Made by a program: the position numbers and the translations under genes. A DNA stretch of 64,000 bases from the NCBI RefSeq assembly GCF_900156105.1, contig NZ_FTMS01000002.1:1-64000 (forward strand), written 5' to 3'. The notes under the pieces were generated by a model, which was not told the DNA's origin, searched no databases, and was given only the letters and a program-made list of their open reading frames with translations. This document shows, piece by piece, positions 1 to 64,000 of this stretch (its first letter is position 1; each line of letters begins with the position of its first letter). Origin of the DNA: Alkalispirochaeta americana (GTDB lineage: Bacteria > Spirochaetota > Spirochaetia > DSM-27196 > Alkalispirochaetaceae).

Positions 1-917
1 TCTCCCGTGGCGTTCAGGACCTGGATGCGGTCCACCACGGTGCCTATGATCCGGTTCAACCCCGACACGGCCGAGGAGATATCCCGGCCCATCTCGCCGA
101 TCTCGTCGTGGCCCCGGACGGTGACGCGGGCCGTGAGGTCCCCCGTGGCGAGTTTTTGCGAGACCTGCCTGGTGAGGCGCACCCGGTTGACCACGTGCCG
201 CGAGAGGCCGATGGCCAGGACCAGGGCAAGGACCAGGCTCACTGCGGTTGCTCCCAGGAGCAGGCGCATTCCTTGAGCGGCGTTGGCGTTCATCACGGCC
301 ACCGTCTCCAGGACCTCCTGGTCGATTACGGCCTGGGCTCGTTCGGCAGCACTCTCGTACTGCTGCTGATTTCGGATGAAGCCCTGCCGGAGCGTCACGT
401 TGTCCCGGCCGGCCGATTCAAAAAAGTTCAGCCTGTTATCCACCATGGTTCGCATGGACATGGAGAAGGTTTGGAGTTGTCGCAGAGCAAACTCCGCTTC
501 CTCCGACGAGGCGGGAAGAAATTCCTGACCCTCCACAACGCCCCCTTCAAGAATTGCCTCCAAATATTCGTTGGCAAGGGTCGAGAGCCCCCGGACCCGC
601 TCAAGCTCCCGGGTGTCTTCAAATCCGGCGATCACGTTCTCGAGCAACAGTTGGGCCTGAGTCACAGCCAGGCGGGAGCGCATGATAGCGTAGAGATGAG
701 GGTTTGCCTGATCGGTGATTTGCCGGGCATCCTGGTGGAGGCGGGCAATCCGGAGGGCCCCCGTTCCGCCGGCCCCGAGGATGATCAAGGACAAAGAGCC
801 GAAGGCAATGAGCATCTTGGCACGCAAACGAAGATGAAATACCGGAGGTTTCCGGCTCTGTGTATTGGTAGCTACTGTGGTTTTCTTGCTTCTCTGTTTC
901 GATGTCTGAAGTCCCAT
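1..917 (-). CDS. methyl-accepting chemotaxis protein, C-terminus cut off by window edge
   Basis: Open minus-strand frame of about 305 codons from ATG at 917 running off the left edge. A basic N-terminus is followed by a membrane helix at about residues 35-55 (IAFGSLSLIILGAGG), a roughly 160-residue helical sensor region, a second membrane helix at about 217-240 (LLLGATAVSLVLALVLAIGL), and a HAMP linker (LATGDLTARV then GHDEIGEMGRDISSAV). This is the topology of a transmembrane chemoreceptor. The methylation and CheA/CheW-binding hairpin lies outside the window, so assignment rests on the HAMP plus the two-helix layout; a HAMP histidine kinase or cyclase is a less likely alternative. No clear Shine-Dalgarno precedes the ATG. 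The ligand cannot be inferred. Confidence 0.8.
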   Translation of the reverse strand, partial: MGLQTSKQRSKKTTVATNTQSRKPPVFHLRLRAKMLIAFGSLSLIILGAGGTGALRIARLHQDARQITDQANPHLYAIMRSRLAVTQAQLLLENVIAGFEDTRELERVRGLSTLANEYLEAILEGGVVEGQEFLPASSEEAEFALRQLQTFSMSMRTMVDNRLNFFESAGRDNVTLRQGFIRNQQQYESAAERAQAVIDQEVLETVAVMNANAAQGMRLLLGATAVSLVLALVLAIGLSRHVVNRVRLTRQVSQKLATGDLTARVTVRGHDEIGEMGRDISSAVSGLNRIIGTVVDRIQVLNATG

Positions 918-1022
918 AGAACGTAAGTGTAATATAGTTTTTGTCATTTAGAAAAGTAAATTCTGTGGGGTTTGTCTGATTCGCCGACTGAAAGCGCTGG
1001 TGGCGGTGGTCCGGGCAACCTG

Positions 1023-1048
1023 GTGTCCGGTGTCCGGTGTCCGGTGTC
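1023..1048. repeat. short tandem repeat, unit GTGTCCG
   Basis: Three perfect 7-bp copies (1023-1029, 1030-1036, 1037-1043) and a partial fourth, in the gap between the chemoreceptor start and tRNA-Leu. It lies downstream of the tRNA terminator and upstream of the chemoreceptor start, so copy-number change could alter promoter spacing. No function is shown. Confidence 0.8.
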
Positions 1049-1068
1049 AGCTATACAGGATTTACGCC

Positions 1069-1112
1069 AAAAAAAAGTCCGCCAGTGTGATTCATTACAC
1101 TGACGGACTTTA
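1069..1112 (-). terminator. rho-independent terminator of tRNA-Leu(GAG)
   Basis: On the minus strand, AAGTCCG and CAGTGT pair with ACACTG and CGGACTT around a short loop, with one mismatch, and the stem runs into eight T residues. It starts a few bases after the tRNA 3' end and so closes a single-tRNA transcription unit. Confidence 0.85.
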
Positions 1113-1115
1113 TTG

Positions 1116-1199
1116 TGCGGCAGAGAGGACTTGAACCTCCACGTCCTTGCGGACACTAGCCCCTCAAGCTAGCGCGTCTACCAGTTCCGCCACTGCCGC
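1116..1199 (-). tRNA. tRNA-Leu, anticodon GAG
   Basis: 84-nt class II tRNA. Acceptor arms GCGGCAG/CTGCCGC with discriminator A. Anticodon stem CTAGC/GCTAG holds loop TTGAGGG, giving anticodon GAG. There is an extended variable arm and a T-loop GTTCAAGTC. CCA is not encoded. It has its own promoter and terminator. Confidence 0.95.
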
Positions 1200-1214
1200 G
1201 TCAGAACGATGCGC

Positions 1215-1243
1215 AAGATATCACGCCCTCCAGAGAGTGTCAA
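1215..1243 (-). promoter_or_regulatory. sigma-70-type promoter for tRNA-Leu(GAG)
   Basis: TTGACA (1243-1238), 17-bp spacer, TATCTT (1220-1215). The predicted start near 1208 is about nine bases before the tRNA. The TGA stop codon of the upstream peptidase gene (1242-1240) is part of the -35 hexamer. Confidence 0.8.
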
Positions 1244-3084
1244 GGAGTTCCGGCGCATCCCCGTTTATTTTTGCTGTCCGGGCTGTCTTCGTCGAAAAGA
1301 GTGGCTTCCAGGAGATCCAGTTGCTGCGAAAGCAGGTCCAGGGCCAGCTGAATCGGCTCCGGTTGTGCCATATCTACCCCTGCGGCGTTGAGGGAGTCCA
1401 GGGGAAAGCGGGATCCCCCCGAGCGCAGGAACCGGAAATAGTCATCCCGTTCGCCGGGGCCTCCCTCAAGAACTCTTCGGGAGAGGGTTATTGCTGCCGA
1501 AATCCCTGTGGCGTATTTGTATACATAGAAAGAGCGGTAGAAGTGGGGAATCCTCAGCCCTTCCAGATCAAGCAAGTCAGGGATTTCCAGGGTATCGCCA
1601 AAATAGGCCAGGAGAAGATCCCGGTAGGTCTGGCGAAACCAGTCAACTGTGAGGGCTTTTCCCCCCTCCACGTGGTCGTGGACCAGTTTTTCGTACTCGG
1701 CGAACATGGTCTGGCGAAAGAGCGTGGCCACAATATCATCGACGTGCTTGCTGATGAGATAAGCCCGCATGGAGCGGCTCTGTTCCTGCCCCATGAGATG
1801 GTGCACCAAGAGTTGCTCGTTGAAGGTGCTGGCCACTTCAGCCTCGAAAATCGTGTACTGGTAGTGCTGAAAGGGATTGTTGCGTACGGAATACCAGGAA
1901 TGCATGCTGTGACCCGCTTCGTGGGTCAAGGTGAACATATCCCGCAGGGTGTCATCCTTGTAGTTCAGAAGGATATAGGGATCGCCCCGGTAGCTGCCCG
2001 CTGAGAAGGCTCCGGACCGCTTTCCCTTGTTCTCGTAGCGGTCAACCCACCCTCCCAGGAGTCCTCCCCGGAGGGTAGTGACGTACTCCTCTCCGAGGGG
2101 GGCCAGAGAGGCCAGGACCGTTTCAACAGCTTTCTCGTAGGGATTGTTGACCGTGATAGCCGGAACCAGGGCAACGCGCGTGTCCCAGATCGCAGGGTCT
2201 TTCAGGTGAAGAGCCCGCTTTCTGATTCGGTAATAGCGGTGCAGCAGGGGAAGGTTTTTCCGTACCACCGCCAGGAGATTCTCGTAGACCCTGGAGGGAA
2301 CATCGTCAGGAAAGAGTCGGGCTGCCAGGGCTGAAGGGAATTTCCGCACCCGGGCCCGGTAGACATCGAGGTTGACACTGCCGGCATACAGTGCGGCCAA
2401 GGTGTTCTTGTGTTGATCAAAGGAGCGGTAAAACTGGTGGAAGGCTCGTTCCCGCACCGACCGGTCGGGATGCTCCAGAAGGCTGCCAAAACTGGATTGT
2501 GTCAGGCTCCTGGGGCCTTCCGGGGTTTCGACCTCACCGAAATCGAGATCTACATCAAGAAGGGCGCTGAAAGCTTTGGAAGCGGTCTGGTTTGCCTCCT
2601 GCTGCATCGCCAGGATACGTTCCTCTCCGGGAGTGAGGGTGTGAGGCTTGTAGCGTAGCACCCGATCCAGAGTAATACGGAACTCTTCCAGTCGGGGGTC
2701 TGCCAGGAGTTCTTCCATTCTGGAGTCCGGGATCTGCTGGATCTCGGGTGCAAAAAAACTTGTCGCTGCATCAAGGCGGGACGCTGTTTGGGTATATCTG
2801 CTCAGACGGTCCTGGTTCTCGCTGTTTCCTGCATCTTCGGAGTGGCGGAGCATGGCGTAGTAGCCCAGCCGCTCCTCGGTTTCCTCAATTCGGGTTTGTA
2901 ACTGGAGCCAGGCCAGGAGGGTGTCGGCCGATTCTGCGAGCTTGCCCGGGTAGGTCTGAACTTCGGATTCCAGGCTCGAAAGACGGCACAGGTCTTCTTC
3001 CCATTGTTCTTCCTTCTGGTACAGTGACCCCAAATCCCATTGATGCTCACGGGGGATATCGTCCCGGTTCGGTACAGTAGTCAT
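1240..3084 (-). CDS. pepF: oligoendopeptidase F-type zinc metallopeptidase (M3 family)
   Basis: 614 residues from ATG 3084 (N-terminus MTTVPNRDDIPREHQWDL). Cytosolic peptidase that cleaves short oligopeptides, finishing protein turnover. The zinc motif HEAGH lies at residues 388-392, followed about 25 residues later by FEAEVASTFNE, which would supply the third ligand; length and the N-terminal WDLGSLY segment fit PepF. The frame stays open upstream to 3201, but that would overlap rdgB and add a non-conserved low-complexity stretch, so 3084 was preferred although no strong Shine-Dalgarno is seen. It lies 76 bp downstream of rdgB and probably belongs to the same transcript. Its stop codon forms part of the next tRNA promoter. 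Confidence 0.92.
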   Translation of the reverse strand: MTTVPNRDDIPREHQWDLGSLYQKEEQWEEDLCRLSSLESEVQTYPGKLAESADTLLAWLQLQTRIEETEERLGYYAMLRHSEDAGNSENQDRLSRYTQTASRLDAATSFFAPEIQQIPDSRMEELLADPRLEEFRITLDRVLRYKPHTLTPGEERILAMQQEANQTASKAFSALLDVDLDFGEVETPEGPRSLTQSSFGSLLEHPDRSVRERAFHQFYRSFDQHKNTLAALYAGSVNLDVYRARVRKFPSALAARLFPDDVPSRVYENLLAVVRKNLPLLHRYYRIRKRALHLKDPAIWDTRVALVPAITVNNPYEKAVETVLASLAPLGEEYVTTLRGGLLGGWVDRYENKGKRSGAFSAGSYRGDPYILLNYKDDTLRDMFTLTHEAGHSMHSWYSVRNNPFQHYQYTIFEAEVASTFNEQLLVHHLMGQEQSRSMRAYLISKHVDDIVATLFRQTMFAEYEKLVHDHVEGGKALTVDWFRQTYRDLLLAYFGDTLEIPDLLDLEGLRIPHFYRSFYVYKYATGISAAITLSRRVLEGGPGERDDYFRFLRSGGSRFPLDSLNAAGVDMAQPEPIQLALDLLSQQLDLLEATLFDEDSPDSKNKRGCAGTP

Positions 3085-3160
3085 GTCAGGACGATACGGG
3101 AAGGGGCCGGACTGGTCAACCAGGGCGGCGGTCCCGGTTGGCACCGCCGCGTGCGGGGAA

Positions 3161-3862
3161 TTATTTACCGGAGACGCTGATCCAGTCTGCTGCCCGGGCA
3201 AGTGCTGCCAGGGCTTTGGCCCGGTGAGAAATCTGGTCTTTTTCGCTCTGGGAAATCTCGGCCACCGTCTCGCCCCGATGAGGCAACAGGAAGACCGGGT
3301 CGTAGCCGAATCCCGTTTTCCCGTCCCGGGGGATCTTCACAATTTCTCCGTGCCATGTTTCCTGAATCTGGAGATAGCGATCATCCTCATAGAGGAGGAC
3401 AGCGTTGCAGACGTAATGGGCGCCCCGATCTTGATGATCCTCCAGTTCCCGAAGGAGCAGGGCATTTCTGCCGGTATCATCCAGGGGAGGGGCGTCAGGG
3501 GTGTTCCCGTAACGGGCAGAGTAGATGCCGGGCCGGTTGTCCAGGGCATGGACGCAGATCCCGGAGTCATCGGCAAGAACTGGCGGTACCTGGGATCCGC
3601 AGAGGGCGTGCAGCTTCTCTTTCACTGTTTCAAGAGAGGCGTCCAGAGACGTTCCGGGAAGAAGCTCGCCACGAATCAGCGCAGCGAGCCCCCGGGCTTT
3701 CAGAAGAGCGTTGGCAGCGAAGGTATCTCCATCCTCGACCACGTCAAAGGAAAATCCGAGATCGCAGGGTTGAAGAACGGTGACTGTCGCCCCGAGGTGT
3801 TTCAAAATCCCATCTATTTCCCGGCGCTTGTGCTCGTTGTTTGAGGCAAGAAGAATATGCAT
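3161..3862 (-). CDS. rdgB: XTP/dITP pyrophosphatase (RdgB/Ham1 family)
   Basis: 233 residues. Hydrolyses non-canonical purine triphosphates (dITP, XTP) to the monophosphates, keeping deaminated bases out of DNA and RNA. Family motifs: N-terminal LLASNNEHKRRE, the substrate loop LADDSG at about 96-101 followed by RPGIYSARYG, then FGYDPVFLLP and SEKDQISHRAKA. It is about 30 residues longer than usual because of an insertion near residues 63-93 ahead of the LADDSG loop. It starts nine bases after the stop of the sigma-like gene, so co-transcription from the upstream sigma-54-type promoter is likely. Confidence 0.95.
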   Translation of the reverse strand: MHILLASNNEHKRREIDGILKHLGATVTVLQPCDLGFSFDVVEDGDTFAANALLKARGLAALIRGELLPGTSLDASLETVKEKLHALCGSQVPPVLADDSGICVHALDNRPGIYSARYGNTPDAPPLDDTGRNALLLRELEDHQDRGAHYVCNAVLLYEDDRYLQIQETWHGEIVKIPRDGKTGFGYDPVFLLPHRGETVAEISQSEKDQISHRAKALAALARAADWISVSGK

Positions 3863-3871
3863 TGTCCGATG

Positions 3872-4726
3872 CTACTGTGTTGCCAGGGATGATGCAAGGC
3901 GTTTGCTAAGGTTGTGGAGAGAGCTGTCCACTGTTCCCTTGGGAACCCCCAAAAGAAGAGCAACTTCCTTGTTTGAGAGGTGAATATTTTGCTTTTTCAA
4001 TCTCTGGATATACAAGAGCCAGAGTTTCCGGTGGTGATTGCTTCGCCGTTTCAGTTTCTCCCGGATAGGGGGGTAGAACTCTTCCTGCAACTCCCGCTCG
4101 AAGTGCAGCATGGCCGAGTAATGTTTGTCCCGGCGTTCCTGAAAAATTGTTCTTCGCTGGGCCCGATCGGCCCGATGGTGGCGGCAGTATTCTCCTATGG
4201 CAGTCATCCAGGACAAGGGGAGATCAAAGATGTGGGAAAAGCTCTGGCAGTCCTGGAGAGAGAGGAGGGGGACGTTCTTGCAAAAGAGATAGAGCAGTTG
4301 TTTTTTCAAGGCCTCCTCGGTTCCTGCTCCCTGAAGACGAATGATTTCCGGTCGGTGCGTGCCATAGTGAATGGTTTGGTCCATCTCGCTGACAAGTTCA
4401 GGAATCGAAGAGACGCTTCCGGAGCTCTCCGAAAGGTATACATGGCAGTTCCTGTGATCAATTTTCTTTCGCATGTACTCCCGGCTGCTGTGGTAGAGGG
4501 TCGTCGCCAGGTACCCCTCGAAGGATGCGCCCTGATCCTGGTAGGTTTCTGCCATCTTTACCAGCCGGGGATAGAAATCGGCGATGATCTCTTCCATCTC
4601 TTCCGTGTCCAGACGATGCCGTTTTCCCAGGACTCTCCTCATGAACTTCAGGGCCTCCGCTACAAACCGGTCCCAGGATATGGTCTGGCTCTGGTAACCT
4701 CTGTAGTATTGATCCAGTGATTTCAT
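3872..4726 (-). CDS. divergent sigma-70-like factor (sigma2-like and sigma4-like regions)
   Basis: 284 residues, excellent Shine-Dalgarno (AAAGGAGG) before ATG 4726. Residues about 40-90 resemble sigma region 2: EEMEEIIADFYPRL, then GASFEGYLATTLYHSSREYM. The C-terminus is a helix-turn-helix like sigma region 4.2: LSNKEVALLLGVPKGTVDSS then LHNLSKRL. About 140 poorly recognisable residues with many His/Arg/Tyr separate the two halves, much more than in ordinary ECF sigma factors. Whether it binds core RNA polymerase or acts as a DNA-binding regulator cannot be decided from sequence. It heads a unit with rdgB and pepF and has a near-consensus sigma-54 promoter immediately upstream. No anti-sigma gene is adjacent. 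Confidence 0.6.
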   Translation of the reverse strand: MKSLDQYYRGYQSQTISWDRFVAEALKFMRRVLGKRHRLDTEEMEEIIADFYPRLVKMAETYQDQGASFEGYLATTLYHSSREYMRKKIDHRNCHVYLSESSGSVSSIPELVSEMDQTIHYGTHRPEIIRLQGAGTEEALKKQLLYLFCKNVPLLSLQDCQSFSHIFDLPLSWMTAIGEYCRHHRADRAQRRTIFQERRDKHYSAMLHFERELQEEFYPPIREKLKRRSNHHRKLWLLYIQRLKKQNIHLSNKEVALLLGVPKGTVDSSLHNLSKRLASSLATQ

Positions 4727-4749
4727 CTATATCCTCCTTTATAGAGGAT

Positions 4750-4767
4750 ATGCAAAAATCATGCCAA
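4750..4767 (-). promoter_or_regulatory. sigma-54 (RpoN) promoter upstream of the sigma-like gene
   Basis: Minus-strand TTGGCATGATTTTTGCAT. GG and GC are exactly 10 bp apart, and only the C-to-T change in TGGCAC departs from the -24/-12 consensus. The predicted start near 4741 leaves a leader of about 15 nt that holds the strong Shine-Dalgarno of the gene starting at 4726. The upstream activator site is not identified. Confidence 0.7.
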
Positions 4768-4852
4768 AAATTTCTGCATGCCCATGGAAAAGAAGTTGTT
4801 AAATGAAAGGGGAAAATGAAAGTTTCGAAGTATTAACGGGGAAGAGGGTTCC

Positions 4853-5845
4853 TCAAGCGATCCCCAGCAGGGACTGCCTGAGGCGGGGAAGAAACTGGTT
4901 CAGGGGTTCTGCAACAAAGGCACCAGAGGCCTTTTGGTGTCCGCCGCCCCCAAAGGAAGCGGCCAGGGCACCCATATCGGTTGAGTCGGTGGCGCGGAAA
5001 CTGATCGCACAGCCCTTTGGTTTTTCTTTTACCAGGACAACAACCCGGACCCCTTCTACAGCCAGGAGGAGACGATAGAGGGCATCGGAGTCGCGGTGTC
5101 GACCGAATTCCTTTTCATCGCCTGCTGTCTGGTATGTGAGCAGAACCGATCCCTCCAGAAGACGTTCGGACCTTTGGAGAAGCCGGGCAATGAGCTGACG
5201 GCTCTCCCAGGAGCGGCCCGATGAGAGAAAGCGATCGGTCCCCTGGGGTGATGCGCCCCTTTGTGCCAGTTTTGCCGCCGTGGTAAAGGCAATGTGCTGG
5301 TGGGGTGCCAGAAACCGGAAAAAGCCCGTATCGGTGACGAGGCCCAGAAAGAGCCACTCCGCTTCCTCCCGGGTTATTTCAAGGCCAAGGCCCTGAATGA
5401 GGGCGGTGGCGAGAATTGTTGCGGCCGGAACCTCGGGGAGGATGAAATGCACTCCCTGAAGTCGTTCTCCGCTGGCGTGGTGATCCACAACCGCCAGAGG
5501 CAAATTGAGGATCTGTTCTGCCATGGATCCGAGCCGGTCTGCGCTGGAGCAGTCAACGATGATGGCCGCCTCCGGCACCAGATCAGAAGATGCCGTGGCC
5601 CGGGGCGGGGATTCAGGCCCCGGCAAGAAATAGTGCTCAAAGGGAGTTATCTCGTGCCGCTCGAAGGGGCCTGCATTGACAAGAAGGACCTCCTTGCCCA
5701 AGCGTCTCAAGGCGCTTCCCAAGGCAAGCTGGGTTCCCAGGCAGTCGGCGTCGGGTTCTTTGTGTCCTGCAATCACAAAAGAGGAATGCCGAAGGAGAAA
5801 GTCTATTAACTCCTTCGGTACCTCGAGAAGGGTGTCCTGTGGCAT
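4853..5845 (-). CDS. nrnA: DHH/DHHA1 phosphoesterase, NrnA-like nanoRNase/pAp phosphatase
   Basis: 330 residues; ATG 5845 follows AGGAG at good spacing. The DHH domain shows GHKEPDADCLG (about 27-37), IVDCSS, VDHHAS and VTDTGFFRF; the DHHA1 domain ends with GGGGHQKASGAF. These are the metal-binding and substrate-binding motifs of NrnA-type enzymes, which degrade two- to five-nucleotide RNAs and dephosphorylate pAp in the cytosol. A cyclic-dinucleotide (GdpP-type) role is less likely because the membrane, PAS and GGDEF parts are missing. It starts 15 bp after the small secreted-protein gene, at the end of the argF run. Confidence 0.88.
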   Translation of the reverse strand: MPQDTLLEVPKELIDFLLRHSSFVIAGHKEPDADCLGTQLALGSALRRLGKEVLLVNAGPFERHEITPFEHYFLPGPESPPRATASSDLVPEAAIIVDCSSADRLGSMAEQILNLPLAVVDHHASGERLQGVHFILPEVPAATILATALIQGLGLEITREEAEWLFLGLVTDTGFFRFLAPHQHIAFTTAAKLAQRGASPQGTDRFLSSGRSWESRQLIARLLQRSERLLEGSVLLTYQTAGDEKEFGRHRDSDALYRLLLAVEGVRVVVLVKEKPKGCAISFRATDSTDMGALAASFGGGGHQKASGAFVAEPLNQFLPRLRQSLLGIA

Positions 5846-5860
5846 GCTGCTCCTGCTGCG

Positions 5861-6274
5861 TCAGTAGACTATACGAAACTCGTCGCTCTCAAAGGCGTCG
5901 CGGGGATCCTGACTGCTGGGCAGGGCTCCCCACGTTCTGTGAGTGCGACTGGATTGAACAACGAGACGAAGGTGCGAGACTTCACCGTTCCGGTAAAATA
6001 CCGTGAGATAGGGTGCGCTGGGATGCGATGTATAGATTATCTCGGCCTTGCCCGCTGCCTCGGTGAACCACCGGCCGGGCATATAGACTACACCCGGATA
6101 GAGGTCCGAACGACTGTAGATGACCTTGTAGCCGAGCCTGTGGGGATATACTCGCTGAACCTGGACGGTCATGGCCAGTAAAGAAGAATCGGCTCCTCCT
6201 TGATCCTGGGCGAAAGCCGGAACTGCCAAGAGAAGAAAGAACGAAGAAACTGCCAACGCCTTGATTGTTCTCAT
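5861..6274 (-). CDS. small exported protein of unknown function
   Basis: 137 residues from ATG 6274. N-terminal signal peptide: MRTIK, then a hydrophobic core, with likely cleavage after AFA before QDQGG. The mature part (about 115 residues) is rich in Tyr/Arg beta-strand-like stretches (VQVQRVYPHRLGYKVIY, APYLTVFYRNGEVSHLRLVV), with no cysteines and no lipobox. The family was not recognised. It sits 13 bp after argF and 15 bp before nrnA, so it is probably co-transcribed with them. An upstream in-frame start at 6310 would overlap argF and spoil the signal peptide. Confidence 0.75.
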   Translation of the reverse strand: MRTIKALAVSSFFLLLAVPAFAQDQGGADSSLLAMTVQVQRVYPHRLGYKVIYSRSDLYPGVVYMPGRWFTEAAGKAEIIYTSHPSAPYLTVFYRNGEVSHLRLVVQSSRTHRTWGALPSSQDPRDAFESDEFRIVY

Positions 6275-6287
6275 AGTAAATATAGTA

Positions 6288-7223
6288 CTACGCGAGTCCC
6301 AGGGAAGCAAGCATCACCGCTTTGATTGTGTGTTTTCGGTTTTCTGCCTGATCCCATACCCGTGAGGTGGGCCCGTCAATCACCGAAGGGGTCATCTCGT
6401 TTCCCCGCACTGCCGGGAGACAGTGGAGGAATATTGCCTTCGGTGCCCGGGCCATCACGTGATCGGTTACCTGAAACGGAGAGAGCAGCCCCGTTCGTTC
6501 TGCTTCCTGGCCCTCTTCACCCATGGATACCCACACGTCGGTGTAGATTACCTCCGCCTCGGGAGGGAGGGACTGGAGATCGTGGTGAACGGTGACGGTG
6601 CCGGGATAGTCCTGGCGGGCTGCCACTGTTGCCAGCAGGTCCGGGTCCGGAGCAAGTTCTGGCGGGCAGATTATGTGGTGGTGCAATCCCATGGCAACGG
6701 CTCCTACCAGGAGACTGTTGCTCACGTTGTTTCTGCCGTCGCCGCAATAAACTGAGGTGACCCCTTCGAGCGCGCCGGTGTGCTCTTCTATGGTAAGAAG
6801 ATCGGCAAGAGCCTGGGTTGGGTGCCACTGGTCAGTGAGCCCGTTGATCACAGGGACCCCGGCATGGCAAGCAAGTTTTTCTGCGGTTCTGTGGGAGAAT
6901 CCGCGAAACTCGATAATATCGAACATTCGCCCCAGGACACGGGCGGTATCCTCCACGGTTTCCTTGGCTCCCAGTTGGATGTCTGCACTGGAAAGAAAAA
7001 CCGGATGGCCTCCTTCCTCGCCAAAGGCAGTCTCGAAAGCTGCCCGGGTGCGGGTGGAACGTTTCTCGAAAAGCATTGCCAGTGTTTGCCCCCGAAAGCG
7101 CTGGGGGCGTTCCGCCGTGGCCTGTTCCTGCTTGACCCGGTGAGAGAGATCCAGGAGATAGCGGATCTCCTCGGGGGTGCAGTCTATAAGCGCCAGAAGA
7201 GATTTTCCTTCAAGAGATTTCAC
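6288..7223 (-). CDS. argF: ornithine carbamoyltransferase
   Basis: 311 residues. Condenses carbamoyl phosphate and ornithine to citrulline in arginine biosynthesis (cytosolic trimer). Carbamoyl-phosphate loop STRTR at 56-60; HPTQALADLL near 130; HCLPAVRGNE near 270 supplies the catalytic Cys and the ornithine-side signature. The start is GTG at 7223, chosen for the AAAGGAGG site 6 bp upstream and the MKSLEGKSLL N-terminus. The enzyme could in principle run in the catabolic direction, but no arginine deiminase genes are nearby. It lies 84 bp downstream of lon; the gap carries a tandem duplication rather than a terminator. Confidence 0.95.
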   Translation of the reverse strand: MKSLEGKSLLALIDCTPEEIRYLLDLSHRVKQEQATAERPQRFRGQTLAMLFEKRSTRTRAAFETAFGEEGGHPVFLSSADIQLGAKETVEDTARVLGRMFDIIEFRGFSHRTAEKLACHAGVPVINGLTDQWHPTQALADLLTIEEHTGALEGVTSVYCGDGRNNVSNSLLVGAVAMGLHHHIICPPELAPDPDLLATVAARQDYPGTVTVHHDLQSLPPEAEVIYTDVWVSMGEEGQEAERTGLLSPFQVTDHVMARAPKAIFLHCLPAVRGNEMTPSVIDGPTSRVWDQAENRKHTIKAVMLASLGLA

Positions 7224-7242
7224 GAAACGGCCTCCTTTATAT

Positions 7243-7274
7243 GTGCTTCAGCATAGGTGTGCTTCAGCATAGGT
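7243..7274. repeat. perfect 16-bp tandem duplication between lon and argF
   Basis: GTGCTTCAGCATAGGT occurs twice head to tail (7243-7258, 7259-7274). It lies 20-51 bp upstream of the argF start codon, where a leader or operator would be. Confidence 0.9.
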
Positions 7275-7307
7275 GTTCCAGAACGCATTTGCCAGACATG
7301 CCCTCTG

Positions 7308-9764
7308 TCAGGGCTCCCTGGTTTTGATTGTTTGGTTACTGGGGTTACTGGGGTTGCTGGGGTTATCGGGTGAGGCGGGACTATCCTGTCGAGGTTCTCC
7401 CGTTTCTTTCCGGTCAGAAAAGGCGATGGGGATAATCTGGTCTACCTGGTCAACGTAGAAAAAGGTGAGGCCTCGAGTGTTTTCCCTGGAGAGGACCTCC
7501 ACATCGGCCTTATTGCCTCGAGGGAGTATAACCCGGGAGATTTCCCGGCGCTGCGCTGCCAGGAGCTTCTCCTTGATTCCTCCTATGGGAAGAACTCTTC
7601 CTGTCAGGGTGAGTTCGCCGGTCATGGCCAGATCATCATCAATCGGCAGTCCCGCCAGAAGCGAGTAAAGCGCCGTGTAGACTGTAATACCCGCCGAGGG
7701 GCCGTCTTTGGGGATCGCTCCCTGGGGAACATGTATATGGACCGATTGAGATGTCCGATCAAAGGCCAGGGTTTCCGAAGCTGTTCCCGAGACAATTCTG
7801 CTCAGAGCTATGCGTGCGCTTTCTTTCATCACATCGCCCAGACTTCCCGTGAGAACCATTTCGCCGGGCCCCTTCAGGAGCGCGGCCTCCACGGAGAGGA
7901 CCACGCCACCCGTTTCGGTCCAGGCAAGCCCCTGGACCCGTCCGGGCGGGTTTTCATCGTGTTTGTCCAGATCATGACGATATCGGGGTGGCCCCAGGAG
8001 TCGGGCGATCGTTCCCGATCCCAGGGTTTTACTGTAGTCGGCAGGCGATGTTCCTGCCTCAAGAAGTTCCCGGGCCAGTTTTCTCGTTACCGATGCGATC
8101 TCCCGTTTCAGACTGCGAACGCCGCTTTCTGTGGTATACTCCGTGATGAGGGTGGTGATCGCGTCTTTTCTGAAGACGATCTTGCTCTCGCCCAGGCCGT
8201 TTTCCTGAATTTGTTCGGGAATGAGGAAGTCCCGGGCGATTCGGCGCTTTTCCGGCTCGGTATAACCAGGAATCTCGATGATCTCAAGGCGATCCCGGAG
8301 CGCGGCGGGAATGGTATGAAGAGAGTTGGCTGTGGTGAGAAAGGTGACCTGGGAGAGGTCAAAGGGAATCTCGATATAGTGGTCAGAAAAGGTGCTGTTT
8401 TGCTCGGGGTCCAGAACCTCCAGGAGTGCGCTTGAGGGGTCTCCCCGGAAATCGGTTCCAATCTTGTCAATTTCATCCAGGAGGATCACCGGGTTGTGTT
8501 CCTCTGCGCGTTTCATGGCCTGAATGATTCGGCCGGGCAGGGCCCCCACGTAGGTTCTTCGGTGCCCCCGGATTTCTGCTTCGTCCCGCACGCCTCCCAG
8601 AGAGAGTCTCACGAAGGATCTTCCCAGGGCTCGGGCAACGGAGCGCCCCAGCGATGTTTTCCCCGTTCCGGGGGGGCCCACAAAGCAGAGAATAGGACTC
8701 TTTATCTCGGGATTCAGGGAGTGGACTGCGATGTATTCCAGGAGACGGTCCTTGGGTTTTCGCATGTCGTAGTGGTCTTCATCCAGAACTTCCGCTGCTC
8801 GATGAATATCAATGGATTCACGGGGCGCCGGTTCCCAGGGGAGGTCAAGCAACCAGTCGATATAGGTTCGAATAATGCCCGATTCGGGCGAGACAGGGGG
8901 CAGTTTTCTGAGGCGATCCATTTCCTTGGTGACGCGCTCGGAGACGGCCTCGGGGACGGCTTTTGCCTTGAGCCGTTCTTTTATTTCCCGAAGGGTATCA
9001 TCTTCAGAAGGATCCTCGCCGAGTTCCTTGTTGAGTTCCCGGATTTGCTCCTGAAGGAAGTAATCTCTCTGGTTCTTTTCAAGGCGTCGGCGTACCCGAT
9101 CCTTTATGGAGCGTTTCAGTTTGAGTAGCTCCACCTCGCCGTTCAGCAAATCCGATACGTGGTGGACCCGTTTTATGGTGGACCGCTCCTGGAGAAGCTG
9201 GAGTCGGCTCTCGCTGTCAAAGGAGACGTAGCCGGCCACAAGATCAGCGATCCTGTCGGCGCTCTCTGCGGCCGCCACCTTCCGCTGCACATCGGTGGTG
9301 ATCACCCCCGAGAGAATAGCGTATTCCTTGAAAGTATCCTGGATAACGCGAACCATCTTCGGAAGGATTCCTCCGGGATCGGCTCGGTCAGGGGTGATCG
9401 CCTCGGTGCGGGCCAGAAAGAGATCTTCCCGTAGAGCTGTGGTCTTTCGGGAGACGCGTTCCTGCCCCTCCAGCATAACCCGCACAGCCCCATCGGGCAT
9501 CTTCATGAGCTGTACAATGTGTACAATCGTGCCGGCAGGGTGGAGCATTTCCGGCGAGAGAGCTTCTCCCGGGGGAGGGGCCTGGGGGTTTTTCTGGGCC
9601 ACGGCCAGGACCTTCCTGTCGCTTTCCATGGCCTGGCGGATCGCCGCTTTTCCCTCGGCTCGGGTTATGACCAGTGGAAGCAACATCCCGGGGAAAAAGA
9701 AGGTCTCTTTCAGGGGGAGTAGCGGAAGCTCTGGGTGCTCCCGCTTCCCGGGGATGAACCTCAT
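7308..9764 (-). CDS. lon: ATP-dependent protease Lon
   Basis: 818 residues. Soluble hexameric AAA+ protease for misfolded and regulatory proteins. Order: Lon N-domain (about 10-210), helical linker, AAA+ module with Walker [12 protein letters not shown] near 363 and Walker [12 protein letters not shown], then the Ser-Lys protease domain with KDGPSAGIT (catalytic Ser about 690) and the catalytic Lys in [10 protein letters not shown]. The C-terminus carries an extra Pro/Ser/Asn tail encoded by 9-bp repeats, which is not part of the protease fold. Its ATG overlaps the clpX stop as ATGA, so translation is coupled. It closes the tig-clpP-clpX-lon run. Confidence 0.97.
7334..7369. repeat. lon: 9-bp tandem repeat in the 3' end of lon
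   Basis: Four adjacent copies of GGTTACTGG with one or two changes in the last two. On the coding strand they give Pro-Ser-Asn units ([10 protein letters not shown]) in the Lon tail. Gain or loss of units keeps the frame. Confidence 0.85.
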
Positions 9765-11002
9765 GCGGATTTCTGGATCAGCTCAATAGTAGGTTTTTGT
9801 CCCTTGAGGATGTCATCCTTCGTGATTGCCACGCGTTTTTCTCCCTCAATGGAGGGAATTTCGTACATCACCTCGGTCATGATGCGCTCGACGATGGCTC
9901 GCAATCCCCGGGCTCCCGTTTTGCGGGTAAGAGCCTGTTCTGCGATCGCTTCCAGAGAACCTTCCTCAAAGACCAGGTCTACATTATCCAGGCGCATTGA
10001 AAGCTGATACTGTTTCACCACGCTGTTTTTTGGTTCTTTCAAGATGCGTGTCAGGGCGGTGATGTCCAGATCTTCCAGGGTAACATGGATTGGCAGACGG
10101 CCCACAAACTCCGGGATCAGGCCAAACTTGATCAAGTCGTCCGGGTGAATCTGCTTGTAGAGGCTGATAAGATCCTTCTCGGCCGAGGTCTGGACATCTG
10201 CTCCAAAACCCATGGGTTGCTTGGAGATTCGGGAGTCAATCACCCGATCAAGACCTACGAAAGCCCCCCCCACAATGAAGAGGATATTGGATGTGTCGAT
10301 GCGGATCATCTCCTGGCTGGGGTGCTTCCGCCCTCCCTGGGGAGGAACCGATGCGCTGGTGCCTTCGATGATCTTCAACAGGGCCTGTTGCACACCTTCA
10401 CCGCTCACATCCCGGGTGATCGAAGCATTCTCGCTTTTGCGTGCTATTTTGTCGATCTCGTCGATGTAGATGATCCCCCGTTCGGTGGCGGAAATGTTCC
10501 CTCCCGCTGCCTGGTAGAGCTTGAGGAGGATGTTCTCCACGTCCTCTCCAACGTAACCGGCCTCGGTAAGGGTCGTTGCATCGGCTATTGCAAAGGGGAC
10601 TTTCATCTTGCGTGCCAGGGTCTGGGCCAGAAGGGTTTTTCCTGTTCCCGTAGGACCGATCAGGAGAACGTTGGATTTTTCCAGTTCTACCTCATCCTCC
10701 AGATCAACTTTGTGGCTGATCCGCTTGTAGTGGTTATAAACCGCCACAGAGAGGATTTTCTTTGCCACATCCTGGCCAATTACATAGTTATCCAGGTACT
10801 CCTTGATCTCCTTGGGGCTGGGGACAGTCTCAAGAATCGTGGAGGTCAGAATGTCATCTTCTTCGTCGATCATGCGCTTGCAGACATTCACGCACTCGTC
10901 GCAGATGTAGACGCCTGGTCCGGCGATCAACCGCCGGGCATGCTCGGCCTTTTTCCCGCAGAAGGAGCAGGATTTTCCGGTCTCATTTTTTTGTTTTATC
11001 AT
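9761..11002 (-). CDS. clpX: ATP-dependent Clp protease ATP-binding subunit ClpX
   Basis: 413 residues from ATG 11002, preceded by GAGGTAATA. AAA+ unfoldase that feeds substrates to ClpP. The N-terminal zinc-binding domain has CSFCGK and CDECVNVC; Walker A is [12 protein letters not shown], Walker [12 protein letters not shown], followed by sensor motifs and the ClpX loop region GFGADVQ. The start lies inside the clpP end (20-bp overlap) and the stop overlaps lon by 4 bp. The longer open frame to 11125 lies entirely in clpP and was not used. Confidence 0.97.
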
Positions 11003-11618
11003 TATTACCTCGGACAAGAATTTCGTCTGCGATTCCGTATTCGACGCTCTCCTGGGCTGACATGAAGTAGTCCCGCTCCAGATCCTGGGCGATCTTGTCC
11101 GCTGCCTTGCCGGTATGGTGTGCAAAGTAATCGATCAGCATTTTTTTCAGCCGGACGATTTCGCGAGCCTGGATGCCGATGTCCGTTGCCTGCCCCTGGA
11201 CTCCGCCCCAGGGCTGGTGAATCAGAATTCTTGAGGAGGGGAGCGCCCGTCGTTTTCCGGGAGCTCCCGCCGTGAGGAGAAGGGCTGCCATGGACGCCGC
11301 TTGACCCATGCAGATCGTTTGAACGTCGGGCCGGATGTACTGCATGGTGTCATAAATTGCGAGGCCTGCCGTTACAGATCCTCCGGGGCTATTGATGTAG
11401 AGGCTGATGTCCTTTTCCGGATCCTGACTCTCGAGGAAAAGCATCTGGGCCACCACAAGGTCAGCAACGGCGTCGTGGATCTGACCGTCCAGGAAAATGA
11501 TCCTGTCTTTCAGGAGGCGGGAAAAGATGTCGTAGGAACGCTCACCGATGCCGGTCTGTTCTACAACGATCGGCACCAGGGTATTACTCTGTTCATTCAT
11601 ACTCGGAAACTTACCCAT
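10983..11618 (-). CDS. clpP: ATP-dependent Clp protease proteolytic subunit ClpP
   Basis: 211 residues. Serine peptidase forming the tetradecameric barrel of ClpXP. Catalytic triad: Ser in [12 protein letters not shown], His in [11 protein letters not shown], Asp in LERDYFM. The start could be ATG 11618 (8-bp overlap with tig) or ATG 11600 ([16 protein letters not shown]), which matches usual ClpP N-termini better; neither has a strong ribosome site, and coupling to tig favours the overlapping one. It overlaps clpX by 20 bp. Confidence 0.96.
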
Positions 11619-12966
11619 TCTCGGCCATCAAGTCCAGATATTTGATCTTTTCGCCGGGAGTCACGGTACTTTTTTCCAGGAGCCGGTCAAAGAGCGTGCG
11701 CTCGGCCAGGTCCTGTTTAACGTAGGAAAGCATATTTTTGTTCCGGTAATATTCAAGGATCGGTTCGGGGTCGGCCTTTCGCTCCTCGGCGTCCTTGCGT
11801 ATCTGATCTTCAGCCTCGGCGTCGCTAACCTCGATTTTTTCCAGCTCAATCAGCTTCTGGGCGATCAGGCTTCGCTTCAGTCGTTCCAGGGCCGAGGGGC
11901 GCCACTCGTCAAAGATCTCATCCCGGGTCTTCCCCTGGAAGGCAAGGAGTTGCTCAAGCTGCTCCGGTGTTGCATGGTACTGCTCGGCCAGTCCGCGCCA
12001 GCTGGACTCCAGCTCCGTTTGAACCATGGAGGCGGGGACCTCCAGGGCTGTGTTTTCGGAGATCTGCTTCATGAGCTCATCGATTTTTTGAGCCCGGATT
12101 TTTTTCTCGGCGTTTTCTGCAAGGCGCTTCTTGATGTCCTTTCGCAGATCCTTGAGTGTTTCAAACTCATCGCTCACATCCTGGGCAAATTCATCGTCCA
12201 GTTCGGGTACGTCGCGCTGTTTGATCGTGGAGACTGTTACCTGGAGGCGTTTTTTCTGGCCCTTCAGGGATTCATGGTCGTCTTCCTGGGAGTACTCTTT
12301 CTCGATGGTCCGTGTTTCGCCCCGGGAGAAACCGATGATATCCTTGTCGATGCGGTAGAGGTTTTCTTCTTCCCCCACAGTGACCGTCAGGTCTTCCTGC
12401 CGTGTCCCATCCAGGGGCGATCCGTCCTCATCGAGCTCTTCCAGGGTTACCGTGGCGATATCGCCTTTTGCGACGGTGCCGTCTTCTTTCTCGATGACCA
12501 GGGCATTCTGCTGACGGAGTTCTTCCAGCTCACGGTCTTCATCGGCTTTCGTGATAGAGACTTTGGGCTCTGCCACGGTGAGGCCCTCGTAGGTTCCCGG
12601 GGTGACTTCGGGGAAGACATCGTAGGTGACGCTGAAGGAAAGGGGGGCGTCCAGGGTGAGCTCCAGATCTTCTTCTACCAGGGACGGGCGCGCATAGGGG
12701 AGGGGACGCTCTTCCACGTCCTTCAGGGCCTCTTCCAGGCCAGCCTCAAGAAGGTTCTGGAGCGCTTCTGCACGGAAGCCCTCTCCGAAACGGCGTTCCA
12801 GGAGATCCCGGGGGACTTTGCCCTTGCGGAATCCCTTGATCTGAGCCGATTTTGCGTATTTTTTGACGAGGTCGTCGTAGGCCACCCGGACTTCATCCTG
12901 GGGTATGGTAATGTGTAACTGTACCGCCGAGTTTTCAAGTTTCTCGATCTTCTTTTCCTGGATCAT
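11611..12966 (-). CDS. tig: trigger factor, ribosome-associated chaperone
   Basis: 451 residues. Binds the ribosome exit tunnel and shields nascent chains. The ribosome-docking signature reads [14 protein letters not shown] near residues 43-56; the middle is an FKBP-like PPIase domain ([18 protein letters not shown]) and the C-terminus a long helical chaperone domain. GAGAGGG lies 5-6 bp before ATG 12966. First gene of the tig-clpP-clpX-lon run, directly after the tRNA-cluster terminator. A promoter must sit in the 40 bp between; only a weak TTGTTA-N16-TATGTT candidate is seen (13008-12981). Confidence 0.96.
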
Positions 12967-13006
12967 CTGTAACCCTCTCGAACATACCAGATTTCAAAAT
13001 AGTAAC

Positions 13007-13042
13007 AAAAAAGGCGATTCGGGGATTCCCGAACCGCCTTAC
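13007..13042 (-). terminator. rho-independent terminator after the tRNA cluster
   Basis: On the minus strand AAGGCG-GTTCGGG pairs with CCCGAAT-CGCCTT around a small loop and ends in six T residues. It follows tRNA-Gly by about ten bases and separates the tRNA transcript from tig. Confidence 0.85.
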
Positions 13043-13051
13043 TATAGAGAG

Positions 13052-13123
13052 AGCGAGAGACGGGATTCGAACCCGCGACATCCACCTTGGCAAGGTGGAG
13101 CTCTACCACTGAGCTACTCTCGC
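13052..13123 (-). tRNA. tRNA-Gly, anticodon GCC
   Basis: 72 nt. Acceptor GCGAGAG/CTCTCGC; anticodon stem CCACC/GGTGG around loop TTGCCAA (anticodon GCC); T-loop GTTCGAATC; no encoded CCA. Last tRNA of the cluster. Confidence 0.95.
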
Positions 13124-13197
13124 AAAAACGGCTCGCATGACGCGAAACCCGGAGCGGTGGTTGTATGGGAAGACCATCGGACTGTGCGTCCCTTCCG

Positions 13198-13280
<83 letters not shown>

Positions 13281-13350
13281 TAATGCTAGCCAAAGGCCTG
13301 CATTATGTCAAGCACCTGCAGCATCTTTGTGTGCTGCTTTTTGCCAGCCC

Positions 13351-13423
13351 TGAGCCGTGAAGGGATCGAACCTTCGACCCGCAGATTAAGAGTCTGCTGC
13401 TCTGCCAGCTGAGCTAACGGCCC
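13351..13423 (-). tRNA. tRNA-Lys, anticodon CTT
   Basis: 73 nt. Acceptor GGGCCGT/ACGGCTC (one G-U pair); anticodon stem GCAGA/TCTGC around CTCTTAA (anticodon CTT); T-loop GTTCGATCC. Third gene of the cluster. Confidence 0.95.
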
Positions 13424-13434
13424 TAAAAGTGTTG

Positions 13435-13509
13435 TACGCCCGGCAGGATTCGAACCTGCGACCTGCGGATTCGAAGTCCGACGCTCTATCCAGGCTGAGC
13501 TACGGGCGC
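13435..13509 (-). tRNA. tRNA-Arg, anticodon TCG
   Basis: 75 nt. Acceptor GCGCCCG/CGGGCGT with a terminal G-U pair; anticodon loop CTTCGAA (anticodon TCG); T-loop GTTCGAATC. Second gene of the cluster. Confidence 0.94.
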
Positions 13510-13517
13510 ATCAACAG

Positions 13518-13590
13518 GGTGGATGACGGGACTTGAACCCGCAACAACCAGAACCACAATCTGGCGCTCTACCATTGAACTACACCCACC
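13518..13590 (-). tRNA. tRNA-His, anticodon GTG
   Basis: 73 nt including an encoded G at position -1 opposite discriminator C, the identity pair of histidine tRNA. Anticodon stem CCAGA/TCTGG around TTGTGGT (anticodon GTG); T-loop GTTCAAGTC. First gene of the cluster, about seven bases after the predicted transcription start. Confidence 0.95.
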
Positions 13591-13603
13591 GTGTGTGGGG
13601 AGG

Positions 13604-13632
13604 AATATGCCGTGTTGCTCGTTTTTTGTCAA
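13604..13632 (-). promoter_or_regulatory. sigma-70-type promoter for the tRNA cluster
   Basis: TTGACA (13632-13627), 17-bp spacer, CATATT (13609-13604). The predicted start is near 13597, just ahead of tRNA-His. The -35 hexamer contains the TGA stop codon of the rarA fusion gene (13631-13629), the same arrangement as at tRNA-Leu(GAG). Confidence 0.75.
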
Positions 13633-15818
13633 GCAGGTTTCGTGATTTTTACCGCCATAAAGACCCTCTCCCAGTTGTATTGCCCGGGAGGAATCTTTTT
13701 AGCTTCCTCCCGGATTTCTTCCAGAGCCCGGGCCTGATCCTGTCGGAGCAGTTCCTGCGCTAGCGGTTGGTCAGGGGCAAACCAGCTCTGAACCAGGGAG
13801 GGGGAAACCTTTCGTGAGACCTGGGTATGTATCCAGGAGCGAAGGACCGTGTGGTCCTGTTCGGTTGAGGGAAAGGTGCGAGAGAGGGCTTCCTCCCACA
13901 GGGGTTGGCGTTGGGGGAAGAGAGTTTCCTCGGCCGCAACCAGGGCTTCCAGAGCCTGAAGTGGAAGAGCGGCAAGATCTTGCAAGAGCCGGGAAGGGCG
14001 AGTTCCCCGGGTCGGTTCTATATCAAGAAAAAGCAGGGTTCCCCGAGGCAGACAGAGGGGGAGCAGTCGCTTCAGGATCTCTTGAGGAGGATGATCGGGC
14101 CACAGGCGACAAAGGATCCGGTCAAAGGGGCCGGAATAATCTCCTTTCTCTTCGGGGATTGCCCCCGGCTCTAGGGGGCCTGCGATTTGAGGGGCTTCCA
14201 GATCGCCCAGGGGAGATCGATCCAGAAGATGTTGCATCGATTCCAGGTCCCGCTGGTCTGATCCCCAGACTAGGGTAATCCCGCCGGGAGTCCGACGCAG
14301 CGTTTCCCACAGGAAAAGCTGGAGAGGGGCTCCGCAGAGGAGTATCCTGTCGGTGGAAAGGGGGGCGAGGAGCTGCAGGACCTCTTCCCGCAGTGCAACA
14401 GCCTCTTCCAGAGTGGCTCCATCAATCCGTTGCAGCCACCGGGCGGAGGCTCCCTGGAGAGCCGGGACGGTGTGCATCAGCAGGGGGTGTTCCTGCTCTG
14501 CTGCAAGCTGAAGCCTCCGATGCTCTTCCAGGGATTCCCGGCGTGTTTCTTCCCAACCCAGACTGCCGGGGTGGAAAAAAATATTTCCCTGAAGGGTTTC
14601 CGGGAGATATTGCTGGGCAACCCAGTGGTCGCGGTAGGCGTGAGGGTAGAGGTAGCCGTGGCCGTGACCCAGGGCGGGGCCGTCCCGGGATGGATCCTGG
14701 AGATGGGCCGGGACATCATCGGAATAGGCCTGCTGGACTGCCTTGAGGGCGTCAAAATATCCCAGGGTCGAGTTTGATTTTGGAGCCAGTGCGCAATACA
14801 GGGCTGCCTGGGCAAGGTGAAATTGTCCCTCGGGCATGCCCACCCGGTCGAAGGCGTTGGCGCACGTGGTGACTCGGGACAGTGCATCAGGATCTGCCAG
14901 GCCTACGTCCTCAGCAGCAAGGATAAGCATGCGCCGGAAGATATAGCGCGGGTCTTCCCCGGCCGAGACCATCCGGGCGAGCCAGTAAAGCGCTGCGTCG
15001 GGATCGGAGCCTCGAAGGGACTTGATAAAAGCTGAAATCGTGTCGAAATGGTAGTCGCCATCCTTGTCGTACAATACGGCGCGCCGTTGGATACTGTCCT
15101 CGGCTATCTCCAGAGTGACGTCAATTGGCTCACCCCGGAGGGGAGGAAATCTGTCGCCGCTGGTTTCCACAGCCAGCTCCAGGGCATTCAGGAGCGTCCG
15201 GGCGTCGCCCGAGGATGATCTGACCAGATGGTTCCGGGCGTCCAGGGTAAGATTAACCTGGTAGTGGCCGTAGCCACGGTCGGTGTCGCTCAGGGCAAAA
15301 TCGATTACCCGGTGCAGCTCCTGCTCTGTCAGGGGGGTGAGGAGAAAAACCCTGCTTCGGGAGAGGAGCGCTTTATTCACCTCGAAAAAGGGGTTTTCCG
15401 TGGTGGCTCCCACCAGGATGAAGAGGCCATCCTCCACCCACGGCAGGAGCGCATCCTGCTGGCTCTTGTTCCACCGGTGAACCTCATCGACGAAGAGGAT
15501 CGTCCTGTGGTTTGTTTTGTTTGAAAAGGCCTGGGCCTTGGTGATGGCCTCGCGGATGTCCTTTACACCGCTGAGAACGGCGTTCACCGAGAGGAACTGG
15601 CTGCAGGTTTTCTCGGCGATAACCCGGGCCAGAGTGGTTTTCCCCGTGCCCGGGGGGCCCGAGAGGACAAGCGATTGAAGGCGGTCGGCTTCGATCGCGC
15701 GACGCAGGAGTCGTCCGGGGCCCAGAATGTGCTCTTGTCCGATGAACTCTTCAAGAGTTCGCGGGCGCAATCGTGCTGCCAGGGGCAGTCTTCCCTGCTC
15801 AAAAAGGGATTGTTCCAT
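13629..15818 (-). CDS. rarA: RarA/MgsA AAA+ ATPase fused to a C-terminal extra domain
   Basis: 729 residues, against about 430-450 for stand-alone RarA. Residues 1 to about 445 are Rar[17 protein letters not shown], Walker [14 protein letters not shown], Walker [11 protein letters not shown], sensor [12 protein letters not shown] and the C-terminal helical domain ending near [13 protein letters not shown]. RarA acts at stalled replication forks with SSB and RecA. Residues about 446-729 form a separate domain with Rossmann-like pieces ([59 protein letters not shown]) that recall a degenerate SAM-dependent methyltransferase. Comparable RarA fusions are annotated in cyanobacteria (from memory). 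It starts 19 bp after the coiled-coil gene. No frameshift is seen, so the fusion looks genuine. Confidence 0.88.
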
Positions 15819-15837
15819 CGTCTCGTGTGCCCGCTTC

Positions 15838-16968
15838 TCAGGTGGGAAAGAGCTCTTCGGGGTTTCCTCGCTCGGCAGAGAGTTGCTGTTCCTGTTGACG
15901 AAGCGATTCTTCCTGGCTGTTGAGTTGCCGCAACTGCTCTTCCAGATCGGCGATTTCGTTGCGGGTTTTTTCCTGATGCTTGTGGCAGCTCGCCAGGTTT
16001 CGTTCTACCGTTTCCAGTTCCTGTCCTGCCTGGAGGCGTTTCAGGAGTGATTCCTGGCGACTGATCTCTTCCCGGAAGTTCCGGATCTGGCCGATGCAGT
16101 CGGCAAACCCTTCGGGAGTTTCTTCCTCGATAATCATCCCGATGGCTGCGGATATTTTTGACAGCTCTTCCCTGGCCCGGGAGATTTCTTCCTCCCGCTC
16201 GCCCCGAGCCCGGTCCAGCCCCCGGTTGTCCGAGAGGGCGTTGAACTCCTCCACGAGGCGGCCTGATTCCAGGGTGAGTTCCTGTCGCTCCCTGTCAATT
16301 TCCTGCCAGCGGGTTCGTGCTGTCAGAAGTGGCTCAGAGACGCGATTCAATTCTTCGTCGCCCACCTGCTCAATGAAATCGCCTTGGGCGAGTTGCTCTC
16401 CTGCAGTTTTGAGGAGCTCCGGCAAGCGATTTTCCCGGACGTTTTTCCTGTTTCGGAGGTAGAGGCTCTTGCTTTTGGTCTTTATTTTTCCCAGGAGCGG
16501 TGCCTTTGTTTCGGGATTTTCCTGGGTGCCGAGGGCGCTTATTTTTGATTCCAGATTCTGGATTTCGTCGTGGTAACTCACAAGGGTCTCAAAAATTGAT
16601 GAATAACCAGCGTCGATCAGGGAAGATTCCTTGAAGAGGCGGAACGCTACCGCTCCAATCTGTTCGTAGACCCCTGAGAGACGCACGTTCATGCTGTCCC
16701 GCTCATCCTGGAGGGCTTTCAGCTTTTGTTTTATTTCTTCCTGCCGCGCGTCGATGTGCATCATTCGGTCAATAGCGGTGCTGGCTGTTTCAATTTTCTT
16801 CCGGACTGCCAGGTATTCCTCGATGAGAGAGACCGTTGACGAGGGTCTCTCGCCCTCCGGGAGATCAACGGCGTGGACGCCGGCTTCCCTATGGGCCTGT
16901 TCCAGGCCTTTCAGTGTGTTTCCCTGCTCTTTTGTCAGTTGCCGGATTCGTTTTGCATAATCTCTCAT
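15838..16968 (-). CDS. predicted coiled-coil cytoplasmic protein, unknown function
   Basis: 376 residues, almost wholly heptad-like Glu/Lys/Arg/Gln/Leu-rich helix with no signal peptide or membrane segment. Two long coiled-coil stretches (about 1-110 and 230-370) flank a middle segment containing the basic patch KIKTKSKSLYLRNRKNV. No enzymatic motif was found. Its ATG overlaps the stop of the 170-residue gene upstream as ATGA, and it ends 19 bp before the RarA fusion, so the three are probably translated from one message. Structural or scaffold roles are plausible but not shown. Confidence 0.7.
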   Translation of the reverse strand: MRDYAKRIRQLTKEQGNTLKGLEQAHREAGVHAVDLPEGERPSSTVSLIEEYLAVRKKIETASTAIDRMMHIDARQEEIKQKLKALQDERDSMNVRLSGVYEQIGAVAFRLFKESSLIDAGYSSIFETLVSYHDEIQNLESKISALGTQENPETKAPLLGKIKTKSKSLYLRNRKNVRENRLPELLKTAGEQLAQGDFIEQVGDEELNRVSEPLLTARTRWQEIDRERQELTLESGRLVEEFNALSDNRGLDRARGEREEEISRAREELSKISAAIGMIIEEETPEGFADCIGQIRNFREEISRQESLLKRLQAGQELETVERNLASCHKHQEKTRNEIADLEEQLRQLNSQEESLRQQEQQLSAERGNPEELFPT

Positions 16969-17477
16969 GACCTTTCTCCCTTCTCTTGATCGAAAGCTCG
17001 GGCGAGGCGTGGCTCATCCCGAAGTATACGACAAAAACTGGCCCAGTGCCCGTCATTGTAGTGTCCTCGTTCCCGAAAAAGATCGGCGACGATGGCCAGG
17101 TTTGTCTGAACCACACCAACTCGGATGAAATTCGCCGGCAGTTGCGCCCGTAGCGAAGAGCGGTCACCGCAAAGGATATAATTGTTCAGGGCCTGTATCA
17201 CCCCTTCGGGAAGGGGGGTTTCAAAATCCTCCTGGGTGAGTCTTCGCTCGCCTGTTTCATCCTTGTCCGGCCGGGATCGCAACCAGAGAACTTCAGGGAA
17301 GTAGGCTCGAGCCTGGTTCCACCACGACTCGGGGGCTCGGATCTGGAGAGCCACCGAAGATAGCCACAGGTCAGGACGCGCTACTCCACCCGGTCCCTTG
17401 CGGAGGGCTAGCTCCTGTGAGTTGGCTGGTACCTGTACCGTCCGGGGGCCGTCCTGAAGAGTTACTTCCATAATCAT
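16965..17477 (-). CDS. conserved-looking small protein, unknown function
   Basis: 170 residues, soluble, no signal peptide. N-terminus MIMEVTLQDGPRTVQVPANS; later WWNQARAYFPEVLWLRSR and VGVVQTNLAIVADLFRERGH. Codon use matches the neighbours and a 4-bp ATGA overlap joins it to the coiled-coil gene, so it is probably real. No family recognised. It follows the Lon N-domain gene by 35 bp. Confidence 0.65.
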   Translation of the reverse strand: MIMEVTLQDGPRTVQVPANSQELALRKGPGGVARPDLWLSSVALQIRAPESWWNQARAYFPEVLWLRSRPDKDETGERRLTQEDFETPLPEGVIQALNNYILCGDRSSLRAQLPANFIRVGVVQTNLAIVADLFRERGHYNDGHWASFCRILRDEPRLARAFDQEKGERS

Positions 17478-17512
17478 TGATGGCTCCTTCCGGGCCTGGG
17501 TGGCCCGGGATA

Positions 17513-18157
17513 TCAGTTAAAGAGATTTGTGAGATCCTCCGTGTCGGTTTTATTGAGGATCTTCCGTATACGGTGTTCCATAAGGCGACGCTGGCAGCTT
17601 GTCTGAAGGGCTCGGGAGGCCTCTTCCATGCGCTCCAGGGTAGACCGGCTCTCCAGGAGGCGCTGCTTTTCCTCGGTGCTGAAGATGTCGGTGGTGGCCA
17701 AAAGGAAGGAAAGTTCTTCGTGGTCCAGGTTGTTCAGAATCGTTCGGTCGATATCGTATCCCACCGCCCGGGCGAATTGCTCCAGATGGTGAATTGCCCT
17801 TTGGGCTGCCGAAATTTCTTCGGCTTCGTTCCGGGGCTCTGGTGGTTCATCGTGAAAGATGGCCACCTCCGCTTCCAGATACGGCTTGTCGTCGTGAAAT
17901 CGGGAGACGCTGAATCGCTCCGTTCCCGCTGCAAGAAGGTCCATGCCTCCGTCGTTGTAGCGGTTGATAACGGATTCGATTTGAGCGAGACAGCCGATTT
18001 TCAGAATTGACGAGCCTGTGTGAAAGAGCACCCCGAAGGGATGTGCTTCTTCCAGGCACCGGTTGATCATGAGCTGATAACGCTCCTCAAAGATGTGCAG
18101 GGGCAGAGGCATTCTCGGCAGGAGGACAACTCCCAGGGGAAAGACAGGTACGCGCAT
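17513..18157 (-). CDS. stand-alone Lon N-terminal (LON substrate-binding) domain protein
   Basis: 214 residues from ATG 18157 (MRVPVFPLGVVLLPRMPLPL), a classic LON-domain opening, followed by HIFEERYQLMINRCLEE and FGVLFHTG, and a helical C-terminus. There is no ATPase or protease domain, so it resembles the substrate-recognition half of Lon without the machine. In other bacteria such proteins are of unclear role. The full lon gene lies 8 kb away in this window. The frame is open upstream to 18589 but that part overlaps the ABC-F gene and has no coding character. Gap to the ABC-F stop is 34 bp. Confidence 0.85.
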   Translation of the reverse strand: MRVPVFPLGVVLLPRMPLPLHIFEERYQLMINRCLEEAHPFGVLFHTGSSILKIGCLAQIESVINRYNDGGMDLLAAGTERFSVSRFHDDKPYLEAEVAIFHDEPPEPRNEAEEISAAQRAIHHLEQFARAVGYDIDRTILNNLDHEELSFLLATTDIFSTEEKQRLLESRSTLERMEEASRALQTSCQRRLMEHRIRKILNKTDTEDLTNLFN

Positions 18158-18191
18158 CACGCCTGTAAAGTACTGCCCCTTGCGGAAGGAA

Positions 18192-20177
18192 TCAAATGGT
18201 AAGTTCTTCCAGAGCTTGGGTTGTCTTTTCCCAGGTTTCATGGGTCTCCTCCAGGGCTTGCTCCAGGAGAGGCAGGCGAGCCTGGCGCTGTTGGATCGCT
18301 TGGGGGTCCCGGTATACCTCAGGAAGGGCCATCTCCTGGTGGAGTGTGGCAAGTTCTTCCTCCAGGCGTTCAATTTCCGCCATCTGTTCGGCTTCGAGGC
18401 GTTCCAGGCGACGGATCTCTCCTTTTTGTGCTTTTTGCCGGGCGTATTGGACAGCGGCAGGCCCCGAACTCGTCGATTCATGAGTATCCCCGTGAAGGGC
18501 ATTCCCCTTGTTTCGTGAAGAATGAGATGGTGAGGCCTCCGTGACAGGGTTTGGATCATCGAAGATTCTCCCCAGGGAGCTTTCTTCAAACTCCTGGAAT
18601 GTTCCTGGATAGAACTGCCAGTTTTGCCCGGGGGAAGACCCTTCCGGCCAGAGAGCCAGTACGTCGGTTGTAACAGCCCGCAGGAAATGCCGGTCGTGGG
18701 AGACGATGACCACTGTTCCCTGGTAGGTCCTGAGTGCTCTGGCCAGGACTTCCTGGCTTGTGATATCCAGATGGTTCGTGGGCTCGTCCAGGATCAGGAG
18801 ATTGAGCGGCTGCAAGAGGAGGGCTGCCATGGCCAGGCGGGTTCGTTCGCCACCGCTGAGGACGCCCAGGCGCTTCTCCACCGCCTCGCCCCGAAAAAGG
18901 AAGGCCCCCAAAATGTCGCGAACGGACGAGATCGACCCAGGGGCTGCCTGTTCTTCCAGGTAGGTCAAGACGGTTTTCTCTCCGGGCAGCTTTTCCGGGG
19001 TATCCTGGGCAAAATATCCTCCCAGGACACCCGTTCCTGTTTTCAGCAGGCCGTGATAATCCTGGTCTTCCTGTGCAAGGATCCGCAGGAGTGTGGATTT
19101 TCCCGCTCCGTTTCGACCAACCACGGCCAGGCGCTGGCCTCGGGTCATGGTAAAAGAGACGCCCTTCAGCACGCACCGGGTTCCGTAACTGCGGGAAAGC
19201 TCCTGGGCCTCCAGCACGACTTTTCCCGAGGGAGCCGCCGGGGGAAGGGTAATGGTGATGGGGGCAAGGTGCTCGGGTATCTCGACGCGCTCGATTTTTT
19301 CAAGCATTTTGATTCTGCTTTGGACCTGCCGCGCCTTGTTGGCCTGTGCACGGAAGCGGCGAATAAAATCTTCCTGCCGGGCGATCTCGCGCTGTTGCTC
19401 CTCCCATCGTTTCACCAGGAGGGCCACTTCTTCTTCCCGCTGTTTTTGATAGGCGCTATAAGGACCCCGGTAGCGCTTTACGGTGCCCATAAAGAGTTCG
19501 AATATTTCCCTGGTTGTGTCGTCCAGGAAGGCTCTATCGTGTGAAACCAGAAGAAAGCCTCCCTCGAAGGAGGAGAGGAATCCCGAGAGCCAGAGCCGTG
19601 ATTCGCTATCCAGATAGTTGGTCGGTTCATCAAGAAGGAGAAAATCAGGACGGGTGAGAAGTGTCCTGGCGAGAGCCACTCTCATGGCCCACCCTCCGCT
19701 GAGTGTAGCGATTGGCCGATCAAGTTCTTCCCGGGCAAAGCCCAATCCTTTAAGAACCCGATGGAGCAGGACGTGTCGGGTGTGATAACTGGCTTCTTCC
19801 AGATGCTGATCCAGGGCCGCCACGTCCATGAGAAGGCTCTCGCTATGGGGGGATTTCTGCAAGGCCAGGGCTTTTTCCCGTCGTTGTTCGGCCAGGGCTT
19901 GTTCCCGCTGAAACCCCTCTTCGGCGACCTGGTAGATTGTTGCTCCCGGGGGAAACGTGCTTTGTTGGGGTAGATAGGCCACAGTCATTCCCCGGGCGAT
20001 GGTGACAGAGCCGCTGTCAGGGGCCGTCTTCCCTGCAAGTATTCGCAGCAGCGTGGTCTTCCCGCTCCCGTTGGCACCCACCAGAGCAGCGCGGGTTTCT
20101 TTATTCAGGGTGAGAGACACCCCTGAGAGAACGTGCTGGCCTCCAAAACCGAGGGAGGCCTGGGTAACAGAAATCAT
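18192..20177 (-). CDS. ABC-F family ATPase (Uup/YheS-like translation factor)
   Basis: 661 residues from ATG 20177 (MISVTQASLGFGGQHVLSGV). Two ABC cassettes without membrane domains: Walker A GANGSGKTTLL and GRNGAGKSTLL, signatures LSGGWAMRVALA and LSGGERTRLAMA, Walker B FLLLDEPTNYLD and LLILDEPTNHLD. Between them is the charged helical ABC-F linker (RRFRAQANKARQVQSRIK). The C-terminus has an extra coiled coil (GEIRRLERLEAEQMAEIERL) as in Uup-type members. ABC-F proteins bind the ribosomal E site; the exact paralogue cannot be fixed here. AGGAG lies within the stop of the upstream lipoprotein gene, 11 bp before the start. Confidence 0.93.
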   Translation of the reverse strand: MISVTQASLGFGGQHVLSGVSLTLNKETRAALVGANGSGKTTLLRILAGKTAPDSGSVTIARGMTVAYLPQQSTFPPGATIYQVAEEGFQREQALAEQRREKALALQKSPHSESLLMDVAALDQHLEEASYHTRHVLLHRVLKGLGFAREELDRPIATLSGGWAMRVALARTLLTRPDFLLLDEPTNYLDSESRLWLSGFLSSFEGGFLLVSHDRAFLDDTTREIFELFMGTVKRYRGPYSAYQKQREEEVALLVKRWEEQQREIARQEDFIRRFRAQANKARQVQSRIKMLEKIERVEIPEHLAPITITLPPAAPSGKVVLEAQELSRSYGTRCVLKGVSFTMTRGQRLAVVGRNGAGKSTLLRILAQEDQDYHGLLKTGTGVLGGYFAQDTPEKLPGEKTVLTYLEEQAAPGSISSVRDILGAFLFRGEAVEKRLGVLSGGERTRLAMAALLLQPLNLLILDEPTNHLDITSQEVLARALRTYQGTVVIVSHDRHFLRAVTTDVLALWPEGSSPGQNWQFYPGTFQEFEESSLGRIFDDPNPVTEASPSHSSRNKGNALHGDTHESTSSGPAAVQYARQKAQKGEIRRLERLEAEQMAEIERLEEELATLHQEMALPEVYRDPQAIQQRQARLPLLEQALEETHETWEKTTQALEELTI

Positions 20178-20188
20178 GGGCGGTCCTG

Positions 20189-21463
20189 TTACTCCTGATA
20201 GAACCTGAAGAAGAGCACGATTGGTGTCGCCGGTTCTGTCTGGATTACTCCGCGATCGTCGATGGAGCTTTCGGGGATGTAGACAAAACGGACCCCATCG
20301 TCGGTCAAGGTATAGAGGAAGGCCGAGGAGAGGCCGTTCTGCATGAGCAGGCGAAGGGCTCCATCGTAGCGACTGCGGAGATTTCCGGCAATGAAAAGGC
20401 TGAACTCCATTGTTGCCCTGCCGTCGAAGGAGGCCGGGAGAATATCCGGGACCAGCCGCTGGTAGCCTTCCCATCGGAGAGAGCCTCCTTCGTCCAGTTC
20501 CATGGAGCCGAAGGCGGTGCTGACAAGCCCGCTGCCACGGCTCAGGAACTCTTCCAGCAGTTCCCGTCGTCGGTCTCGCTCTTCCTGGATGATCTCCTGG
20601 AGATCGTCGTCAATGAGAAGGAAGGTCTCTCTTCGCTGGCGGTCGTTGAGCAGAAACGATACTTCCAGCCGTTCGTTGCCACGAAGAGCGAGGGTGAGGT
20701 CTTCCTCTTCGAAGCGGACCGCGTTTAATCCTGCGGCCTGGTATTCCTGATAGGAAAAATCTTTTTGGTAGGTGGGCAGGACGATGCGAAAAGAGGATTC
20801 GTCCAGATCTCCGAAGAATCCATAGCGTGGAGAAAACAGATCCAGGTTGATCTGTCCGGAACGCATCATGTCTTCAAAATAGACAGGTCGCCATACCGAG
20901 GAGCTGATGTCGCGAACCAGGCGATCCAGTTGGTCCTGATCATCCGATGCATCCAGGGGCCGCCCTCCGGCGCTGATAAGTTCAATGCTTCTGCCGAAGA
21001 CCCAGCCGGTGATGCCTGATTCCGTAAGCGCCTGGTACCAGTAGCCCAGGAGCCCCGCCTCGTTGGACATTTCCTCGGTGCGGGAGAGTATCTTTATCAC
21101 CTCGCCGTCGCGCAGACGGTACAGGCGCGTGGTCGTGCGGTCCGGCATGGCTCGTACCGGAAGAGCGGTGCGGAGACTTCGTGCATAGGTGTCCTTCCAG
21201 GGTTCGAAGTCTTCGGAAAAACTTTCTGCCGGCTCTTTTTCATCGAAAAAGGTGATCCGGTTCATATCAAGGGCATGGGCTTCGCCTGCGGCTTGAACGG
21301 TGACGGTGTTCTGGATGCGAGAGGTCTCGGTGACGGGCAGAATATCTCCCGCCGAAAAGGCTGAGCCCGGTTCAGGCCAGAGGACCACAGCATAGCCGAC
21401 AATGCGGGGAGAACAGGACGCAAGAACAAAAAGGGAACCCCATAACGCCAAGAGAGATTTCAT
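20189..21463 (-). CDS. outer-envelope lipoprotein with an SH3-like domain
   Basis: 424 residues. Signal peptide with lipobox LASC (Cys about 17), so it should be lipid-anchored. Residues about 100-165 look like a bacterial SH3 domain (LPVRAMPDRTTTRLYRLRDG ending in ITGWVFGRSIEL). The rest (about 170-424) is a long beta-rich domain (RPVYFEDMM, FRIVLPTYQKDF, LEVSFLLNDRQRRETFLLID) that was not recognised. It lies between an exported protein and the ABC-F gene, with 35 bp and 11 bp gaps. A periplasmic or envelope binding role is likely, but the ligand is unknown. Confidence 0.8.
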   Translation of the reverse strand: MKSLLALWGSLFVLASCSPRIVGYAVVLWPEPGSAFSAGDILPVTETSRIQNTVTVQAAGEAHALDMNRITFFDEKEPAESFSEDFEPWKDTYARSLRTALPVRAMPDRTTTRLYRLRDGEVIKILSRTEEMSNEAGLLGYWYQALTESGITGWVFGRSIELISAGGRPLDASDDQDQLDRLVRDISSSVWRPVYFEDMMRSGQINLDLFSPRYGFFGDLDESSFRIVLPTYQKDFSYQEYQAAGLNAVRFEEEDLTLALRGNERLEVSFLLNDRQRRETFLLIDDDLQEIIQEERDRRRELLEEFLSRGSGLVSTAFGSMELDEGGSLRWEGYQRLVPDILPASFDGRATMEFSLFIAGNLRSRYDGALRLLMQNGLSSAFLYTLTDDGVRFVYIPESSIDDRGVIQTEPATPIVLFFRFYQE

Positions 21464-21498
21464 AGCACCCCAATATGATCACAACCAATAGCGCCGGG

Positions 21499-22413
21499 TC
21501 AACGGCCTGTTGCCACACCGGGCGCAAGAATGATCAGAATCCTTCCTTCGCGAAGCAGCTGTCGGTTGTGGGGAGAGCTGAGAATCCTGTCGGCATCTTC
21601 CCGGCTGATGATAATATCCGTGGGATGCACGCCGAAGGCCTGGCGAGCCATGATTCGCAGTGGATCTGCTCCTATCCGGTCTCGCCATGGTTCTTCGTTG
21701 TAATGCTCGGTGTAGGCGGCCACGCCCCAGCGGTTAATTGCTTCAGGCAGGAGCATGTCCTGTTCCAGTACCGGCCTGAGGTCGGTGTCGAATATTTCCG
21801 GCAGCAGGGCAGGAATGATGCGGACAGTTTCCTCCGTTCCTCGCAGGGGAAGTTCATCAACTGCGTAGATGAGAAGCCCCGTGAAGTTTCGTGTTGGCAC
21901 CCAGGAGAGGACCCGCTCCATCCGGAACGGGTGCTGATGCTGGAGAAAAAGACTCGCGACATCGGGAAAAAGCGGAACGTCGTAACTTCGTGTGATGGAT
22001 GAAAAATCGAGGGATGGCCGGGGAAATCCCCGGTCTGCCCGAGTCGCAAGGCTCCTGATTTCTGTTGCCAGCTCGGGGCGGGCCAGGATCGCGTCTCTGA
22101 TAGTTCGGGTAGAATCAATCTGCAGTGAGAGAAGTTCAGAAAAGAGAAGCGATGGAAACTCTTCCTCCAGTTCCCGCTGGGCCCGATAGAGCTGGGCCGG
22201 GCTGTTGGTGTCTCTCTCCGGGGATCGTTGAGTGACGGTAATTTCCAGGGCGCTCTTTTCCCAGTTGATAGAGCTGGTTACGCGAGGGGTGTCCTGGCCC
22301 GAGGCGGGAAGTGTTCCTGTGACGAGGCCGGTCGAAATGAGGGCGATGGAAAAGAACACCCTCCGCAGGATGATCTTGCAGGGTGTCGCCGTGGATCGTT
22401 CCGGTCTTTCCAT
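21499..22413 (-). CDS. exported protein of unknown function
   Basis: 304 residues from ATG 22413 (MERPERST), with a basic stretch, a hydrophobic segment (FFSIALISTGLVTGTLP) and likely cleavage after ASG before QDTPR. The mature part has alternating helical and strand segments (SINWEKSALEITVTQRS, RNFTGLLIYAVDELPLRG, ILIILAPGVATGR), with no cysteines and no catalytic motif. A TTG six codons upstream is also possible. It is preceded by the TPR protein gene (66 bp) and followed by the SH3 lipoprotein (35 bp). Family not recognised. Confidence 0.7.
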   Translation of the reverse strand: MERPERSTATPCKIILRRVFFSIALISTGLVTGTLPASGQDTPRVTSSINWEKSALEITVTQRSPERDTNSPAQLYRAQRELEEEFPSLLFSELLSLQIDSTRTIRDAILARPELATEIRSLATRADRGFPRPSLDFSSITRSYDVPLFPDVASLFLQHQHPFRMERVLSWVPTRNFTGLLIYAVDELPLRGTEETVRIIPALLPEIFDTDLRPVLEQDMLLPEAINRWGVAAYTEHYNEEPWRDRIGADPLRIMARQAFGVHPTDIIISREDADRILSSPHNRQLLREGRILIILAPGVATGR

Positions 22414-22479
22414 TATTGCGATTGTCGGCAACTCCGGGAGGAGGCTGAAGAGGCGCTGTCTCGGCGTGCCGGGGGAGTG

Positions 22480-23499
22480 CTAGAACGCTTCGCCAAAGAG
22501 AATGCCTCCCCATTCCCAGTTTCCGTGCACTTCGGGATCAGCTGGAAAGTCGATGCGGCGGAAGTAGAGATACCACGTGGGGATTCGGTGCGACCATCCC
22601 CAGGTTCGCAGGTAAGCCTCGGTGGCGTTGGAATTTACTTCCAGGTCCCGGCTAAAGCGTACCCGGGATCGTCGGAGAAAGGCTCCGATGTCAAAGGTGG
22701 GGATATCGCTGTTGGCATCCATCTCGTCCTGTTGCCAGGACATGGTGAAGAAGTTTTCCCCTGCCCGGAGCCGAAGAAGCGCTGCGGGGTCCTGTCGCCA
22801 GAGAGCATTCTTGATGCGTGCCACCAGAGTATCCAGATCCTGGTATGTCCATCGACGGTTTGAATCGTAGAAGGCGACACGCCGTTGCGTCTCCTGGCGT
22901 GCATTTGGCTCTCCCGGAATTTTTGTGCCAGGGTGAGCCAGGAAGACCCGGTAACTCTCAAAGGCTTCAGCCCAGCGGCCTGCCTCCTCATACGATCTGG
23001 CCAGGTGATAGGCCACAAGCCCGCGGTCCAGGGATCCGGCGTACTGATCCTGCAGGTAGTGGAGATAGTCAACTCGTTGTCGGGGATCTTTCTCCAGGGT
23101 CAGGAGGCGGTTTATTGCAATCCTGTGGGAAGGGACGCCCCGAACGGTTACATCGGGATACCGGAAGAGCGTCCGGCGGTAGTACTGCCGGGCAAGTTCG
23201 CTTAAGCCCTTTTCCCGATAGAGATCAGCGGCAACGCTCAAGTAGTAGCCGTTGTTGGGGTCCTCCCGATGGCGGGCTACATGGGTGGTGAGGAAGGCAA
23301 TCATTTCCTCGTCTCCGTCGGTTTGACGTACGGCTCGGGCTGCCCGTTCAACCACCGGAAAAGGAGGTGATTGATCACCGAAGGCCTCGTAGTTCTGCAG
23401 GGGGAGAACCTGTGCATCGGAGGGGTCCTGAAAGGAGACGAAGAGGAAAGCTCCTGTTGTCAGTGCGAGCAAAAGTGCCGATGTTGTGATGCGTCCCAT
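22480..23499 (-). CDS. exported TPR-like repeat protein
   Basis: 339 residues. N-terminal signal peptide ([19 protein letters not shown], probable cleavage near SDAQ). Residues about 60-215 contain helical pairs of TPR type: [30 protein letters not shown] and [28 protein letters not shown]. The C-terminal 120 residues are a different domain with many Trp/Tyr/Phe ([18 protein letters not shown]). It is the first gene of the minus-strand run that reaches the RarA fusion, and faces icd across a compact divergent promoter region. Confidence 0.75.
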
Positions 23500-23509
23500 T
23501 TCCTCTTAC

Positions 23510-23538
23510 ACAATATCTTGACTTCCCGTTATTGGCAA
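23510..23538 (-). promoter_or_regulatory. candidate promoter for the exported-protein run
   Basis: TTGCCA (23538-23533), 17-bp spacer, TATTGT (23515-23510). The predicted start near 23503 would leave only about four bases before ATG 23499, so the message would be almost leaderless. Its -35 box overlaps that of the divergent icd promoter. Confidence 0.4.
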
Positions 23539-23560
23539 CATGGGACTCTACAGGTACACT
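23532..23560 (+). promoter_or_regulatory. candidate promoter for icd
   Basis: TTGGCA (23532-23537), 17-bp spacer, TACACT (23555-23560). Predicted start near 23567 gives a leader of about 74 nt to the GTG start at 23641. Confidence 0.5.
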
Positions 23561-23640
23561 ACGGGCTCAAACGTTATTTTGGGTATTCTGAAAGCGTTAT
23601 GGTCGAAGGTAGAAATTCGAAGGCAGAAAGGAGTGTCCTG

Positions 23641-24867
23641 GTGGAAGAGGTTATACGAAAAGAGGGCGATGCGCTCATTGTACCGGATAACCCGGTAATT
23701 CCTTTTATCGAGGGTGATGGTACGGGGCCGGACATCTGGGCTGCGGCCGTTCGTGTTTTCGATGCCGCCGTAGAGAAGGCCTACGGGGGGCGTCGCAAGA
23801 TCCAGTGGAAAGAAGTCCTGGCGGGAGAGAAAAGCTTCAAGAAGACCGGAGAGTGGCTTCCCCTGGAAACAGAGGAGCAGTTCCGACACTACCTGGTGGG
23901 CATCAAGGGGCCTCTGACTACGCCCGTGGGTGGAGGATTTCGAAGTTTGAATGTTGCCCTCCGGCAACGGCTTGATTTGTATGTGTGTCTCCGTCCGGTG
24001 GCCTATGTGCCGGGAATTCCGTCGCCGGTAAAACGCCCCGAAGATGTGGACATGGTCGTCTTTCGGGAGAATACCGAGGATGTCTATGCTGGTCTGGAGC
24101 TGGAGTCCGGGACGGCTGATGCGGCAAAGCTCATAAATTTTTTGAAAGAAACCTACGGCTGGGAGATACGGCCCGATTCAGGAATGGGGATCAAGCCCAT
24201 TTCCGTCACCGGTACGGAGCGTCTGGTGCGGGCTGCGATCAACTATGCCATCAAGAATAACCGGAAAAGTGTTACTCTTGTGCATAAGGGTAACATCATG
24301 AAGTACACCGAAGGGGCTTTCCGTTCCTGGGGGTACGACTTGGCAAAACGGGAGTTTGGTGATCGAATCGTGACGTGGGATGACTGCGGTGGCGATGTTC
24401 CCGAGGGAAAAATTCTTGTCAAAGACGCCATCGCCGACGCCTTTCTGCAACAGATTCTGACCAGGGCAGCCGAGTTTGATGTGGTAGCCACCATGAATCT
24501 GAACGGTGATTATATGAGCGATGCTCTGGCTGCCCAGATAGGGGGGATAGGAATCGCCCCGGGAGCCAATATCAACTACGAGTCGGGTTATGCAATCTTT
24601 GAGGCAACCCACGGTACCGCACCGAAATACGCAGGTAAGGATATGGTTAATCCCAGCTCGGTTATCCTCTCGGGACGGATGATGTTCGAGTACATGGGGT
24701 GGCAGGAGGCGGCCGATATGGTTTTCAGGGGACTGAAGGGGGCGATCGCCGCCAAGACGGTTACCTACGATTTTGCTCGTCTCATGAACGACGCCAGGAA
24801 AGTTTCCACCAGCGGCTTTGGTGAGGCGATCATCAGTCATATGACTGACCAGCCGGCTGATGCGTGA
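23641..24867 (+). CDS. icd: NADP-dependent isocitrate dehydrogenase
   Basis: 408 residues. Oxidatively decarboxylates isocitrate to 2-oxoglutarate. Motifs: [37 protein letters not shown] (substrate loop with the regulatory-type Ser), [11 protein letters not shown], and [11 protein letters not shown], where Lys-Tyr marks NADP specificity. The start is taken as GTG 23641, because AAAGGAG lies 7 bp upstream and homologues begin close to this point; ATG 23599 and longer frames have no ribosome site. With aconitase in the same window it forms the citrate-to-2-oxoglutarate arm. It is followed after 6 bp by a membrane-protein gene. Confidence 0.96.
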
Positions 24868-24873
24868 CGACCT

Positions 24874-25455
24874 ATGGCTATACAGCGGCGCGTTCTGATA
24901 GGCCTTGGTATGACGGCGGGGGGGGTATCCCTCCTGCCCTTTACCACGGGCTTCCTGTCTATGGGTGATACGGGGGGCGGCCTCCTCTTGATTTGTGCGG
25001 GGGTTTTCCTGCTTTATCGCGCCTTTATTCCCGAAGGAAGAGAGGTGAACGTCTTTTCCGGAACCTTATTGACGCTTCTGGGGATATTTTTTGTCCTGCA
25101 GCAGACAGTTCTGACCCAGACGGACCTCAAAACTCTCTGGCCTGTTTTTATTACCTCTGCAGGGCTGGCTTTGGTCGCCTATGGTCTCCGCCGGGGGGAG
25201 CGGCATCTCTATTCCCTGGTGATTCCGGGGGGAGCGATTGTTCTTCTCTCTCTCCTTTTCCTCCTCTTCAGCCTTGATCTTGTCCAGGGAAGTCTTGCTT
25301 CTGTGGCTATTCGCTGGTGGCCGATTTTGTTGATTCCTCTGGGAATCCTGATTCTTCTTCCCGGGCGCTCTGTTCCCGAGGGTGAGGAAGGCTTGCCAGA
25401 GGAGGAGCCTCTGGATCCGCTCGATTTACTTGAGGACGACGATCTGGGGGGGTGA
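24874..25455 (+). CDS. small multi-pass membrane protein, unknown function
   Basis: 193 residues, about six membrane helices (GGGLLLICAGVFLLYRAF, TLLTLLGIFFVLQQTVL, LWPVFITSAGLALVAYGL, IPGGAIVLLSLLFLLFSL, WWPILLIPLGILILLPG) and an acidic tail (LDLLEDDDLGG). The WP-plus-helix repeats resemble LiaF/LiaI-type membrane domains, but this is only a similarity of pattern. It starts 6 bp after icd, suggesting co-transcription. A run of eight G residues lies at about codon 15 and another of seven at the stop. Confidence 0.7.
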   Translation: MAIQRRVLIGLGMTAGGVSLLPFTTGFLSMGDTGGGLLLICAGVFLLYRAFIPEGREVNVFSGTLLTLLGIFFVLQQTVLTQTDLKTLWPVFITSAGLALVAYGLRRGERHLYSLVIPGGAIVLLSLLFLLFSLDLVQGSLASVAIRWWPILLIPLGILILLPGRSVPEGEEGLPEEEPLDPLDLLEDDDLGG

Positions 25456-25505
25456 AAAGCGCAAGCCCCCGCCACAGGAAGGGCAGGGGCAGGGGAAGGC
25501 GATTG

Positions 25506-26570
25506 TCAGGATTCTGGTGCGTGCAGGGCGATCTGTCGTTTCAGGTGGTCCAGGAGGACTATCGCCGCCATAGCCTCGATAACCGGGACGATACGGGGGC
25601 AGATGCAAGCGTCGTGCCTTCCCTCGGTCCTGATCGTCCGGGCTGCGCCCCCGGTGTCAACGGTCTGTTGCGGCCGGGCAATGGAGCTGGTGGGTTTTAC
25701 GGCAACCCGGAACAGTATCTCCTCGCCCGTGCTGATACCCCCGATAATTCCTCCTGCGTGGTTTGTGGAAAAACCTGAGGGGGTCATTTCGTCATTGTGT
25801 TCGCTCCCCGTCATGGCAGCTGCGGCAAATCCTGCGCCGAACTCGATTCCCTTCACAGAGCCGATGGAGAGCATCGCCCGAGCCAGTTCGGCGTCGAGTT
25901 TGTCAAACACAGGTTCTCCGAGGCCTGCAGGCACGCCCCGCAGGCGGCACTCGATAACTCCGCCAACGCTGTCCTGGGTCTCCTGGATAGCGGTGATCTT
26001 TTGAAGCATCTCCCGGGCTGCATCGGGATCGCAGGCACGAAGAGGGTTCTTCTCGATCTGGTCGGGCTGGTAGCTTTTGCAGGTTATGCCTGCGCTTGCT
26101 TTGGTGTAGGCTATTGCGGAGATTCCCCGTGCGGCGAGGATCTTCTTTGCAATTGCTCCTGCAGCAACCCGACCGGCTGTTTCGCGTCCCGAAGCCCGGC
26201 CGCTTCCCCGCCAGTCCCGAAGCCCGTACTTTTTCAGGTAGGTGTAATCGGCATGGCCAGGACGGAAGAGGTTCTTGATATCATCGTAGGCTGAGGGATC
26301 GGCGTCAGAATTGTAGAGAATCACCAGCAGGGGAGTTCCCGTGGTCTTGCCCTGAAAAATCCCCGAAAGGATGTGAGCGCGGTCAGGTTCTTTTCTGGGG
26401 GTCGTTACCGAGGATTGTCCCGGTTTGCGGCGGTCCAGTTCTTTCTGAACGTCTTCTTCCGAGATATCTACCCCGGGGGTCACTCCGTCTACGACAACGC
26501 CCACGGCGCCCCCGTGGGACTCCCCAAAGGTTGTGATCCGAAAAATCTCGCCAAAGTTATTTCCTGCCAT
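25506..26570 (-). CDS. aroC: chorismate synthase
   Basis: 354 residues. Converts EPSP to chorismate using reduced FMN, the last step of the shikimate pathway. Signatures: FGESHGGAVGVVVDGVTPG at the N-terminus, GSGRASGRETAGRVAAGAIA in the middle, and GGISTGEEILFRVAVKPTSS toward the C-terminus. GAGGTGC precedes ATG 26570. It lies 40 bp downstream of aroK. Confidence 0.97.
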   Translation of the reverse strand: MAGNNFGEIFRITTFGESHGGAVGVVVDGVTPGVDISEEDVQKELDRRKPGQSSVTTPRKEPDRAHILSGIFQGKTTGTPLLVILYNSDADPSAYDDIKNLFRPGHADYTYLKKYGLRDWRGSGRASGRETAGRVAAGAIAKKILAARGISAIAYTKASAGITCKSYQPDQIEKNPLRACDPDAAREMLQKITAIQETQDSVGGVIECRLRGVPAGLGEPVFDKLDAELARAMLSIGSVKGIEFGAGFAAAAMTGSEHNDEMTPSGFSTNHAGGIIGGISTGEEILFRVAVKPTSSIARPQQTVDTGGAARTIRTEGRHDACICPRIVPVIEAMAAIVLLDHLKRQIALHAPES

Positions 26571-26610
26571 GATGCACCTCGGTAGTTTTGATAATTGCCT
26601 TGTACGGATG

Positions 26611-27207
26611 CTACTTCAAGTATCCAAGTTTCTCTATGGCTTTGACAGCCTCATCCACGGTGAGGTCCGATAGATCCACCACGTGGTCTGCCTTCTGTCG
26701 GTAGAGACGGTCTCGACGGTCTGCAAGACGCAGAAAAGATCCCCGGGGGTCCTGGGGGTCCAGAAAGGGGGGGATTCCTCCGGCAGAGATTCTCTCAAAA
26801 AGCACTTCCGGATCTGTCCAGAGGTACAGGATCGGCCGGCATTGCTCCAGAAGTTCCATCGCTTCAGGGTTGTCACAAACACCTCCGCCGGTGGAAATGA
26901 TGGCCTTTCCTTGCCGAGGTTCTTCCAGTATATGCCGAAGTGCCAGGCTTTCCCTCTCGGTGAAGGATTTTTTCCCCAGGTTCCGATAGAGCTGCCGCAG
27001 GAGCACTGTCGAACCAGGAGGGTTGTTCTCCGGCGCATTATCGGATGAGGGGATATCAACAAGCCCTTCCTGGGAGGCTTGTTCCAGCATAACCAGATCG
27101 GTGTCGAGGCAGGCTGTTCCTGGCATAGCCTGGCAAAGCCCCCGGGCTATGCTGGACTTTCCAGTGTGTTTCAGTCCTGTCAGAGTGAGATATCCTGGAG
27201 AACTCAT
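26611..27207 (-). CDS. aroK: shikimate kinase
   Basis: 198 residues. Phosphorylates shikimate at the 3-hydroxyl with ATP. P-loop GLKHTGKSS at 11-19, DTD near 36-38 (shikimate and Mg contact), STGGGVCDN, and the lid region near PPFLDPQDPRGSF. It is longer than the usual 170 or so because of an insertion after residue 45 (VDIPSSDNAPENNPPG). Some substrate arginines are placed unusually, so a related P-loop kinase cannot be excluded, but adjacency to aroC supports the call. Its ATG shares one base with the stop codon of the c-di-GMP signalling gene. Confidence 0.88.
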   Translation of the reverse strand: MSSPGYLTLTGLKHTGKSSIARGLCQAMPGTACLDTDLVMLEQASQEGLVDIPSSDNAPENNPPGSTVLLRQLYRNLGKKSFTERESLALRHILEEPRQGKAIISTGGGVCDNPEAMELLEQCRPILYLWTDPEVLFERISAGGIPPFLDPQDPRGSFLRLADRRDRLYRQKADHVVDLSDLTVDEAVKAIEKLGYLK

Positions 27208-29249
27208 CAGGGCATAGCGAAGGGAGCCGGTTTTGCGATCTCGTAGCCCTGGAGATAATCAACGCCGATTTCTTCCAGGAGCACTCGTGTTTCATTATCT
27301 TTTACGAACTCGGCGATCGTCTGCATGTTCATCACGTGGCCAATATCGTTTACTGCCACCACCAGAGCGCGGTCAATAAGATCATCGGCGATGTCCTTGA
27401 CGAAGGACCCGTCAATTTTGAGGTAATCCACGGGGAGGGTCTTGAGATACGAAAAGGAGGAGAAGCCGTTTCCAAAGTCATCCAGTGCAAAGGTGACGCC
27501 CAGATTCTTTAGTCTTCGCATGAAAGCTGTTGCCCGGGAGAGGTTCGCGATCGCCGCGGTCTCGGTGATCTCAAGGCAGATCTGTGACCCCTGAATCGAA
27601 TGGGTGCTTATCAACTCCTCGGCGTAATCCAGGAAGCTCTCGTCAGCCAGGGAGGCGCCGCTTACATTGATGCTGAAGAGCGGGTTGCGACCCGCCTTGT
27701 GCATGGCCGCAAGGAGATCAAGTGCTTTGGCCAGAACCCACCGGTCCACCGCTGGCATGAGGTTGTATTTCTCTGCAGCCGGGATGAAATCCGAGGGGCT
27801 TATCAGGCGGCCGTCGGTGTCGATCATGCGGATAAGCACTTCCTGGTGATCCCGGACAGTGCCGTTGGTGGAGACGATGGGTTGTCCCCAGAGCTCGAAC
27901 TTGTCGTCGTCCAGGGCATGGTTGAGCCGTGATATCCACTGCATCTCGCCCCGTCGCTTGAGGAAGGTGTAGTCTTCCATCTCGTAGACTTTAATGATAT
28001 TCCCGCCCTCTTCCTTGGCAAGGTACGAGGCGTCGTCGGCTGCGGCGAGGATGTTGTAGACATCGGCGTTCGTTCCCCGGACGGGGACGATTCCGATGCT
28101 GGCAGTGACGTGGAAAGCGTGCTTCTGCCAGATAAACTTGCGATTCAGGCTCGTGAGGATCGCGTTGGCCGTTGTCATGGCCCGGGCAATATCAGTGTTG
28201 ATCAGAAGAATGCCAAACTCGTCCCCTCCAAGGCGGGCCAGGAGGTGCTCCTCAGAGGCAACGATCCCCTTTACATCGCTCGATACCTGGCGAAGGAGCT
28301 CATCCCCGGCCTGGTGCCCGCAGACATCGTTGACGATCTTGAACTGGTCCAGATCCAGGTAGATCAGGGTGTGCTGAAGAGATGCGTCCCGGGCTGCTTC
28401 GGCAACCTGTTTCAGGCGTGAAAAGAACTCGTCCCTGTTCATAAGGCCGGTGAGTGTATCGTGGCTGGCCTGGTACTCTATAACTTGTGACATTTTTCGG
28501 AGACTGGTGATATCCCGGAAGGTTACCAGCGCTCCATCGGTGCCGTAGTTTGTTTTTATTGGAGATATTGAGCCGGCAATGTCGACGCGACCACCTTGTT
28601 CAGTTTCCAGATAGAGGTTTTCGAAGGTGAAGGTGTCTCCCGAGAGAACCGAGGTGAAAGGGATGTTCGCCGAAATCTGGGAGTGGTCGTCGAAAAGCGA
28701 GAATACTTCCTGCAGGGGCAGGCCCGTCACATCCTGGTCAAAAACTCCCGTAAGATCCCGCGCCACGGGGTTCAGAAAGCGGATCGTCTGATCGGCACCG
28801 ACGGCAATAAGGCCGTCGTTCATGGTGTCGAAGATCGTTTCGAAAAGTTGTTCCTGCTCTTGGAGTTTCCGGTCCACATCGGCTTTGTAGAGGGCGATGT
28901 CTATGGTTGTCCGGAGTTCGCGCTCCTTGAAGGGCTTGAGGACGTATCCGACGGGTTCGGCCTTCTTTGCCCGGGCTACGGTGTTGTCGTCGGCGTAGGC
29001 CGTGAGAAAAACGATCGGCGTGCTCTGCCGCTCCTTGATCTCTATGGCTGCATCAATACCGTCCCGGTCTCCTCCGAGCATTATATCCATGAGGATTATG
29101 TCGGGGCAATGCTCAAGAGCTTGCGCCACAGCCTCGTCGGCGGTGGCGCAGAGGGCAACCACGCGATACCCGAATTTTTCCAGACGTCGTTGAAGATCAA
29201 GGGCAATGATCTTCTCGTCTTCTACGATTAATACTCGTCGGCTCACCAT
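27207..29249 (-). CDS. REC-PAS-GGDEF-EAL response regulator (c-di-GMP turnover)
   Basis: 680 residues. Receiver domain 1-120 with phospho-acceptor Asp55 (IILMDIML) and the conserved Lys in YVLKPFKERE; PAS domain about 130-250; GGDEF about 275-435 with intact LGGDEFG near 341; EAL-type domain about 445-680 in which the signature reads EVLIR near 471, with EITE, DDFGNG and KIDGSFV metal and catalytic motifs present. Both cyclase and phosphodiesterase activity are therefore possible; which dominates is unknown. The partner kinase is not adjacent. It is translationally joined to aroK. Confidence 0.92.
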   Translation of the reverse strand: MVSRRVLIVEDEKIIALDLQRRLEKFGYRVVALCATADEAVAQALEHCPDIILMDIMLGGDRDGIDAAIEIKERQSTPIVFLTAYADDNTVARAKKAEPVGYVLKPFKERELRTTIDIALYKADVDRKLQEQEQLFETIFDTMNDGLIAVGADQTIRFLNPVARDLTGVFDQDVTGLPLQEVFSLFDDHSQISANIPFTSVLSGDTFTFENLYLETEQGGRVDIAGSISPIKTNYGTDGALVTFRDITSLRKMSQVIEYQASHDTLTGLMNRDEFFSRLKQVAEAARDASLQHTLIYLDLDQFKIVNDVCGHQAGDELLRQVSSDVKGIVASEEHLLARLGGDEFGILLINTDIARAMTTANAILTSLNRKFIWQKHAFHVTASIGIVPVRGTNADVYNILAAADDASYLAKEEGGNIIKVYEMEDYTFLKRRGEMQWISRLNHALDDDKFELWGQPIVSTNGTVRDHQEVLIRMIDTDGRLISPSDFIPAAEKYNLMPAVDRWVLAKALDLLAAMHKAGRNPLFSINVSGASLADESFLDYAEELISTHSIQGSQICLEITETAAIANLSRATAFMRRLKNLGVTFALDDFGNGFSSFSYLKTLPVDYLKIDGSFVKDIADDLIDRALVVAVNDIGHVMNMQTIAEFVKDNETRVLLEEIGVDYLQGYEIAKPAPFAMP

Positions 29250-29318
29250 AGCAGTTGATCAACAGCATAGAAGGTCTTAGGAGAAAAAGCAACGATAAAG
29301 AGCCGGAGTATCATAACG

Positions 29319-29783
29319 TTACAGATCCAGGACGCGCTTGAGATCTGCTGGTTCAAGCCGAAAGGGGGCTCCTTTCCCTTCGAGAAAATGATGTTTCTCC
29401 AAAAGGTGAAGAGAGAGATCGCTCACCAGAAGAGGTGTTCCCTGGGGTTGTCCGTCCCGTGCGGTCACGACGGTGGCGTTTATCTTCCGGAAGACACCGT
29501 CCTCGAAAGGTGAGGCGAGGCGACCCCGGGCTTCGCTGATGGTGACGATCCACTTTCCGTCCACCGTGACCGGTTCTCCCAGGCCTTTTCTGCCTTCCTC
29601 TATAAGGTGCCTTAATTTTTCGGATACCACCTGGAAGGAGAGATCAAGGCGGGAAAACTGTTCTTCGTCTGCCTCGATTATATCAGCCAGACTACGGTGA
29701 TCGTCGCCGAGGAAGCCATCGGCGGTGATGACTCCGGGTTGCATGTTGGCCTGGGCCTTGCTGTAGTGGGGGGACATCTTCAT
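29319..29783 (-). CDS. small soluble protein downstream of nqrF, unknown function
   Basis: 154 residues from ATG 29783 (MKMSPHYSKAQANMQPGVIT), chosen for AGGAGG eight bases upstream. Mixed alpha/beta; features include GFLGDDHRSLADIIEADEEQ and WIVTISEARGRLASPFEDG. No cysteines, membrane helices or signal peptide. Family not recognised. It lies 16 bp after nqrF, so it is likely the last gene of the nqr message and could be an accessory or unrelated passenger. Confidence 0.65.
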   Translation of the reverse strand: MKMSPHYSKAQANMQPGVITADGFLGDDHRSLADIIEADEEQFSRLDLSFQVVSEKLRHLIEEGRKGLGEPVTVDGKWIVTISEARGRLASPFEDGVFRKINATVVTARDGQPQGTPLLVSDLSLHLLEKHHFLEGKGAPFRLEPADLKRVLDL

Positions 29784-29799
29784 TTCGCGCTCCTCCTGG

Positions 29800-30924
29800 T
29801 CAGGCAAATTTATCGAAGAAAATATCTTCAGTGTTCATGCTATTATCGGTCATGACGGCCATGCAGGCGTCCAGCATACCCGGACTTCCGCACAGATACC
29901 CTTCCTTGGGGAGATCTGAAGAGATCTCCTCTTTCAGGTACCGGTCGAGAACATCCGTGATGAGGCCTGTGGCACCCTTCCAGTCATCCTCCGGCTGGGG
30001 TTCGCTCAGGGCCGGGATGAAGTGAAAGGTATCGCAGGTCCGATCCAGCTCTTCCAGCCATTCCAGATAGAAGAGGTCCCGTAGCGAGCGGGCCCCGAAG
30101 AAGTACCATATTTCCCGATCCTGAAGGGTCCCCTTGTCGATCATGTCCTGGAAGATACTCTTGAAGGGTGCCATCCCGGATCCCCCGGCGACACAAATCA
30201 TGGCGGCGCCACTTTGACGCACAGCAAAGTCTCCAAAGGGGCCAACCAGGCGAATCGTGTCTCCCTCTTTCAGATGTTCGTGGACGTAGGTGGTCACAAT
30301 GCCGCCCGGAACCAGACGAATGAGAAACTCCAGTTCTGTCTTGTTTCCCGGGGGGGATGATATGGAATAGGCCCGCATGGTTCGTTCCTTGACCTTGCCG
30401 TAGGGGGGGACCTCAAATTGCCCGTACTGCCCCGAGAGAAACGAGACCTCCCGGCCCTGGGGAAGCGTGCAGAGAACCTCCTTGATATCGTGGGTTACAC
30501 CCTTGAGGGAGGTAACGGTTGCGGAGAAATCCTGCACGTTAAAGAGCTCTTCAGGTATCTCGATCGATACATCCTGCTTGAGCTTGATCTGGCAGGAGAG
30601 GCGGACCTTCTGCTGAAGTTCCTCCTTTGAGAGGTACGGAACTTCGGTGGGCATCACTGGACCGATGTCGCTGTGCACCACAACTTTGCAGGCACCGCAA
30701 CTTCCGCGTCCACCGCAGGCGGAAGGTACGAAGATGCCTTCCTCGGCCAGGCCGAAGAGCATAGGCTGCCCCCCCTTCAGGGAGAGCTGTTTCCTGCCGC
30801 CGTTGATATCCAGGGTTATTTCCCCGTAGTTGTTTACGATCTTGTCGGTGATTGCAATGAGCGCTGCCAGGGCTGCTGCTATGGATCCCACCGCCAGAGG
30901 GCCGGTCAAAAAAAGTGCGTTCAT
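29800..30924 (-). CDS. nqrF: Na+-translocating NADH:quinone reductase subunit F
   Basis: 374 residues. NADH-oxidising entry subunit. One N-terminal membrane helix (about 8-28), a ferredoxin domain with CGGRGSCGACK (about 70-80) and a fourth Cys in VRLSCQI, then a ferredoxin-reductase module: FAD motif RAYSISSPPG, glycine-rich CVAGGSGMAPFKS for NADH, and C-terminal YLCGSPGMLDACM. It is slightly short for NqrF. It follows nqrE by 65 bp; the gap includes an inverted repeat (GCCGG/CCGGC at 30964-30987), and an AGGAG lies upstream of the start. Confidence 0.94.
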   Translation of the reverse strand: MNALFLTGPLAVGSIAAALAALIAITDKIVNNYGEITLDINGGRKQLSLKGGQPMLFGLAEEGIFVPSACGGRGSCGACKVVVHSDIGPVMPTEVPYLSKEELQQKVRLSCQIKLKQDVSIEIPEELFNVQDFSATVTSLKGVTHDIKEVLCTLPQGREVSFLSGQYGQFEVPPYGKVKERTMRAYSISSPPGNKTELEFLIRLVPGGIVTTYVHEHLKEGDTIRLVGPFGDFAVRQSGAAMICVAGGSGMAPFKSIFQDMIDKGTLQDREIWYFFGARSLRDLFYLEWLEELDRTCDTFHFIPALSEPQPEDDWKGATGLITDVLDRYLKEEISSDLPKEGYLCGSPGMLDACMAVMTDNSMNTEDIFFDKFA

Positions 30925-30989
30925 ATATGGATGCTCCTGTTCACATAGTTCTGTGTATACGGTGCCGGAGGATTATGTGACACCGGCTT

Positions 30990-31589
30990 TTATTGAACCG
31001 CCAGCATTCCCGAAAAGCCAATGAAGGCCATGGCCATGAACCCGATGGTAATCATGGTGAGACCCGGACCTTGAAGAGCTGGAGAGACCTTGGATTTTTC
31101 GGTTTTCTTGCGAATCGCCGAAAGCAGCATGATCGCAAGCCACCAGCCCAGCCCGGAGCCGAGACCGTAGACCACTGACTGCAGGAGGGTATACTGGCGA
31201 ATCTCCATGAAGAGCGAGACACCCAGAATGGCACAGTTTACCGTGATCAGGGGGAGGAAGATCCCCAGGTTCAGATAGAGTGCCTGGGAGACCCTGTCAA
31301 TGATCATTTCGAGAATCTGAACCACGGCAGCGATGGAAACAATGAAGACAATAAACCGCAGATAGACCAGATCCAGAGGAATGAGAATGTTGTGCAGGAT
31401 CAACCAGTTGATCGCTGTAGTTACCGTCAGGACCACCGTTACAGCCATGCCCAGACCGTTGGAAGAGCTGGAATCCTTGGAGATTGAGATAAAGGAACAC
31501 ATCCCCAAAAAGTTTGAGAGCAGAATATTGCTCGTTATGATGGATGCAAAAAAGAGCGAAAAGGGATTCAGAAGCGGTTCTGCGTTCAT
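30990..31589 (-). CDS. nqrE: Na+-translocating NADH:quinone reductase subunit E
   Basis: 199 residues, six membrane helices. NqrE/RnfA family: LFFASIITSNILLSNFLGMC near the N-terminus and TVNCAILGVSLFM mid-protein give the two membrane-embedded cysteine sites that bind iron between NqrD and NqrE. The ATG overlaps the nqrD stop by 4 bp. Confidence 0.94.
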   Translation of the reverse strand: MNAEPLLNPFSLFFASIITSNILLSNFLGMCSFISISKDSSSSNGLGMAVTVVLTVTTAINWLILHNILIPLDLVYLRFIVFIVSIAAVVQILEMIIDRVSQALYLNLGIFLPLITVNCAILGVSLFMEIRQYTLLQSVVYGLGSGLGWWLAIMLLSAIRKKTEKSKVSPALQGPGLTMITIGFMAMAFIGFSGMLAVQ

Positions 31590-32191
31590 GCTGCAGCTCC
31601 TTCCTTGTTCATGATTGTCTTACCGATCCAGATAATGATTCCCAGAAGAAAAAAGGCGCTGGGAGGGGTTACCATGATGATCCAGGGTTCGAAACCCGAG
31701 GGGAGGACCGGGAATCCCAGGACTGTTCCAAAGCCCAGAAGCTCCCGCACGAAGGCGATCGTCATGAGAACTCCCATGTAGCCCATCCCGCTGGTTACCC
31801 CATCCCAAAGGGAAAGGATGGGAGGATTGCTTTGGGCGAAGGCCTCGGCGCGTCCCATGATAATGCAGTTTGTTATGATAAGCCCCACGTAGGGTCCGAG
31901 GGCCCTGCTGATATCGGGCATGTAGGCCCGAAGCAGAATATCCACGATGATAACGTAGAAGGCGATGATCAAGGTCTGGACGATCATGCGAACCTTTCGT
32001 GGAATGAGGGTTTTCATCAGTGATACCGTGAGATTCGACATGGCCGTCACAAAAACGACTCCCAGGGTCATGATCAGGGTGTTGATCATGAGGTTTGTCA
32101 CGGCCAGGGCGGAGCAGATTCCGAGAATCTGCATGAAAATCGGGTTATTCGTCCAGAGGTTTTCCCTCATGATTACTTTCGGGTTGCTCAT
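31586..32191 (-). CDS. nqrD: Na+-translocating NADH:quinone reductase subunit D
   Basis: 201 residues, six membrane helices. NqrD/RnfE family with paired half-repeats; LGICSALAVTNLM and IITNCIIMGRAEAFA carry the iron-binding cysteines that mirror NqrE. Overlaps nqrC and nqrE by 4 bp each, as expected for tightly coupled membrane partners. Confidence 0.94.
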   Translation of the reverse strand: MSNPKVIMRENLWTNNPIFMQILGICSALAVTNLMINTLIMTLGVVFVTAMSNLTVSLMKTLIPRKVRMIVQTLIIAFYVIIVDILLRAYMPDISRALGPYVGLIITNCIIMGRAEAFAQSNPPILSLWDGVTSGMGYMGVLMTIAFVRELLGFGTVLGFPVLPSGFEPWIIMVTPPSAFFLLGIIIWIGKTIMNKEGAAA

Positions 32192-32793
32192 AACTCCACT
32201 CCCAGGGCGGAGGCGATCCGCTCCAGTTCGTTTTTGAAGATCACTCCCATTCGCTCGCTGGTGCGGGTTGCTCCGGTGATCGCATCGATTTTGCCGTTTT
32301 CCTTGTCACTGTCGCCCTCGCCCGGAGCGGCCACCCGGATCGTCCCATCGACGATTCGGAGATCCCGGAGCTGTTCCTTGAACCATCTTTCGGTGATGCG
32401 ACCTCCCAGGCCGGGGGTTTCCGTCTGATCCACGATCTCCAGGCCCCTGGCGCGGGCCATGTCTCCCGTGACCGCCAGAATCCCCTCAATGGGACCCCAG
32501 ACGCCGGAACCAACAAACTCCTTGGCGTAAACCCTTGTTTCTCCTTCGGTGAAGCGGAAGAGGGTTATTCCGCCCTGTTCCACCTCTTCAACGGTTTTGA
32601 AGGCCTTCTGCACCTCGGCAGGGGTGGATGCCTCCACGCCCAGGGCAGAGAGAATCGATCGCTGACGGGTGACTTCCCGGTTCTGCTCCACCCGAGGGGC
32701 TGTGCTGTGGTGGGCGAAGGAGAGGAAGAGGACGAAGATAAAGGAGATAAAGAAGGTAAAACCTATGGTGTAGGGTAAACTCTGCTTGTTCAT
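32188..32793 (-). CDS. nqrC: Na+-translocating NADH:quinone reductase subunit C
   Basis: 201 residues. One N-terminal membrane anchor (about 8-28) and a periplasmic FMN-binding domain. The covalent-flavin site is in DAITGATRTSERM near residue 175; PGLGGRITERWF is a second family signature. It is shorter than the usual 250 or so residues. An ApbE-type flavin transferase would be needed and is not in the window. 4-bp overlaps on both sides. Confidence 0.92.
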   Translation of the reverse strand: MNKQSLPYTIGFTFFISFIFVLFLSFAHHSTAPRVEQNREVTRQRSILSALGVEASTPAEVQKAFKTVEEVEQGGITLFRFTEGETRVYAKEFVGSGVWGPIEGILAVTGDMARARGLEIVDQTETPGLGGRITERWFKEQLRDLRIVDGTIRVAAPGEGDSDKENGKIDAITGATRTSERMGVIFKNELERIASALGVEL

Positions 32794-33800
32794 TGGGTTG
32801 CTCCCGCTGTTTGAAGTTTCTTTTTCTTCTTTTTCGGAGAGGGCAGGTGCTCGTCCAGAAAGGGGCTGAAGGTGTTTGCCACAAGGATGCCGAAACTTGT
32901 TCCTTCGGGAAAACCCGCCAGGGTTCGGACCGTCATGGATACTCCCCCTATCATGAGACCGTAGACAAACTGGGCCAGGGGCTTGTTAGGAGCGGTTATA
33001 GGGTCAGTGGCCATGAATACAGTGACGAAGAGGATGCTCCCGCTCATCATGTAGGCCGCCAGGGGAACCAGCGCCGAGAGACCGGGAAAGGATGCCGGGC
33101 TTAATCCGGGAATGAGACCTCCAAAGAAGAAGGCTCCTGCCGCTGTAAGTGCTCCCAGGAAGGTAGAGGCCATAGTTTTCCAGTTGGCTGTCTTGGTTGC
33201 CACCAGAAAGAGAGCAGCCAGCAGGATAAGGATTACGCTGGATTCGCCCGAGGAGCCTCCCCGGAAGCCCAGGAAAAGGTCCATCAGGGGCGGGATTTCG
33301 CCGGTGCGCAGGAGCGCCAGGGGTGTAGCCGCCGTTACCGTGTCAACTCCTGCTGCCTGGGTCGTGCCGAAGAGACCGGAGAAGCCCTGAGGGCCCCGGG
33401 AGGCGGGAACGATCCATCCCGCATTGTACGGTACGGGAAAGGAGAGAAAGATAAAGAGCCGCCCCGCTATGGCAGGGTTGAAAATGTTCCTGCCGAAACC
33501 GCCGTAGGCCTCTTTTGCCAGGGCTACCGCAAAAACTATTCCCACCAGGGTGATCCACAGGGGCAGGGCCGGCGGAAGCGCCAGCGCGTAGAGCGCGCAG
33601 GTTACCAGAACGGCCTCGCTGATTTTCTTCCCCCGCTGGCGAGTAAAAACATACTCCGTGGCGATTCCGCCGGCGAAGACAACCGCCGTTTGTAACAGAA
33701 CGCTCCAGCCGTAGAGAAGTACCGCGAAAAAAAAGAGCGGTATCAGCGCATAGATAAGGCGCCGCATAACATCCTGTTTTTGAAAATACTGATCGATCAC
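32790..33800 (-). CDS. nqrB: Na+-translocating NADH:quinone reductase subunit B
   Basis: 336 residues, about nine to ten membrane helices. NqrB/RnfD family, covalent-FMN Thr in the motif VDTVTAATPLA near residue 155, and FGRNIFNPA conserved segment. It is shorter than typical NqrB (about 410), lacking part of the N-terminus, and ends in a polylysine tail (PKKKKKKLQ). GTG start at 33800 with GAGGAGG five to six bases upstream. First gene of the cluster; no nqrA upstream. The presence of an NqrF rather than RnfB/RnfC points to NQR and not RNF. Confidence 0.9.
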   Translation of the reverse strand: MIDQYFQKQDVMRRLIYALIPLFFFAVLLYGWSVLLQTAVVFAGGIATEYVFTRQRGKKISEAVLVTCALYALALPPALPLWITLVGIVFAVALAKEAYGGFGRNIFNPAIAGRLFIFLSFPVPYNAGWIVPASRGPQGFSGLFGTTQAAGVDTVTAATPLALLRTGEIPPLMDLFLGFRGGSSGESSVILILLAALFLVATKTANWKTMASTFLGALTAAGAFFFGGLIPGLSPASFPGLSALVPLAAYMMSGSILFVTVFMATDPITAPNKPLAQFVYGLMIGGVSMTVRTLAGFPEGTSFGILVANTFSPFLDEHLPSPKKKKKKLQTAGATQ

Positions 33801-33823
33801 GAGTCCTCCTCAATACTCCATTT

Positions 33824-33832
33824 AGTATAGCA
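33824..33832 (-). promoter_or_regulatory. extended -10 promoter for nqrBCDEF
   Basis: TGCTATACT (33832-33824), an extended -10 element, about 24 bp upstream of the nqrB start. No good -35 is seen, as is usual for extended -10 promoters. Confidence 0.5.
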
Positions 33833-33872
33833 ATAGCTTCCGTTAAAGGTATAGCGGGAAAACAATACATAT

Positions 33873-33891
33873 TTTGTCAGGATTTGTCAGG
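33873..33891. repeat. 10-bp direct repeat in the nqr/PDH divergent region
   Basis: TTTGTCAGG occurs twice exactly one helical turn apart (33873 and 33883), between the nqr -10 and the rightward -35 box. The position suits a regulator site; none is known. Confidence 0.6.
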
Positions 33892-33909
33892 TAAATCGGT
33901 GATCTTCCT

Positions 33910-33937
33910 TTGACATTATGAGAGGTTTTATTACTTT
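33910..33937 (+). promoter_or_regulatory. sigma-70-type promoter for the flavoprotein/PDH run
   Basis: TTGACA (33910-33915), 16-bp spacer, TACTTT (33932-33937), about 55 bp upstream of the gene starting at 33999. Confidence 0.55.
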
Positions 33938-33998
33938 ACAGCGAGACAAGGTCATAACAATATAGAAATACGATTATGAATGAGCTCAGGAGGAGTGC

Positions 33999-34442
33999 AT
34001 GAAATCAAGGGTGTTGCTGGATGCTCTGGAACGCGTTCTGGATTCGTCGGGACGGGCGGTGATGGCCACTGTGGACGAGCAGGGTATTCCCCGCCTCCGG
34101 TGGATGGTGGCCGGAATGCTTCGGGGTGCTCCGGGCTATGTCTACGCCGTTACGTCGCCAGGATTCAGGAAAGTAAAAGACCTGGAGAAGAACCCCGGAG
34201 TATCCTGGATGTTCCAGGATGAGGCTCTGGATGAGATCGTCCATCTGCGGGGGGAAGCCCGGGTTGTGGATAATCCCTCTCTCAAGGCCGATGTTCTTGA
34301 GGCCATCGGAAAGGATCTGGCGAACTTCTGGCGTGCCAATGCCATGGAAAGCGATCTGGTTGTCATCGAGACAGTCCCCGATGAGATCGAAGTTTTCTCC
34401 GCTTCCCGGGGAGATCGGGTCCGGGGATCCCTGGCTGATTGA
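33999..34442 (+). CDS. pyridoxamine 5'-phosphate oxidase-family flavin-binding protein
   Basis: 147 residues, split-barrel fold signature: RAVMATVDEQGIPRLRWMVA at 19-38, VYAVTSPGFRKVKDLEKNPG, and EIVHLRGEARVVDN. This matches the small general-stress (GSP26-like) group that binds FMN or F420 and not the PLP-making PdxH. Strong AGGAGGAG before ATG 33999. It precedes pdhA by 45 bp and may be co-transcribed with the PDH genes; a link to redox state is possible but not shown. Confidence 0.82.
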   Translation: MKSRVLLDALERVLDSSGRAVMATVDEQGIPRLRWMVAGMLRGAPGYVYAVTSPGFRKVKDLEKNPGVSWMFQDEALDEIVHLRGEARVVDNPSLKADVLEAIGKDLANFWRANAMESDLVVIETVPDEIEVFSASRGDRVRGSLAD

Positions 34443-34487
34443 TCAAGGGGTCGGGGCAACAGAAAACAAGGCAGGGATAACAGAAAG

Positions 34488-35486
34488 ATGAGCGAGAAAA
34501 AGAGTCAAAAGATGAGTGATGTTGGAAATTACGACGGCGGGTTCTTGAAGAAACTCCTGAGAGACATGGTGCTTATCAGGAGGTTTGAGGAAAAAACCGC
34601 CCAGATGTACGGCCTGAGAAAGATTGGCGGATTTCTTCACCTCTACAACGGGCAGGAAGCTGTAGCTGTTGGAGCCGTTGCCGCCCTGGATCTGGAGAAA
34701 GACTATCTGCTCACATCCTACCGTGACCATGGTCACGCTCTGGCAGTTGGTATGGACCCCAAATCTGTCATGGCTGAGCTCTACGGAAAAATTACCGGTT
34801 GCTCTCGCGGCAAGGGTGGTTCCATGCACATGTTTGATGCCGAACGCCACTTTCTGGGAGGCAACGGTATTGTGGGGGCCCAGATTCCTATTGCTACGGG
34901 AGTGGCCTTCAAGCAGATGTACCATAACGACGGTGGTGTGACCCTCTGTTTTTTCGGGGATGGAGCAATTCATCAGGGAGCATTTCACGAGAGCCTGAAC
35001 CTGGCGAAGATATGGAACCTGCCGGTGATCTACATTGTAGAGAACAACCAGTTTGGCATGGGCACAGCCGTGAAACGAGTGTCGGGACTGGATGATTTCT
35101 CTTTGAAGGCGGCCGGGTATGACCTGCAGGGAAAAGTGGTGGATGGCATGGATGTATTGGCTGTCTACGAGGGAATAAAAGAGGTTACTCTTGATGCCCG
35201 GGAAAAGGGAAACGCCTGGCTCCTGGATATTAAAACCTACCGATACAAAGGGCATTCCGCCAGTGATCCTGCAAAATACCGCACCAAGGAAGAGCTGGAG
35301 TCCTATAAACAACAGGACCCGATCGTTCAACTCAAGGAACGAATGATTGCCGCAGGGGTTCTTGACGATCAGGACTACCAGGAAATGGACTCTCAGATAA
35401 AGAAAGAGGTCCAGGAGGCGGTTGATTTTGCCGAGAAGAGCGCCGAACCGGCTCTCCATACCATGTACGAAGACATTCTGGCGTAA
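34488..35486 (+). CDS. pdhA: pyruvate dehydrogenase E1 component, alpha subunit
   Basis: 332 residues. With PdhB decarboxylates pyruvate using thiamine diphosphate and passes the acetyl group to E2 lipoate. ThDP-binding motif GDGAIHQGAFHESLNLAKIW followed by VIYIVENN; GCSRGKGGSMHMF and the phosphorylation-loop-like YRYKGHSASDP are family segments. The order pdhA-pdhB-pdhC-lpd and the short alpha subunit fit the alpha2beta2 PDH type; an acetoin dehydrogenase-type complex is the main alternative. Confidence 0.93.
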   Translation: MSEKKSQKMSDVGNYDGGFLKKLLRDMVLIRRFEEKTAQMYGLRKIGGFLHLYNGQEAVAVGAVAALDLEKDYLLTSYRDHGHALAVGMDPKSVMAELYGKITGCSRGKGGSMHMFDAERHFLGGNGIVGAQIPIATGVAFKQMYHNDGGVTLCFFGDGAIHQGAFHESLNLAKIWNLPVIYIVENNQFGMGTAVKRVSGLDDFSLKAAGYDLQGKVVDGMDVLAVYEGIKEVTLDAREKGNAWLLDIKTYRYKGHSASDPAKYRTKEELESYKQQDPIVQLKERMIAAGVLDDQDYQEMDSQIKKEVQEAVDFAEKSAEPALHTMYEDILA

Positions 35487-35515
35487 CGAGAGCCCAGATC
35501 AAGGAGACGAAGATA

Positions 35516-36496
35516 ATGCCGGAAATACAGATGCGTGAAGCGATTCGTCAGGCCATGGATGAGGAGATGGCCCGTGACGAGAACGTCTTTCTTTTGGGCG
35601 AAGAGGTGGGCCAATATAACGGGGCCTATAAGGTCAGCAAGGGGCTGCTGGATAAATACGGCGAGCGGCGTGTTCTGGATACGCCGATCGCAGAGCTGGG
35701 GTTCACAGGACTCGCTGTGGGAGCAGCCTCGGTGGGGCTTCGGCCCATTGTGGAATGGATGACCTTCAATTTTGCCTTGCTCGCCCTGGACCAGGTGATA
35801 AATAACGCTGCCAAGCTTCGTCATATGTCGGGGGGGCAGCTCAAGGTTCCTATCGTTTTTCGGGGTGGAAATGGGCCGGCAGAGTACCTCTCGTCGCAGC
35901 ACAGTCAGGCCTTGCAGAGTTATTTTGTCCACGTCCCCGGGATCAAGGTAATAGCTCCTTGTACCCCCTACGATGCAAAGGGTCTGCTGAAGACGGCGAT
36001 CCGCGACGACAACCCTGTGGTAATGTTCGAGAGCGAGATGACCTACGGTCTTGCAGGAGAGGTTCCCGAGGAGGAGTACCTGATTCCCTTCGGAAAGGCT
36101 GATATCAAGCGCCAGGGTAGCGATGTAACGCTGATTTCCTTCTCCAAACCCGTTCACATGGCTCTCAAGGCTGCTGACGAGCTGGCTGACATGGGGATCG
36201 ATGCCGAAGTGGTAGATCTGCGGAGTCTGCGTCCCCTCGACGAAAAGACGATCTACGCCAGTGTGGCCAAAACAAATCGTGCGGTGATTGTCGATGAGGC
36301 CTGGCCTGTGGCAAGCGTGGGGTCCCACGTGGGATGGCTGATTTCCAGAAACTGCTTTGATGACCTGGATGCGCCGGTGGAGCTTGTATCGAGTGAAGAT
36401 GTTCCCATGCCCTATAACCACACGCTGGAGCTGGCGGTGCAACCCACGGTGGAAAAAATCATCGCTGCGGTGAAGCGGGTCACGTACAAGGAGTAG
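35516..36496 (+). CDS. pdhB: pyruvate dehydrogenase E1 component, beta subunit
   Basis: 326 residues. Transketolase-like beta subunit: MREAIRQAMDEEMARDENVF, LGEEVGQYNGAYKVSKGLLD, DTPIAELGFTGLAVGAA, and C-terminal VVDLRSLRPLDEKTI. It completes the ThDP site with PdhA. AAGGAGACG precedes ATG 35516, 29 bp after pdhA. Confidence 0.94.
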   Translation: MPEIQMREAIRQAMDEEMARDENVFLLGEEVGQYNGAYKVSKGLLDKYGERRVLDTPIAELGFTGLAVGAASVGLRPIVEWMTFNFALLALDQVINNAAKLRHMSGGQLKVPIVFRGGNGPAEYLSSQHSQALQSYFVHVPGIKVIAPCTPYDAKGLLKTAIRDDNPVVMFESEMTYGLAGEVPEEEYLIPFGKADIKRQGSDVTLISFSKPVHMALKAADELADMGIDAEVVDLRSLRPLDEKTIYASVAKTNRAVIVDEAWPVASVGSHVGWLISRNCFDDLDAPVELVSSEDVPMPYNHTLELAVQPTVEKIIAAVKRVTYKE

Positions 36497-36501
36497 TAAA
36501 G

Positions 36502-37860
36502 ATGGCAGAAAAAATACCAATGACGGCGCTTTCTCCCACTATGGAGGAGGGAACAATTGTTAGCTGGAGCAAGAAGGAAGGCGATCCTGTCGTAGCGGGA
36601 GATGTGCTCTGCGAGGTGGAAACCGACAAGACCACCGTAGAGTACGAATCGTCCCAGGAGGGGACGCTTCTCAAAATAATCCTGGGAGCTGATGAGCGGG
36701 CTGCCGTGGGGCGCACCATCGCCGTGATCGGAGAGTCCGGAGAAGATATCAGCGGTTTCCTGAAAGAGATCGAACAGGAGGGGGCTTCCGGATCAGAGGA
36801 GGGCTCCCGAGGTTCTTCGAAGGATGCCCCGAAGCAAGACGGTGGGGCAGAGGGTGCGCCGAAGGAGTCTCCGCAGGAAGCTCCGAGAGAAGAGCCGGTA
36901 GAAGAAGTGGTGTCCCGTGATTCGTCTGATTCTGGGGAAGATGATCCTGGGGAAGATGACAGTCTCGGCGCAGGGCGCCAGGGAAGAAGCCCCGCAAGCC
37001 CTCTGGCGGTAAAGATGGCTGCCCGGAAAAACGTCCCCCTCCATCTGGTCAAGGGAACCGGTCCGGGGGGCAGGATCGTAAAGCGGGACATCGAAGCGTT
37101 TCGAGGTGTTCCGGGAGGCGCGGGTTCCTGGTCAGAAGGTGCCCGGGACGACGCGGCCCATGGCCATGCCGGGGCGATCCAGGACCGGACCGTTCCTGTA
37201 GCGGGAGCGAGGGCGGTTATCGCCGAGCGCCTGAGCGAGAGCAAGTTCAGCGCTCCCCACTACTACCTGACCAACTCCGTAGAGATGGATCGTCTCCAGG
37301 AACTGCGTTCCGCAATTAACGGCCCGAGCGATGCAAAAATCTCGCTGAACGCTTTTTTTATCAAACTCGTCGCCGAGGCTCTGAAGCGCCATCGGGGAAT
37401 AAACGCCCTCTGGCAGGGAAAAGAGATTGTTGAGAAGGGAAGTATCGATATCGGTCTTGCCGTCGATGCGGGAAAGGGTCTCATAACGCCGGTGGTGAGA
37501 AATTGTGGTGCCCGGGGGGTGCGTGAGATAGATCAGGATCTGCAGGGGCTTATCGAGAAAGCCCGCCAGGGAACGTTGAAATCCCAGGAGTATACAGGTG
37601 CGACATTCACGATCAGCAATCTGGGATCCTTTGGAGTGGAAGAGTTTACAGCGATTATTAATCCTCCTGGTTCAGCCATCCTGGCCTTGGGGGCCAGCAA
37701 GCCCTCCCCGGTGGTTCGTTCTGATGGATCCCTGGGTGTTGCTACAGTCATGAAGATGACTCTCTCCTGCGATCACAGGGTGATAGATGGAGCAGCGGGA
37801 GGTCGGTTTCTTAAGGAGCTTCAGCAGCTTCTGGAAGAGCCGGGCCGGGCGATTCTTTGA
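36502..37860 (+). CDS. pdhC: dihydrolipoamide acetyltransferase (PDH E2)
   Basis: 452 residues. Single lipoyl domain at 1-80 with the lipoylated Lys in VETDKTTVEYES; a long acidic Ser/Glu/Asp/Pro linker at about 90-160 in place of the usual Ala/Pro-rich one; an E3/E1-binding domain (SPLAVKMAARKNVPLHLVKG then GRIVKRDIEAF); and a C-terminal acyltransferase with SCDHRVIDGAAGG, the HxxxDG catalytic motif. Five bases after pdhB. Confidence 0.94.
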   Translation: MAEKIPMTALSPTMEEGTIVSWSKKEGDPVVAGDVLCEVETDKTTVEYESSQEGTLLKIILGADERAAVGRTIAVIGESGEDISGFLKEIEQEGASGSEEGSRGSSKDAPKQDGGAEGAPKESPQEAPREEPVEEVVSRDSSDSGEDDPGEDDSLGAGRQGRSPASPLAVKMAARKNVPLHLVKGTGPGGRIVKRDIEAFRGVPGGAGSWSEGARDDAAHGHAGAIQDRTVPVAGARAVIAERLSESKFSAPHYYLTNSVEMDRLQELRSAINGPSDAKISLNAFFIKLVAEALKRHRGINALWQGKEIVEKGSIDIGLAVDAGKGLITPVVRNCGARGVREIDQDLQGLIEKARQGTLKSQEYTGATFTISNLGSFGVEEFTAIINPPGSAILALGASKPSPVVRSDGSLGVATVMKMTLSCDHRVIDGAAGGRFLKELQQLLEEPGRAIL

Positions 37861-37914
37861 GAGGTTCCCAAAGCTCTGGGGATAACACAGGACGGTGGAC
37901 GATGGTATCGGAGA

Positions 37915-37942
37915 GGCTGCGGGCCATGGGGGGAACGCAGCC
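37915..37942 (+). other. inverted repeat between pdhC and lpd
   Basis: GGCTGCG (37915-37921) pairs with CGCAGCC (37936-37942) in the 102-bp gap, with no following T run. It may be an RNA stem affecting message processing or relative expression of lpd. Confidence 0.45.
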
Positions 37943-37962
37943 GGATATGAAGGAGAATAACA

Positions 37963-39366
37963 ATGAGTGATCATGACTACGATGTGCTTGTGCTTGGAGC
38001 TGGCCCGGGAGGCTATGTGGCGGCGATACGAGCCTCTCAGCTGGGGCTTCGGGCGGGCATCATTGAAAAGGAAGCGCCCGGCGGGGTTTGTCTGAACTGG
38101 GGATGTATCCCCTCGAAAGCCCTGATCCATCAGGCCGGACTGGTCCGCTCCGTGGCGGACCTGGAGAAGCTCGGTGCCCGGATCGACCTGGAGGGACTGG
38201 ATTATGCCGTGGTCCACCGAAAATCCCGTGAAGCAGCCCAAAAACTTTCCAAGGGAGTTCAGGCACTTCTCAAGAAAAACAACGTTGACTACATCAGCGG
38301 TTCCGGGGTTATTACAGGCCCTCAGGAAGTTCTGGTGGAGGTGAAATCGGAGGAGAAGACAAAGACGATCAAAGGGAAGCACCTTCTGATTGCCACGGGT
38401 TCTCGTCCTCGCGAACTCCCGGGCTTCGAGTTCGATCATGAAAAAGTTCTCTCTTCCCGGGACCTCCTGGGGCAGACGAAGCTACCCAAGAGTCTGGTGA
38501 TCCTGGGGGCTGGGGCCATAGGGATGGAGTTTGCCTATGTGATGAATGCTTTCGGGGTTCAGGTAACCGTGGTGGAGATGCTGGACCAGATTCTGCCTCT
38601 CGAGGACCAGGAGGCGGCCGATGTTGTTGCCAAGGCCTTCAAGCGGTATGGCATAACGGTTCACCTGGGAACCCGAGCGCTCTCGCTGGATACCAAAGGA
38701 GAAGGTGTCTCCCTGGTGGTAGAGAAAGATGGGGAGCAGGAGACCCTTCAGGCTGAGCAGTTGCTGGTTGCCGTCGGGCGGGTTCCCAATACCGCAGAAA
38801 TCGGTCTTGAGACAGTGGGTGTGACCCTCGATCGCGGTTTTGTCACTGTGGGCGATTACGGCCAGACCAGTGTGCCCGGGATTTACGCGATCGGCGATGT
38901 GACAGCTTCGCCTCTGCTTGCTCATGTGGCAAGCAAAGAGGGCGAGATAGCCGTGGAACATATGGCGGGGAGAAACCCGGAGAAGCAAATTGATCCCGGG
39001 GAGATTCCTTCGGCAGTCTATTGCGAGCCCCAGGTTGCAAGTTTTGGCCTCACCGAGAAGAAAGCGCGCGACCAGGGCCTTGACGTGGAGACAGCGTCTT
39101 TTCCCTACCGGGGAGCGGGTAAATCGGTGGCTATCGAGAAGAGCGAAGGACTTGTGAAAATCGTCTATGATCGAGAGACCCGGGAGATTCTCGGGGGCCA
39201 TGTGGCCGGAGCGGACGCGACAGAGCTCATCCACGAACTGCTCCTGGCAAAGAAATCAGAACTTCTTCCCCAGGATTTGGCCACCATGGTCCATGCCCAT
39301 CCTACGCTTTCAGAAGCGGTGATGGAAGCGGCCCGTAAAGTCGAGGGGTGGGCTATTCACGGGTAA
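37963..39366 (+). CDS. lpd: dihydrolipoamide dehydrogenase (E3)
   Basis: 467 residues. Reoxidises dihydrolipoamide on E2 with FAD and NAD+. N-terminal FAD loop VLGAGPGGYVAA, redox disulfide in GGVCLNWGCIPSKAL, NAD loop LGAGAIGMEFAYV, second FAD motif YAIGDVTASPLLAHVA, and C-terminal VHAHPTLSEAVMEA with the catalytic His-Glu pair. AAGGAGA precedes ATG 37963. Last gene of the PDH set, followed by a strong terminator. Confidence 0.96.
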   Translation: MSDHDYDVLVLGAGPGGYVAAIRASQLGLRAGIIEKEAPGGVCLNWGCIPSKALIHQAGLVRSVADLEKLGARIDLEGLDYAVVHRKSREAAQKLSKGVQALLKKNNVDYISGSGVITGPQEVLVEVKSEEKTKTIKGKHLLIATGSRPRELPGFEFDHEKVLSSRDLLGQTKLPKSLVILGAGAIGMEFAYVMNAFGVQVTVVEMLDQILPLEDQEAADVVAKAFKRYGITVHLGTRALSLDTKGEGVSLVVEKDGEQETLQAEQLLVAVGRVPNTAEIGLETVGVTLDRGFVTVGDYGQTSVPGIYAIGDVTASPLLAHVASKEGEIAVEHMAGRNPEKQIDPGEIPSAVYCEPQVASFGLTEKKARDQGLDVETASFPYRGAGKSVAIEKSEGLVKIVYDRETREILGGHVAGADATELIHELLLAKKSELLPQDLATMVHAHPTLSEAVMEAARKVEGWAIHG

Positions 39367-39382
39367 GACAGGCCTGCCCGTG

Positions 39383-39422
39383 AACCGGAGGTTGTCAGAA
39401 AAATCAGCGACCTCCGGTTTTT
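39383..39422 (+). terminator. rho-independent terminator after lpd
   Basis: AACCGGAGGT pairs with ACCTCCGGTT around a 17-nt loop and runs into a T-rich tail. It closes the PDH transcript. Confidence 0.85.
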
Positions 39423-39498
39423 CAGTCTTGCCTGTGGTCTTGCGCGCCTTCCGGTGTGTGTTGCAATAACGAAGGGGAAAGGGTATTCTCGCAAACCC

Positions 39499-40656
39499 AT
39501 GAGCACCAGTTCTGAGAGGAAAGATCAGGAAGAATCTCCCCGTCAAGGGAGCCCGTTGCCTCCCCCGGGGCAACAGTTTCGTATGCCTCTGGCCCTTCTT
39601 CGTGCCAATACGGCATACCTTTTTGTTATTGCCCTGGTAGCGGTGGGCGCGGTTTTACGTCTTACCGGGGGCATTTTTATTCCCTTTGTAATAGCCCTGC
39701 TCCTCTCGTTTGTCTTTGCCCCTGTGGTAAGTACGTTGGTGAAGTATCGTGTCCCGCGCTTCCTTGCAATTACGGCAGTTCTGGCGCTCTTTCTCTTCCT
39801 GGGCTATCTGGTAGTGCTGGTCCTGTATTCTACGGTGCACAGTCTGCTTCGGGAGTTCCCCAAGTATCAAATGCGGTTTACCGCTCTGCTTCGGGAAGCT
39901 ATCGAGCAATATAACTTGCCCGCCGATATCGTGAGCCAGCTGGAGATCACCCGGACCGTGGGGAACGCGATAATCTCCTTTTCGGGCAACTTCATGGCCT
40001 TCATCAGCGGGTTCATGGTGGTTATTATCTTTCTCCTCTTTTTGCTGGTGGAAAAACCCTATGTGCGCAAGAAGATGGAGCTTGCCTTGGGGAATGAAAC
40101 ACGACGGCGTCTGAACAGGGTGCTGGCGCATATCAACAGTCAGATTGCCCGATATCTGGCGATCAAGATACTGGTGAGTTCCATCACTGCTGTGATCGTC
40201 TATGTTCTCTTTACCATCATCAAAGTTGATTTTCCCCTCATCTGGGCGATCATGACGTTTCTTTTCAACTTCATCCCCTCCATTGGTTCTGTGGCGATCA
40301 CGTTTATTACCGGGGTGTTTGCAGTGATCCAGTTCTTCCCCGACTGGAGTCCCATTCTTGCCACCATAATCGGGATGTCCATCACCCAGTTCACGATTGG
40401 AAACGTGGTAGATCCCAAGATGCTGGGGGACCGGTTGAATCTGAGCCCTGTAGTGATTCTTCTCTCCCTTCTCCTTTGGGGGTGGCTCTGGGGTCCTGCC
40501 GGGCTTTTTCTGGCGGTTCCCCTCACCGTGGTGATCAAAATTGTTCTCGAGCACATTCCGGGCCTTGAACCCTTTGGAATTCTTATGGGTACCGGTAACT
40601 TTGCTCCTCGCCGGGTTCGGCAGGGCCGAAAGAGGCCCGGAACGAGCCCTCCCTGA
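39499..40656 (+). CDS. AI-2E/PerM family membrane transporter
   Basis: 385 residues from ATG 39499. About seven to eight membrane helices, starting with YLFVIALVAVGAVLRLTGGI. Typical family parts: a large extracytoplasmic/amphipathic segment at about 110-190, FPLIWAIMTFLFNFIPSIGS, FTIGNVVDPKMLGDRLNLSP and a C-terminal GPAGLFLAVPLTVVIKI. Members export small solutes or act as Na+/H+ antiporters; the substrate cannot be read from sequence. A GTG at 39454 in frame is less likely. It is separated from the PDH genes by a terminator, and trpS follows by 37 bp. Confidence 0.87.
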   Translation: MSTSSERKDQEESPRQGSPLPPPGQQFRMPLALLRANTAYLFVIALVAVGAVLRLTGGIFIPFVIALLLSFVFAPVVSTLVKYRVPRFLAITAVLALFLFLGYLVVLVLYSTVHSLLREFPKYQMRFTALLREAIEQYNLPADIVSQLEITRTVGNAIISFSGNFMAFISGFMVVIIFLLFLLVEKPYVRKKMELALGNETRRRLNRVLAHINSQIARYLAIKILVSSITAVIVYVLFTIIKVDFPLIWAIMTFLFNFIPSIGSVAITFITGVFAVIQFFPDWSPILATIIGMSITQFTIGNVVDPKMLGDRLNLSPVVILLSLLLWGWLWGPAGLFLAVPLTVVIKIVLEHIPGLEPFGILMGTGNFAPRRVRQGRKRPGTSPP

Positions 40657-40693
40657 TTCAAACCAGACCTATTGCAGAGAGGAAAACAGAACT

Positions 40694-41797
40694 GTGGAAA
40701 CCAACAAGCCCCTTTGCCAGTCTTCGGAAGATACCCCTCTTGCGAGCCGTGAGACGGTGCAGAAGCCTCGCATTCTCACAGGAGATCGTCCTACCGGGAG
40801 GCTCCATCTTGGTCACTACGTCGGTTCTTTACAGAACCGGGTAAAGCTCCAGGATCAGTACGAGTGTTTCTTTATTATTGCAGACCTGCATACCCTGACC
40901 ACCCGCCCCGAAAAAACCGCTATCCAGGAGATCGCCGGGAACGCTCGGGAAATGGTGCTGGACTACCTGGCGGCCGGTGTCGACCCCCAAATTTCTACAG
41001 TGTATCTCCAAAGTGCGGTGCCCGAGATATACGAACTGAACCTTCTCTTCGAGATGCTTGTGACCGTTCCCCGCCTTCAAAGGCTCCCCAGTCTGAAAGA
41101 CATGGCGCGCAGTGCAAACTTGCAGGAGATGCCCTTCGGGCTTTTGGGGTACCCGATCCTTCAAAGCGGTGACATTCTGCTTCCCCGGGCGCACCTGGTG
41201 CCGGTGGGGAAGGACAACGAAGCTCACGTAGAGCTGACCCGCGAGATTGCCCGCCGTTTCAACCACCTCTACGGTGAGGTCTTTCCGATTCCTGAGGTCC
41301 TGGTGGGAGATGTCCCCACTCTGGTAGGGACCGACGGCAAGGCAAAAATGTCGAAATCGCTGAACAATACAATTTATCTCTCCGATGATGCCACGGCTGT
41401 GGAGAAAAAAGTCCGGGGTATGTTCACCGATCCCAACCGAGTCAGTGCTGATGTGCCAGGTACCGTCGAGGGAAACCCCGTGTTTATCTACCATCGAATC
41501 TTCAATCCCGACACGGCCGAGGTGGCAGATCTGGAAGAACGCTACCGGTCCGGCACAGTGGGGGATGTGGAAGTAAAACAGCGTCTGGCAGAGGCTCTGA
41601 ACCGATTTCTGGACCCTCTCCGGGAGCGCCGCGCTGCCTACGAGGCTGAAAAAGGCCTGGTGGACAAGATTATCCTGGAGGGGACCCTGCGGGTTCGCGA
41701 GGAAGCTCGTCAGACCCTTGCGGAGGTTCGGAAGGCCACCGGTCTGGGCGGAGTTTGGAACAGTATTCGCCGCAAGGCAGAGAAGGCGGCCCGATAA
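40694..41797 (+). CDS. trpS: tryptophanyl-tRNA synthetase
   Basis: 367 residues. Charges tRNA-Trp. Class I signatures: GDRPTGRLHLGHYVGSL (HIGH variant HLGH) and KAKMSKSLNN (KMSKS). The start is taken as GTG 40694 with AGAGGAAA upstream; the longer frame to 40541 overlaps the permease gene. A 30-residue extension precedes the usual N-terminus (KPRILTGDRPTG). Two bases separate its stop from the MutY-like start. Confidence 0.95.
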   Translation: METNKPLCQSSEDTPLASRETVQKPRILTGDRPTGRLHLGHYVGSLQNRVKLQDQYECFFIIADLHTLTTRPEKTAIQEIAGNAREMVLDYLAAGVDPQISTVYLQSAVPEIYELNLLFEMLVTVPRLQRLPSLKDMARSANLQEMPFGLLGYPILQSGDILLPRAHLVPVGKDNEAHVELTREIARRFNHLYGEVFPIPEVLVGDVPTLVGTDGKAKMSKSLNNTIYLSDDATAVEKKVRGMFTDPNRVSADVPGTVEGNPVFIYHRIFNPDTAEVADLEERYRSGTVGDVEVKQRLAEALNRFLDPLRERRAAYEAEKGLVDKIILEGTLRVREEARQTLAEVRKATGLGGVWNSIRRKAEKAAR

Positions 41798-41799
41798 GG

Positions 41800-42645
41800 A
41801 TGGATTCATCTCTGGCCGGGGTAGCTCTGTCGCAGGCCCGGTTGGCCCAGTTCCGGGAGACGGTCTGGGCTGTGTATCACCGTCATTACCGACCCATGGA
41901 GTGGCGCAGCGATCCCTCGCCGTACCGGGTTTTTATCTCGGAGATTATGCTCCAGCAAACGCAGGTTTCCCGGGTAGCTCAAAAGTTTCCTCCCTTCGTT
42001 GAGCGTTTCCCCGGGTTTCGGGAGCTTGCAGAGGCGCCTTTTCCTGAGGTTCTCACTGTTTGGAGTGGCCTGGGGTACAACCGCCGTGCCCGCTACGCCC
42101 AGGAATCGGCCCGAAAAATTCTGGAAGACCAGGGGGGGCATCTACCTCGAGACACCAAGGTGCTTCAGACCCTGCCGGGGATCGGGCCAAATACGGCTGG
42201 TTCCATCGCGGCCTTTGCCTTTAACGAGCCGGTCGTTTTTATCGAAACAAACATCCGGCGAGTCTTTCTGGAACATTTTTTCCCCCATCGGGAGAAGGTC
42301 CACGACAGGGAGATCCTTCCGTTGGTCGAGGCGGCTCTGGAGAAAGATCGCTCCCGGGAGTGGTATTGGGCACTCATGGACTACGGTGTTCTGTTGGCGC
42401 GGACCGGCAAGAATGCAAACCGGCGCAGTGCCCACTACGCGGTCCAGTCGCCCTTCGAGGGGAGCGATCGGCAGATTCGGGGAGCCCTCCTGAGGCTGTT
42501 GCTGGAAAAGGGGGAGGTTGTGGCCCAGGAAATCCCGGAGTATTTGGGGGTGGCTCCCGAGCGGGCCGATTCTGTCCTTGATCGGCTCGCCCGGGAGGGC
42601 CTTCTGGAGCAGAACGGTCAGGGAAGGGTCTGCCTCATTTCGTGA
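41800..42645 (+). CDS. MutY-like HhH-GPD DNA glycosylase without iron-sulfur cluster, winged-helix tail
   Basis: 281 residues from ATG 41800. Base-excision glycosylase family of MutY (adenine opposite 8-oxoG). ISEIMLQQTQVSRV holds the catalytic-type Glu48; hairpin LPGIGPNTAGSIAAFAF near 125; then FIETNIRRVF, where the usual catalytic Asp is Glu149. The four cluster cysteines are absent: there is only one Cys in the whole protein. Instead of the MutT-like C-terminal domain there is a short helix-turn-helix segment at about 217-281 (EIPEYLGVAPERADSVLDRL). Either a cluster-free MutY or a glycosylase of different specificity. Confidence 0.82.
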   Translation: MDSSLAGVALSQARLAQFRETVWAVYHRHYRPMEWRSDPSPYRVFISEIMLQQTQVSRVAQKFPPFVERFPGFRELAEAPFPEVLTVWSGLGYNRRARYAQESARKILEDQGGHLPRDTKVLQTLPGIGPNTAGSIAAFAFNEPVVFIETNIRRVFLEHFFPHREKVHDREILPLVEAALEKDRSREWYWALMDYGVLLARTGKNANRRSAHYAVQSPFEGSDRQIRGALLRLLLEKGEVVAQEIPEYLGVAPERADSVLDRLAREGLLEQNGQGRVCLIS

Positions 42646-42676
42646 CCGTTCATTTTTCCAGAAGCGACACCCGGAG

Positions 42677-44512
42677 TTATGTCTCGACAGCTTCCTGAAC
42701 GAGGGCCCGTTGCCAACGGATCATCCGCTCTGCCAGGGGTCGGTTGTCACCGGCACAGTCTGCCAGGATTCGAAAGACCGGTTCGGTCCCGCTCCCCCGC
42801 ATCCAGAGAGAGGCGCGCGTTCTTCCCCGATCATCGAGAAAGGCTATTCGCAGCCCTCCTGTTTCCCTGGCTGTGCGATTCCCGGGCCCCCGGGTTGCCC
42901 GGGTTCCTTCGTAGTTCCAGATTTCCCAGGTTGTGACCCCCAGCGTCTCGGCGAGTTCCCGTTCAAGCGGCGCAATTTTTCGGGGAACCAGAGACTCGTA
43001 GCGCGCCTTCAGATCCTTGTGGGAGCAGGATCCGACGTGCATCTTTGCCAGAGGATCGTCAGTTTCGATGGTGGTGTACCGGGGAAGAAGGTTCACCACC
43101 TCCGAGAGCAGAAGCGGTCCACCCGGGGGCAAAGTGATTTGGCACCGCTCTGCCAGGATGCGCTCCAGGGAGAAGGCGTGGAACTTCATCATGGCCAAAA
43201 CGGTGCTCAGGGGGTCTCGCACCGTAGCAGGCGGTACGATCGCGCCGCCATTGGACCCCTCGCCCAGGACAGGAACGCACCAGCCCTGGTCCTGCTTCTC
43301 CCGGGCCAGGGAGATTACGTTGGCCTCGCCCACCTCGGCACGAAAAAGAGTTGCCCCGAACCAGTCTGCGATTTCGTCGATTCTGGACGAGGTGGGGCCA
43401 TTTGCAACAAGGCAGACCCGCTTTGGGGCCTCGCCCTTCCGATGAAGCCAGGCCAGTTCTGCTGTTACCACCAGCGCAAAGACCTCCTGGGCCTCCAGAG
43501 AGACGGCCTTGCCGGTTTTGTCCATGAAGATCAGGTTTCCCCGGTCTCCGTCGTTATCGGGAGCGTAGCCGATCTGGAAAGCCGGATCCTGACGATGGTG
43601 CCGTTCCAGGAGTTGTGCTGCCGGCGCCAGTCCGGGGCCTTCGGGAAGAATCTGGTTGCGAATCATCCCGGGTTCATCGTTCTGGAGGACCAGACGGGCG
43701 CCCAGCCAGGGGAACAGCGTGCGGTCTACGCTGGTGGTGCGGGCGCTGCCGTTCAGATCAGCGACGATTCCCAGAGGACGTTCTGCCAGGGCCCTTCGCA
43801 GGGGAACAAGGAACTCCTGTTCCAGCGAGCTTTCGGGCTCCTCCCCTGGTGGTGTTCCGCTGGCAACGGCCAGGGCAAAGCGGCGGTAGGATTCCCGGGC
43901 CGCTTCCTTATGGGCCGGGCCGGCCTGATCGAGCTCGGCCAGGACTTTCCGGGAGACGGCCATCGCTTGTTCCAGAACAGGCAGGGCCTCTTTCTGGTTC
44001 GGGGCAAGGGCCCGGAAGGTGTCGATCAGGCCCCAGGCTGCGGATCCGGGCAGGACGGCCCCGTCGGAGAGGCCAAACTTGAAGCCGTTGTACCCGAGCG
44101 GGTTGTGGCTGGCGGTGACATAGAAAAACCCCCGCAGGGCGTCGTTTTGTTTCGTGTAGGCCAGGATCTCTGGCGTGGTGCAAACTCCCAGCCATTCCAG
44201 GGAAATTCCTTCAGCCAGGAACGCTCTCATGGCGGCCTCGGCAATTGCCGGACCCGTTGGGCGGGTGTCCGTGGCGATAGCCACCGTGAGAGGTCTTGTG
44301 GGGTCATGATCCTTGAGATGTCTGGCAAAGACCGTTGCTCCCAGAATTACCAGATCCCGCTGAGCCGGTGATATGGCCGGAGAGGATGAGTCCTGGTCGG
44401 TGCCAAAACAAAGCCTCCAGCCCGAGGCCGAGAGAACCATCTGTTGCAGAATCGTTTCCCGCTCCGGGCTGGTGCTGAATTGCCCGGAGCTGTGATGATT
44501 TATTGTATTCAT
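42677..44512 (-). CDS. phosphoglucomutase/phosphomannomutase family enzyme
   Basis: 611 residues, alpha-D-phosphohexomutase superfamily. Interconverts hexose 1- and 6-phosphates through a phosphoserine. Active-site TASHNPLGYNG (Ser135), Mg loop DNDGDRG, sugar-specificity loop LGEGSNGGA, and phosphate-binding RGSGTEPVFR. It is longer than bacterial PMM/PGM (about 460-580), with extra helical segments at about 150-240. The substrate sugar cannot be assigned. Convergent with the MutY-like gene (31 bp) and divergent from the regulator at 44593. Confidence 0.88.
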   Translation of the reverse strand: MNTINHHSSGQFSTSPERETILQQMVLSASGWRLCFGTDQDSSSPAISPAQRDLVILGATVFARHLKDHDPTRPLTVAIATDTRPTGPAIAEAAMRAFLAEGISLEWLGVCTTPEILAYTKQNDALRGFFYVTASHNPLGYNGFKFGLSDGAVLPGSAAWGLIDTFRALAPNQKEALPVLEQAMAVSRKVLAELDQAGPAHKEAARESYRRFALAVASGTPPGEEPESSLEQEFLVPLRRALAERPLGIVADLNGSARTTSVDRTLFPWLGARLVLQNDEPGMIRNQILPEGPGLAPAAQLLERHHRQDPAFQIGYAPDNDGDRGNLIFMDKTGKAVSLEAQEVFALVVTAELAWLHRKGEAPKRVCLVANGPTSSRIDEIADWFGATLFRAEVGEANVISLAREKQDQGWCVPVLGEGSNGGAIVPPATVRDPLSTVLAMMKFHAFSLERILAERCQITLPPGGPLLLSEVVNLLPRYTTIETDDPLAKMHVGSCSHKDLKARYESLVPRKIAPLERELAETLGVTTWEIWNYEGTRATRGPGNRTARETGGLRIAFLDDRGRTRASLWMRGSGTEPVFRILADCAGDNRPLAERMIRWQRALVQEAVET

Positions 44513-44533
44513 AGGCGGAGTATACCAAAGAGG

Positions 44534-44563
44534 TTGATCTTTTCCACCAGCGCTGGCGATAAT
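44534..44563 (+). promoter_or_regulatory. candidate promoter for the two-receiver regulator
   Basis: TTGATC (44534-44539), 18-bp spacer, GATAAT (44558-44563), about 30 bp before ATG 44593. Confidence 0.5.
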
Positions 44564-44592
44564 GGGAGGAAAGTAGGCAAGGTGGAAGGTAC

Positions 44593-45852
44593 ATGAAAAA
44601 AATTTTGGTCATCGATGAGTCCCAGCTTTTTCGGGACTACCTCAAACGGAAGCTGGAAGATTACGGATTTACCGTCTTTACCGCCGTGAGCGGCCTCGAT
44701 GGGGCAACCAAGTTGCGGCGGGAGTTGCCCGATCTGCTCATCTCCGATTTCCATCTGAGCCGGAAGCCGATTACCGAGTTGCTCCGGGAAAAGCAGGCTA
44801 ACCGTAATACCCAGGAGATTCCCGTCATTATCGCTTCTTCCAAGGTTGATCGAGCCTCTCTCGTCTCGGTGGCACCCTACAAAATCAAGAAGTTTCTTAC
44901 CAAGCCCCTTCGGGTAGACGCGCTCCTCAAGGCTGTAGGTGAGACCCTGGACGTCTCTGTCACTATCGATGAAACTCCGTGCATCATCGAGGCTCACGTC
45001 AACGACGACATCATCTTCATCGAGGTTGCCCAGGGGATCAACCGTGAGAAGGTGGACCTCTTGAGATACAAGCTGACCGAATTGATTGACCTCTACGATC
45101 TGACAAATCCCAAAGTGCTCATCATGATGTCCGGTCTGGAGCTTACCACGGCCGATTCAATCAAGCTCTCAGCGCTGCTTACCACTATCGTAGGTGCCAC
45201 AGGGGTGATGAAGCGCTATTGCAAGGTTCTCACCAAGGATTCCCTTGTGCGGGATTTTGTGTCCCACCGGCCGGATTTCTCCGGGATCGAGGTAACAGGA
45301 AATCTCGACGCGATTATGGACGGCCTTTTGGGAAAAAAAGTGGGTGGTCCCATTCTGGAACAGAAGAACGATGCCCGGGACGATCTGGTCCAGAGAAGTG
45401 CTCCCAAGAAGGATCGGGAAGAAGCGATCAACATGCGCTTCGAGGAAGAGCGTGCTCCCGCCAGGGATTTCTCCAACCTGGGAGACAATATCCGCGTCTC
45501 AATCGTTGACGATGACCTCATTATCCAGGAACTGATCAAGGCTGCCTTCTCCGATACCCGCGTGACAATAGATACCTACGACAACGGAAAGCGTTTTGTC
45601 GAGAGTTCCCTGGGGCGAGAGTCGGACCTGGTCTTTCTGGACCTGATGATGCCCGAGATGGATGGATTTCAGGTTCTCAGGGCTCTGAAAGAGGAACAAA
45701 CCAGGCTTCCAATCGTAGTCCTTTCGGCCCTTTCGAAGCGCGAGACGGTCCTGGAGGCGCTCAAAATGGGGGTGACCAGTTACATGATCAAACCCTTGAA
45801 ACCCCAGGATATCCGGACGAAAGCATCGGAAATTCTGCAGCTGAACTTTTAG
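44593..45852 (+). CDS. two-receiver response regulator (REC-unknown-REC)
   Basis: 419 residues. First receiver at 1-120 with Asp52 in LLISDFHLS and switch Lys in FLTKPLRVD; this copy has ES in place of the usual second acidic pair (VIDESQL), so Mg binding may be weakened. The middle region, about 125-245 (IIEAHVNDDIIFIEVAQGIN, VLIMMSGLELTTADSIKLSA), has a STAS-like strand-helix pattern but was not firmly recognised. The second receiver (about 300-419) has VDDD, Asp350 in VFLDLMMPEMDG and MIKPLKPQD. There is no DNA-binding output. It ends directly at the hybrid kinase start, so the two are very probably partners. Confidence 0.82.
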   Translation: MKKILVIDESQLFRDYLKRKLEDYGFTVFTAVSGLDGATKLRRELPDLLISDFHLSRKPITELLREKQANRNTQEIPVIIASSKVDRASLVSVAPYKIKKFLTKPLRVDALLKAVGETLDVSVTIDETPCIIEAHVNDDIIFIEVAQGINREKVDLLRYKLTELIDLYDLTNPKVLIMMSGLELTTADSIKLSALLTTIVGATGVMKRYCKVLTKDSLVRDFVSHRPDFSGIEVTGNLDAIMDGLLGKKVGGPILEQKNDARDDLVQRSAPKKDREEAINMRFEEERAPARDFSNLGDNIRVSIVDDDLIIQELIKAAFSDTRVTIDTYDNGKRFVESSLGRESDLVFLDLMMPEMDGFQVLRALKEEQTRLPIVVLSALSKRETVLEALKMGVTSYMIKPLKPQDIRTKASEILQLNF

Positions 45853-45858
45853 GTGTCC

Positions 45859-48327
45859 ATGGAAGATCATTCGGGCCGCAGGTTTCAGGTTGTCTTTGAA
45901 CATTCTCCCATAGGCCTGGTGATCATGGACGGATCCGGCCGGATCGAGTATGCCAACCAGGCGGTTCGCACCTTCCTCGGATGCGACGAGAAGGATCTTG
46001 CCGGAGGATTTCTTACGGCCTATTCCCACTGGGATGATTCAGATTTCTTCCAGACGCTCTTTTCCGAACTCCTTGAAGGAGACCGGGATTCCTTTCAGGT
46101 TGTATCCCGCTGCAGGCCCCGAAATCAGCAGGAGGCCTGGTGGCGGGTTGATATCCGGGCCGTCCACGCTCCCGGTCAGGATCCCTTTCTTCTGGGAGTG
46201 ATTGACGATGTAACATCCCAAAAAAATGATGAGGAGCGGCTTCGCCGGGGAAAGGAGACCGCCGAGGCAGCAACACGGACAAAAAGCGCCTTCCTGGCTA
46301 ACATGAGCCACGAGATACGGACCCCCCTGCACACAATCAACGCTGTCTCGGAGCTTCTTCGCGAGACCAACCTCGACGAAGAACAGATTGAATACCTTCA
46401 GCAAGTGCTTTTTGCCGGCGATGTTCTTCTGGGGCTCATAAACGACATTCTTGACTTTTCCAAGATTGAGGCGGGGCGGCTTCAGCTGGAATCCATCGTC
46501 TATGATCCGGTGAAGACCATCGAGGACGCTGTGGACATGGTGAGCATGCAAGCTCACCGCAAGGGTCTGGAAGTCATCCTTGCGGTTGAACAAGGGATCC
46601 CGCAGACGGTCCGGGGTGATCCTGCCCGTCTGCGCCAGGTTCTGGTAAATCTGGTCAATAACGCCACGAAGTTCACCGAGAGGGGATATATCAGAATCTC
46701 TGCCGAGCGACGCGCCGTTTCCGAAGGCGATGTGCTATTGGTCCAGGTCCGGGACACGGGGATCGGGATCGATCCATCCCGTCAGGACAGGCTTTTTAAA
46801 CCCTTCAGTCAGGTCGATGCCTCAATGACCCGCAAGTTTGGCGGAACCGGCCTGGGGCTGTCCATCTCCCGTGATCTTGTCGGCATGATGGGAGGTCGCA
46901 TCGGGGTGAAGAGCCGTCCCGAAGTGGGGTCCAACTTCTGGTTTTCCCTTCCCCTGGATGTGGTAGAGGAGGGGTCTGCCGATCACGCGGTGCCTGGCAA
47001 CCTTCCTCCGGGGAGTGGAGCACTGATCGTGGACGACAATCCCGAGAGCGTCCGGGTCATTGGAAGGGTTCTTGCCTCCTGGGGAATGAAATCGCGTGCC
47101 GCTTCCAGCGGGGCTGAGGGAATTGCTGCGCTTCGCGAAGCGTCACGGTCGGGGTCGATCTTTTCCTTTGTCCTCGTCGATCTCATGCTTTCCGATATGG
47201 ACGGCTGGCAATTGGCTTCGGAAGTCCGCAATGATGAACGAATCGAGGCGATGCCCCTGATTCTCATGACTCCCACGGGCATGAGTACGGGCGAGGCAAA
47301 GATGAAACTTCTCCATTGGTTCGATGGCTACATCAGTAAACCCGTGAAAAAAGGGCTTCTTTCACAGACGGTTTCGGAGGTCCTCTCGGGAGGGTTGGAG
47401 GAGCTGCAGGAGGTCTCCGAGGAGGACCTGCGTCAGGAGAATTCTCCAAAGCAACGAAGCACTTCCTTGCCCGAGACGGTCCTGATCGCCGAAGATCATT
47501 TTGTGAATCAGCAGCTTTTTCAGACAATTCTCGAAAAAAGAGGCTTTCGGACAATTCTTGCGGCCGATGGAGTAGAGGCGGTTCGGTGCGTTCAGGAATT
47601 TTCGGGAATCGGGCTCATTTTTATGGATGTGCAGATGCCGAATATGAACGGTTACGACGCAACGATTCGAATCCGGGAGATGGGGTTCTCTACTCCCATT
47701 GTTGCTGTTACGGCAAATGCCTTGGCAGGAGACCGGGACCGTTGTGTGCGGGTCGGGATGGATGATTACATGACCAAGCCCTTCAAGAAGTCTGATATTG
47801 ATGACGTTCTTCTGCGACTCCAGGAGAAAGGGTTTTTCTCGTCTGCTCCAGACTCAGTGGAAGAGATCGCTGGAGGAGGGTTCGTGGAGGATGCTCTGGA
47901 TCTTGAGGAACTGGAATCTCCTGAGGGTGATCCCATCATGGATGAGGCTGAAGCAGTTGGAGGAGTTGAAGAAGTGGAGGGAAACCCTATTGATTACGCA
48001 GCCGCTGTTGAGGCGTTTATGGGCGATGAGGCAACGGCGCAACGGGTGATCCGGCAGTTCTCGGAACGACTTCCCGGACAAATCGAGAAAATTCGGGAGG
48101 ACCTTCGCGAGAGCCGTTTCGAGGAAGCCCGTATCACCGCTCACGCGATAAAGGGAGGGGCCTGGAACCTCTCCTGCTCCGACCTGGGGGATGCGGCGAG
48201 ACAACTCGAGGAAGCCTGTGCAGGGAAGAACCGGGATCAGGCCGAGATTGATCTGCCTGGTGTGCAAAAACAGGTGGGGCGCTTCGTCCGATACGTTGAG
48301 GAAGAGAATTTCTCCTCTTCCCTGTAA
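45859..48327 (+). CDS. hybrid histidine kinase (PAS-HisKA-HATPase-REC-REC-Hpt)
   Basis: 822 residues. PAS sensor at about 10-125 (HSPIGLVIMDGSGRIEYANQ); HisKA with His151 in MSHEIRTPLH; HATPase with LVNNATKFTERG, DTGIGID and GGTGLGLSI; receiver 1 with Asp441 (LVDLMLSDMDG); receiver 2 with Asp590 (FMDVQMPNMNG); Hpt with His762 in HAIKGGAWNL. It has no membrane helices, so it is a cytosolic sensor with a full phosphorelay in one chain. Start is ATG 45859 or GTG 45853, next to the regulator stop; neither has a clear ribosome site, suggesting re-initiation. Confidence 0.92.
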   Translation: MEDHSGRRFQVVFEHSPIGLVIMDGSGRIEYANQAVRTFLGCDEKDLAGGFLTAYSHWDDSDFFQTLFSELLEGDRDSFQVVSRCRPRNQQEAWWRVDIRAVHAPGQDPFLLGVIDDVTSQKNDEERLRRGKETAEAATRTKSAFLANMSHEIRTPLHTINAVSELLRETNLDEEQIEYLQQVLFAGDVLLGLINDILDFSKIEAGRLQLESIVYDPVKTIEDAVDMVSMQAHRKGLEVILAVEQGIPQTVRGDPARLRQVLVNLVNNATKFTERGYIRISAERRAVSEGDVLLVQVRDTGIGIDPSRQDRLFKPFSQVDASMTRKFGGTGLGLSISRDLVGMMGGRIGVKSRPEVGSNFWFSLPLDVVEEGSADHAVPGNLPPGSGALIVDDNPESVRVIGRVLASWGMKSRAASSGAEGIAALREASRSGSIFSFVLVDLMLSDMDGWQLASEVRNDERIEAMPLILMTPTGMSTGEAKMKLLHWFDGYISKPVKKGLLSQTVSEVLSGGLEELQEVSEEDLRQENSPKQRSTSLPETVLIAEDHFVNQQLFQTILEKRGFRTILAADGVEAVRCVQEFSGIGLIFMDVQMPNMNGYDATIRIREMGFSTPIVAVTANALAGDRDRCVRVGMDDYMTKPFKKSDIDDVLLRLQEKGFFSSAPDSVEEIAGGGFVEDALDLEELESPEGDPIMDEAEAVGGVEEVEGNPIDYAAAVEAFMGDEATAQRVIRQFSERLPGQIEKIREDLRESRFEEARITAHAIKGGAWNLSCSDLGDAARQLEEACAGKNRDQAEIDLPGVQKQVGRFVRYVEEENFSSSL

Positions 48328-48380
48328 CCGCGACGGTTCCCGGTTGTTGTAATGGGTGAGATCATTGTTGGTTTCTGTTC

Positions 48381-48424
48381 AACCCCCGGGGATTTCACCT
48401 CCTTTCCCCCGGGGGTTTTTTCTT
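48381..48424 (+). terminator. rho-independent terminator after the hybrid kinase
   Basis: AACCCCCGGGG pairs with CCCCGGGGGTT around a 15-nt loop and ends in six T residues, 54 bp past the kinase stop. Confidence 0.88.
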
Positions 48425-48616
48425 TTTTACCTCTCCACATATTCCATATATTTCGCTTTCCGCAGGATTCCAGCTGCTTTCCGCCTTCGGTCCCTGGTCT
48501 GCGGTGTCGGGTCTGCCGGGGCTCTTCACGATTCCGGGAGGGTAGGCGATCACCGGGCAGGAACGTTATAGTGGAGGATCAAGAAGCGTCAACTCGAAGT
48601 TAAGGAGAGCCGTGTG

Positions 48617-51373
48617 ATGAACGATGGGGTGCAAACAAACAGTTTTGGTGTGCGGAAGAGCCTGGACACGCCCTTGGGGAGGGTAAGTTATTTCAGTCTT
48701 GAGGCGCTGGCCGATCAGGGATTTCCCGGTATCAGAGGCCTTCCTTTTTCTGTTCGTGTCCTGCTCGAATCGGTCCTTCGCAACGAGGAGGGCTTCGCCG
48801 TTACCCGGGATCATATTACATCGCTGGCTTCCTATTGTCCGGCGAATCCAGCCAGGGACGAAATCCCCTACAAGCCAGCCCGGGTGCTTCTGCAAGACTT
48901 CACAGGGGTACCCAGTGTGGTTGATCTGGCGGCCATGCGCAGCGCCATGGCCCGTCTCGGAAAAGATCCGGAGCGTATCAATCCCCAGCTTCCGGTCGAC
49001 CTCGTCATTGACCATTCCGTCCAGGTAGACCATTTCAACAGTCCCCAGGCGCATCAACAAAATACAGATCTGGAGTTTTCCCGCAACCGCGAACGCTACG
49101 AGTTTTTGCGGTGGGGACAGGGAGCGTTCCGGAACTTCTCGGTGATCCCCCCGGCCAGCGGGATCTGTCATCAGGTAAACCTGGAGTATCTGGGGAAAGT
49201 CGTGCAGGTTGCCCGGGACAGCTCGGGGGAAGAGGTCGCTTTTTTTGATTCCCTGGTCGGCACCGACAGTCACACTCCGATGATCAATGGTCTGGGAATT
49301 ATCGGTTGGGGGGTCGGAGGCATCGAGGCCGAGGCCGCGATGTTGGGGCAGCCAATTTATGTCCTCTCTCCTGCTGTGGTGGGGGTGAGGATAACGGGGC
49401 AGCTCAAGCCGGGAATCACCGCTACTGATTTGGTTCTTCGCGTAACCCAGATGTTGAGGGACCATGGCGTTGTGGGGAAGTTCGTGGAGTTCTTTGGCCC
49501 CGGTCTTGAAGAAATGACCGTTCCCGACCGGGCAACAATCTCCAATATGGCGCCCGAATACGGTGCAACCATGGGGTTTTTCCCGGTAGATCAGAAAACA
49601 CTGGACTATCTCTGGTCGACTGGCCGGAGCGAGGCGCTTATCAAGACGGTAGAGCTCTACTGCCGGGCCCAGGGGATGTTCCGCACCGCCGATTCGCCGG
49701 ATCCCGAGTTTGAGACGGTGCTCCATCTGGAGCTTGGAGAGATCGAGGCGAGTCTGGCCGGGCCCAAGCGGCCCCAGGACCGGATCACCGTGAAGGAGTT
49801 GAAAAATTCCTGGCAAAAGCTCCTGACCGCTCCTGTGGAAGAGCGGGGCTTTGGCCTTGCCCCGGAAAAAGCGACACAATCTTCCCCCCTGGATCTCCAG
49901 GCCGACAGGATCGGCCACGGGTCACAGGTGAAGCAGGACGCAAAGAAATCCCTCACCCACGGTGATGTGGTGATCGCTTCAATCACCAGCTGTACCAATA
50001 CCAGCAATCCCAGCGTCCTGCTGGGAGCTGCCTTGCTGGCAAAGAAGGCCTGGGAACGGGGACTACGCCACAATCCCTGGGTGAAGACCAGTTTTGCCCC
50101 TGGTTCGGTGGTGGTCACGGAGTATCTCCAGCGGACAGGGCTCATGGAATACCTTGAAAAAATGGGGTTTTTCCTCGTGGGCTACGGCTGCCTCACCTGT
50201 ATCGGTAACAGCGGGCCGCTTCCTGCGCCGGTGGCGCAGGCCGTGGAGGAGGGCGATCTTGTTGTGGCCGGAGTGCTTTCGGGAAACCGCAATTTCGAGG
50301 GCCGGATCAACCCTCATACCAAGGCAAACTTCTTGGCATCTCCGCAACTGGTTGTCGCCTATGCCCTGGCGGGAACGGTGAACATCAACCTCGACGAGGA
50401 TCCCCTGGGCCACGATGAAGAGGGTAATCCCGTATACCTCCGGGAGATATGGCCAGCCCCGGAGGAGCTCCAGGGATATCTTGCGAAGGCCCTGGACAGG
50501 GATGCCTTTATCGACAGTTATCGTGATGTGGAACAGTCCAATTCCCAGTGGAACTCGATTCCCGCGAGCCGGGAGGCAATCTATCCCTGGAATCAGGAAT
50601 CAACCTACATCCAGGAGCCTCCTTTTTTTCAGGAGATGTCCCTGAAGGTTGATCCCATTGGTGCGATCGAGCATGCAGCGGTCCTGGTTATGGCGGGTGA
50701 CAGCATTACGACCGATCATATCAGCCCTGCCGGAGCAATCGACCCGACGAGTCCTGCCGGGGAATACCTGCAGGACCTGGGAGTGGAGAGGGATGATTTT
50801 AACTCCTATGGAAGCCGACGGGGTAATGACAGGATCATGACCAGGGGGACCTTCGCCAATATTCGTTTCAGAAACCTCCTTGTTCCTGAAACAGAGGGAT
50901 CCAGAACGATCCATATGCCTACGGGCGAGGAGGTCAGCATTTTTGAGGCCGCTCGCCGCTACAGGAAGGCCCAGACGCCCACGATCATCCTGGCGGGCAA
51001 GGACTATGGCATGGGAAGTTCCCGGGACTGGGCTGCAAAGGGGACCCAGCTTTTGGGAGTGAAAGCCGTGATTGCCGAGAGTTACGAGCGGATCCATCGC
51101 AGCAACCTCGTTGGAATGGGCGTGCTGCCTCTTCAGTTTCTTCCCGGTGAGAGCGCTCGATCCCTGGGGTTGACCGGTCAGGAGATTTTTTCCATCGCCA
51201 TCGATGATTCTCTGGAACCGGCCCAGACAATAGGGGTTACTGTTTTGTCCGGGGATGGGGCTTCCCGAGAGTTTTCAGCGATCTGCCGGATTGATACCCC
51301 TGTGGAGGTTGTCTACTATCGGAACGGGGGAATTCTGAAAACGGTGCTCAGGTCTCTGGCCGAAAAAGGATGA
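48617..51373 (+). CDS. acnA: aconitate hydratase (AcnA type)
   Basis: 918 residues. Isomerises citrate and isocitrate with a [4Fe-4S] cluster. Cluster ligands: Cys in [12 protein letters not shown] and the CxxC of [12 protein letters not shown]. Substrate segments [11 protein letters not shown]-like region ([20 protein letters not shown]) and C-terminal [16 protein letters not shown] place it in the AcnA/IRP1 type by length and domain order. AAGGAG at 48602-48607; the GTG at 48614 three bases earlier is equally possible. Preceded by a 190-bp gap with no strong promoter; TTATAGT at about 48565 is a weak -10 candidate. Confidence 0.96.
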
Positions 51374-51395
51374 TTGATTCCACACCCTGCCTCGG

Positions 51396-51417
51396 CCCGG
51401 CCCGGGACAGGGCCGGG
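51396..51417. terminator. possible hairpin between convergent acnA and neuB-like genes
   Basis: CCCGGCCC pairs perfectly with GGGCCGGG around a 6-nt loop. There is no T run on either strand, so it may act as a rho-independent-like pause or barrier; function unproven. Confidence 0.4.
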
Positions 51418-51444
51418 AGCTCCAATGAAAGGCCCGAAACAGAG

Positions 51445-52596
51445 TCAGTATGTCGGGTCGGGGCAGGCCTGCTTTTCCAGCAGGTGGGACCAGAGAATTC
51501 CCTCGCCCGGGGCGACTTCTTTGGCGATGGGGGTTCCCAGGATCACATCCCAATAGCGGGGGTGCAACCCCGGCGTAAGGTTCCGTTCCGAGCGCAGGAT
51601 GGCGGCGTTCTCCTCGGAGAGGGTGTCGCCCGGCTTTAGCCGCTCCACGGCGTGGATGCTTCGGTTGGTGTACCCGTAGTTGCGCTGCTCCGAAGGGGCC
51701 AGATGCTTTACTCCCGATCCCAGTACCGTCTGGACTCGCTCCTCTCCATAGCGTTGCGAGAGTTCTCGGGTAATTGCTACCTGGCGCCGGCGAAGCTCCA
51801 CCGGATCGTCCCGCCCCTGAAGAAGCTCCTCCGCCACGGCGCGCACCTCTTGCACCATCCTGGTGAACTCCCGGGGTTCCAGCGCAATGGCGTCGTCAAG
51901 ACCGGAGTTCTTCTTGTTCAGGGTAATGTGTTTTTCTATCATGGAAGCGCCCGTAACAGTTGCCAGGGCAGGCACGAGAACCGGGTCTAAGGAATGATCG
52001 GAGACGCCCGTGGGTACACCGAAGATGTGGCTGATCGCCGGGATTGCCCGGAGATTGTACTCTTCCTCTGGAGCAGGGTACGAAGTGATGCAGTGGAGCA
52101 GCGTGATCGATCGTGCTCCGGCAATTCGCACGGCGTCGATGCTTTCGGCCAGATCTGCTACGGTGGAGACCCCCGAAGAGAGGATCATGGGAACGCCCAT
52201 GGCTGCGATGAATCGCAACAGGGGGAGATGATTCAGTTCAGGCGAGGCAATTTTGTATTCCTGCATCCCCAGACGGCGGAGAATCCGTGCGCTCTCCAGG
52301 CCGAAGGGGGTGCAGAGGAACTGTATCCCCGCTTCTTCACAGAGCTCCATCAGGCGGGCAAAAAATTCCGCAGGTCGCTCGAGCTCACGGAAGCGCTCGT
52401 AGAGGGGGATGACACCCCCTGGAAGGGAAACAGATCCGACTCGCGGGTGGAGGATCTCATCGGCCAGAACCATCTGAAACTTCGCCAGGTCCGCGCCAGC
52501 TTCGGCGGCGGCATGGATCAAATCCCGGGCCCGGGAGAGGTCCCCTCCATGGGCTGTGCCGATTTCAGCGATGATCCGGGGATGACCTGGTGTCAT
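51445..52596 (-). CDS. N-acetylneuraminate synthase-family protein (NeuB/SpsE-like) with SAF domain
   Basis: 383 residues. PEP-dependent aldol condensation enzymes that make nonulosonic acids. N-terminal TIM barrel: IIAEIGTAHGGDLSRARDLI, ADLAKFQMVLADEI, QFLCTPFGLESARIL, YKIASPELNHLPLL, GVSDHSLDPV and IEKHITLNKK. The C-terminal SAF/antifreeze-like domain runs from about 315 (TNRSIHAVERLKPGDTLSEE). The product (sialic, pseudaminic, legionaminic acid or a spore-coat-type sugar) is not determinable, and no other pathway genes are nearby. Start ATG overlaps serS stop as ATGA. Confidence 0.87.
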   Translation of the reverse strand: MTPGHPRIIAEIGTAHGGDLSRARDLIHAAAEAGADLAKFQMVLADEILHPRVGSVSLPGGVIPLYERFRELERPAEFFARLMELCEEAGIQFLCTPFGLESARILRRLGMQEYKIASPELNHLPLLRFIAAMGVPMILSSGVSTVADLAESIDAVRIAGARSITLLHCITSYPAPEEEYNLRAIPAISHIFGVPTGVSDHSLDPVLVPALATVTGASMIEKHITLNKKNSGLDDAIALEPREFTRMVQEVRAVAEELLQGRDDPVELRRRQVAITRELSQRYGEERVQTVLGSGVKHLAPSEQRNYGYTNRSIHAVERLKPGDTLSEENAAILRSERNLTPGLHPRYWDVILGTPIAKEVAPGEGILWSHLLEKQACPDPTY

Positions 52597-53900
52597 GGGC
52601 GCTTCCGGGGGGCGGCAGGGATGGTGTCGAAGCCCGTGTAGGGCTGAAGGGCCCGGGGTATCCTGATGGAGCCGTCTTTCTGCTGGAAGTTTTCCATGAT
52701 CGCAATGATGGCTCGGGAGACCGCTACGGCTGTTCCATTCAGCAAGTGTGCGTATCCACGCTCTTTTTTTCCGTCCGCATCTTTTTTGGTATAACGGATA
52801 TTCAGGCGACGACTCTGAAAGTCGGTGCAGTTCGAGGTGCTGGTGACCTCTCCCCATTCACCCTGATCGCCCCGTCCCGGCATCCATGCTTCCAGATCGA
52901 ACTTGCGGTACGCCGGGCCACCCAGGTCGCCAGCGCAGATATCCAGCACACGGAAGGGTATCTCCAGGCTCGAGAAAATTTCCTTCTCAATGTCCAGGAG
53001 TTTCTGATGCATCTGCTCTGATTCATCGGGGAGGCAGACCACAAACATTTCCACCTTGGTAAACTGGTGCACCCGGTAGAGGCCACGCGAGAATTGCCCT
53101 GCCGACCCTGCTTCACGGCGGAAACAGTGGGATATCCCGGCCATGCAGATGGGGAGATCCTCGGCAGGGAGGGTCTGGTCTGCGTAGTACCCTCCCAGGG
53201 TTATCTCGGCTGTTCCCACCAGGCTGGTTTCTTCTCCCTCAAGGTTATAGATGTTCGATTCCGGCCCCCGGGGATTAAAGCCGATTCCTGCCACGACCTG
53301 GGTTCGGGCGATGTCAGGAGTGATCATGGGAGTGAAGCCGTGATCCCTGAGGATGTCCATGGCAAAGCGGGTCAGGGCCAGTTCCAGGTAGACCGCTTCG
53401 TTTCGAAGGTAGTAAAATTTGGTTCCCGAAACCTTGGCGGCTGTCTCAAAGTCAAGGAGATCGAGTTTTTCTCCCAGCGCGACGTGATCGGCGGGGGTGA
53501 AGTCGAAGACCGGCGGGGTCCCCACGATCTCCAGTTCCCGACTGTCAGATTCTGCGCTTCCCCGGGGGACGTCGGGGTGGGTCATGTTAGGGAGATTATC
53601 AGCCAGTTCCTGGAGCGCCTGTTCTGTCTCGGCCAGCTCTTTCTCGGACTGGGCGATGCGCTGTTTCAGGGTCTTGCCTTCTTCTATTAGTTCCTGCCGC
53701 TCCTGAGGCGGGAGGTCCCGTTTCTTCATGGCCTGGGCGTTGGCGTTGCGCTCGGCACGAAGAGCCTCGGTTGACTGAATCAGTTCGCTTCGTTTGTCAA
53801 AAGCGGTGATGAGGGCCTCTACATCGGCTGAGGTGTTGCGTTTCTCCAGGTTTTCTCGTATCAGTTCCGGGTTTTCCCGGACGAACTTAAGGTCCAGCAT
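52593..53900 (-). CDS. serS: seryl-tRNA synthetase
   Basis: 435 residues from ATG 53900 (MLDLKFVRENPELIRENLEK). N-terminal antiparallel coiled-coil arm that grips the long variable arm of tRNA-Ser, then the class II core: motif 2 region GISHCFRREAGSAGQFSRGL and motif 3 GTAVAVSRAIIAIMENFQ. Upstream in-frame starts add non-conserved residues. 69 bp after proC. Confidence 0.97.
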   Translation of the reverse strand: MLDLKFVRENPELIRENLEKRNTSADVEALITAFDKRSELIQSTEALRAERNANAQAMKKRDLPPQERQELIEEGKTLKQRIAQSEKELAETEQALQELADNLPNMTHPDVPRGSAESDSRELEIVGTPPVFDFTPADHVALGEKLDLLDFETAAKVSGTKFYYLRNEAVYLELALTRFAMDILRDHGFTPMITPDIARTQVVAGIGFNPRGPESNIYNLEGEETSLVGTAEITLGGYYADQTLPAEDLPICMAGISHCFRREAGSAGQFSRGLYRVHQFTKVEMFVVCLPDESEQMHQKLLDIEKEIFSSLEIPFRVLDICAGDLGGPAYRKFDLEAWMPGRGDQGEWGEVTSTSNCTDFQSRRLNIRYTKKDADGKKERGYAHLLNGTAVAVSRAIIAIMENFQQKDGSIRIPRALQPYTGFDTIPAAPRKRP

Positions 53901-53969
53901 GGGGTGATTGTATCCGAGAGAGGCCCCCGGAAACAACCAGCCCCTCTGTTTCTTTTTTCCTGGGTGTTA

Positions 53970-54797
53970 TTATTTTCCCGGTTCTTCTGTGGCTTTTCCG
54001 AGTTCCCGTGATCGTCTGGCGGTGCGGGTTACCGCTTCCATTACCGCGGCCTGGAAGCGGTTTTCGGCCAGGGTATGGACTCCCTCGATGGTTGTTCCTC
54101 CGGGGGAGCAGACCTGGCTTACGATTTCCTGAGGATGCTGGCCGGTGTGGGCCACCAGGTTTGCTGCAGAACGGACAACTCCGCAGGCCGCTTCCAGGGC
54201 CTGCCCGTAGGGGAGCCCCTCTTTTACACCTCCCAGGGTGAGAGCCTGGATAAACTCCAGGGCGAAGGCGATCCCGCTTCCCGAAAGAGCAGTGATTGCG
54301 TGGATTTGCTCTTCCTCCAGCGAGAGAAGCGGGCCAAGCCCCGAAAAAAGTTGAAGGATTTCCTGTCGGGATTCTTCCGGGAGGGCTTCGGAGAAAGCAA
54401 CTCCCGTTACGGATTGGCTGATCTGGGCTGCCAGGTTAGGCATCATTCGTATAACCCGTTCTGAGCCCAGGGTTCTGTGGAGAGTTGCCACGGTGGTTCC
54501 TGCCAGGAGTGAAACAATGAAGGTTTTGTTGAAAGCCTCGGGATCCTTCTCGCGAATCGCCGTAGCGAGACCCGGGAGTTCCTTGGGCTTTACCGCCAGG
54601 ATCACCACATCGGCCCAAGAGGGCATATCCTGGGGGTTTCCGGAGAAATCAGAAGCGGAAAACTCTTCCAGCGCCGCCAGACGTCGGGAGGGATCTGTCT
54701 CGGCAAGGCCAATGTCTATATTGGGGCGCGTTGCCCGGATCGCCCGGGTTGCGGCGGTTCCCATGAATCCTGCACCAATGAGTCCGATTTTTTTCAC
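53970..54797 (-). CDS. proC: pyrroline-5-carboxylate reductase
   Basis: 275 residues. Last step of proline synthesis, NAD(P)H-dependent. Rossmann loop IGLIGAGFMGTAATRAI; VILAVKPKE; VIRMMPNLAAQISQSVTG; C-terminal dimer and active-site helices with ALSGSGIAFALEFIQAL and VCSPGGTTIEGV. GTG start 54797, AAAGGAG 6 bp upstream. Confidence 0.96.
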   Translation of the reverse strand: MKKIGLIGAGFMGTAATRAIRATRPNIDIGLAETDPSRRLAALEEFSASDFSGNPQDMPSWADVVILAVKPKELPGLATAIREKDPEAFNKTFIVSLLAGTTVATLHRTLGSERVIRMMPNLAAQISQSVTGVAFSEALPEESRQEILQLFSGLGPLLSLEEEQIHAITALSGSGIAFALEFIQALTLGGVKEGLPYGQALEAACGVVRSAANLVAHTGQHPQEIVSQVCSPGGTTIEGVHTLAENRFQAAVMEAVTRTARRSRELGKATEEPGK

Positions 54798-54851
54798 CTT
54801 CTGCTCCTTTGTATGTAGCTCTCTTGTGGCTGGTTCTGTTTTGACTCGAGT

Positions 54852-55385
54852 CTAGTGCATGCCCGGAAATCCCTGCCGACGCAGAAGATCGTAGAGGACC
54901 AAGGCAACGGCGTTCGAGAGATTCAGGGAGCGAAGCTCGGGGCGCAAGGGGATTCGATAGGTTTGCCCGGGATAGGCGGAGAGAATTTCCCCGGGAAGGC
55001 CTCTTGTCTCGGGGCCAAAGATGATGAACAAGGGGCCGTTCCCGGAATCACTCTGCGTGACCTGGCCTGTCTGATCGGATGCATGAACCCTGTGGGGGCT
55101 CTCCGGCAAGGGAAGTTCCGTGTAGCACTTTTTGCCTCGGGTCGAGAAAAAAGACAGGATACCCTGCTGCTCCCCGGCGTGGTCCAGGAAAGCAGACCAG
55201 TTCGTGTGGGTGGTTATCGCCAGGTGTTCCCAGTAATCGAGGCCTGCCCGGCGCAGATGTTTATCGGAGATGGAGAATCCCAGAGGCTCGATCAGATGCA
55301 ATGGTGTCCCTGTGGCTGCACAGGTGCGGGCTATGTTTCCTGTATTCGGGGGAATTTCGGGTTCATAGAGTACTACCTGAATCAT
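54852..55385 (-). CDS. trmL: tRNA (cytidine34-2'-O)-methyltransferase
   Basis: 177 residues, SPOUT (trefoil-knot) family. Methylates the wobble ribose in tRNA-Leu isoacceptors. N-terminal EPEIPPNTGNIARTCAATG, middle IIFGPETRGLP, C-terminal knot IPLRPELRSLNLSNAVALVL. There is an insertion of about 20 residues (RVHASDQTGQVTQSDSGNG) relative to the usual 155-160. ATGA overlap with the ecfT stop. Confidence 0.93.
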   Translation of the reverse strand: MIQVVLYEPEIPPNTGNIARTCAATGTPLHLIEPLGFSISDKHLRRAGLDYWEHLAITTHTNWSAFLDHAGEQQGILSFFSTRGKKCYTELPLPESPHRVHASDQTGQVTQSDSGNGPLFIIFGPETRGLPGEILSAYPGQTYRIPLRPELRSLNLSNAVALVLYDLLRRQGFPGMH

Positions 55386-55999
55386 GGGCGATCCCTCCTG
55401 ATCTCCAAAGCGCCGCGTACGACCATCGCCTCAGCTCGCTGCCGGGGTAGTTCCGCAATTGAGATCAGCGAAGCCCGGGAGATAAGGAGCACCCGTTGGA
55501 GCGCGCCCTTGCCATGGCATGCAGCGCTCAGCCGGATCTGGGCTGCCCCCCGGCTCTCCTCAAGGCGCTTGCGCAGAGCCGGCATCAGATAGACCGCTGA
55601 GGCGGTCAGGTCCAGGACAGGCCTGGTTATACCCGAGGGAAGCGGGGTCACCAGACGTGCCAGCCCCCGGAGGACTCCTGAAGGGCCACACAGACTCAGG
55701 AGGGTGAGGGCCACCGTTACCGCCGCTGTAAGGCGAGCTGCGTAGCTTGTCCAGGCAGCGAGAGTCTCCATGGATGGATCAGAAAGCAACCGTGCTGCCA
55801 GGACAGCCCCCATCATGATCAGGAGTCCGCCGAGGGTTTTCCAGAGACGCTTCGGGGTATAGCCCCCCGGGTGGATCGCCAGAAGGATGCCTCCCCCCGC
55901 CGCCGCCAGTGCCAGGACTGGTGATGTTATGGCGAGGAGCAGAGCCTGGAGAAGAAGCGCTCCCAGGAGGAGCGCCGCGCAGGAGGTATCTGATCTCAT
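55382..55999 (-). CDS. ECF transporter transmembrane subunit EcfT (biotin, BioN-type)
   Basis: 205 residues from ATG 55999. Hydrophobic helices (AALLLGALLLQALLLAITSP, LGGLLIMMGAVLAARLL, TAAVTVALTLLSL) and a cytoplasmic coupling helix with Ala-Arg-Gly-type motif near SRGAAQIRLSAACHGKG. Couples ATP hydrolysis to the substrate-binding subunit BioY upstream. Four-bp overlaps with the ATPase and trmL. The longer open frame to 56143 overlaps the ATPase. Confidence 0.85.
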   Translation of the reverse strand: MRSDTSCAALLLGALLLQALLLAITSPVLALAAAGGGILLAIHPGGYTPKRLWKTLGGLLIMMGAVLAARLLSDPSMETLAAWTSYAARLTAAVTVALTLLSLCGPSGVLRGLARLVTPLPSGITRPVLDLTASAVYLMPALRKRLEESRGAAQIRLSAACHGKGALQRVLLISRASLISIAELPRQRAEAMVVRGALEIRRDRP

Positions 56000-56709
56000 G
56001 AAAGAACTCCTTCTGAGGGCAGAGGGCGAAGACCCTGGTCGGGAGTGATCAGATGGGCGCCCCCTGAAGGTGGCCCCTGGTAGAGCAGGCGTCCCTCGGC
56101 GATAACTATCAGTTGGTCCACCAGAGGCCAGATGTCCTGACACTCGTGAGAGGCCAGGATCACCGAAGAGCCACCCTGGCGAAGGGTATCGAGACGTTCC
56201 AGAAGGTTCTGGATGGAGGGGTAATCCAGTTCGATGAAAGGTTCGTCCAGAAAGAGCAGCTCCGGTTGTCCCATGAGGGCTCCGGCGATCGCAAGACGGC
56301 GGCGTTGTCCTCCGCTCAGCTCGGCTGGGGCGCGCTCCAGAAGGTCAGAGAGTCCCAGAGAGGAGAGGATCTCCTGATCCAGGGGAGTGTCCCGTGGTAA
56401 CCCGATGAGCAGATCCTCCCGGAGGGTTGCTCCGAAAAGTTGCTGGTCAGGATTTTGGAAAACCACCCCTGCCAGTCGGTGGAGGGGACTGGCGTCGCGT
56501 CCCAAAGGGGTTCCCTTCAGGCGTATTTCTCCCCGGTATCCTCCGGTTAATCCCAGCATGGTCCGGAAGAGCACGGATTTTCCGCACCCGTTTGTTCCCA
56601 GAAGCAGGGTGATCGTTCCAGAGGGAATGGTCAGGTCGATATCACGGAGGATTTCCCTGGGAGGCTCCCCCAGGGAAACCGAAACCCCTTCTAGGACCAG
56701 GAGCGCCAT
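55996..56709 (-). CDS. ECF transporter ATPase (EcfA/BioM-type)
   Basis: 237 residues from ATG 56709 (MALLVLEGVSVSLGE). ABC ATPase with Walker A LGTNGCGKSVLF, Q-loop VVFQNPDQQLF, signature LSGGQRRRLAIAGAL, Walker B LLFLDEPFIELD and switch His in LASHECQD. A single ATPase gene suggests a homodimer under BioY-EcfT, as in BioMNY. It overlaps bioY by 19 bp. Confidence 0.9.
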   Translation of the reverse strand: MALLVLEGVSVSLGEPPREILRDIDLTIPSGTITLLLGTNGCGKSVLFRTMLGLTGGYRGEIRLKGTPLGRDASPLHRLAGVVFQNPDQQLFGATLREDLLIGLPRDTPLDQEILSSLGLSDLLERAPAELSGGQRRRLAIAGALMGQPELLFLDEPFIELDYPSIQNLLERLDTLRQGGSSVILASHECQDIWPLVDQLIVIAEGRLLYQGPPSGGAHLITPDQGLRPLPSEGVLS

Positions 56710-57278
56710 AGTGAAGAGGGAAGGGAGCGCAGAAGGATGATCACCGCTCCGGCTTTCAGGAGATCTCCCGGAATAAAAGGTGCGGTGCCGATCCAGAAGG
56801 CGCGGGTCAGGGGCATCTCCAGGACCATGGCAAGCCAGGGCAATCCGACCAGGTGAATCAGAGAGAAGCCTGCCAGAAGGGCCAGAACTTTCCGTATCAT
56901 TGAGGCATCGTGGGCTGATGAATCTCTTCCTCGTCCGACTCGCACAAGCCAGGATGTGAGAGCCGCCGCAGGGAGATAGGAGAGGAGAAACCCGCCTGTG
57001 GGACCGGCAAAATGAGCGAATCCGCCGGTGGCCCCTGCAAAAACCGGTAACCCCAGAGCCCCCAGAAGAAGGTAGGTCCCTGTCGCAAGGAGAGCCCAAA
57101 GGGGAGTCATGATCAGGCCCGTTATGATCACAAACATGTTTTGCAGTACGATCGGTACGGGCGATCCCGGGAGGGGAACCGAGACAAAGGCCCCGGCGGT
57201 GATCAGGGCGATGCAGACCGCCCCCACCTGGGTTCGCAGGGCATACGAAATATTAAGATCCGTCGTTGCTTGGGTCAT
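56691..57278 (-). CDS. bioY: biotin transporter substrate-binding subunit BioY
   Basis: 195 residues from ATG 57278. Six membrane helices. BioY signatures: VPLPGSPVPIVLQNMFVI, LLLGALGLPVFAGATGGFAH, GPTGGFLLSYLPAA and FIPGDLLKAGAVIILL. Captures biotin for uptake. It starts inside the last codons of lacI-type gene (26-bp overlap) with GAGGAG upstream, so the regulator and transporter are one unit. Confidence 0.93.
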   Translation of the reverse strand: MTQATTDLNISYALRTQVGAVCIALITAGAFVSVPLPGSPVPIVLQNMFVIITGLIMTPLWALLATGTYLLLGALGLPVFAGATGGFAHFAGPTGGFLLSYLPAAALTSWLVRVGRGRDSSAHDASMIRKVLALLAGFSLIHLVGLPWLAMVLEMPLTRAFWIGTAPFIPGDLLKAGAVIILLRSLPSSLWRSWS

Positions 57279-58263
57279 TGTAGGTGATCTCCTCTGTTGG
57301 AAGGCGTTCAATCCAGGGCCAGTTTTCGGTATTTCCCTGAATTCGCTGTAATACTCGTTCCGCCGCGTGTCGTCCTATCTGATCGATGGGTTGCGCGATC
57401 GAAAGACTGGGGACATTGGATACGGCGGAGAATTCCATGTTGTCAAAAGCTGCCAGGTATAGATCCGGAGGAACCATGGAGCGTTGAAAGCTGATATAGC
57501 GAATTACTCCAATGTGCATGAAGTAGTTGGCAATCATCACCGTGCGCGGCGGGTCCGGCTGCTCCATGAGATCCTTCATGAGGCGGTAGCCGCTTTCAAT
57601 GTGGAAGTCCCCGAAGAGAATGTGTTCTTCGCGGGGCGTGATCCCCTGGTCCCGCAGAGCCTGCATAAAACCCTGATAGCGTTCCCGGGCGGTGAAGATA
57701 TGGGATTGCCCGCCGATAAATCCAAAGGACCGGTGGCCTCGAGCTGCCAGGCGGCTGATGGCCCGGCAGGTTGCGTCCTTGTTGTCTACCAGAACCGCGT
57801 CGGTGGTGAAATTGTCCACCAGCCGGTCCGCCAGAACCAGAGGAACCCGGGCCTGCAGGGCAAGTGCCAGGTGGTCGCCTTTGTTTCCACTGGGAATGGC
57901 GATGATCCCATCCACCTGTTTTTCCAGAAGAAGTTCCAGAGCAGCCTCTTCGCGCAACTCACTTTCCCGGGCGTTGACCACGATCATGGAATAGCCTTCT
58001 TCGCCCAGGCGGTCCTCGACACCCCGGGCTACACGCATGAAGAACGCGTTATCGATCTCCGGAGCGATCAGGCCCACCGAGAGGGTCCGTTTGGATTTGA
58101 GGCTTCGGGCCACGGTGTTGACCTTGTAATTCAGCAACGAAACCGCATCGAGTACACGCTGGCGTGTGGCAGGTGAAATCCGGTGATCGTTATTTACAAC
58201 CCGCGATACCGTGGCGGTGCTCACCCCGGCTTGGCGTGCCACATCTTTTATTGTTGCCCCCAC
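57253..58263 (-). CDS. LacI-family transcriptional regulator
   Basis: 336 residues. N-terminal helix-turn-helix IKDVARQAGVSTATVSRVVN at 5-24, hinge helix (NTVARSLKSKRT), then a periplasmic-binding-type effector domain (GLIAPEIDNAFFMRVARGVE, DGIIAIPSGN, ISRLAARGHRSFGFIGG, AAFDNMEFSA, QPIDQIGRHAAERVLQRIQG). GTG start at 58263. The effector is not evident, as LacI regulators usually sense sugars or nucleobases; joined to bioY, it may link biotin uptake to another nutrient. Confidence 0.92.
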   Translation of the reverse strand: MGATIKDVARQAGVSTATVSRVVNNDHRISPATRQRVLDAVSLLNYKVNTVARSLKSKRTLSVGLIAPEIDNAFFMRVARGVEDRLGEEGYSMIVVNARESELREEAALELLLEKQVDGIIAIPSGNKGDHLALALQARVPLVLADRLVDNFTTDAVLVDNKDATCRAISRLAARGHRSFGFIGGQSHIFTARERYQGFMQALRDQGITPREEHILFGDFHIESGYRLMKDLMEQPDPPRTVMIANYFMHIGVIRYISFQRSMVPPDLYLAAFDNMEFSAVSNVPSLSIAQPIDQIGRHAAERVLQRIQGNTENWPWIERLPTEEITYNDPSNDGS

Positions 58264-58271
58264 GGAGCAGG

Positions 58272-58300
58272 ATGGTAGCCATCGGGGGGGGCGGTGTCAA
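58272..58300 (-). promoter_or_regulatory. promoter for lacI-bioY-ecfA-ecfT, with a C8 tract in its spacer
   Basis: TTGACA (58300-58295), 17-bp spacer, TACCAT (58277-58272). The spacer holds eight consecutive C residues on the minus strand (58291-58284). Predicted start near 58265, only about two bases before the GTG start, so the message is nearly leaderless. Confidence 0.6.
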
Positions 58301-58330
58301 TGCGTTGCAGAGATCCCCGGGGCAGGGGTA

Positions 58331-58831
58331 TCAGCCAAGGGCTTGCAGGGCTTTCCTGTAATCCGGCTCTTGTGCTATTTCCGGTACCTGTTCACAGTAG
58401 ATCACCCGGTTTTCCTCGTCCAGCACTACCAGGGCCCTGCTGAGAAGCCCGGCGAAGGGTCCGTCCAGAATCTCGCAGCCGTAGTCCCTGCCGAAGGAGT
58501 GGTCCCTCAGGTCGCTCAGAGTGATTACATTGGAGACTCCTTCGGTTTTGCAAAACCGGGTTGCGGCAAAGGGGAGATCCCTGCTGATGGTAAGGCACAC
58601 TGCCTGGGGTCTCTTTGCCATCTCTTTGTCGAATTTCCGGGCACTGGCTGCACAAACACCCGTGTCCAGGCTCGGAACAATGTTCAGTATCTTCTTCCTG
58701 CCGGCGAAATCGCCCAGAGTCTTGTCCTGGAGTGTTTCGTCGGTGAGGCAGAAATCAGGCGCTTCCGTCCCCGGGGCCGGCAGGACTCCCGAGGTTGTTG
58801 TGGGGTTTCCCTTGAATGTTATCGTGGCCAT
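58331..58831 (-). CDS. tpx: thiol peroxidase Tpx (atypical 2-Cys peroxiredoxin)
   Basis: 166 residues. Thioredoxin-dependent reduction of hydroperoxides. Peroxidatic Cys60 in PSLDTGVCAASARKF and resolving Cys94 in AATRFCKTEGV, the spacing of Tpx. N-terminal ITFKGNPTTTSG and APDFCLTD family segments. The start has no strong ribosome site. Apparently monocistronic, between the lacI promoter and rel. Confidence 0.95.
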   Translation of the reverse strand: MATITFKGNPTTTSGVLPAPGTEAPDFCLTDETLQDKTLGDFAGRKKILNIVPSLDTGVCAASARKFDKEMAKRPQAVCLTISRDLPFAATRFCKTEGVSNVITLSDLRDHSFGRDYGCEILDGPFAGLLSRALVVLDEENRVIYCEQVPEIAQEPDYRKALQALG

Positions 58832-58871
58832 GGTGAAAAGATAGACCCTGAGGGCCGGCGGGGCAAGAAAT

Positions 58872-58877
58872 ATTATA
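58872..58877 (-). promoter_or_regulatory. -10 element for tpx
   Basis: Perfect TATAAT on the minus strand, about 40 bp before the tpx start. No recognisable -35 at 16-18 bp, so an activator may be needed. Confidence 0.4.
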
Positions 58878-58960
58878 TCTGCCCCATCCGTGGATTTCTC
58901 CCAGGGGAAGATACCGGGCCAGGTATCCGGTCTGGTCCGCGAGCTATAGTCGAGGCGCTC

Positions 58961-60991
58961 CTATTCCTCGGTGAGATCCTTGAGGCTCATCACAGCGGGT
59001 ACAGCACGAATGCACTTGACTACCTTTTTCAGGTCCTGGTGGCGTTCTACCTCCAGAGTAAAGATTGCTTCCAGATTTCCCGAGGGCTCTTCATCGATCT
59101 TTCCCTGGATCAGGTGGCCCTGGACTTTGCGCACCGCCCCCTCGATCTCGCTGAAGAGATCGTTGGTTTTTCGGGCGATCACCCGAAACCGATGAGTCGA
59201 TTTGGGTGATACCGTCTCCCACTCTACTTCGATGAGCCGTTCATCCACATCGGGAATGCTTTGGAGGCTTCGGCAACTGCGTTTGTGAATAATGATTCCC
59301 CGGCCACGGGAGACATACCCTACGATATCGTCGCCGGTGCGGGGAGAGCAGCACTGGGCAAAATGAATGAGGAGATTCTTCTCTTTCCCGACTCTGATCT
59401 CTACCTTGTGCTGATCAAGGATTTGCGATGTCTCCGGCGAGAGTTTCCGCTGTTGGCCCCGGTGGCGTTCCTGCCGGCCTTTCTGGGGGCCTTGAGAAGC
59501 ACCTTCCTGGAGGTGGGGAACCTTGCGGGCCACGATGCTCTGGTTGATAATCAGATGCTCATCGTGCTTGTTGAGCCAGGCCCGTATTTTGCTGCGTGCC
59601 CGGGATGTCCTGGCATAACGGAGCCAGTTCAGGTGCGGGTGGGCGTTGGGGTTGGTAATGATTTCAATTACCTGGGTATTTTTCAGGGGCTGTCTCAGCG
59701 GAATGATCGATCCATCTGCCTTGGCTCCCGCCACATGGTGGCCAACTTCGGTATGGATGTGGTAGGCAAAGTCGATCGGTGTAGCTCCCTTGGGAAGCTG
59801 GATTGCGTCACCCTTGGGGGTAAAGACGTAGATCGAATCACGCAGGATTTCTCGCTTGATCTCTTCCAGGAACTCGTTTGATGTAATTCGGGAGTCACGC
59901 AAGGTCTTTACGCGATTCATGATCTCCAGCTCCACAGGGCGGTTCTGGTTTCGGCCTGAGCCTTCCTTGTAAACCCAGTGTGCCGCGATCCCGTATTCGG
60001 CGGTGCGGTGCATCTCCTGGGTCCGGATCTGAAACTCGATCACCCGACCCTGAAATCCAAGGACCGCTGTGTGGAGGCTCTGGTACTGGTTCGCCTTGGG
60101 CATGGCGATGTAGTCTTTGAAACGACGGGCGATAGGGGGCCACAACCGGTGGACCATCCCCAGAATCTGGTAACAATGGGTCGTGCTGTCGCAGAGAATC
60201 CGGATCCCCAGAAGGTCGTAGATCTCGTCGATATCTTTCCCGAAACGTTTCATCTTCTGGTAAATGCTGTAAAAATGCTTTGCCCGGGTTTCCACGGTAA
60301 CGGGCACAGCCTCCTCCCGGGCGGCTTTCAATACGGCGGCCTTGACCCGCTCCAGGTAGGCCGTGCGGTTGTTTCGTTTGTCTGACACCCAGGTTTTGAT
60401 CGACTGATAGATCTCTGGATGGAGGTGTTTCAGAGAGAGGTCTTCCAGTTCATCCTTCATCCAGCTTATCCCCAGGCGTTCCGAAAGGGGGGCGTAGATA
60501 TCAAGGGTTTCCTGGGCGATTTCTCGTTGCCGGGGGCCTTGTTTGTAGCCCAGGGTCCGCATATTGTGGAGCTTGTCTGCCAGTTTAATCAGAATGACCC
60601 GCACATCCTTGACCATGGCCAGGAGCATCTTGCGGATCGTCTCCGATGCCTGGACGTTGCGGTTCTGGGCGTTCACCATGGCGATCTTGGTCACGCCCTG
60701 GACAAGGCTCTCTACCTCGCGTCCAAAGGAGCGCCGAAGCTCGTTGCGGGTCATGTGGGTATCTTCCAGGACATCGTGGAGCAGCGCCGCGATGATCGTT
60801 GCAGCATCCATGTTCAAGCTAATGAGAATCTCTGCTACTTGCAGGGGATGGATAAAATAGGGCTCGCCTGAATCCCGTAATTGCCCCTGGTGGAGTTCTT
60901 CTGCCAGCCGGGCGGCTTCCAGGATGCGTTCTTGTTCCGGAGCGCGGTAGGAGGATGTGATCTCTTGCAGTTCCGCAATTGTTGTGATCAT
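58961..60991 (-). CDS. bifunctional (p)ppGpp synthetase/hydrolase, RelA/SpoT family
   Basis: 676 residues. Hydrolase HD domain with HDVLEDT and LADKLHNMRTLG; synthetase domain with DLLGIRIL, RFKDYIAMPKANQYQSLHTA and EFQIRTQEMHRTAEYG; TGS domain near VFTPKGDAIQLPKGATPIDF; C-terminal ACT domain with a zinc-finger-like CCSPRTGDDIVGY segment before it. Both catalytic halves look intact, so it should make and degrade (p)ppGpp. Last gene of the rhomboid-prfA-prmC-rel run, 4 bp after prmC. Confidence 0.96.
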   Translation of the reverse strand: MITTIAELQEITSSYRAPEQERILEAARLAEELHQGQLRDSGEPYFIHPLQVAEILISLNMDAATIIAALLHDVLEDTHMTRNELRRSFGREVESLVQGVTKIAMVNAQNRNVQASETIRKMLLAMVKDVRVILIKLADKLHNMRTLGYKQGPRQREIAQETLDIYAPLSERLGISWMKDELEDLSLKHLHPEIYQSIKTWVSDKRNNRTAYLERVKAAVLKAAREEAVPVTVETRAKHFYSIYQKMKRFGKDIDEIYDLLGIRILCDSTTHCYQILGMVHRLWPPIARRFKDYIAMPKANQYQSLHTAVLGFQGRVIEFQIRTQEMHRTAEYGIAAHWVYKEGSGRNQNRPVELEIMNRVKTLRDSRITSNEFLEEIKREILRDSIYVFTPKGDAIQLPKGATPIDFAYHIHTEVGHHVAGAKADGSIIPLRQPLKNTQVIEIITNPNAHPHLNWLRYARTSRARSKIRAWLNKHDEHLIINQSIVARKVPHLQEGASQGPQKGRQERHRGQQRKLSPETSQILDQHKVEIRVGKEKNLLIHFAQCCSPRTGDDIVGYVSRGRGIIIHKRSCRSLQSIPDVDERLIEVEWETVSPKSTHRFRVIARKTNDLFSEIEGAVRKVQGHLIQGKIDEEPSGNLEAIFTLEVERHQDLKKVVKCIRAVPAVMSLKDLTEE

Positions 60992-60995
60992 CTCG

Positions 60996-61868
60996 TCAGT
61001 TTCTTTCCCGTCCTCTGTGATTTGTGGGGGCGATCTTCTGCCGGGCCCGGATCACCCGGTCGTGACCGGCGTAATCGGGGATTATCTCTACCTTGTCGAA
61101 GCCATGGCGCTGGCATATTTCTCGGATCGCCTCGCCCTGGCCCGAACCGCACTCCATAAGAAGCTCTCCCCGGGGGGCAATGATGCTGGCCGCCTGGGGA
61201 ACAAGTTCCCGGTACGCCTCAAGGCCGTCGTCTCCTGCTGCCAGGGCTTGCCGGGGCTCCCCCCAGCCTCGGGAAAGGACTTTTCTGGTCTCTTCCCGGG
61301 TAAGGTAGGGGGGGTTCGCGGTAACAAGATCAACCGGTTCATCGAGTCCTTCCAGCCATGACCCGCGCCAGGACCGAATGGCTGGTTCATCACCCAGGAG
61401 GTCCCGGGCGTTTCGGCGGGCCCATGTCAGGGCCTCCTCCTCAATATCGGAAAAGCTGGGGATGAGCCTGACCCCCAGGGCAGAACATTCTGCTGTCACG
61501 GCGATAACTACACAGCCTGAACCGGTGCAACAATCGTGGTACCGAACGACATTCTGACTGTTCTTGATCATTCGCACCGCCTCCTCTACGAGGAGCTCTG
61601 TCTCGGGACGAGGGACCAGGACTCCAGGGCCCACGGCAAAGGATAATCCCCGGAAGTCTTTCCTGCCAATAATATACGCCACGGGGATGCCCGAGGAACG
61701 CCTTTTGGTACATTTCATGAACGAATCGATCCAGGAGGGCTTCAGCGCCTTTTCCGCCGGGTCGCCCAGCTCCGCCAGCAGATCCTCCCGGGGACGCCCC
61801 GTGGCATGCTCCAGGAGCAGAAGTGAGTCAAGCCAGGGGGATTCGCTGATTCCCTGGAGCTGTTTCAC
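60996..61868 (-). CDS. prmC: release-factor glutamine methyltransferase PrmC
   Basis: 290 residues from GTG 61868. Methylates the Gln of the GGQ motif in release factors. Motifs: CCTGSGCVVIAV (SAM loop), NPPYLTREE (catalytic NPPY), GLEAYRELV. Just upstream in frame is CTG at 61898, whose CTGA overlaps the prfA stop and which has GGAG at good spacing; starting there would give [16 protein letters not shown], the expected N-terminal helix, and 300 residues. The conservative GTG is listed here. Directly downstream of prfA, its substrate gene. Confidence 0.92.
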   Translation of the reverse strand: MKQLQGISESPWLDSLLLLEHATGRPREDLLAELGDPAEKALKPSWIDSFMKCTKRRSSGIPVAYIIGRKDFRGLSFAVGPGVLVPRPETELLVEEAVRMIKNSQNVVRYHDCCTGSGCVVIAVTAECSALGVRLIPSFSDIEEEALTWARRNARDLLGDEPAIRSWRGSWLEGLDEPVDLVTANPPYLTREETRKVLSRGWGEPRQALAAGDDGLEAYRELVPQAASIIAPRGELLMECGSGQGEAIREICQRHGFDKVEIIPDYAGHDRVIRARQKIAPTNHRGRERN

Positions 61869-61894
61869 GCTTTCCGAGATGATATCCCGTACGG

Positions 61895-62968
61895 TCAGGA
61901 TGACAACTCCTCTTCCATGGTGTGCAACTGGAGCGATTCTATTACTTCCGAAAGATCACCTTCCAGAATGTGATCAAGTTTATACAAGGTGAGATTTATT
62001 CTGTGGTCGCTCAGCCTGTTCTGGGGGAAATTGTAGGTGCGTATCCGTTCACTGCGGTCGCCGCTTCCGATCTGGTTCCGGCGGTTCTGGGCCATCTCGT
62101 TCTGGCGCTTGGCCTCTTCCTGTTCAAAGAGTCTGGCCTTGAGAACGCGCATGGCCTTGGCCTTGTTTTTGAGCTGGCTCTTCTCATCCTGACAGATGAC
62201 CACCATTCCCGTGGGCAGGTGCGTTATGCGTACCGCCGAATCGGTGGTGTTTACGCTTTGCCCTCCGGGACCGGAGGATCGAAAGACGTCAATCTTCAGT
62301 TCTTCCTGACGTATCTGGATATCGGTCTCTTCGGCCTCGGGAAGTACTGCCACGGTGACTGCCGATGTGTGGATTCGCCCTCCCGATTCGGTGGTGGGGA
62401 TGCGCTGGACCCGATGCACGCCACTTTCGTACTTCAAGTGACTGTAGACCTGGGCTCCTGTCACGGAGAAGATGATCTCCTTGAAGCCCCCCACCTCGGT
62501 GGCGTTTGTCTCAAGGACCTCGATTTTCCACCCCCGGTTCTCGGCGTATCGGGCGTACATCCGGTAGAGGTCCGAGGCGAAGAGAGACGCTTCGTCACCA
62601 CCTGTTCCTGCGCGAATCTCGAGAATTGTATTCTTCTCGTCCAGGGGGTCCGGCGGAACCAGCAGGACCTTCAGCTCCCGTTCGGCGCTCCTGGCCTGCT
62701 CCTGAAGTGTTGAAAGTTCCTCTTCGGCCATGCTTCGCAGCTCCTGGTCCTTCTCTTCCTGGATCAGAAGTTCGTTCTCCTGGATCTCCCGGGAGATCTG
62801 CTGTAAACGTCCCCAGGAAGAACTGATCGCCGCGAGGCGCGAGTGTTCCCTCATGATTTCTATGGCCCGTTTTTGATCCCTGTGTAAATCCGGATCAGCC
62901 ACGAGGAGTTCTACCTCGCGGAGTCGGGCCTGGAGCTGGTTGATGCGGTCCGTGAGATGGGTATCCAC
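61895..62968 (-). CDS. prfA: peptide chain release factor 1
   Basis: 357 residues. Reads UAA and UAG stop codons. GGQ loop [20 protein letters not shown] near 235; [20 protein letters not shown] is the conserved domain-2/3 segment. N-terminal helical arm. Co-transcribed with prmC, which would modify its GGQ, and with the upstream rhomboid (15 bp gap). Confidence 0.97.
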
Positions 62969-62983
62969 AATGCTTCCCTCCTG

Positions 62984-63550
62984 TTACCGGCCCCGACGAC
63001 GGTGGGACTGAAGAAATCCGAAGAGACTTCCAATGACACCCCCTGCGATATGGGCGAACTGGGAGACAGTATCCTGCCGGAGGGAGTTGGCGATCTCCTG
63101 GGTCAGGAAGAGTACCACGATCAGGATAAAGGTGAGGGGGATCTCCCCTTGACGGATATTAGTGAAAGAGATCAGGAGAATCATCATGAAGACAATGCCG
63201 CTTGCCCCAAGCAACGCCGTGGGCAGAAAGAGCACATTCAGCAACCCCGTAACGACGGCGGTAATAGCCATCATGATGAAGAGGCTCGTGGAACCGTATT
63301 TTTCCTCCAGGATCGGCCCCAGGAGCAGGATGAAGGAAAAATTTCCCATCAGATGGCCCCAGTTGGAGTGACCGATTACGTGGGTGAAGAGGCGCAGATA
63401 ATCGACGACACTGCCCGGGTTCATCCGGGCATGGACCAGGAAAAAAGATTGAGTCAGACCGGGGAAAACTGTTTGATTGAGCAACAGTACCAAGGAAGCG
63501 CACAAGGCAAAGGAGAGCGTCACCGGCGCGTTGTATCGTATTTTCATCAT
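62984..63550 (-). CDS. rhomboid-family intramembrane serine protease
   Basis: 188 residues, six membrane helices. [15 protein letters not shown] (oxyanion-type His/Asn), [11 protein letters not shown] (GxSG nucleophile Ser) and [16 protein letters not shown] (catalytic His). All three catalytic positions are present, so active proteolysis is expected; the substrate is unknown. Start is ATG 63550 or the next ATG. Head of the run leading into prfA. Confidence 0.9.
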
Positions 63551-63597
63551 GCTACAGTAGTTTTCGTGTTACAAGACTGTCAATAGTCTGGGCCAGG

Positions 63598-63629
63598 CTT
63601 GTCCCGAGTCTGGGACAGCCTTGTCCCGA
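63598..63629. repeat. direct and inverted repeats in the rhomboid/lipA divergent region
   Basis: CTTGTCCCGA occurs at 63598-63607 and 63620-63629, 22 bp apart. Between them TGTCCC (63600-63605) and GGGACA (63612-63617) form an inverted repeat. The layout suits a dimeric regulator binding two adjacent sites. Confidence 0.6.
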
Positions 63630-63744
63630 CGCGTGCCCGGGTTCCCGATCTGGTCTTCTGATGAGGAGATTTCCTTTATTATCTTTCCTCTCACCACCGG
63701 GGAGATTCCTTCCCAGGAAGTCAACAAATCAGTATCCTTCGGGT

Positions 63745-64000
63745 ATGAGCGATTCCTGCGAAAGAAAACCTGACTGGCTTAAAATCCAGCTAAATACGAC
63801 GGAGAACTTCCGCTATCTCAAGCGGTTAATGAGGGAAGAGCGGCTTACTACAGTCTGCGAAGAAGCTCGCTGCCCAAATATTCACGAGTGCTGGGGACAG
63901 CACAAGACGGCGACCTTCATGATTTTGGGGCAAATCTGTACCCGGCGCTGCCGCTTTTGTGCGGTGAAAACGGGAGCCCCCATCGCTGTCGATCAGGGAG
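63745..64000 (+). CDS. lipA: lipoyl synthase, N-terminal part only (right edge)
   Basis: About 85 codons, cut by the window end. [17 protein letters not shown]; then the auxiliary-cluster cysteines in [14 protein letters not shown], and the radical-SAM CxxxCxxC in [11 protein letters not shown]. Inserts sulfur into protein-bound octanoyl groups to form lipoate, needed by the PDH E2 in this window. Divergent from the rhomboid run. No strong ribosome site is seen before ATG 63745. Confidence 0.93.

Follow-up and report, generated by a model that had tools for sequence, protein, structure and literature searches.

A probable sigma-54 promoter conserved across the Spirochaetia ahead of a sigma70-like gene, rdgB and pepF

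The first 64,000 nucleotides of contig NZ_FTMS01000002.1 of Alkalispirochaeta americana (the whole stretch of DNA that was analysed, hereafter the window) carry a gene for a sigma70-like protein, which is preceded by a putative -24/-12 element and followed by rdgB and pepF. This arrangement raises the question whether sigma-54 controls the synthesis of another sigma factor at this locus, and whether such a cascade is the one known from Borrelia. The spirochaete sigma-54 regulon outside Borrelia and Leptospira is little described in the literature searched. The model we favor, and consider likely, is a sigma-54-dependent operon of the sigma-like gene, rdgB and pepF, which runs parallel to an RpoS-like branch. 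The region upstream of the sigma-like gene contains the following elements.

4751 to 4767, minus strand: probable -24/-12 sigma-54 promoter TTGGCATGATTTTTGCA, 0 mismatches to YTGGCAYGNNNNTTGCW, conserved upstream of 94 of 131 homologues
4739 to 4741, minus strand: predicted transcription start, inferred by counting from the GC at 4753-4752 and unmeasured
4733 to 4737, minus strand: Shine-Dalgarno (SD) sequence GGAGG, assigned by sequence
4729 to 4751, minus strand: perfect 8-bp inverted repeat ATATCCTC/GAGGATAT, the loop of which holds the predicted start and which covers the SD sequence

The earlier note on this DNA had claimed a -24/-12 match one base off the consensus, with GG and GC 10 bp apart and a predicted start just ahead of a Shine-Dalgarno sequence. 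The spacing held, as GG-N10-GC is exact in TTGGCATGATTTTTGCA (minus strand, 4767-4751) and lies within TGGCAYR-N4-TTGC, a criterion satisfied by the window site. The deviating base did not hold in this form: the site has no mismatch to YTGGCAYGNNNNTTGCW, and one (C to T) only in comparison with the stricter TGGCACG form. The position of the start was borne out at the level of sequence, with the predicted start (approx. 4741-4739) directly preceding AAAGGAGG and the SD sequence following at 4737-4733. From the end of the -24/-12 site to the ATG of the sigma-like ORF at 4726 there are 24 nt. As part of the whole operon model, the site is likely a true sigma-54 promoter; RpoN dependence and the start are inferred in the absence of expression data.

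The inverted repeat region folds with a z value of -2.48 and could possibly hide the SD sequence in read-through RNA. The SD-masking hairpin is clear in the window and some relatives. Its role as a conserved insulator against read-through was rejected (p = 0.12, Wilcoxon, 90 loci; 19 of the 90 with p <= 0.05).

The 64-kb window contains a single site without mismatches to YTGGCAYGNNNNTTGCW, at 4767-4751, and the entire 3.3-Mb genome contains six, the window site included. When up to one mismatch was allowed, 45 sites were obtained genome-wide compared with 14 for the reversed control pattern. Of these 45, approx. eight probably represent attC-like repeats and not promoters, and the sigma-54 regulon of this genome was sampled from the best sites only. 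The same genome encodes RpoN and eight clear sigma-54 activators of the AAA+ type, and sigma-54 sites also precede gltB, amtB and a gene for a solute-binding protein. As a side observation, repeated CTGTCATGGTTTTTGCT...AGCAAAAACCACGCC hairpins lie approx. 400-1450 bp apart beside small antitoxin-like genes (C9:23, 850, 1643 and 2415; C37:918 and 2369; C2:272565 and 272994; loci L015, L016, L025, L026, L028 and L029). They resemble the attC sites of a chromosomal integron and are a source of false -24/-12 matches.

A referee might object that the -24/-12 match arose by chance and that the gene is served by a different promoter or by transcription reading through from the DHH gene, its immediate upstream neighbor on the same strand in 82 of 131 loci; no experiment on transcription contradicts this view. 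Comparison of the homologues argues strongly against it. In the 250 nt upstream of each of 131 non-redundant homologues from the class Spirochaetia, a site with at most two mismatches and intact GG and GC was present in 94 cases, 26 of them perfect, compared with 2, 1 and 0.8 for the reverse complement, the reversed and the shuffled pattern, respectively. Because conservation in 94 of 131 loci stands against approx. one to two in the controls, the site is above chance. The 131 loci are related by descent and hence not independent; the identities of the encoded proteins to the window protein go down to about 15-20%. Moreover, the site is located mostly 20-100 nt ahead of the start codon, and it is conserved in gene neighborhoods both with and without the DHH gene. 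We therefore regard the chance-match explanation as very unlikely. Among 25 further Spirochaetia loci, mainly from Treponema-type families and including one repeat of an earlier locus, 18 carried the site.

About one fifth of the loci had no recognizable site (more than 2.5 mismatches), including members of families f19 and f22, though rpoN is present there. A link between promoter loss and a diverged RpoN was considered and rejected, as no clean pattern appeared across the loci. A separate observation concerns two genomes of one genus (G069 and G180, loci L333 and L334), in which TTTGCAC or TTAGCAC takes the place of TTGGCAC in the -24 element. The RpoN DNA-binding domain of this genus scored lower than usual, and a joint change with the -24 element is possible.

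Further upstream, 52 of 129 regions (approx. 40%) contain a direct repeat TGTAAM-N4-TGTAAM that fits the pattern at 11 or all 12 of its positions. Its period of 10 is specific: shuffled sequences gave 0.4 instances, and all other periods gave 1-4. A repeat of period 11, as in Pho boxes, was rejected for lack of any excess. The distances between repeat and promoter cluster at about 30, 41-46, 51-55, 62-64, 80 and 91 bp, that is in steps of approx. 10.5 bp or about one helical turn, which places the TGTAAM repeat in helical phase with the sigma-54 promoter. Five of eight genomes searched contained the exact repeat once each, at the sigma-like locus; of the other three, one had a single copy elsewhere and two had none. 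With one mismatch allowed, the repeat was still unique in genome G077, had two more sites in G052 and was frequent in G094. No clear copy was seen upstream of the gene in the window or in Alkalispirochaeta alkalica. Examples of the repeat are found at loci L215-L217, L219 and L220. We infer, without binding data, that the repeat is the probable gating site of an unidentified regulator in many lineages. Activators with a non-Fis DNA-binding domain able to read a direct repeat were not retained as candidates, as nearly all of the C-termini that were read looked Fis-like by eye (L069 and L250 could not be judged).

The gene neighbors on the minus strand are as follows.

4853 to 5845, minus strand: DHH/DHHA1 phosphoesterase (NrnA-like; PF01368, PF02272), the conserved upstream neighbor
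3161 to 3862, minus strand: rdgB/HAM1, non-canonical purine NTP pyrophosphatase (PF01725, 7.8e-52), 9 bp past the sigma-like ORF
1240 to 3084, minus strand: pepF, oligoendopeptidase F (TIGR00181, 630 bits, cut-off 490)

In tblastn searches with the neighbors from the window, 101 of the 131 loci had rdgB and 66 had pepF downstream on the same strand, while 82 had the DHH gene upstream on it, so that the proposed pairing with rdgB and pepF held. On the minus strand, no terminator-like site was detected from the end of the sigma-like gene to pepF. A sigma70-type promoter-like match precedes pepF (3119-3091), and separate transcription of pepF is therefore possible. Taken together, the sigma-like gene, rdgB and pepF likely constitute one sigma-54-dependent operon conserved in the class Spirochaetia, the synteny being shown and both co-transcription and transcription by RpoN being inferred. 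The DHH/DHHA1 gene is inferred, again without expression data, to lie outside the sigma-54 transcript. We found no description of a sigma-like-rdgB-pepF operon in the literature searched. Two observations were made on the neighbors themselves. RdgB of the window (3161-3862) is longer than the Pfam model (233 aa compared with 185 positions) and seems to contain an insertion at about residues 50-85. The gene at 5861-6310, which is conserved upstream of the DHH gene in 40 of 131 loci, encodes a 149-aa protein that has a stretch resembling a signal peptide close to its N-terminus and no Pfam match.

The product of the first gene was examined by profile searches and structure prediction, which gave the following assignments.

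3872 to 4726, minus strand: sigma70-family (ECF-like) protein of 284 aa (Pfam and TIGR matches)
4415 to 4726, minus strand: sigma2-like domain, residues 1-104 (AlphaFold2 model, structure alignment)
4352 to 4432, minus strand: disordered linker, residues 99-125 (pLDDT under 50)
3992 to 4216, minus strand: long helical hairpin, residues 171-245 (AlphaFold2 model)
3878 to 3973, minus strand: C-terminal HTH, residues 252-283, region 4.2-like (LLGVPKGTVDSSL; sequence match)

The 284-aa ORF matched Pfam Sigma70_r2 just above the cut-off (24.2 bits, cut-off 24) and TIGR02937 with 4e-11 (42.8 bits, cut-off 42.9), and TIGR02937 was matched independently by 28 of 29 family members. The full AlphaFold2 model reached a pLDDT of 84.5 and a pTM of 0.47, with values mostly between 85 and 97 in the sigma2-like part up to residue 90. 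Residues 1-104 aligned with region 2 of sigmaE (4lup; Z 9.5, 92 aligned residues, rmsd 3.5 Å) and also with ShbA, RpoE and gp55, so that the model predicts a sigma2 domain at the N-terminus. Conservation within the family is highest in the C-terminal HTH, which scored 17.7 bits and thus under the cut-off with Pfam Sigma70_r4_2, and gave a profile match to region 4 of SigW with an E value of 0.02. The C-terminal half modeled alone had a pLDDT of 90.5. No sigma4 structure was seen among its PDB matches, which comprised long helices only, the helical hairpin dominating the list; the assignment of the HTH to region 4.2 therefore rests on sequence only. Of the claim that sigma2-like and sigma4-like ends enclose a long middle, the sigma2 part held by predicted fold and the long middle held as well, while the sigma4-like end is backed by sequence matches and not by the predicted structure.

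These results leave room for a rival explanation, in which the sigma-54 promoter is genuine but the gene product has ceased to be a sigma factor. Its sigma2-like part might still touch core polymerase, and the hairpin and HTH would form an ordinary DNA- or RNA polymerase-binding regulator, perhaps of its own operon. In favor of this view are the sub-threshold Pfam match of region 4, the far greater length, compared with ECF factors, of the linker and hairpin that connect sigma2 to the HTH, the lack of a sigma4 match of the C-terminal model, and the direct repeat, which is nearly single-copy in several genomes as the site of an autoregulator could be. Against it, all but one of the 29 members match the sigma70-ECF model independently, the sigma2 fold match spans the whole domain, and the same HTH is kept in lineages without the direct repeat. 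We consider this rival unlikely. As part of the operon model, the product is likely a divergent sigma70-family (ECF-like) factor, for which binding to core polymerase, initiation and the regulon are inferred.

A search with the single protein revealed relatives in 45 of 61 genomes, and with a model built from 29 members, 245 of the 297 class genomes and 109 of the 116 genera proved to contain the family; rpoN was present in 293 of the 297. With this model, among the 297 class genomes, no member was found in the genomes of family f27 (0.9-1.9 Mb, Borreliaceae-sized), which we take, from their size and clustering, to be Borreliaceae, or in genome G117 (1.1 Mb, T. pallidum-sized). There is usually one candidate sigma factor of this family per genome, and the closest named relative is that of A. 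alkalica (strain DSM 8900) with 66% identity. An alignment-based profile scan of genome contigs yielded 35 loci, the named matches being nearly all spirochaetes; a first scan of the same contigs with a single protein had found nothing, and a search of plasmids gave no match to the family. Candidate homologues in other classes of the phylum were discarded, as the matches were weak and none of ten fetched loci had an rdgB neighbor or the site; they are probably other ECF factors. For Treponema, TDE0070, TDE0937 and TDE1346 are listed as sigma70-family genes (PMC2965109).

In Borrelia burgdorferi, sigma-54 drives rpoS in the Rrp2-RpoN-RpoS pathway (PMC11109971), and the window gene might accordingly be the rpoS of this cascade. 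Synteny and sequence refute this interpretation. The window gene fails the criterion of a Borrelia-type RpoS, a group-2 sigma next to flgJ, which is met by another gene of the same genome: a separate RpoS/RpoD-like group-2 sigma of 281 aa (C3:206660; locus L003, C3:205118-208134), located after two genes that we take, from our reading of the sequence, to be flgG and flgJ, and equipped with a perfect sigma-54 site. Borreliaceae-sized genomes have rpoS with flgJ in the same arrangement and with a sigma-54 site, and the RpoS-like protein is approx. 39% identical to their RpoS. The absence of any detected member of the window family from these genomes likewise speaks against the rpoS interpretation, which is all but excluded. 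The parallel to Borrelia drawn in the earlier note is thus real, but it concerns the RpoS-like gene on contig C3 with its own sigma-54 promoter.

Orthologues of the RpoS-like gene carry a sigma-54 site with at most one mismatch in 29 of 30 loci. Since this gene is separate and has its own conserved promoter, two parallel branches from sigma-54 to a sigma gene look ancestral; conservation of the promoter is shown, and transcription by RpoN is inferred. The conserved site, together with the same arrangement in Borreliaceae-sized genomes, points to two sigma genes fed by sigma-54, of which the window gene is the less known, and suggests that RpoN control of the RpoS-like gene is older than Borrelia.

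In the favored operon model, RpoN-RNA polymerase would wait at the -24/-12 site for an AAA+ enhancer-binding protein to open the promoter. In many lineages, an unidentified regulator that binds the phased 10-bp direct repeat would probably help in this gating. RdgB and PepF would be made from the same transcript as the sigma-like factor, which would then guide RNA polymerase to another group of genes. Among the recurrent neighbors (DHH phosphoesterase, rdgB and pepF) there is no anti-sigma gene, with the reservation that not every flanking gene was annotated; the factor would be controlled via its own synthesis and not by an adjacent anti-sigma factor. This branch would run in parallel to the sigma-54-driven RpoS-like gene. 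The model is based on the conserved -24/-12 site, the synteny of the operon, the distribution of the family, the predicted sigma2 fold and the conservation of the promoter ahead of the RpoS-like gene, all of which were obtained here, while the activator and the regulon, like RpoN transcription, co-transcription and sigma activity, remain inferences. The initial reading of a sigma-54 promoter, a sigma70-like product with a long middle and a link to rdgB and pepF is supported across the class, RpoN dependence and sigma activity being inferred.

A bolder reading is tentative, and taken as a whole we lean slightly against it. It would combine three elements: a second sigma-54-to-sigma branch that is ancestral to the Spirochaetia and has disappeared from Borreliaceae and from the 1.1-Mb T. 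pallidum-sized genome; a sigma factor of unusual structure, in which a long helical hairpin separates sigma2 from the HTH that reads the DNA; and a dedicated regulator with a near-unique phased direct-repeat site. The regulon, as yet unidentified, would act in step with nucleotide-pool cleaning. The finding offers a concrete and widely conserved second tier, with one promoter, one operon and usually one candidate sigma factor per genome. The favored model predicts which lineages have lost the window-gene branch, and the upstream element is a possible bait for fishing out the activator.

Several known systems resemble this arrangement. Classical ECF factors of the TIGR02937 type such as E. coli RpoE and SigW share the predicted sigma2 fold and, at the level of sequence only, the region-4.2-like HTH motif. 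In contrast to these, the window protein has a linker of approx. 38 residues, two short helices and a 75-residue helical hairpin ahead of the HTH, its family lacks an anti-sigma gene among the recurrent neighbors, and its gene is inferred to be transcribed by sigma-54 and not by its own product. The Rrp2-RpoN-RpoS pathway is the closest system within the phylum and shares a sigma gene under sigma-54 and a conserved -24/-12 site (PMC11109971); RpoS, however, is a group-2 sigma adjoining flgJ with its own counterpart in this genome, whereas the window family belongs to a separate, ECF-like lineage, of which no member was detected in Borreliaceae-sized genomes. The closest working parallel is HrpL of Pseudomonas syringae and Erwinia, where RpoN together with HrpR/HrpS activates hrpL and HrpL in turn the type III secretion genes (PMC8657755). 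In both cases a sigma-54 promoter and an activator site would drive a small alternative sigma70-family gene in a two-step cascade. HrpL belongs to another phylum and has unrelated neighbors, and the HrpS site, at -138/-125, is an inverted repeat, while the spirochaete element is a phased direct repeat closer to the promoter. Compared with HrpL, the window family has the long linker and helical hairpin and an operon with rdgB and pepF; from HrpL and RpoN-RpoS alike it is set apart by sequence lineage, architecture and operon partners.
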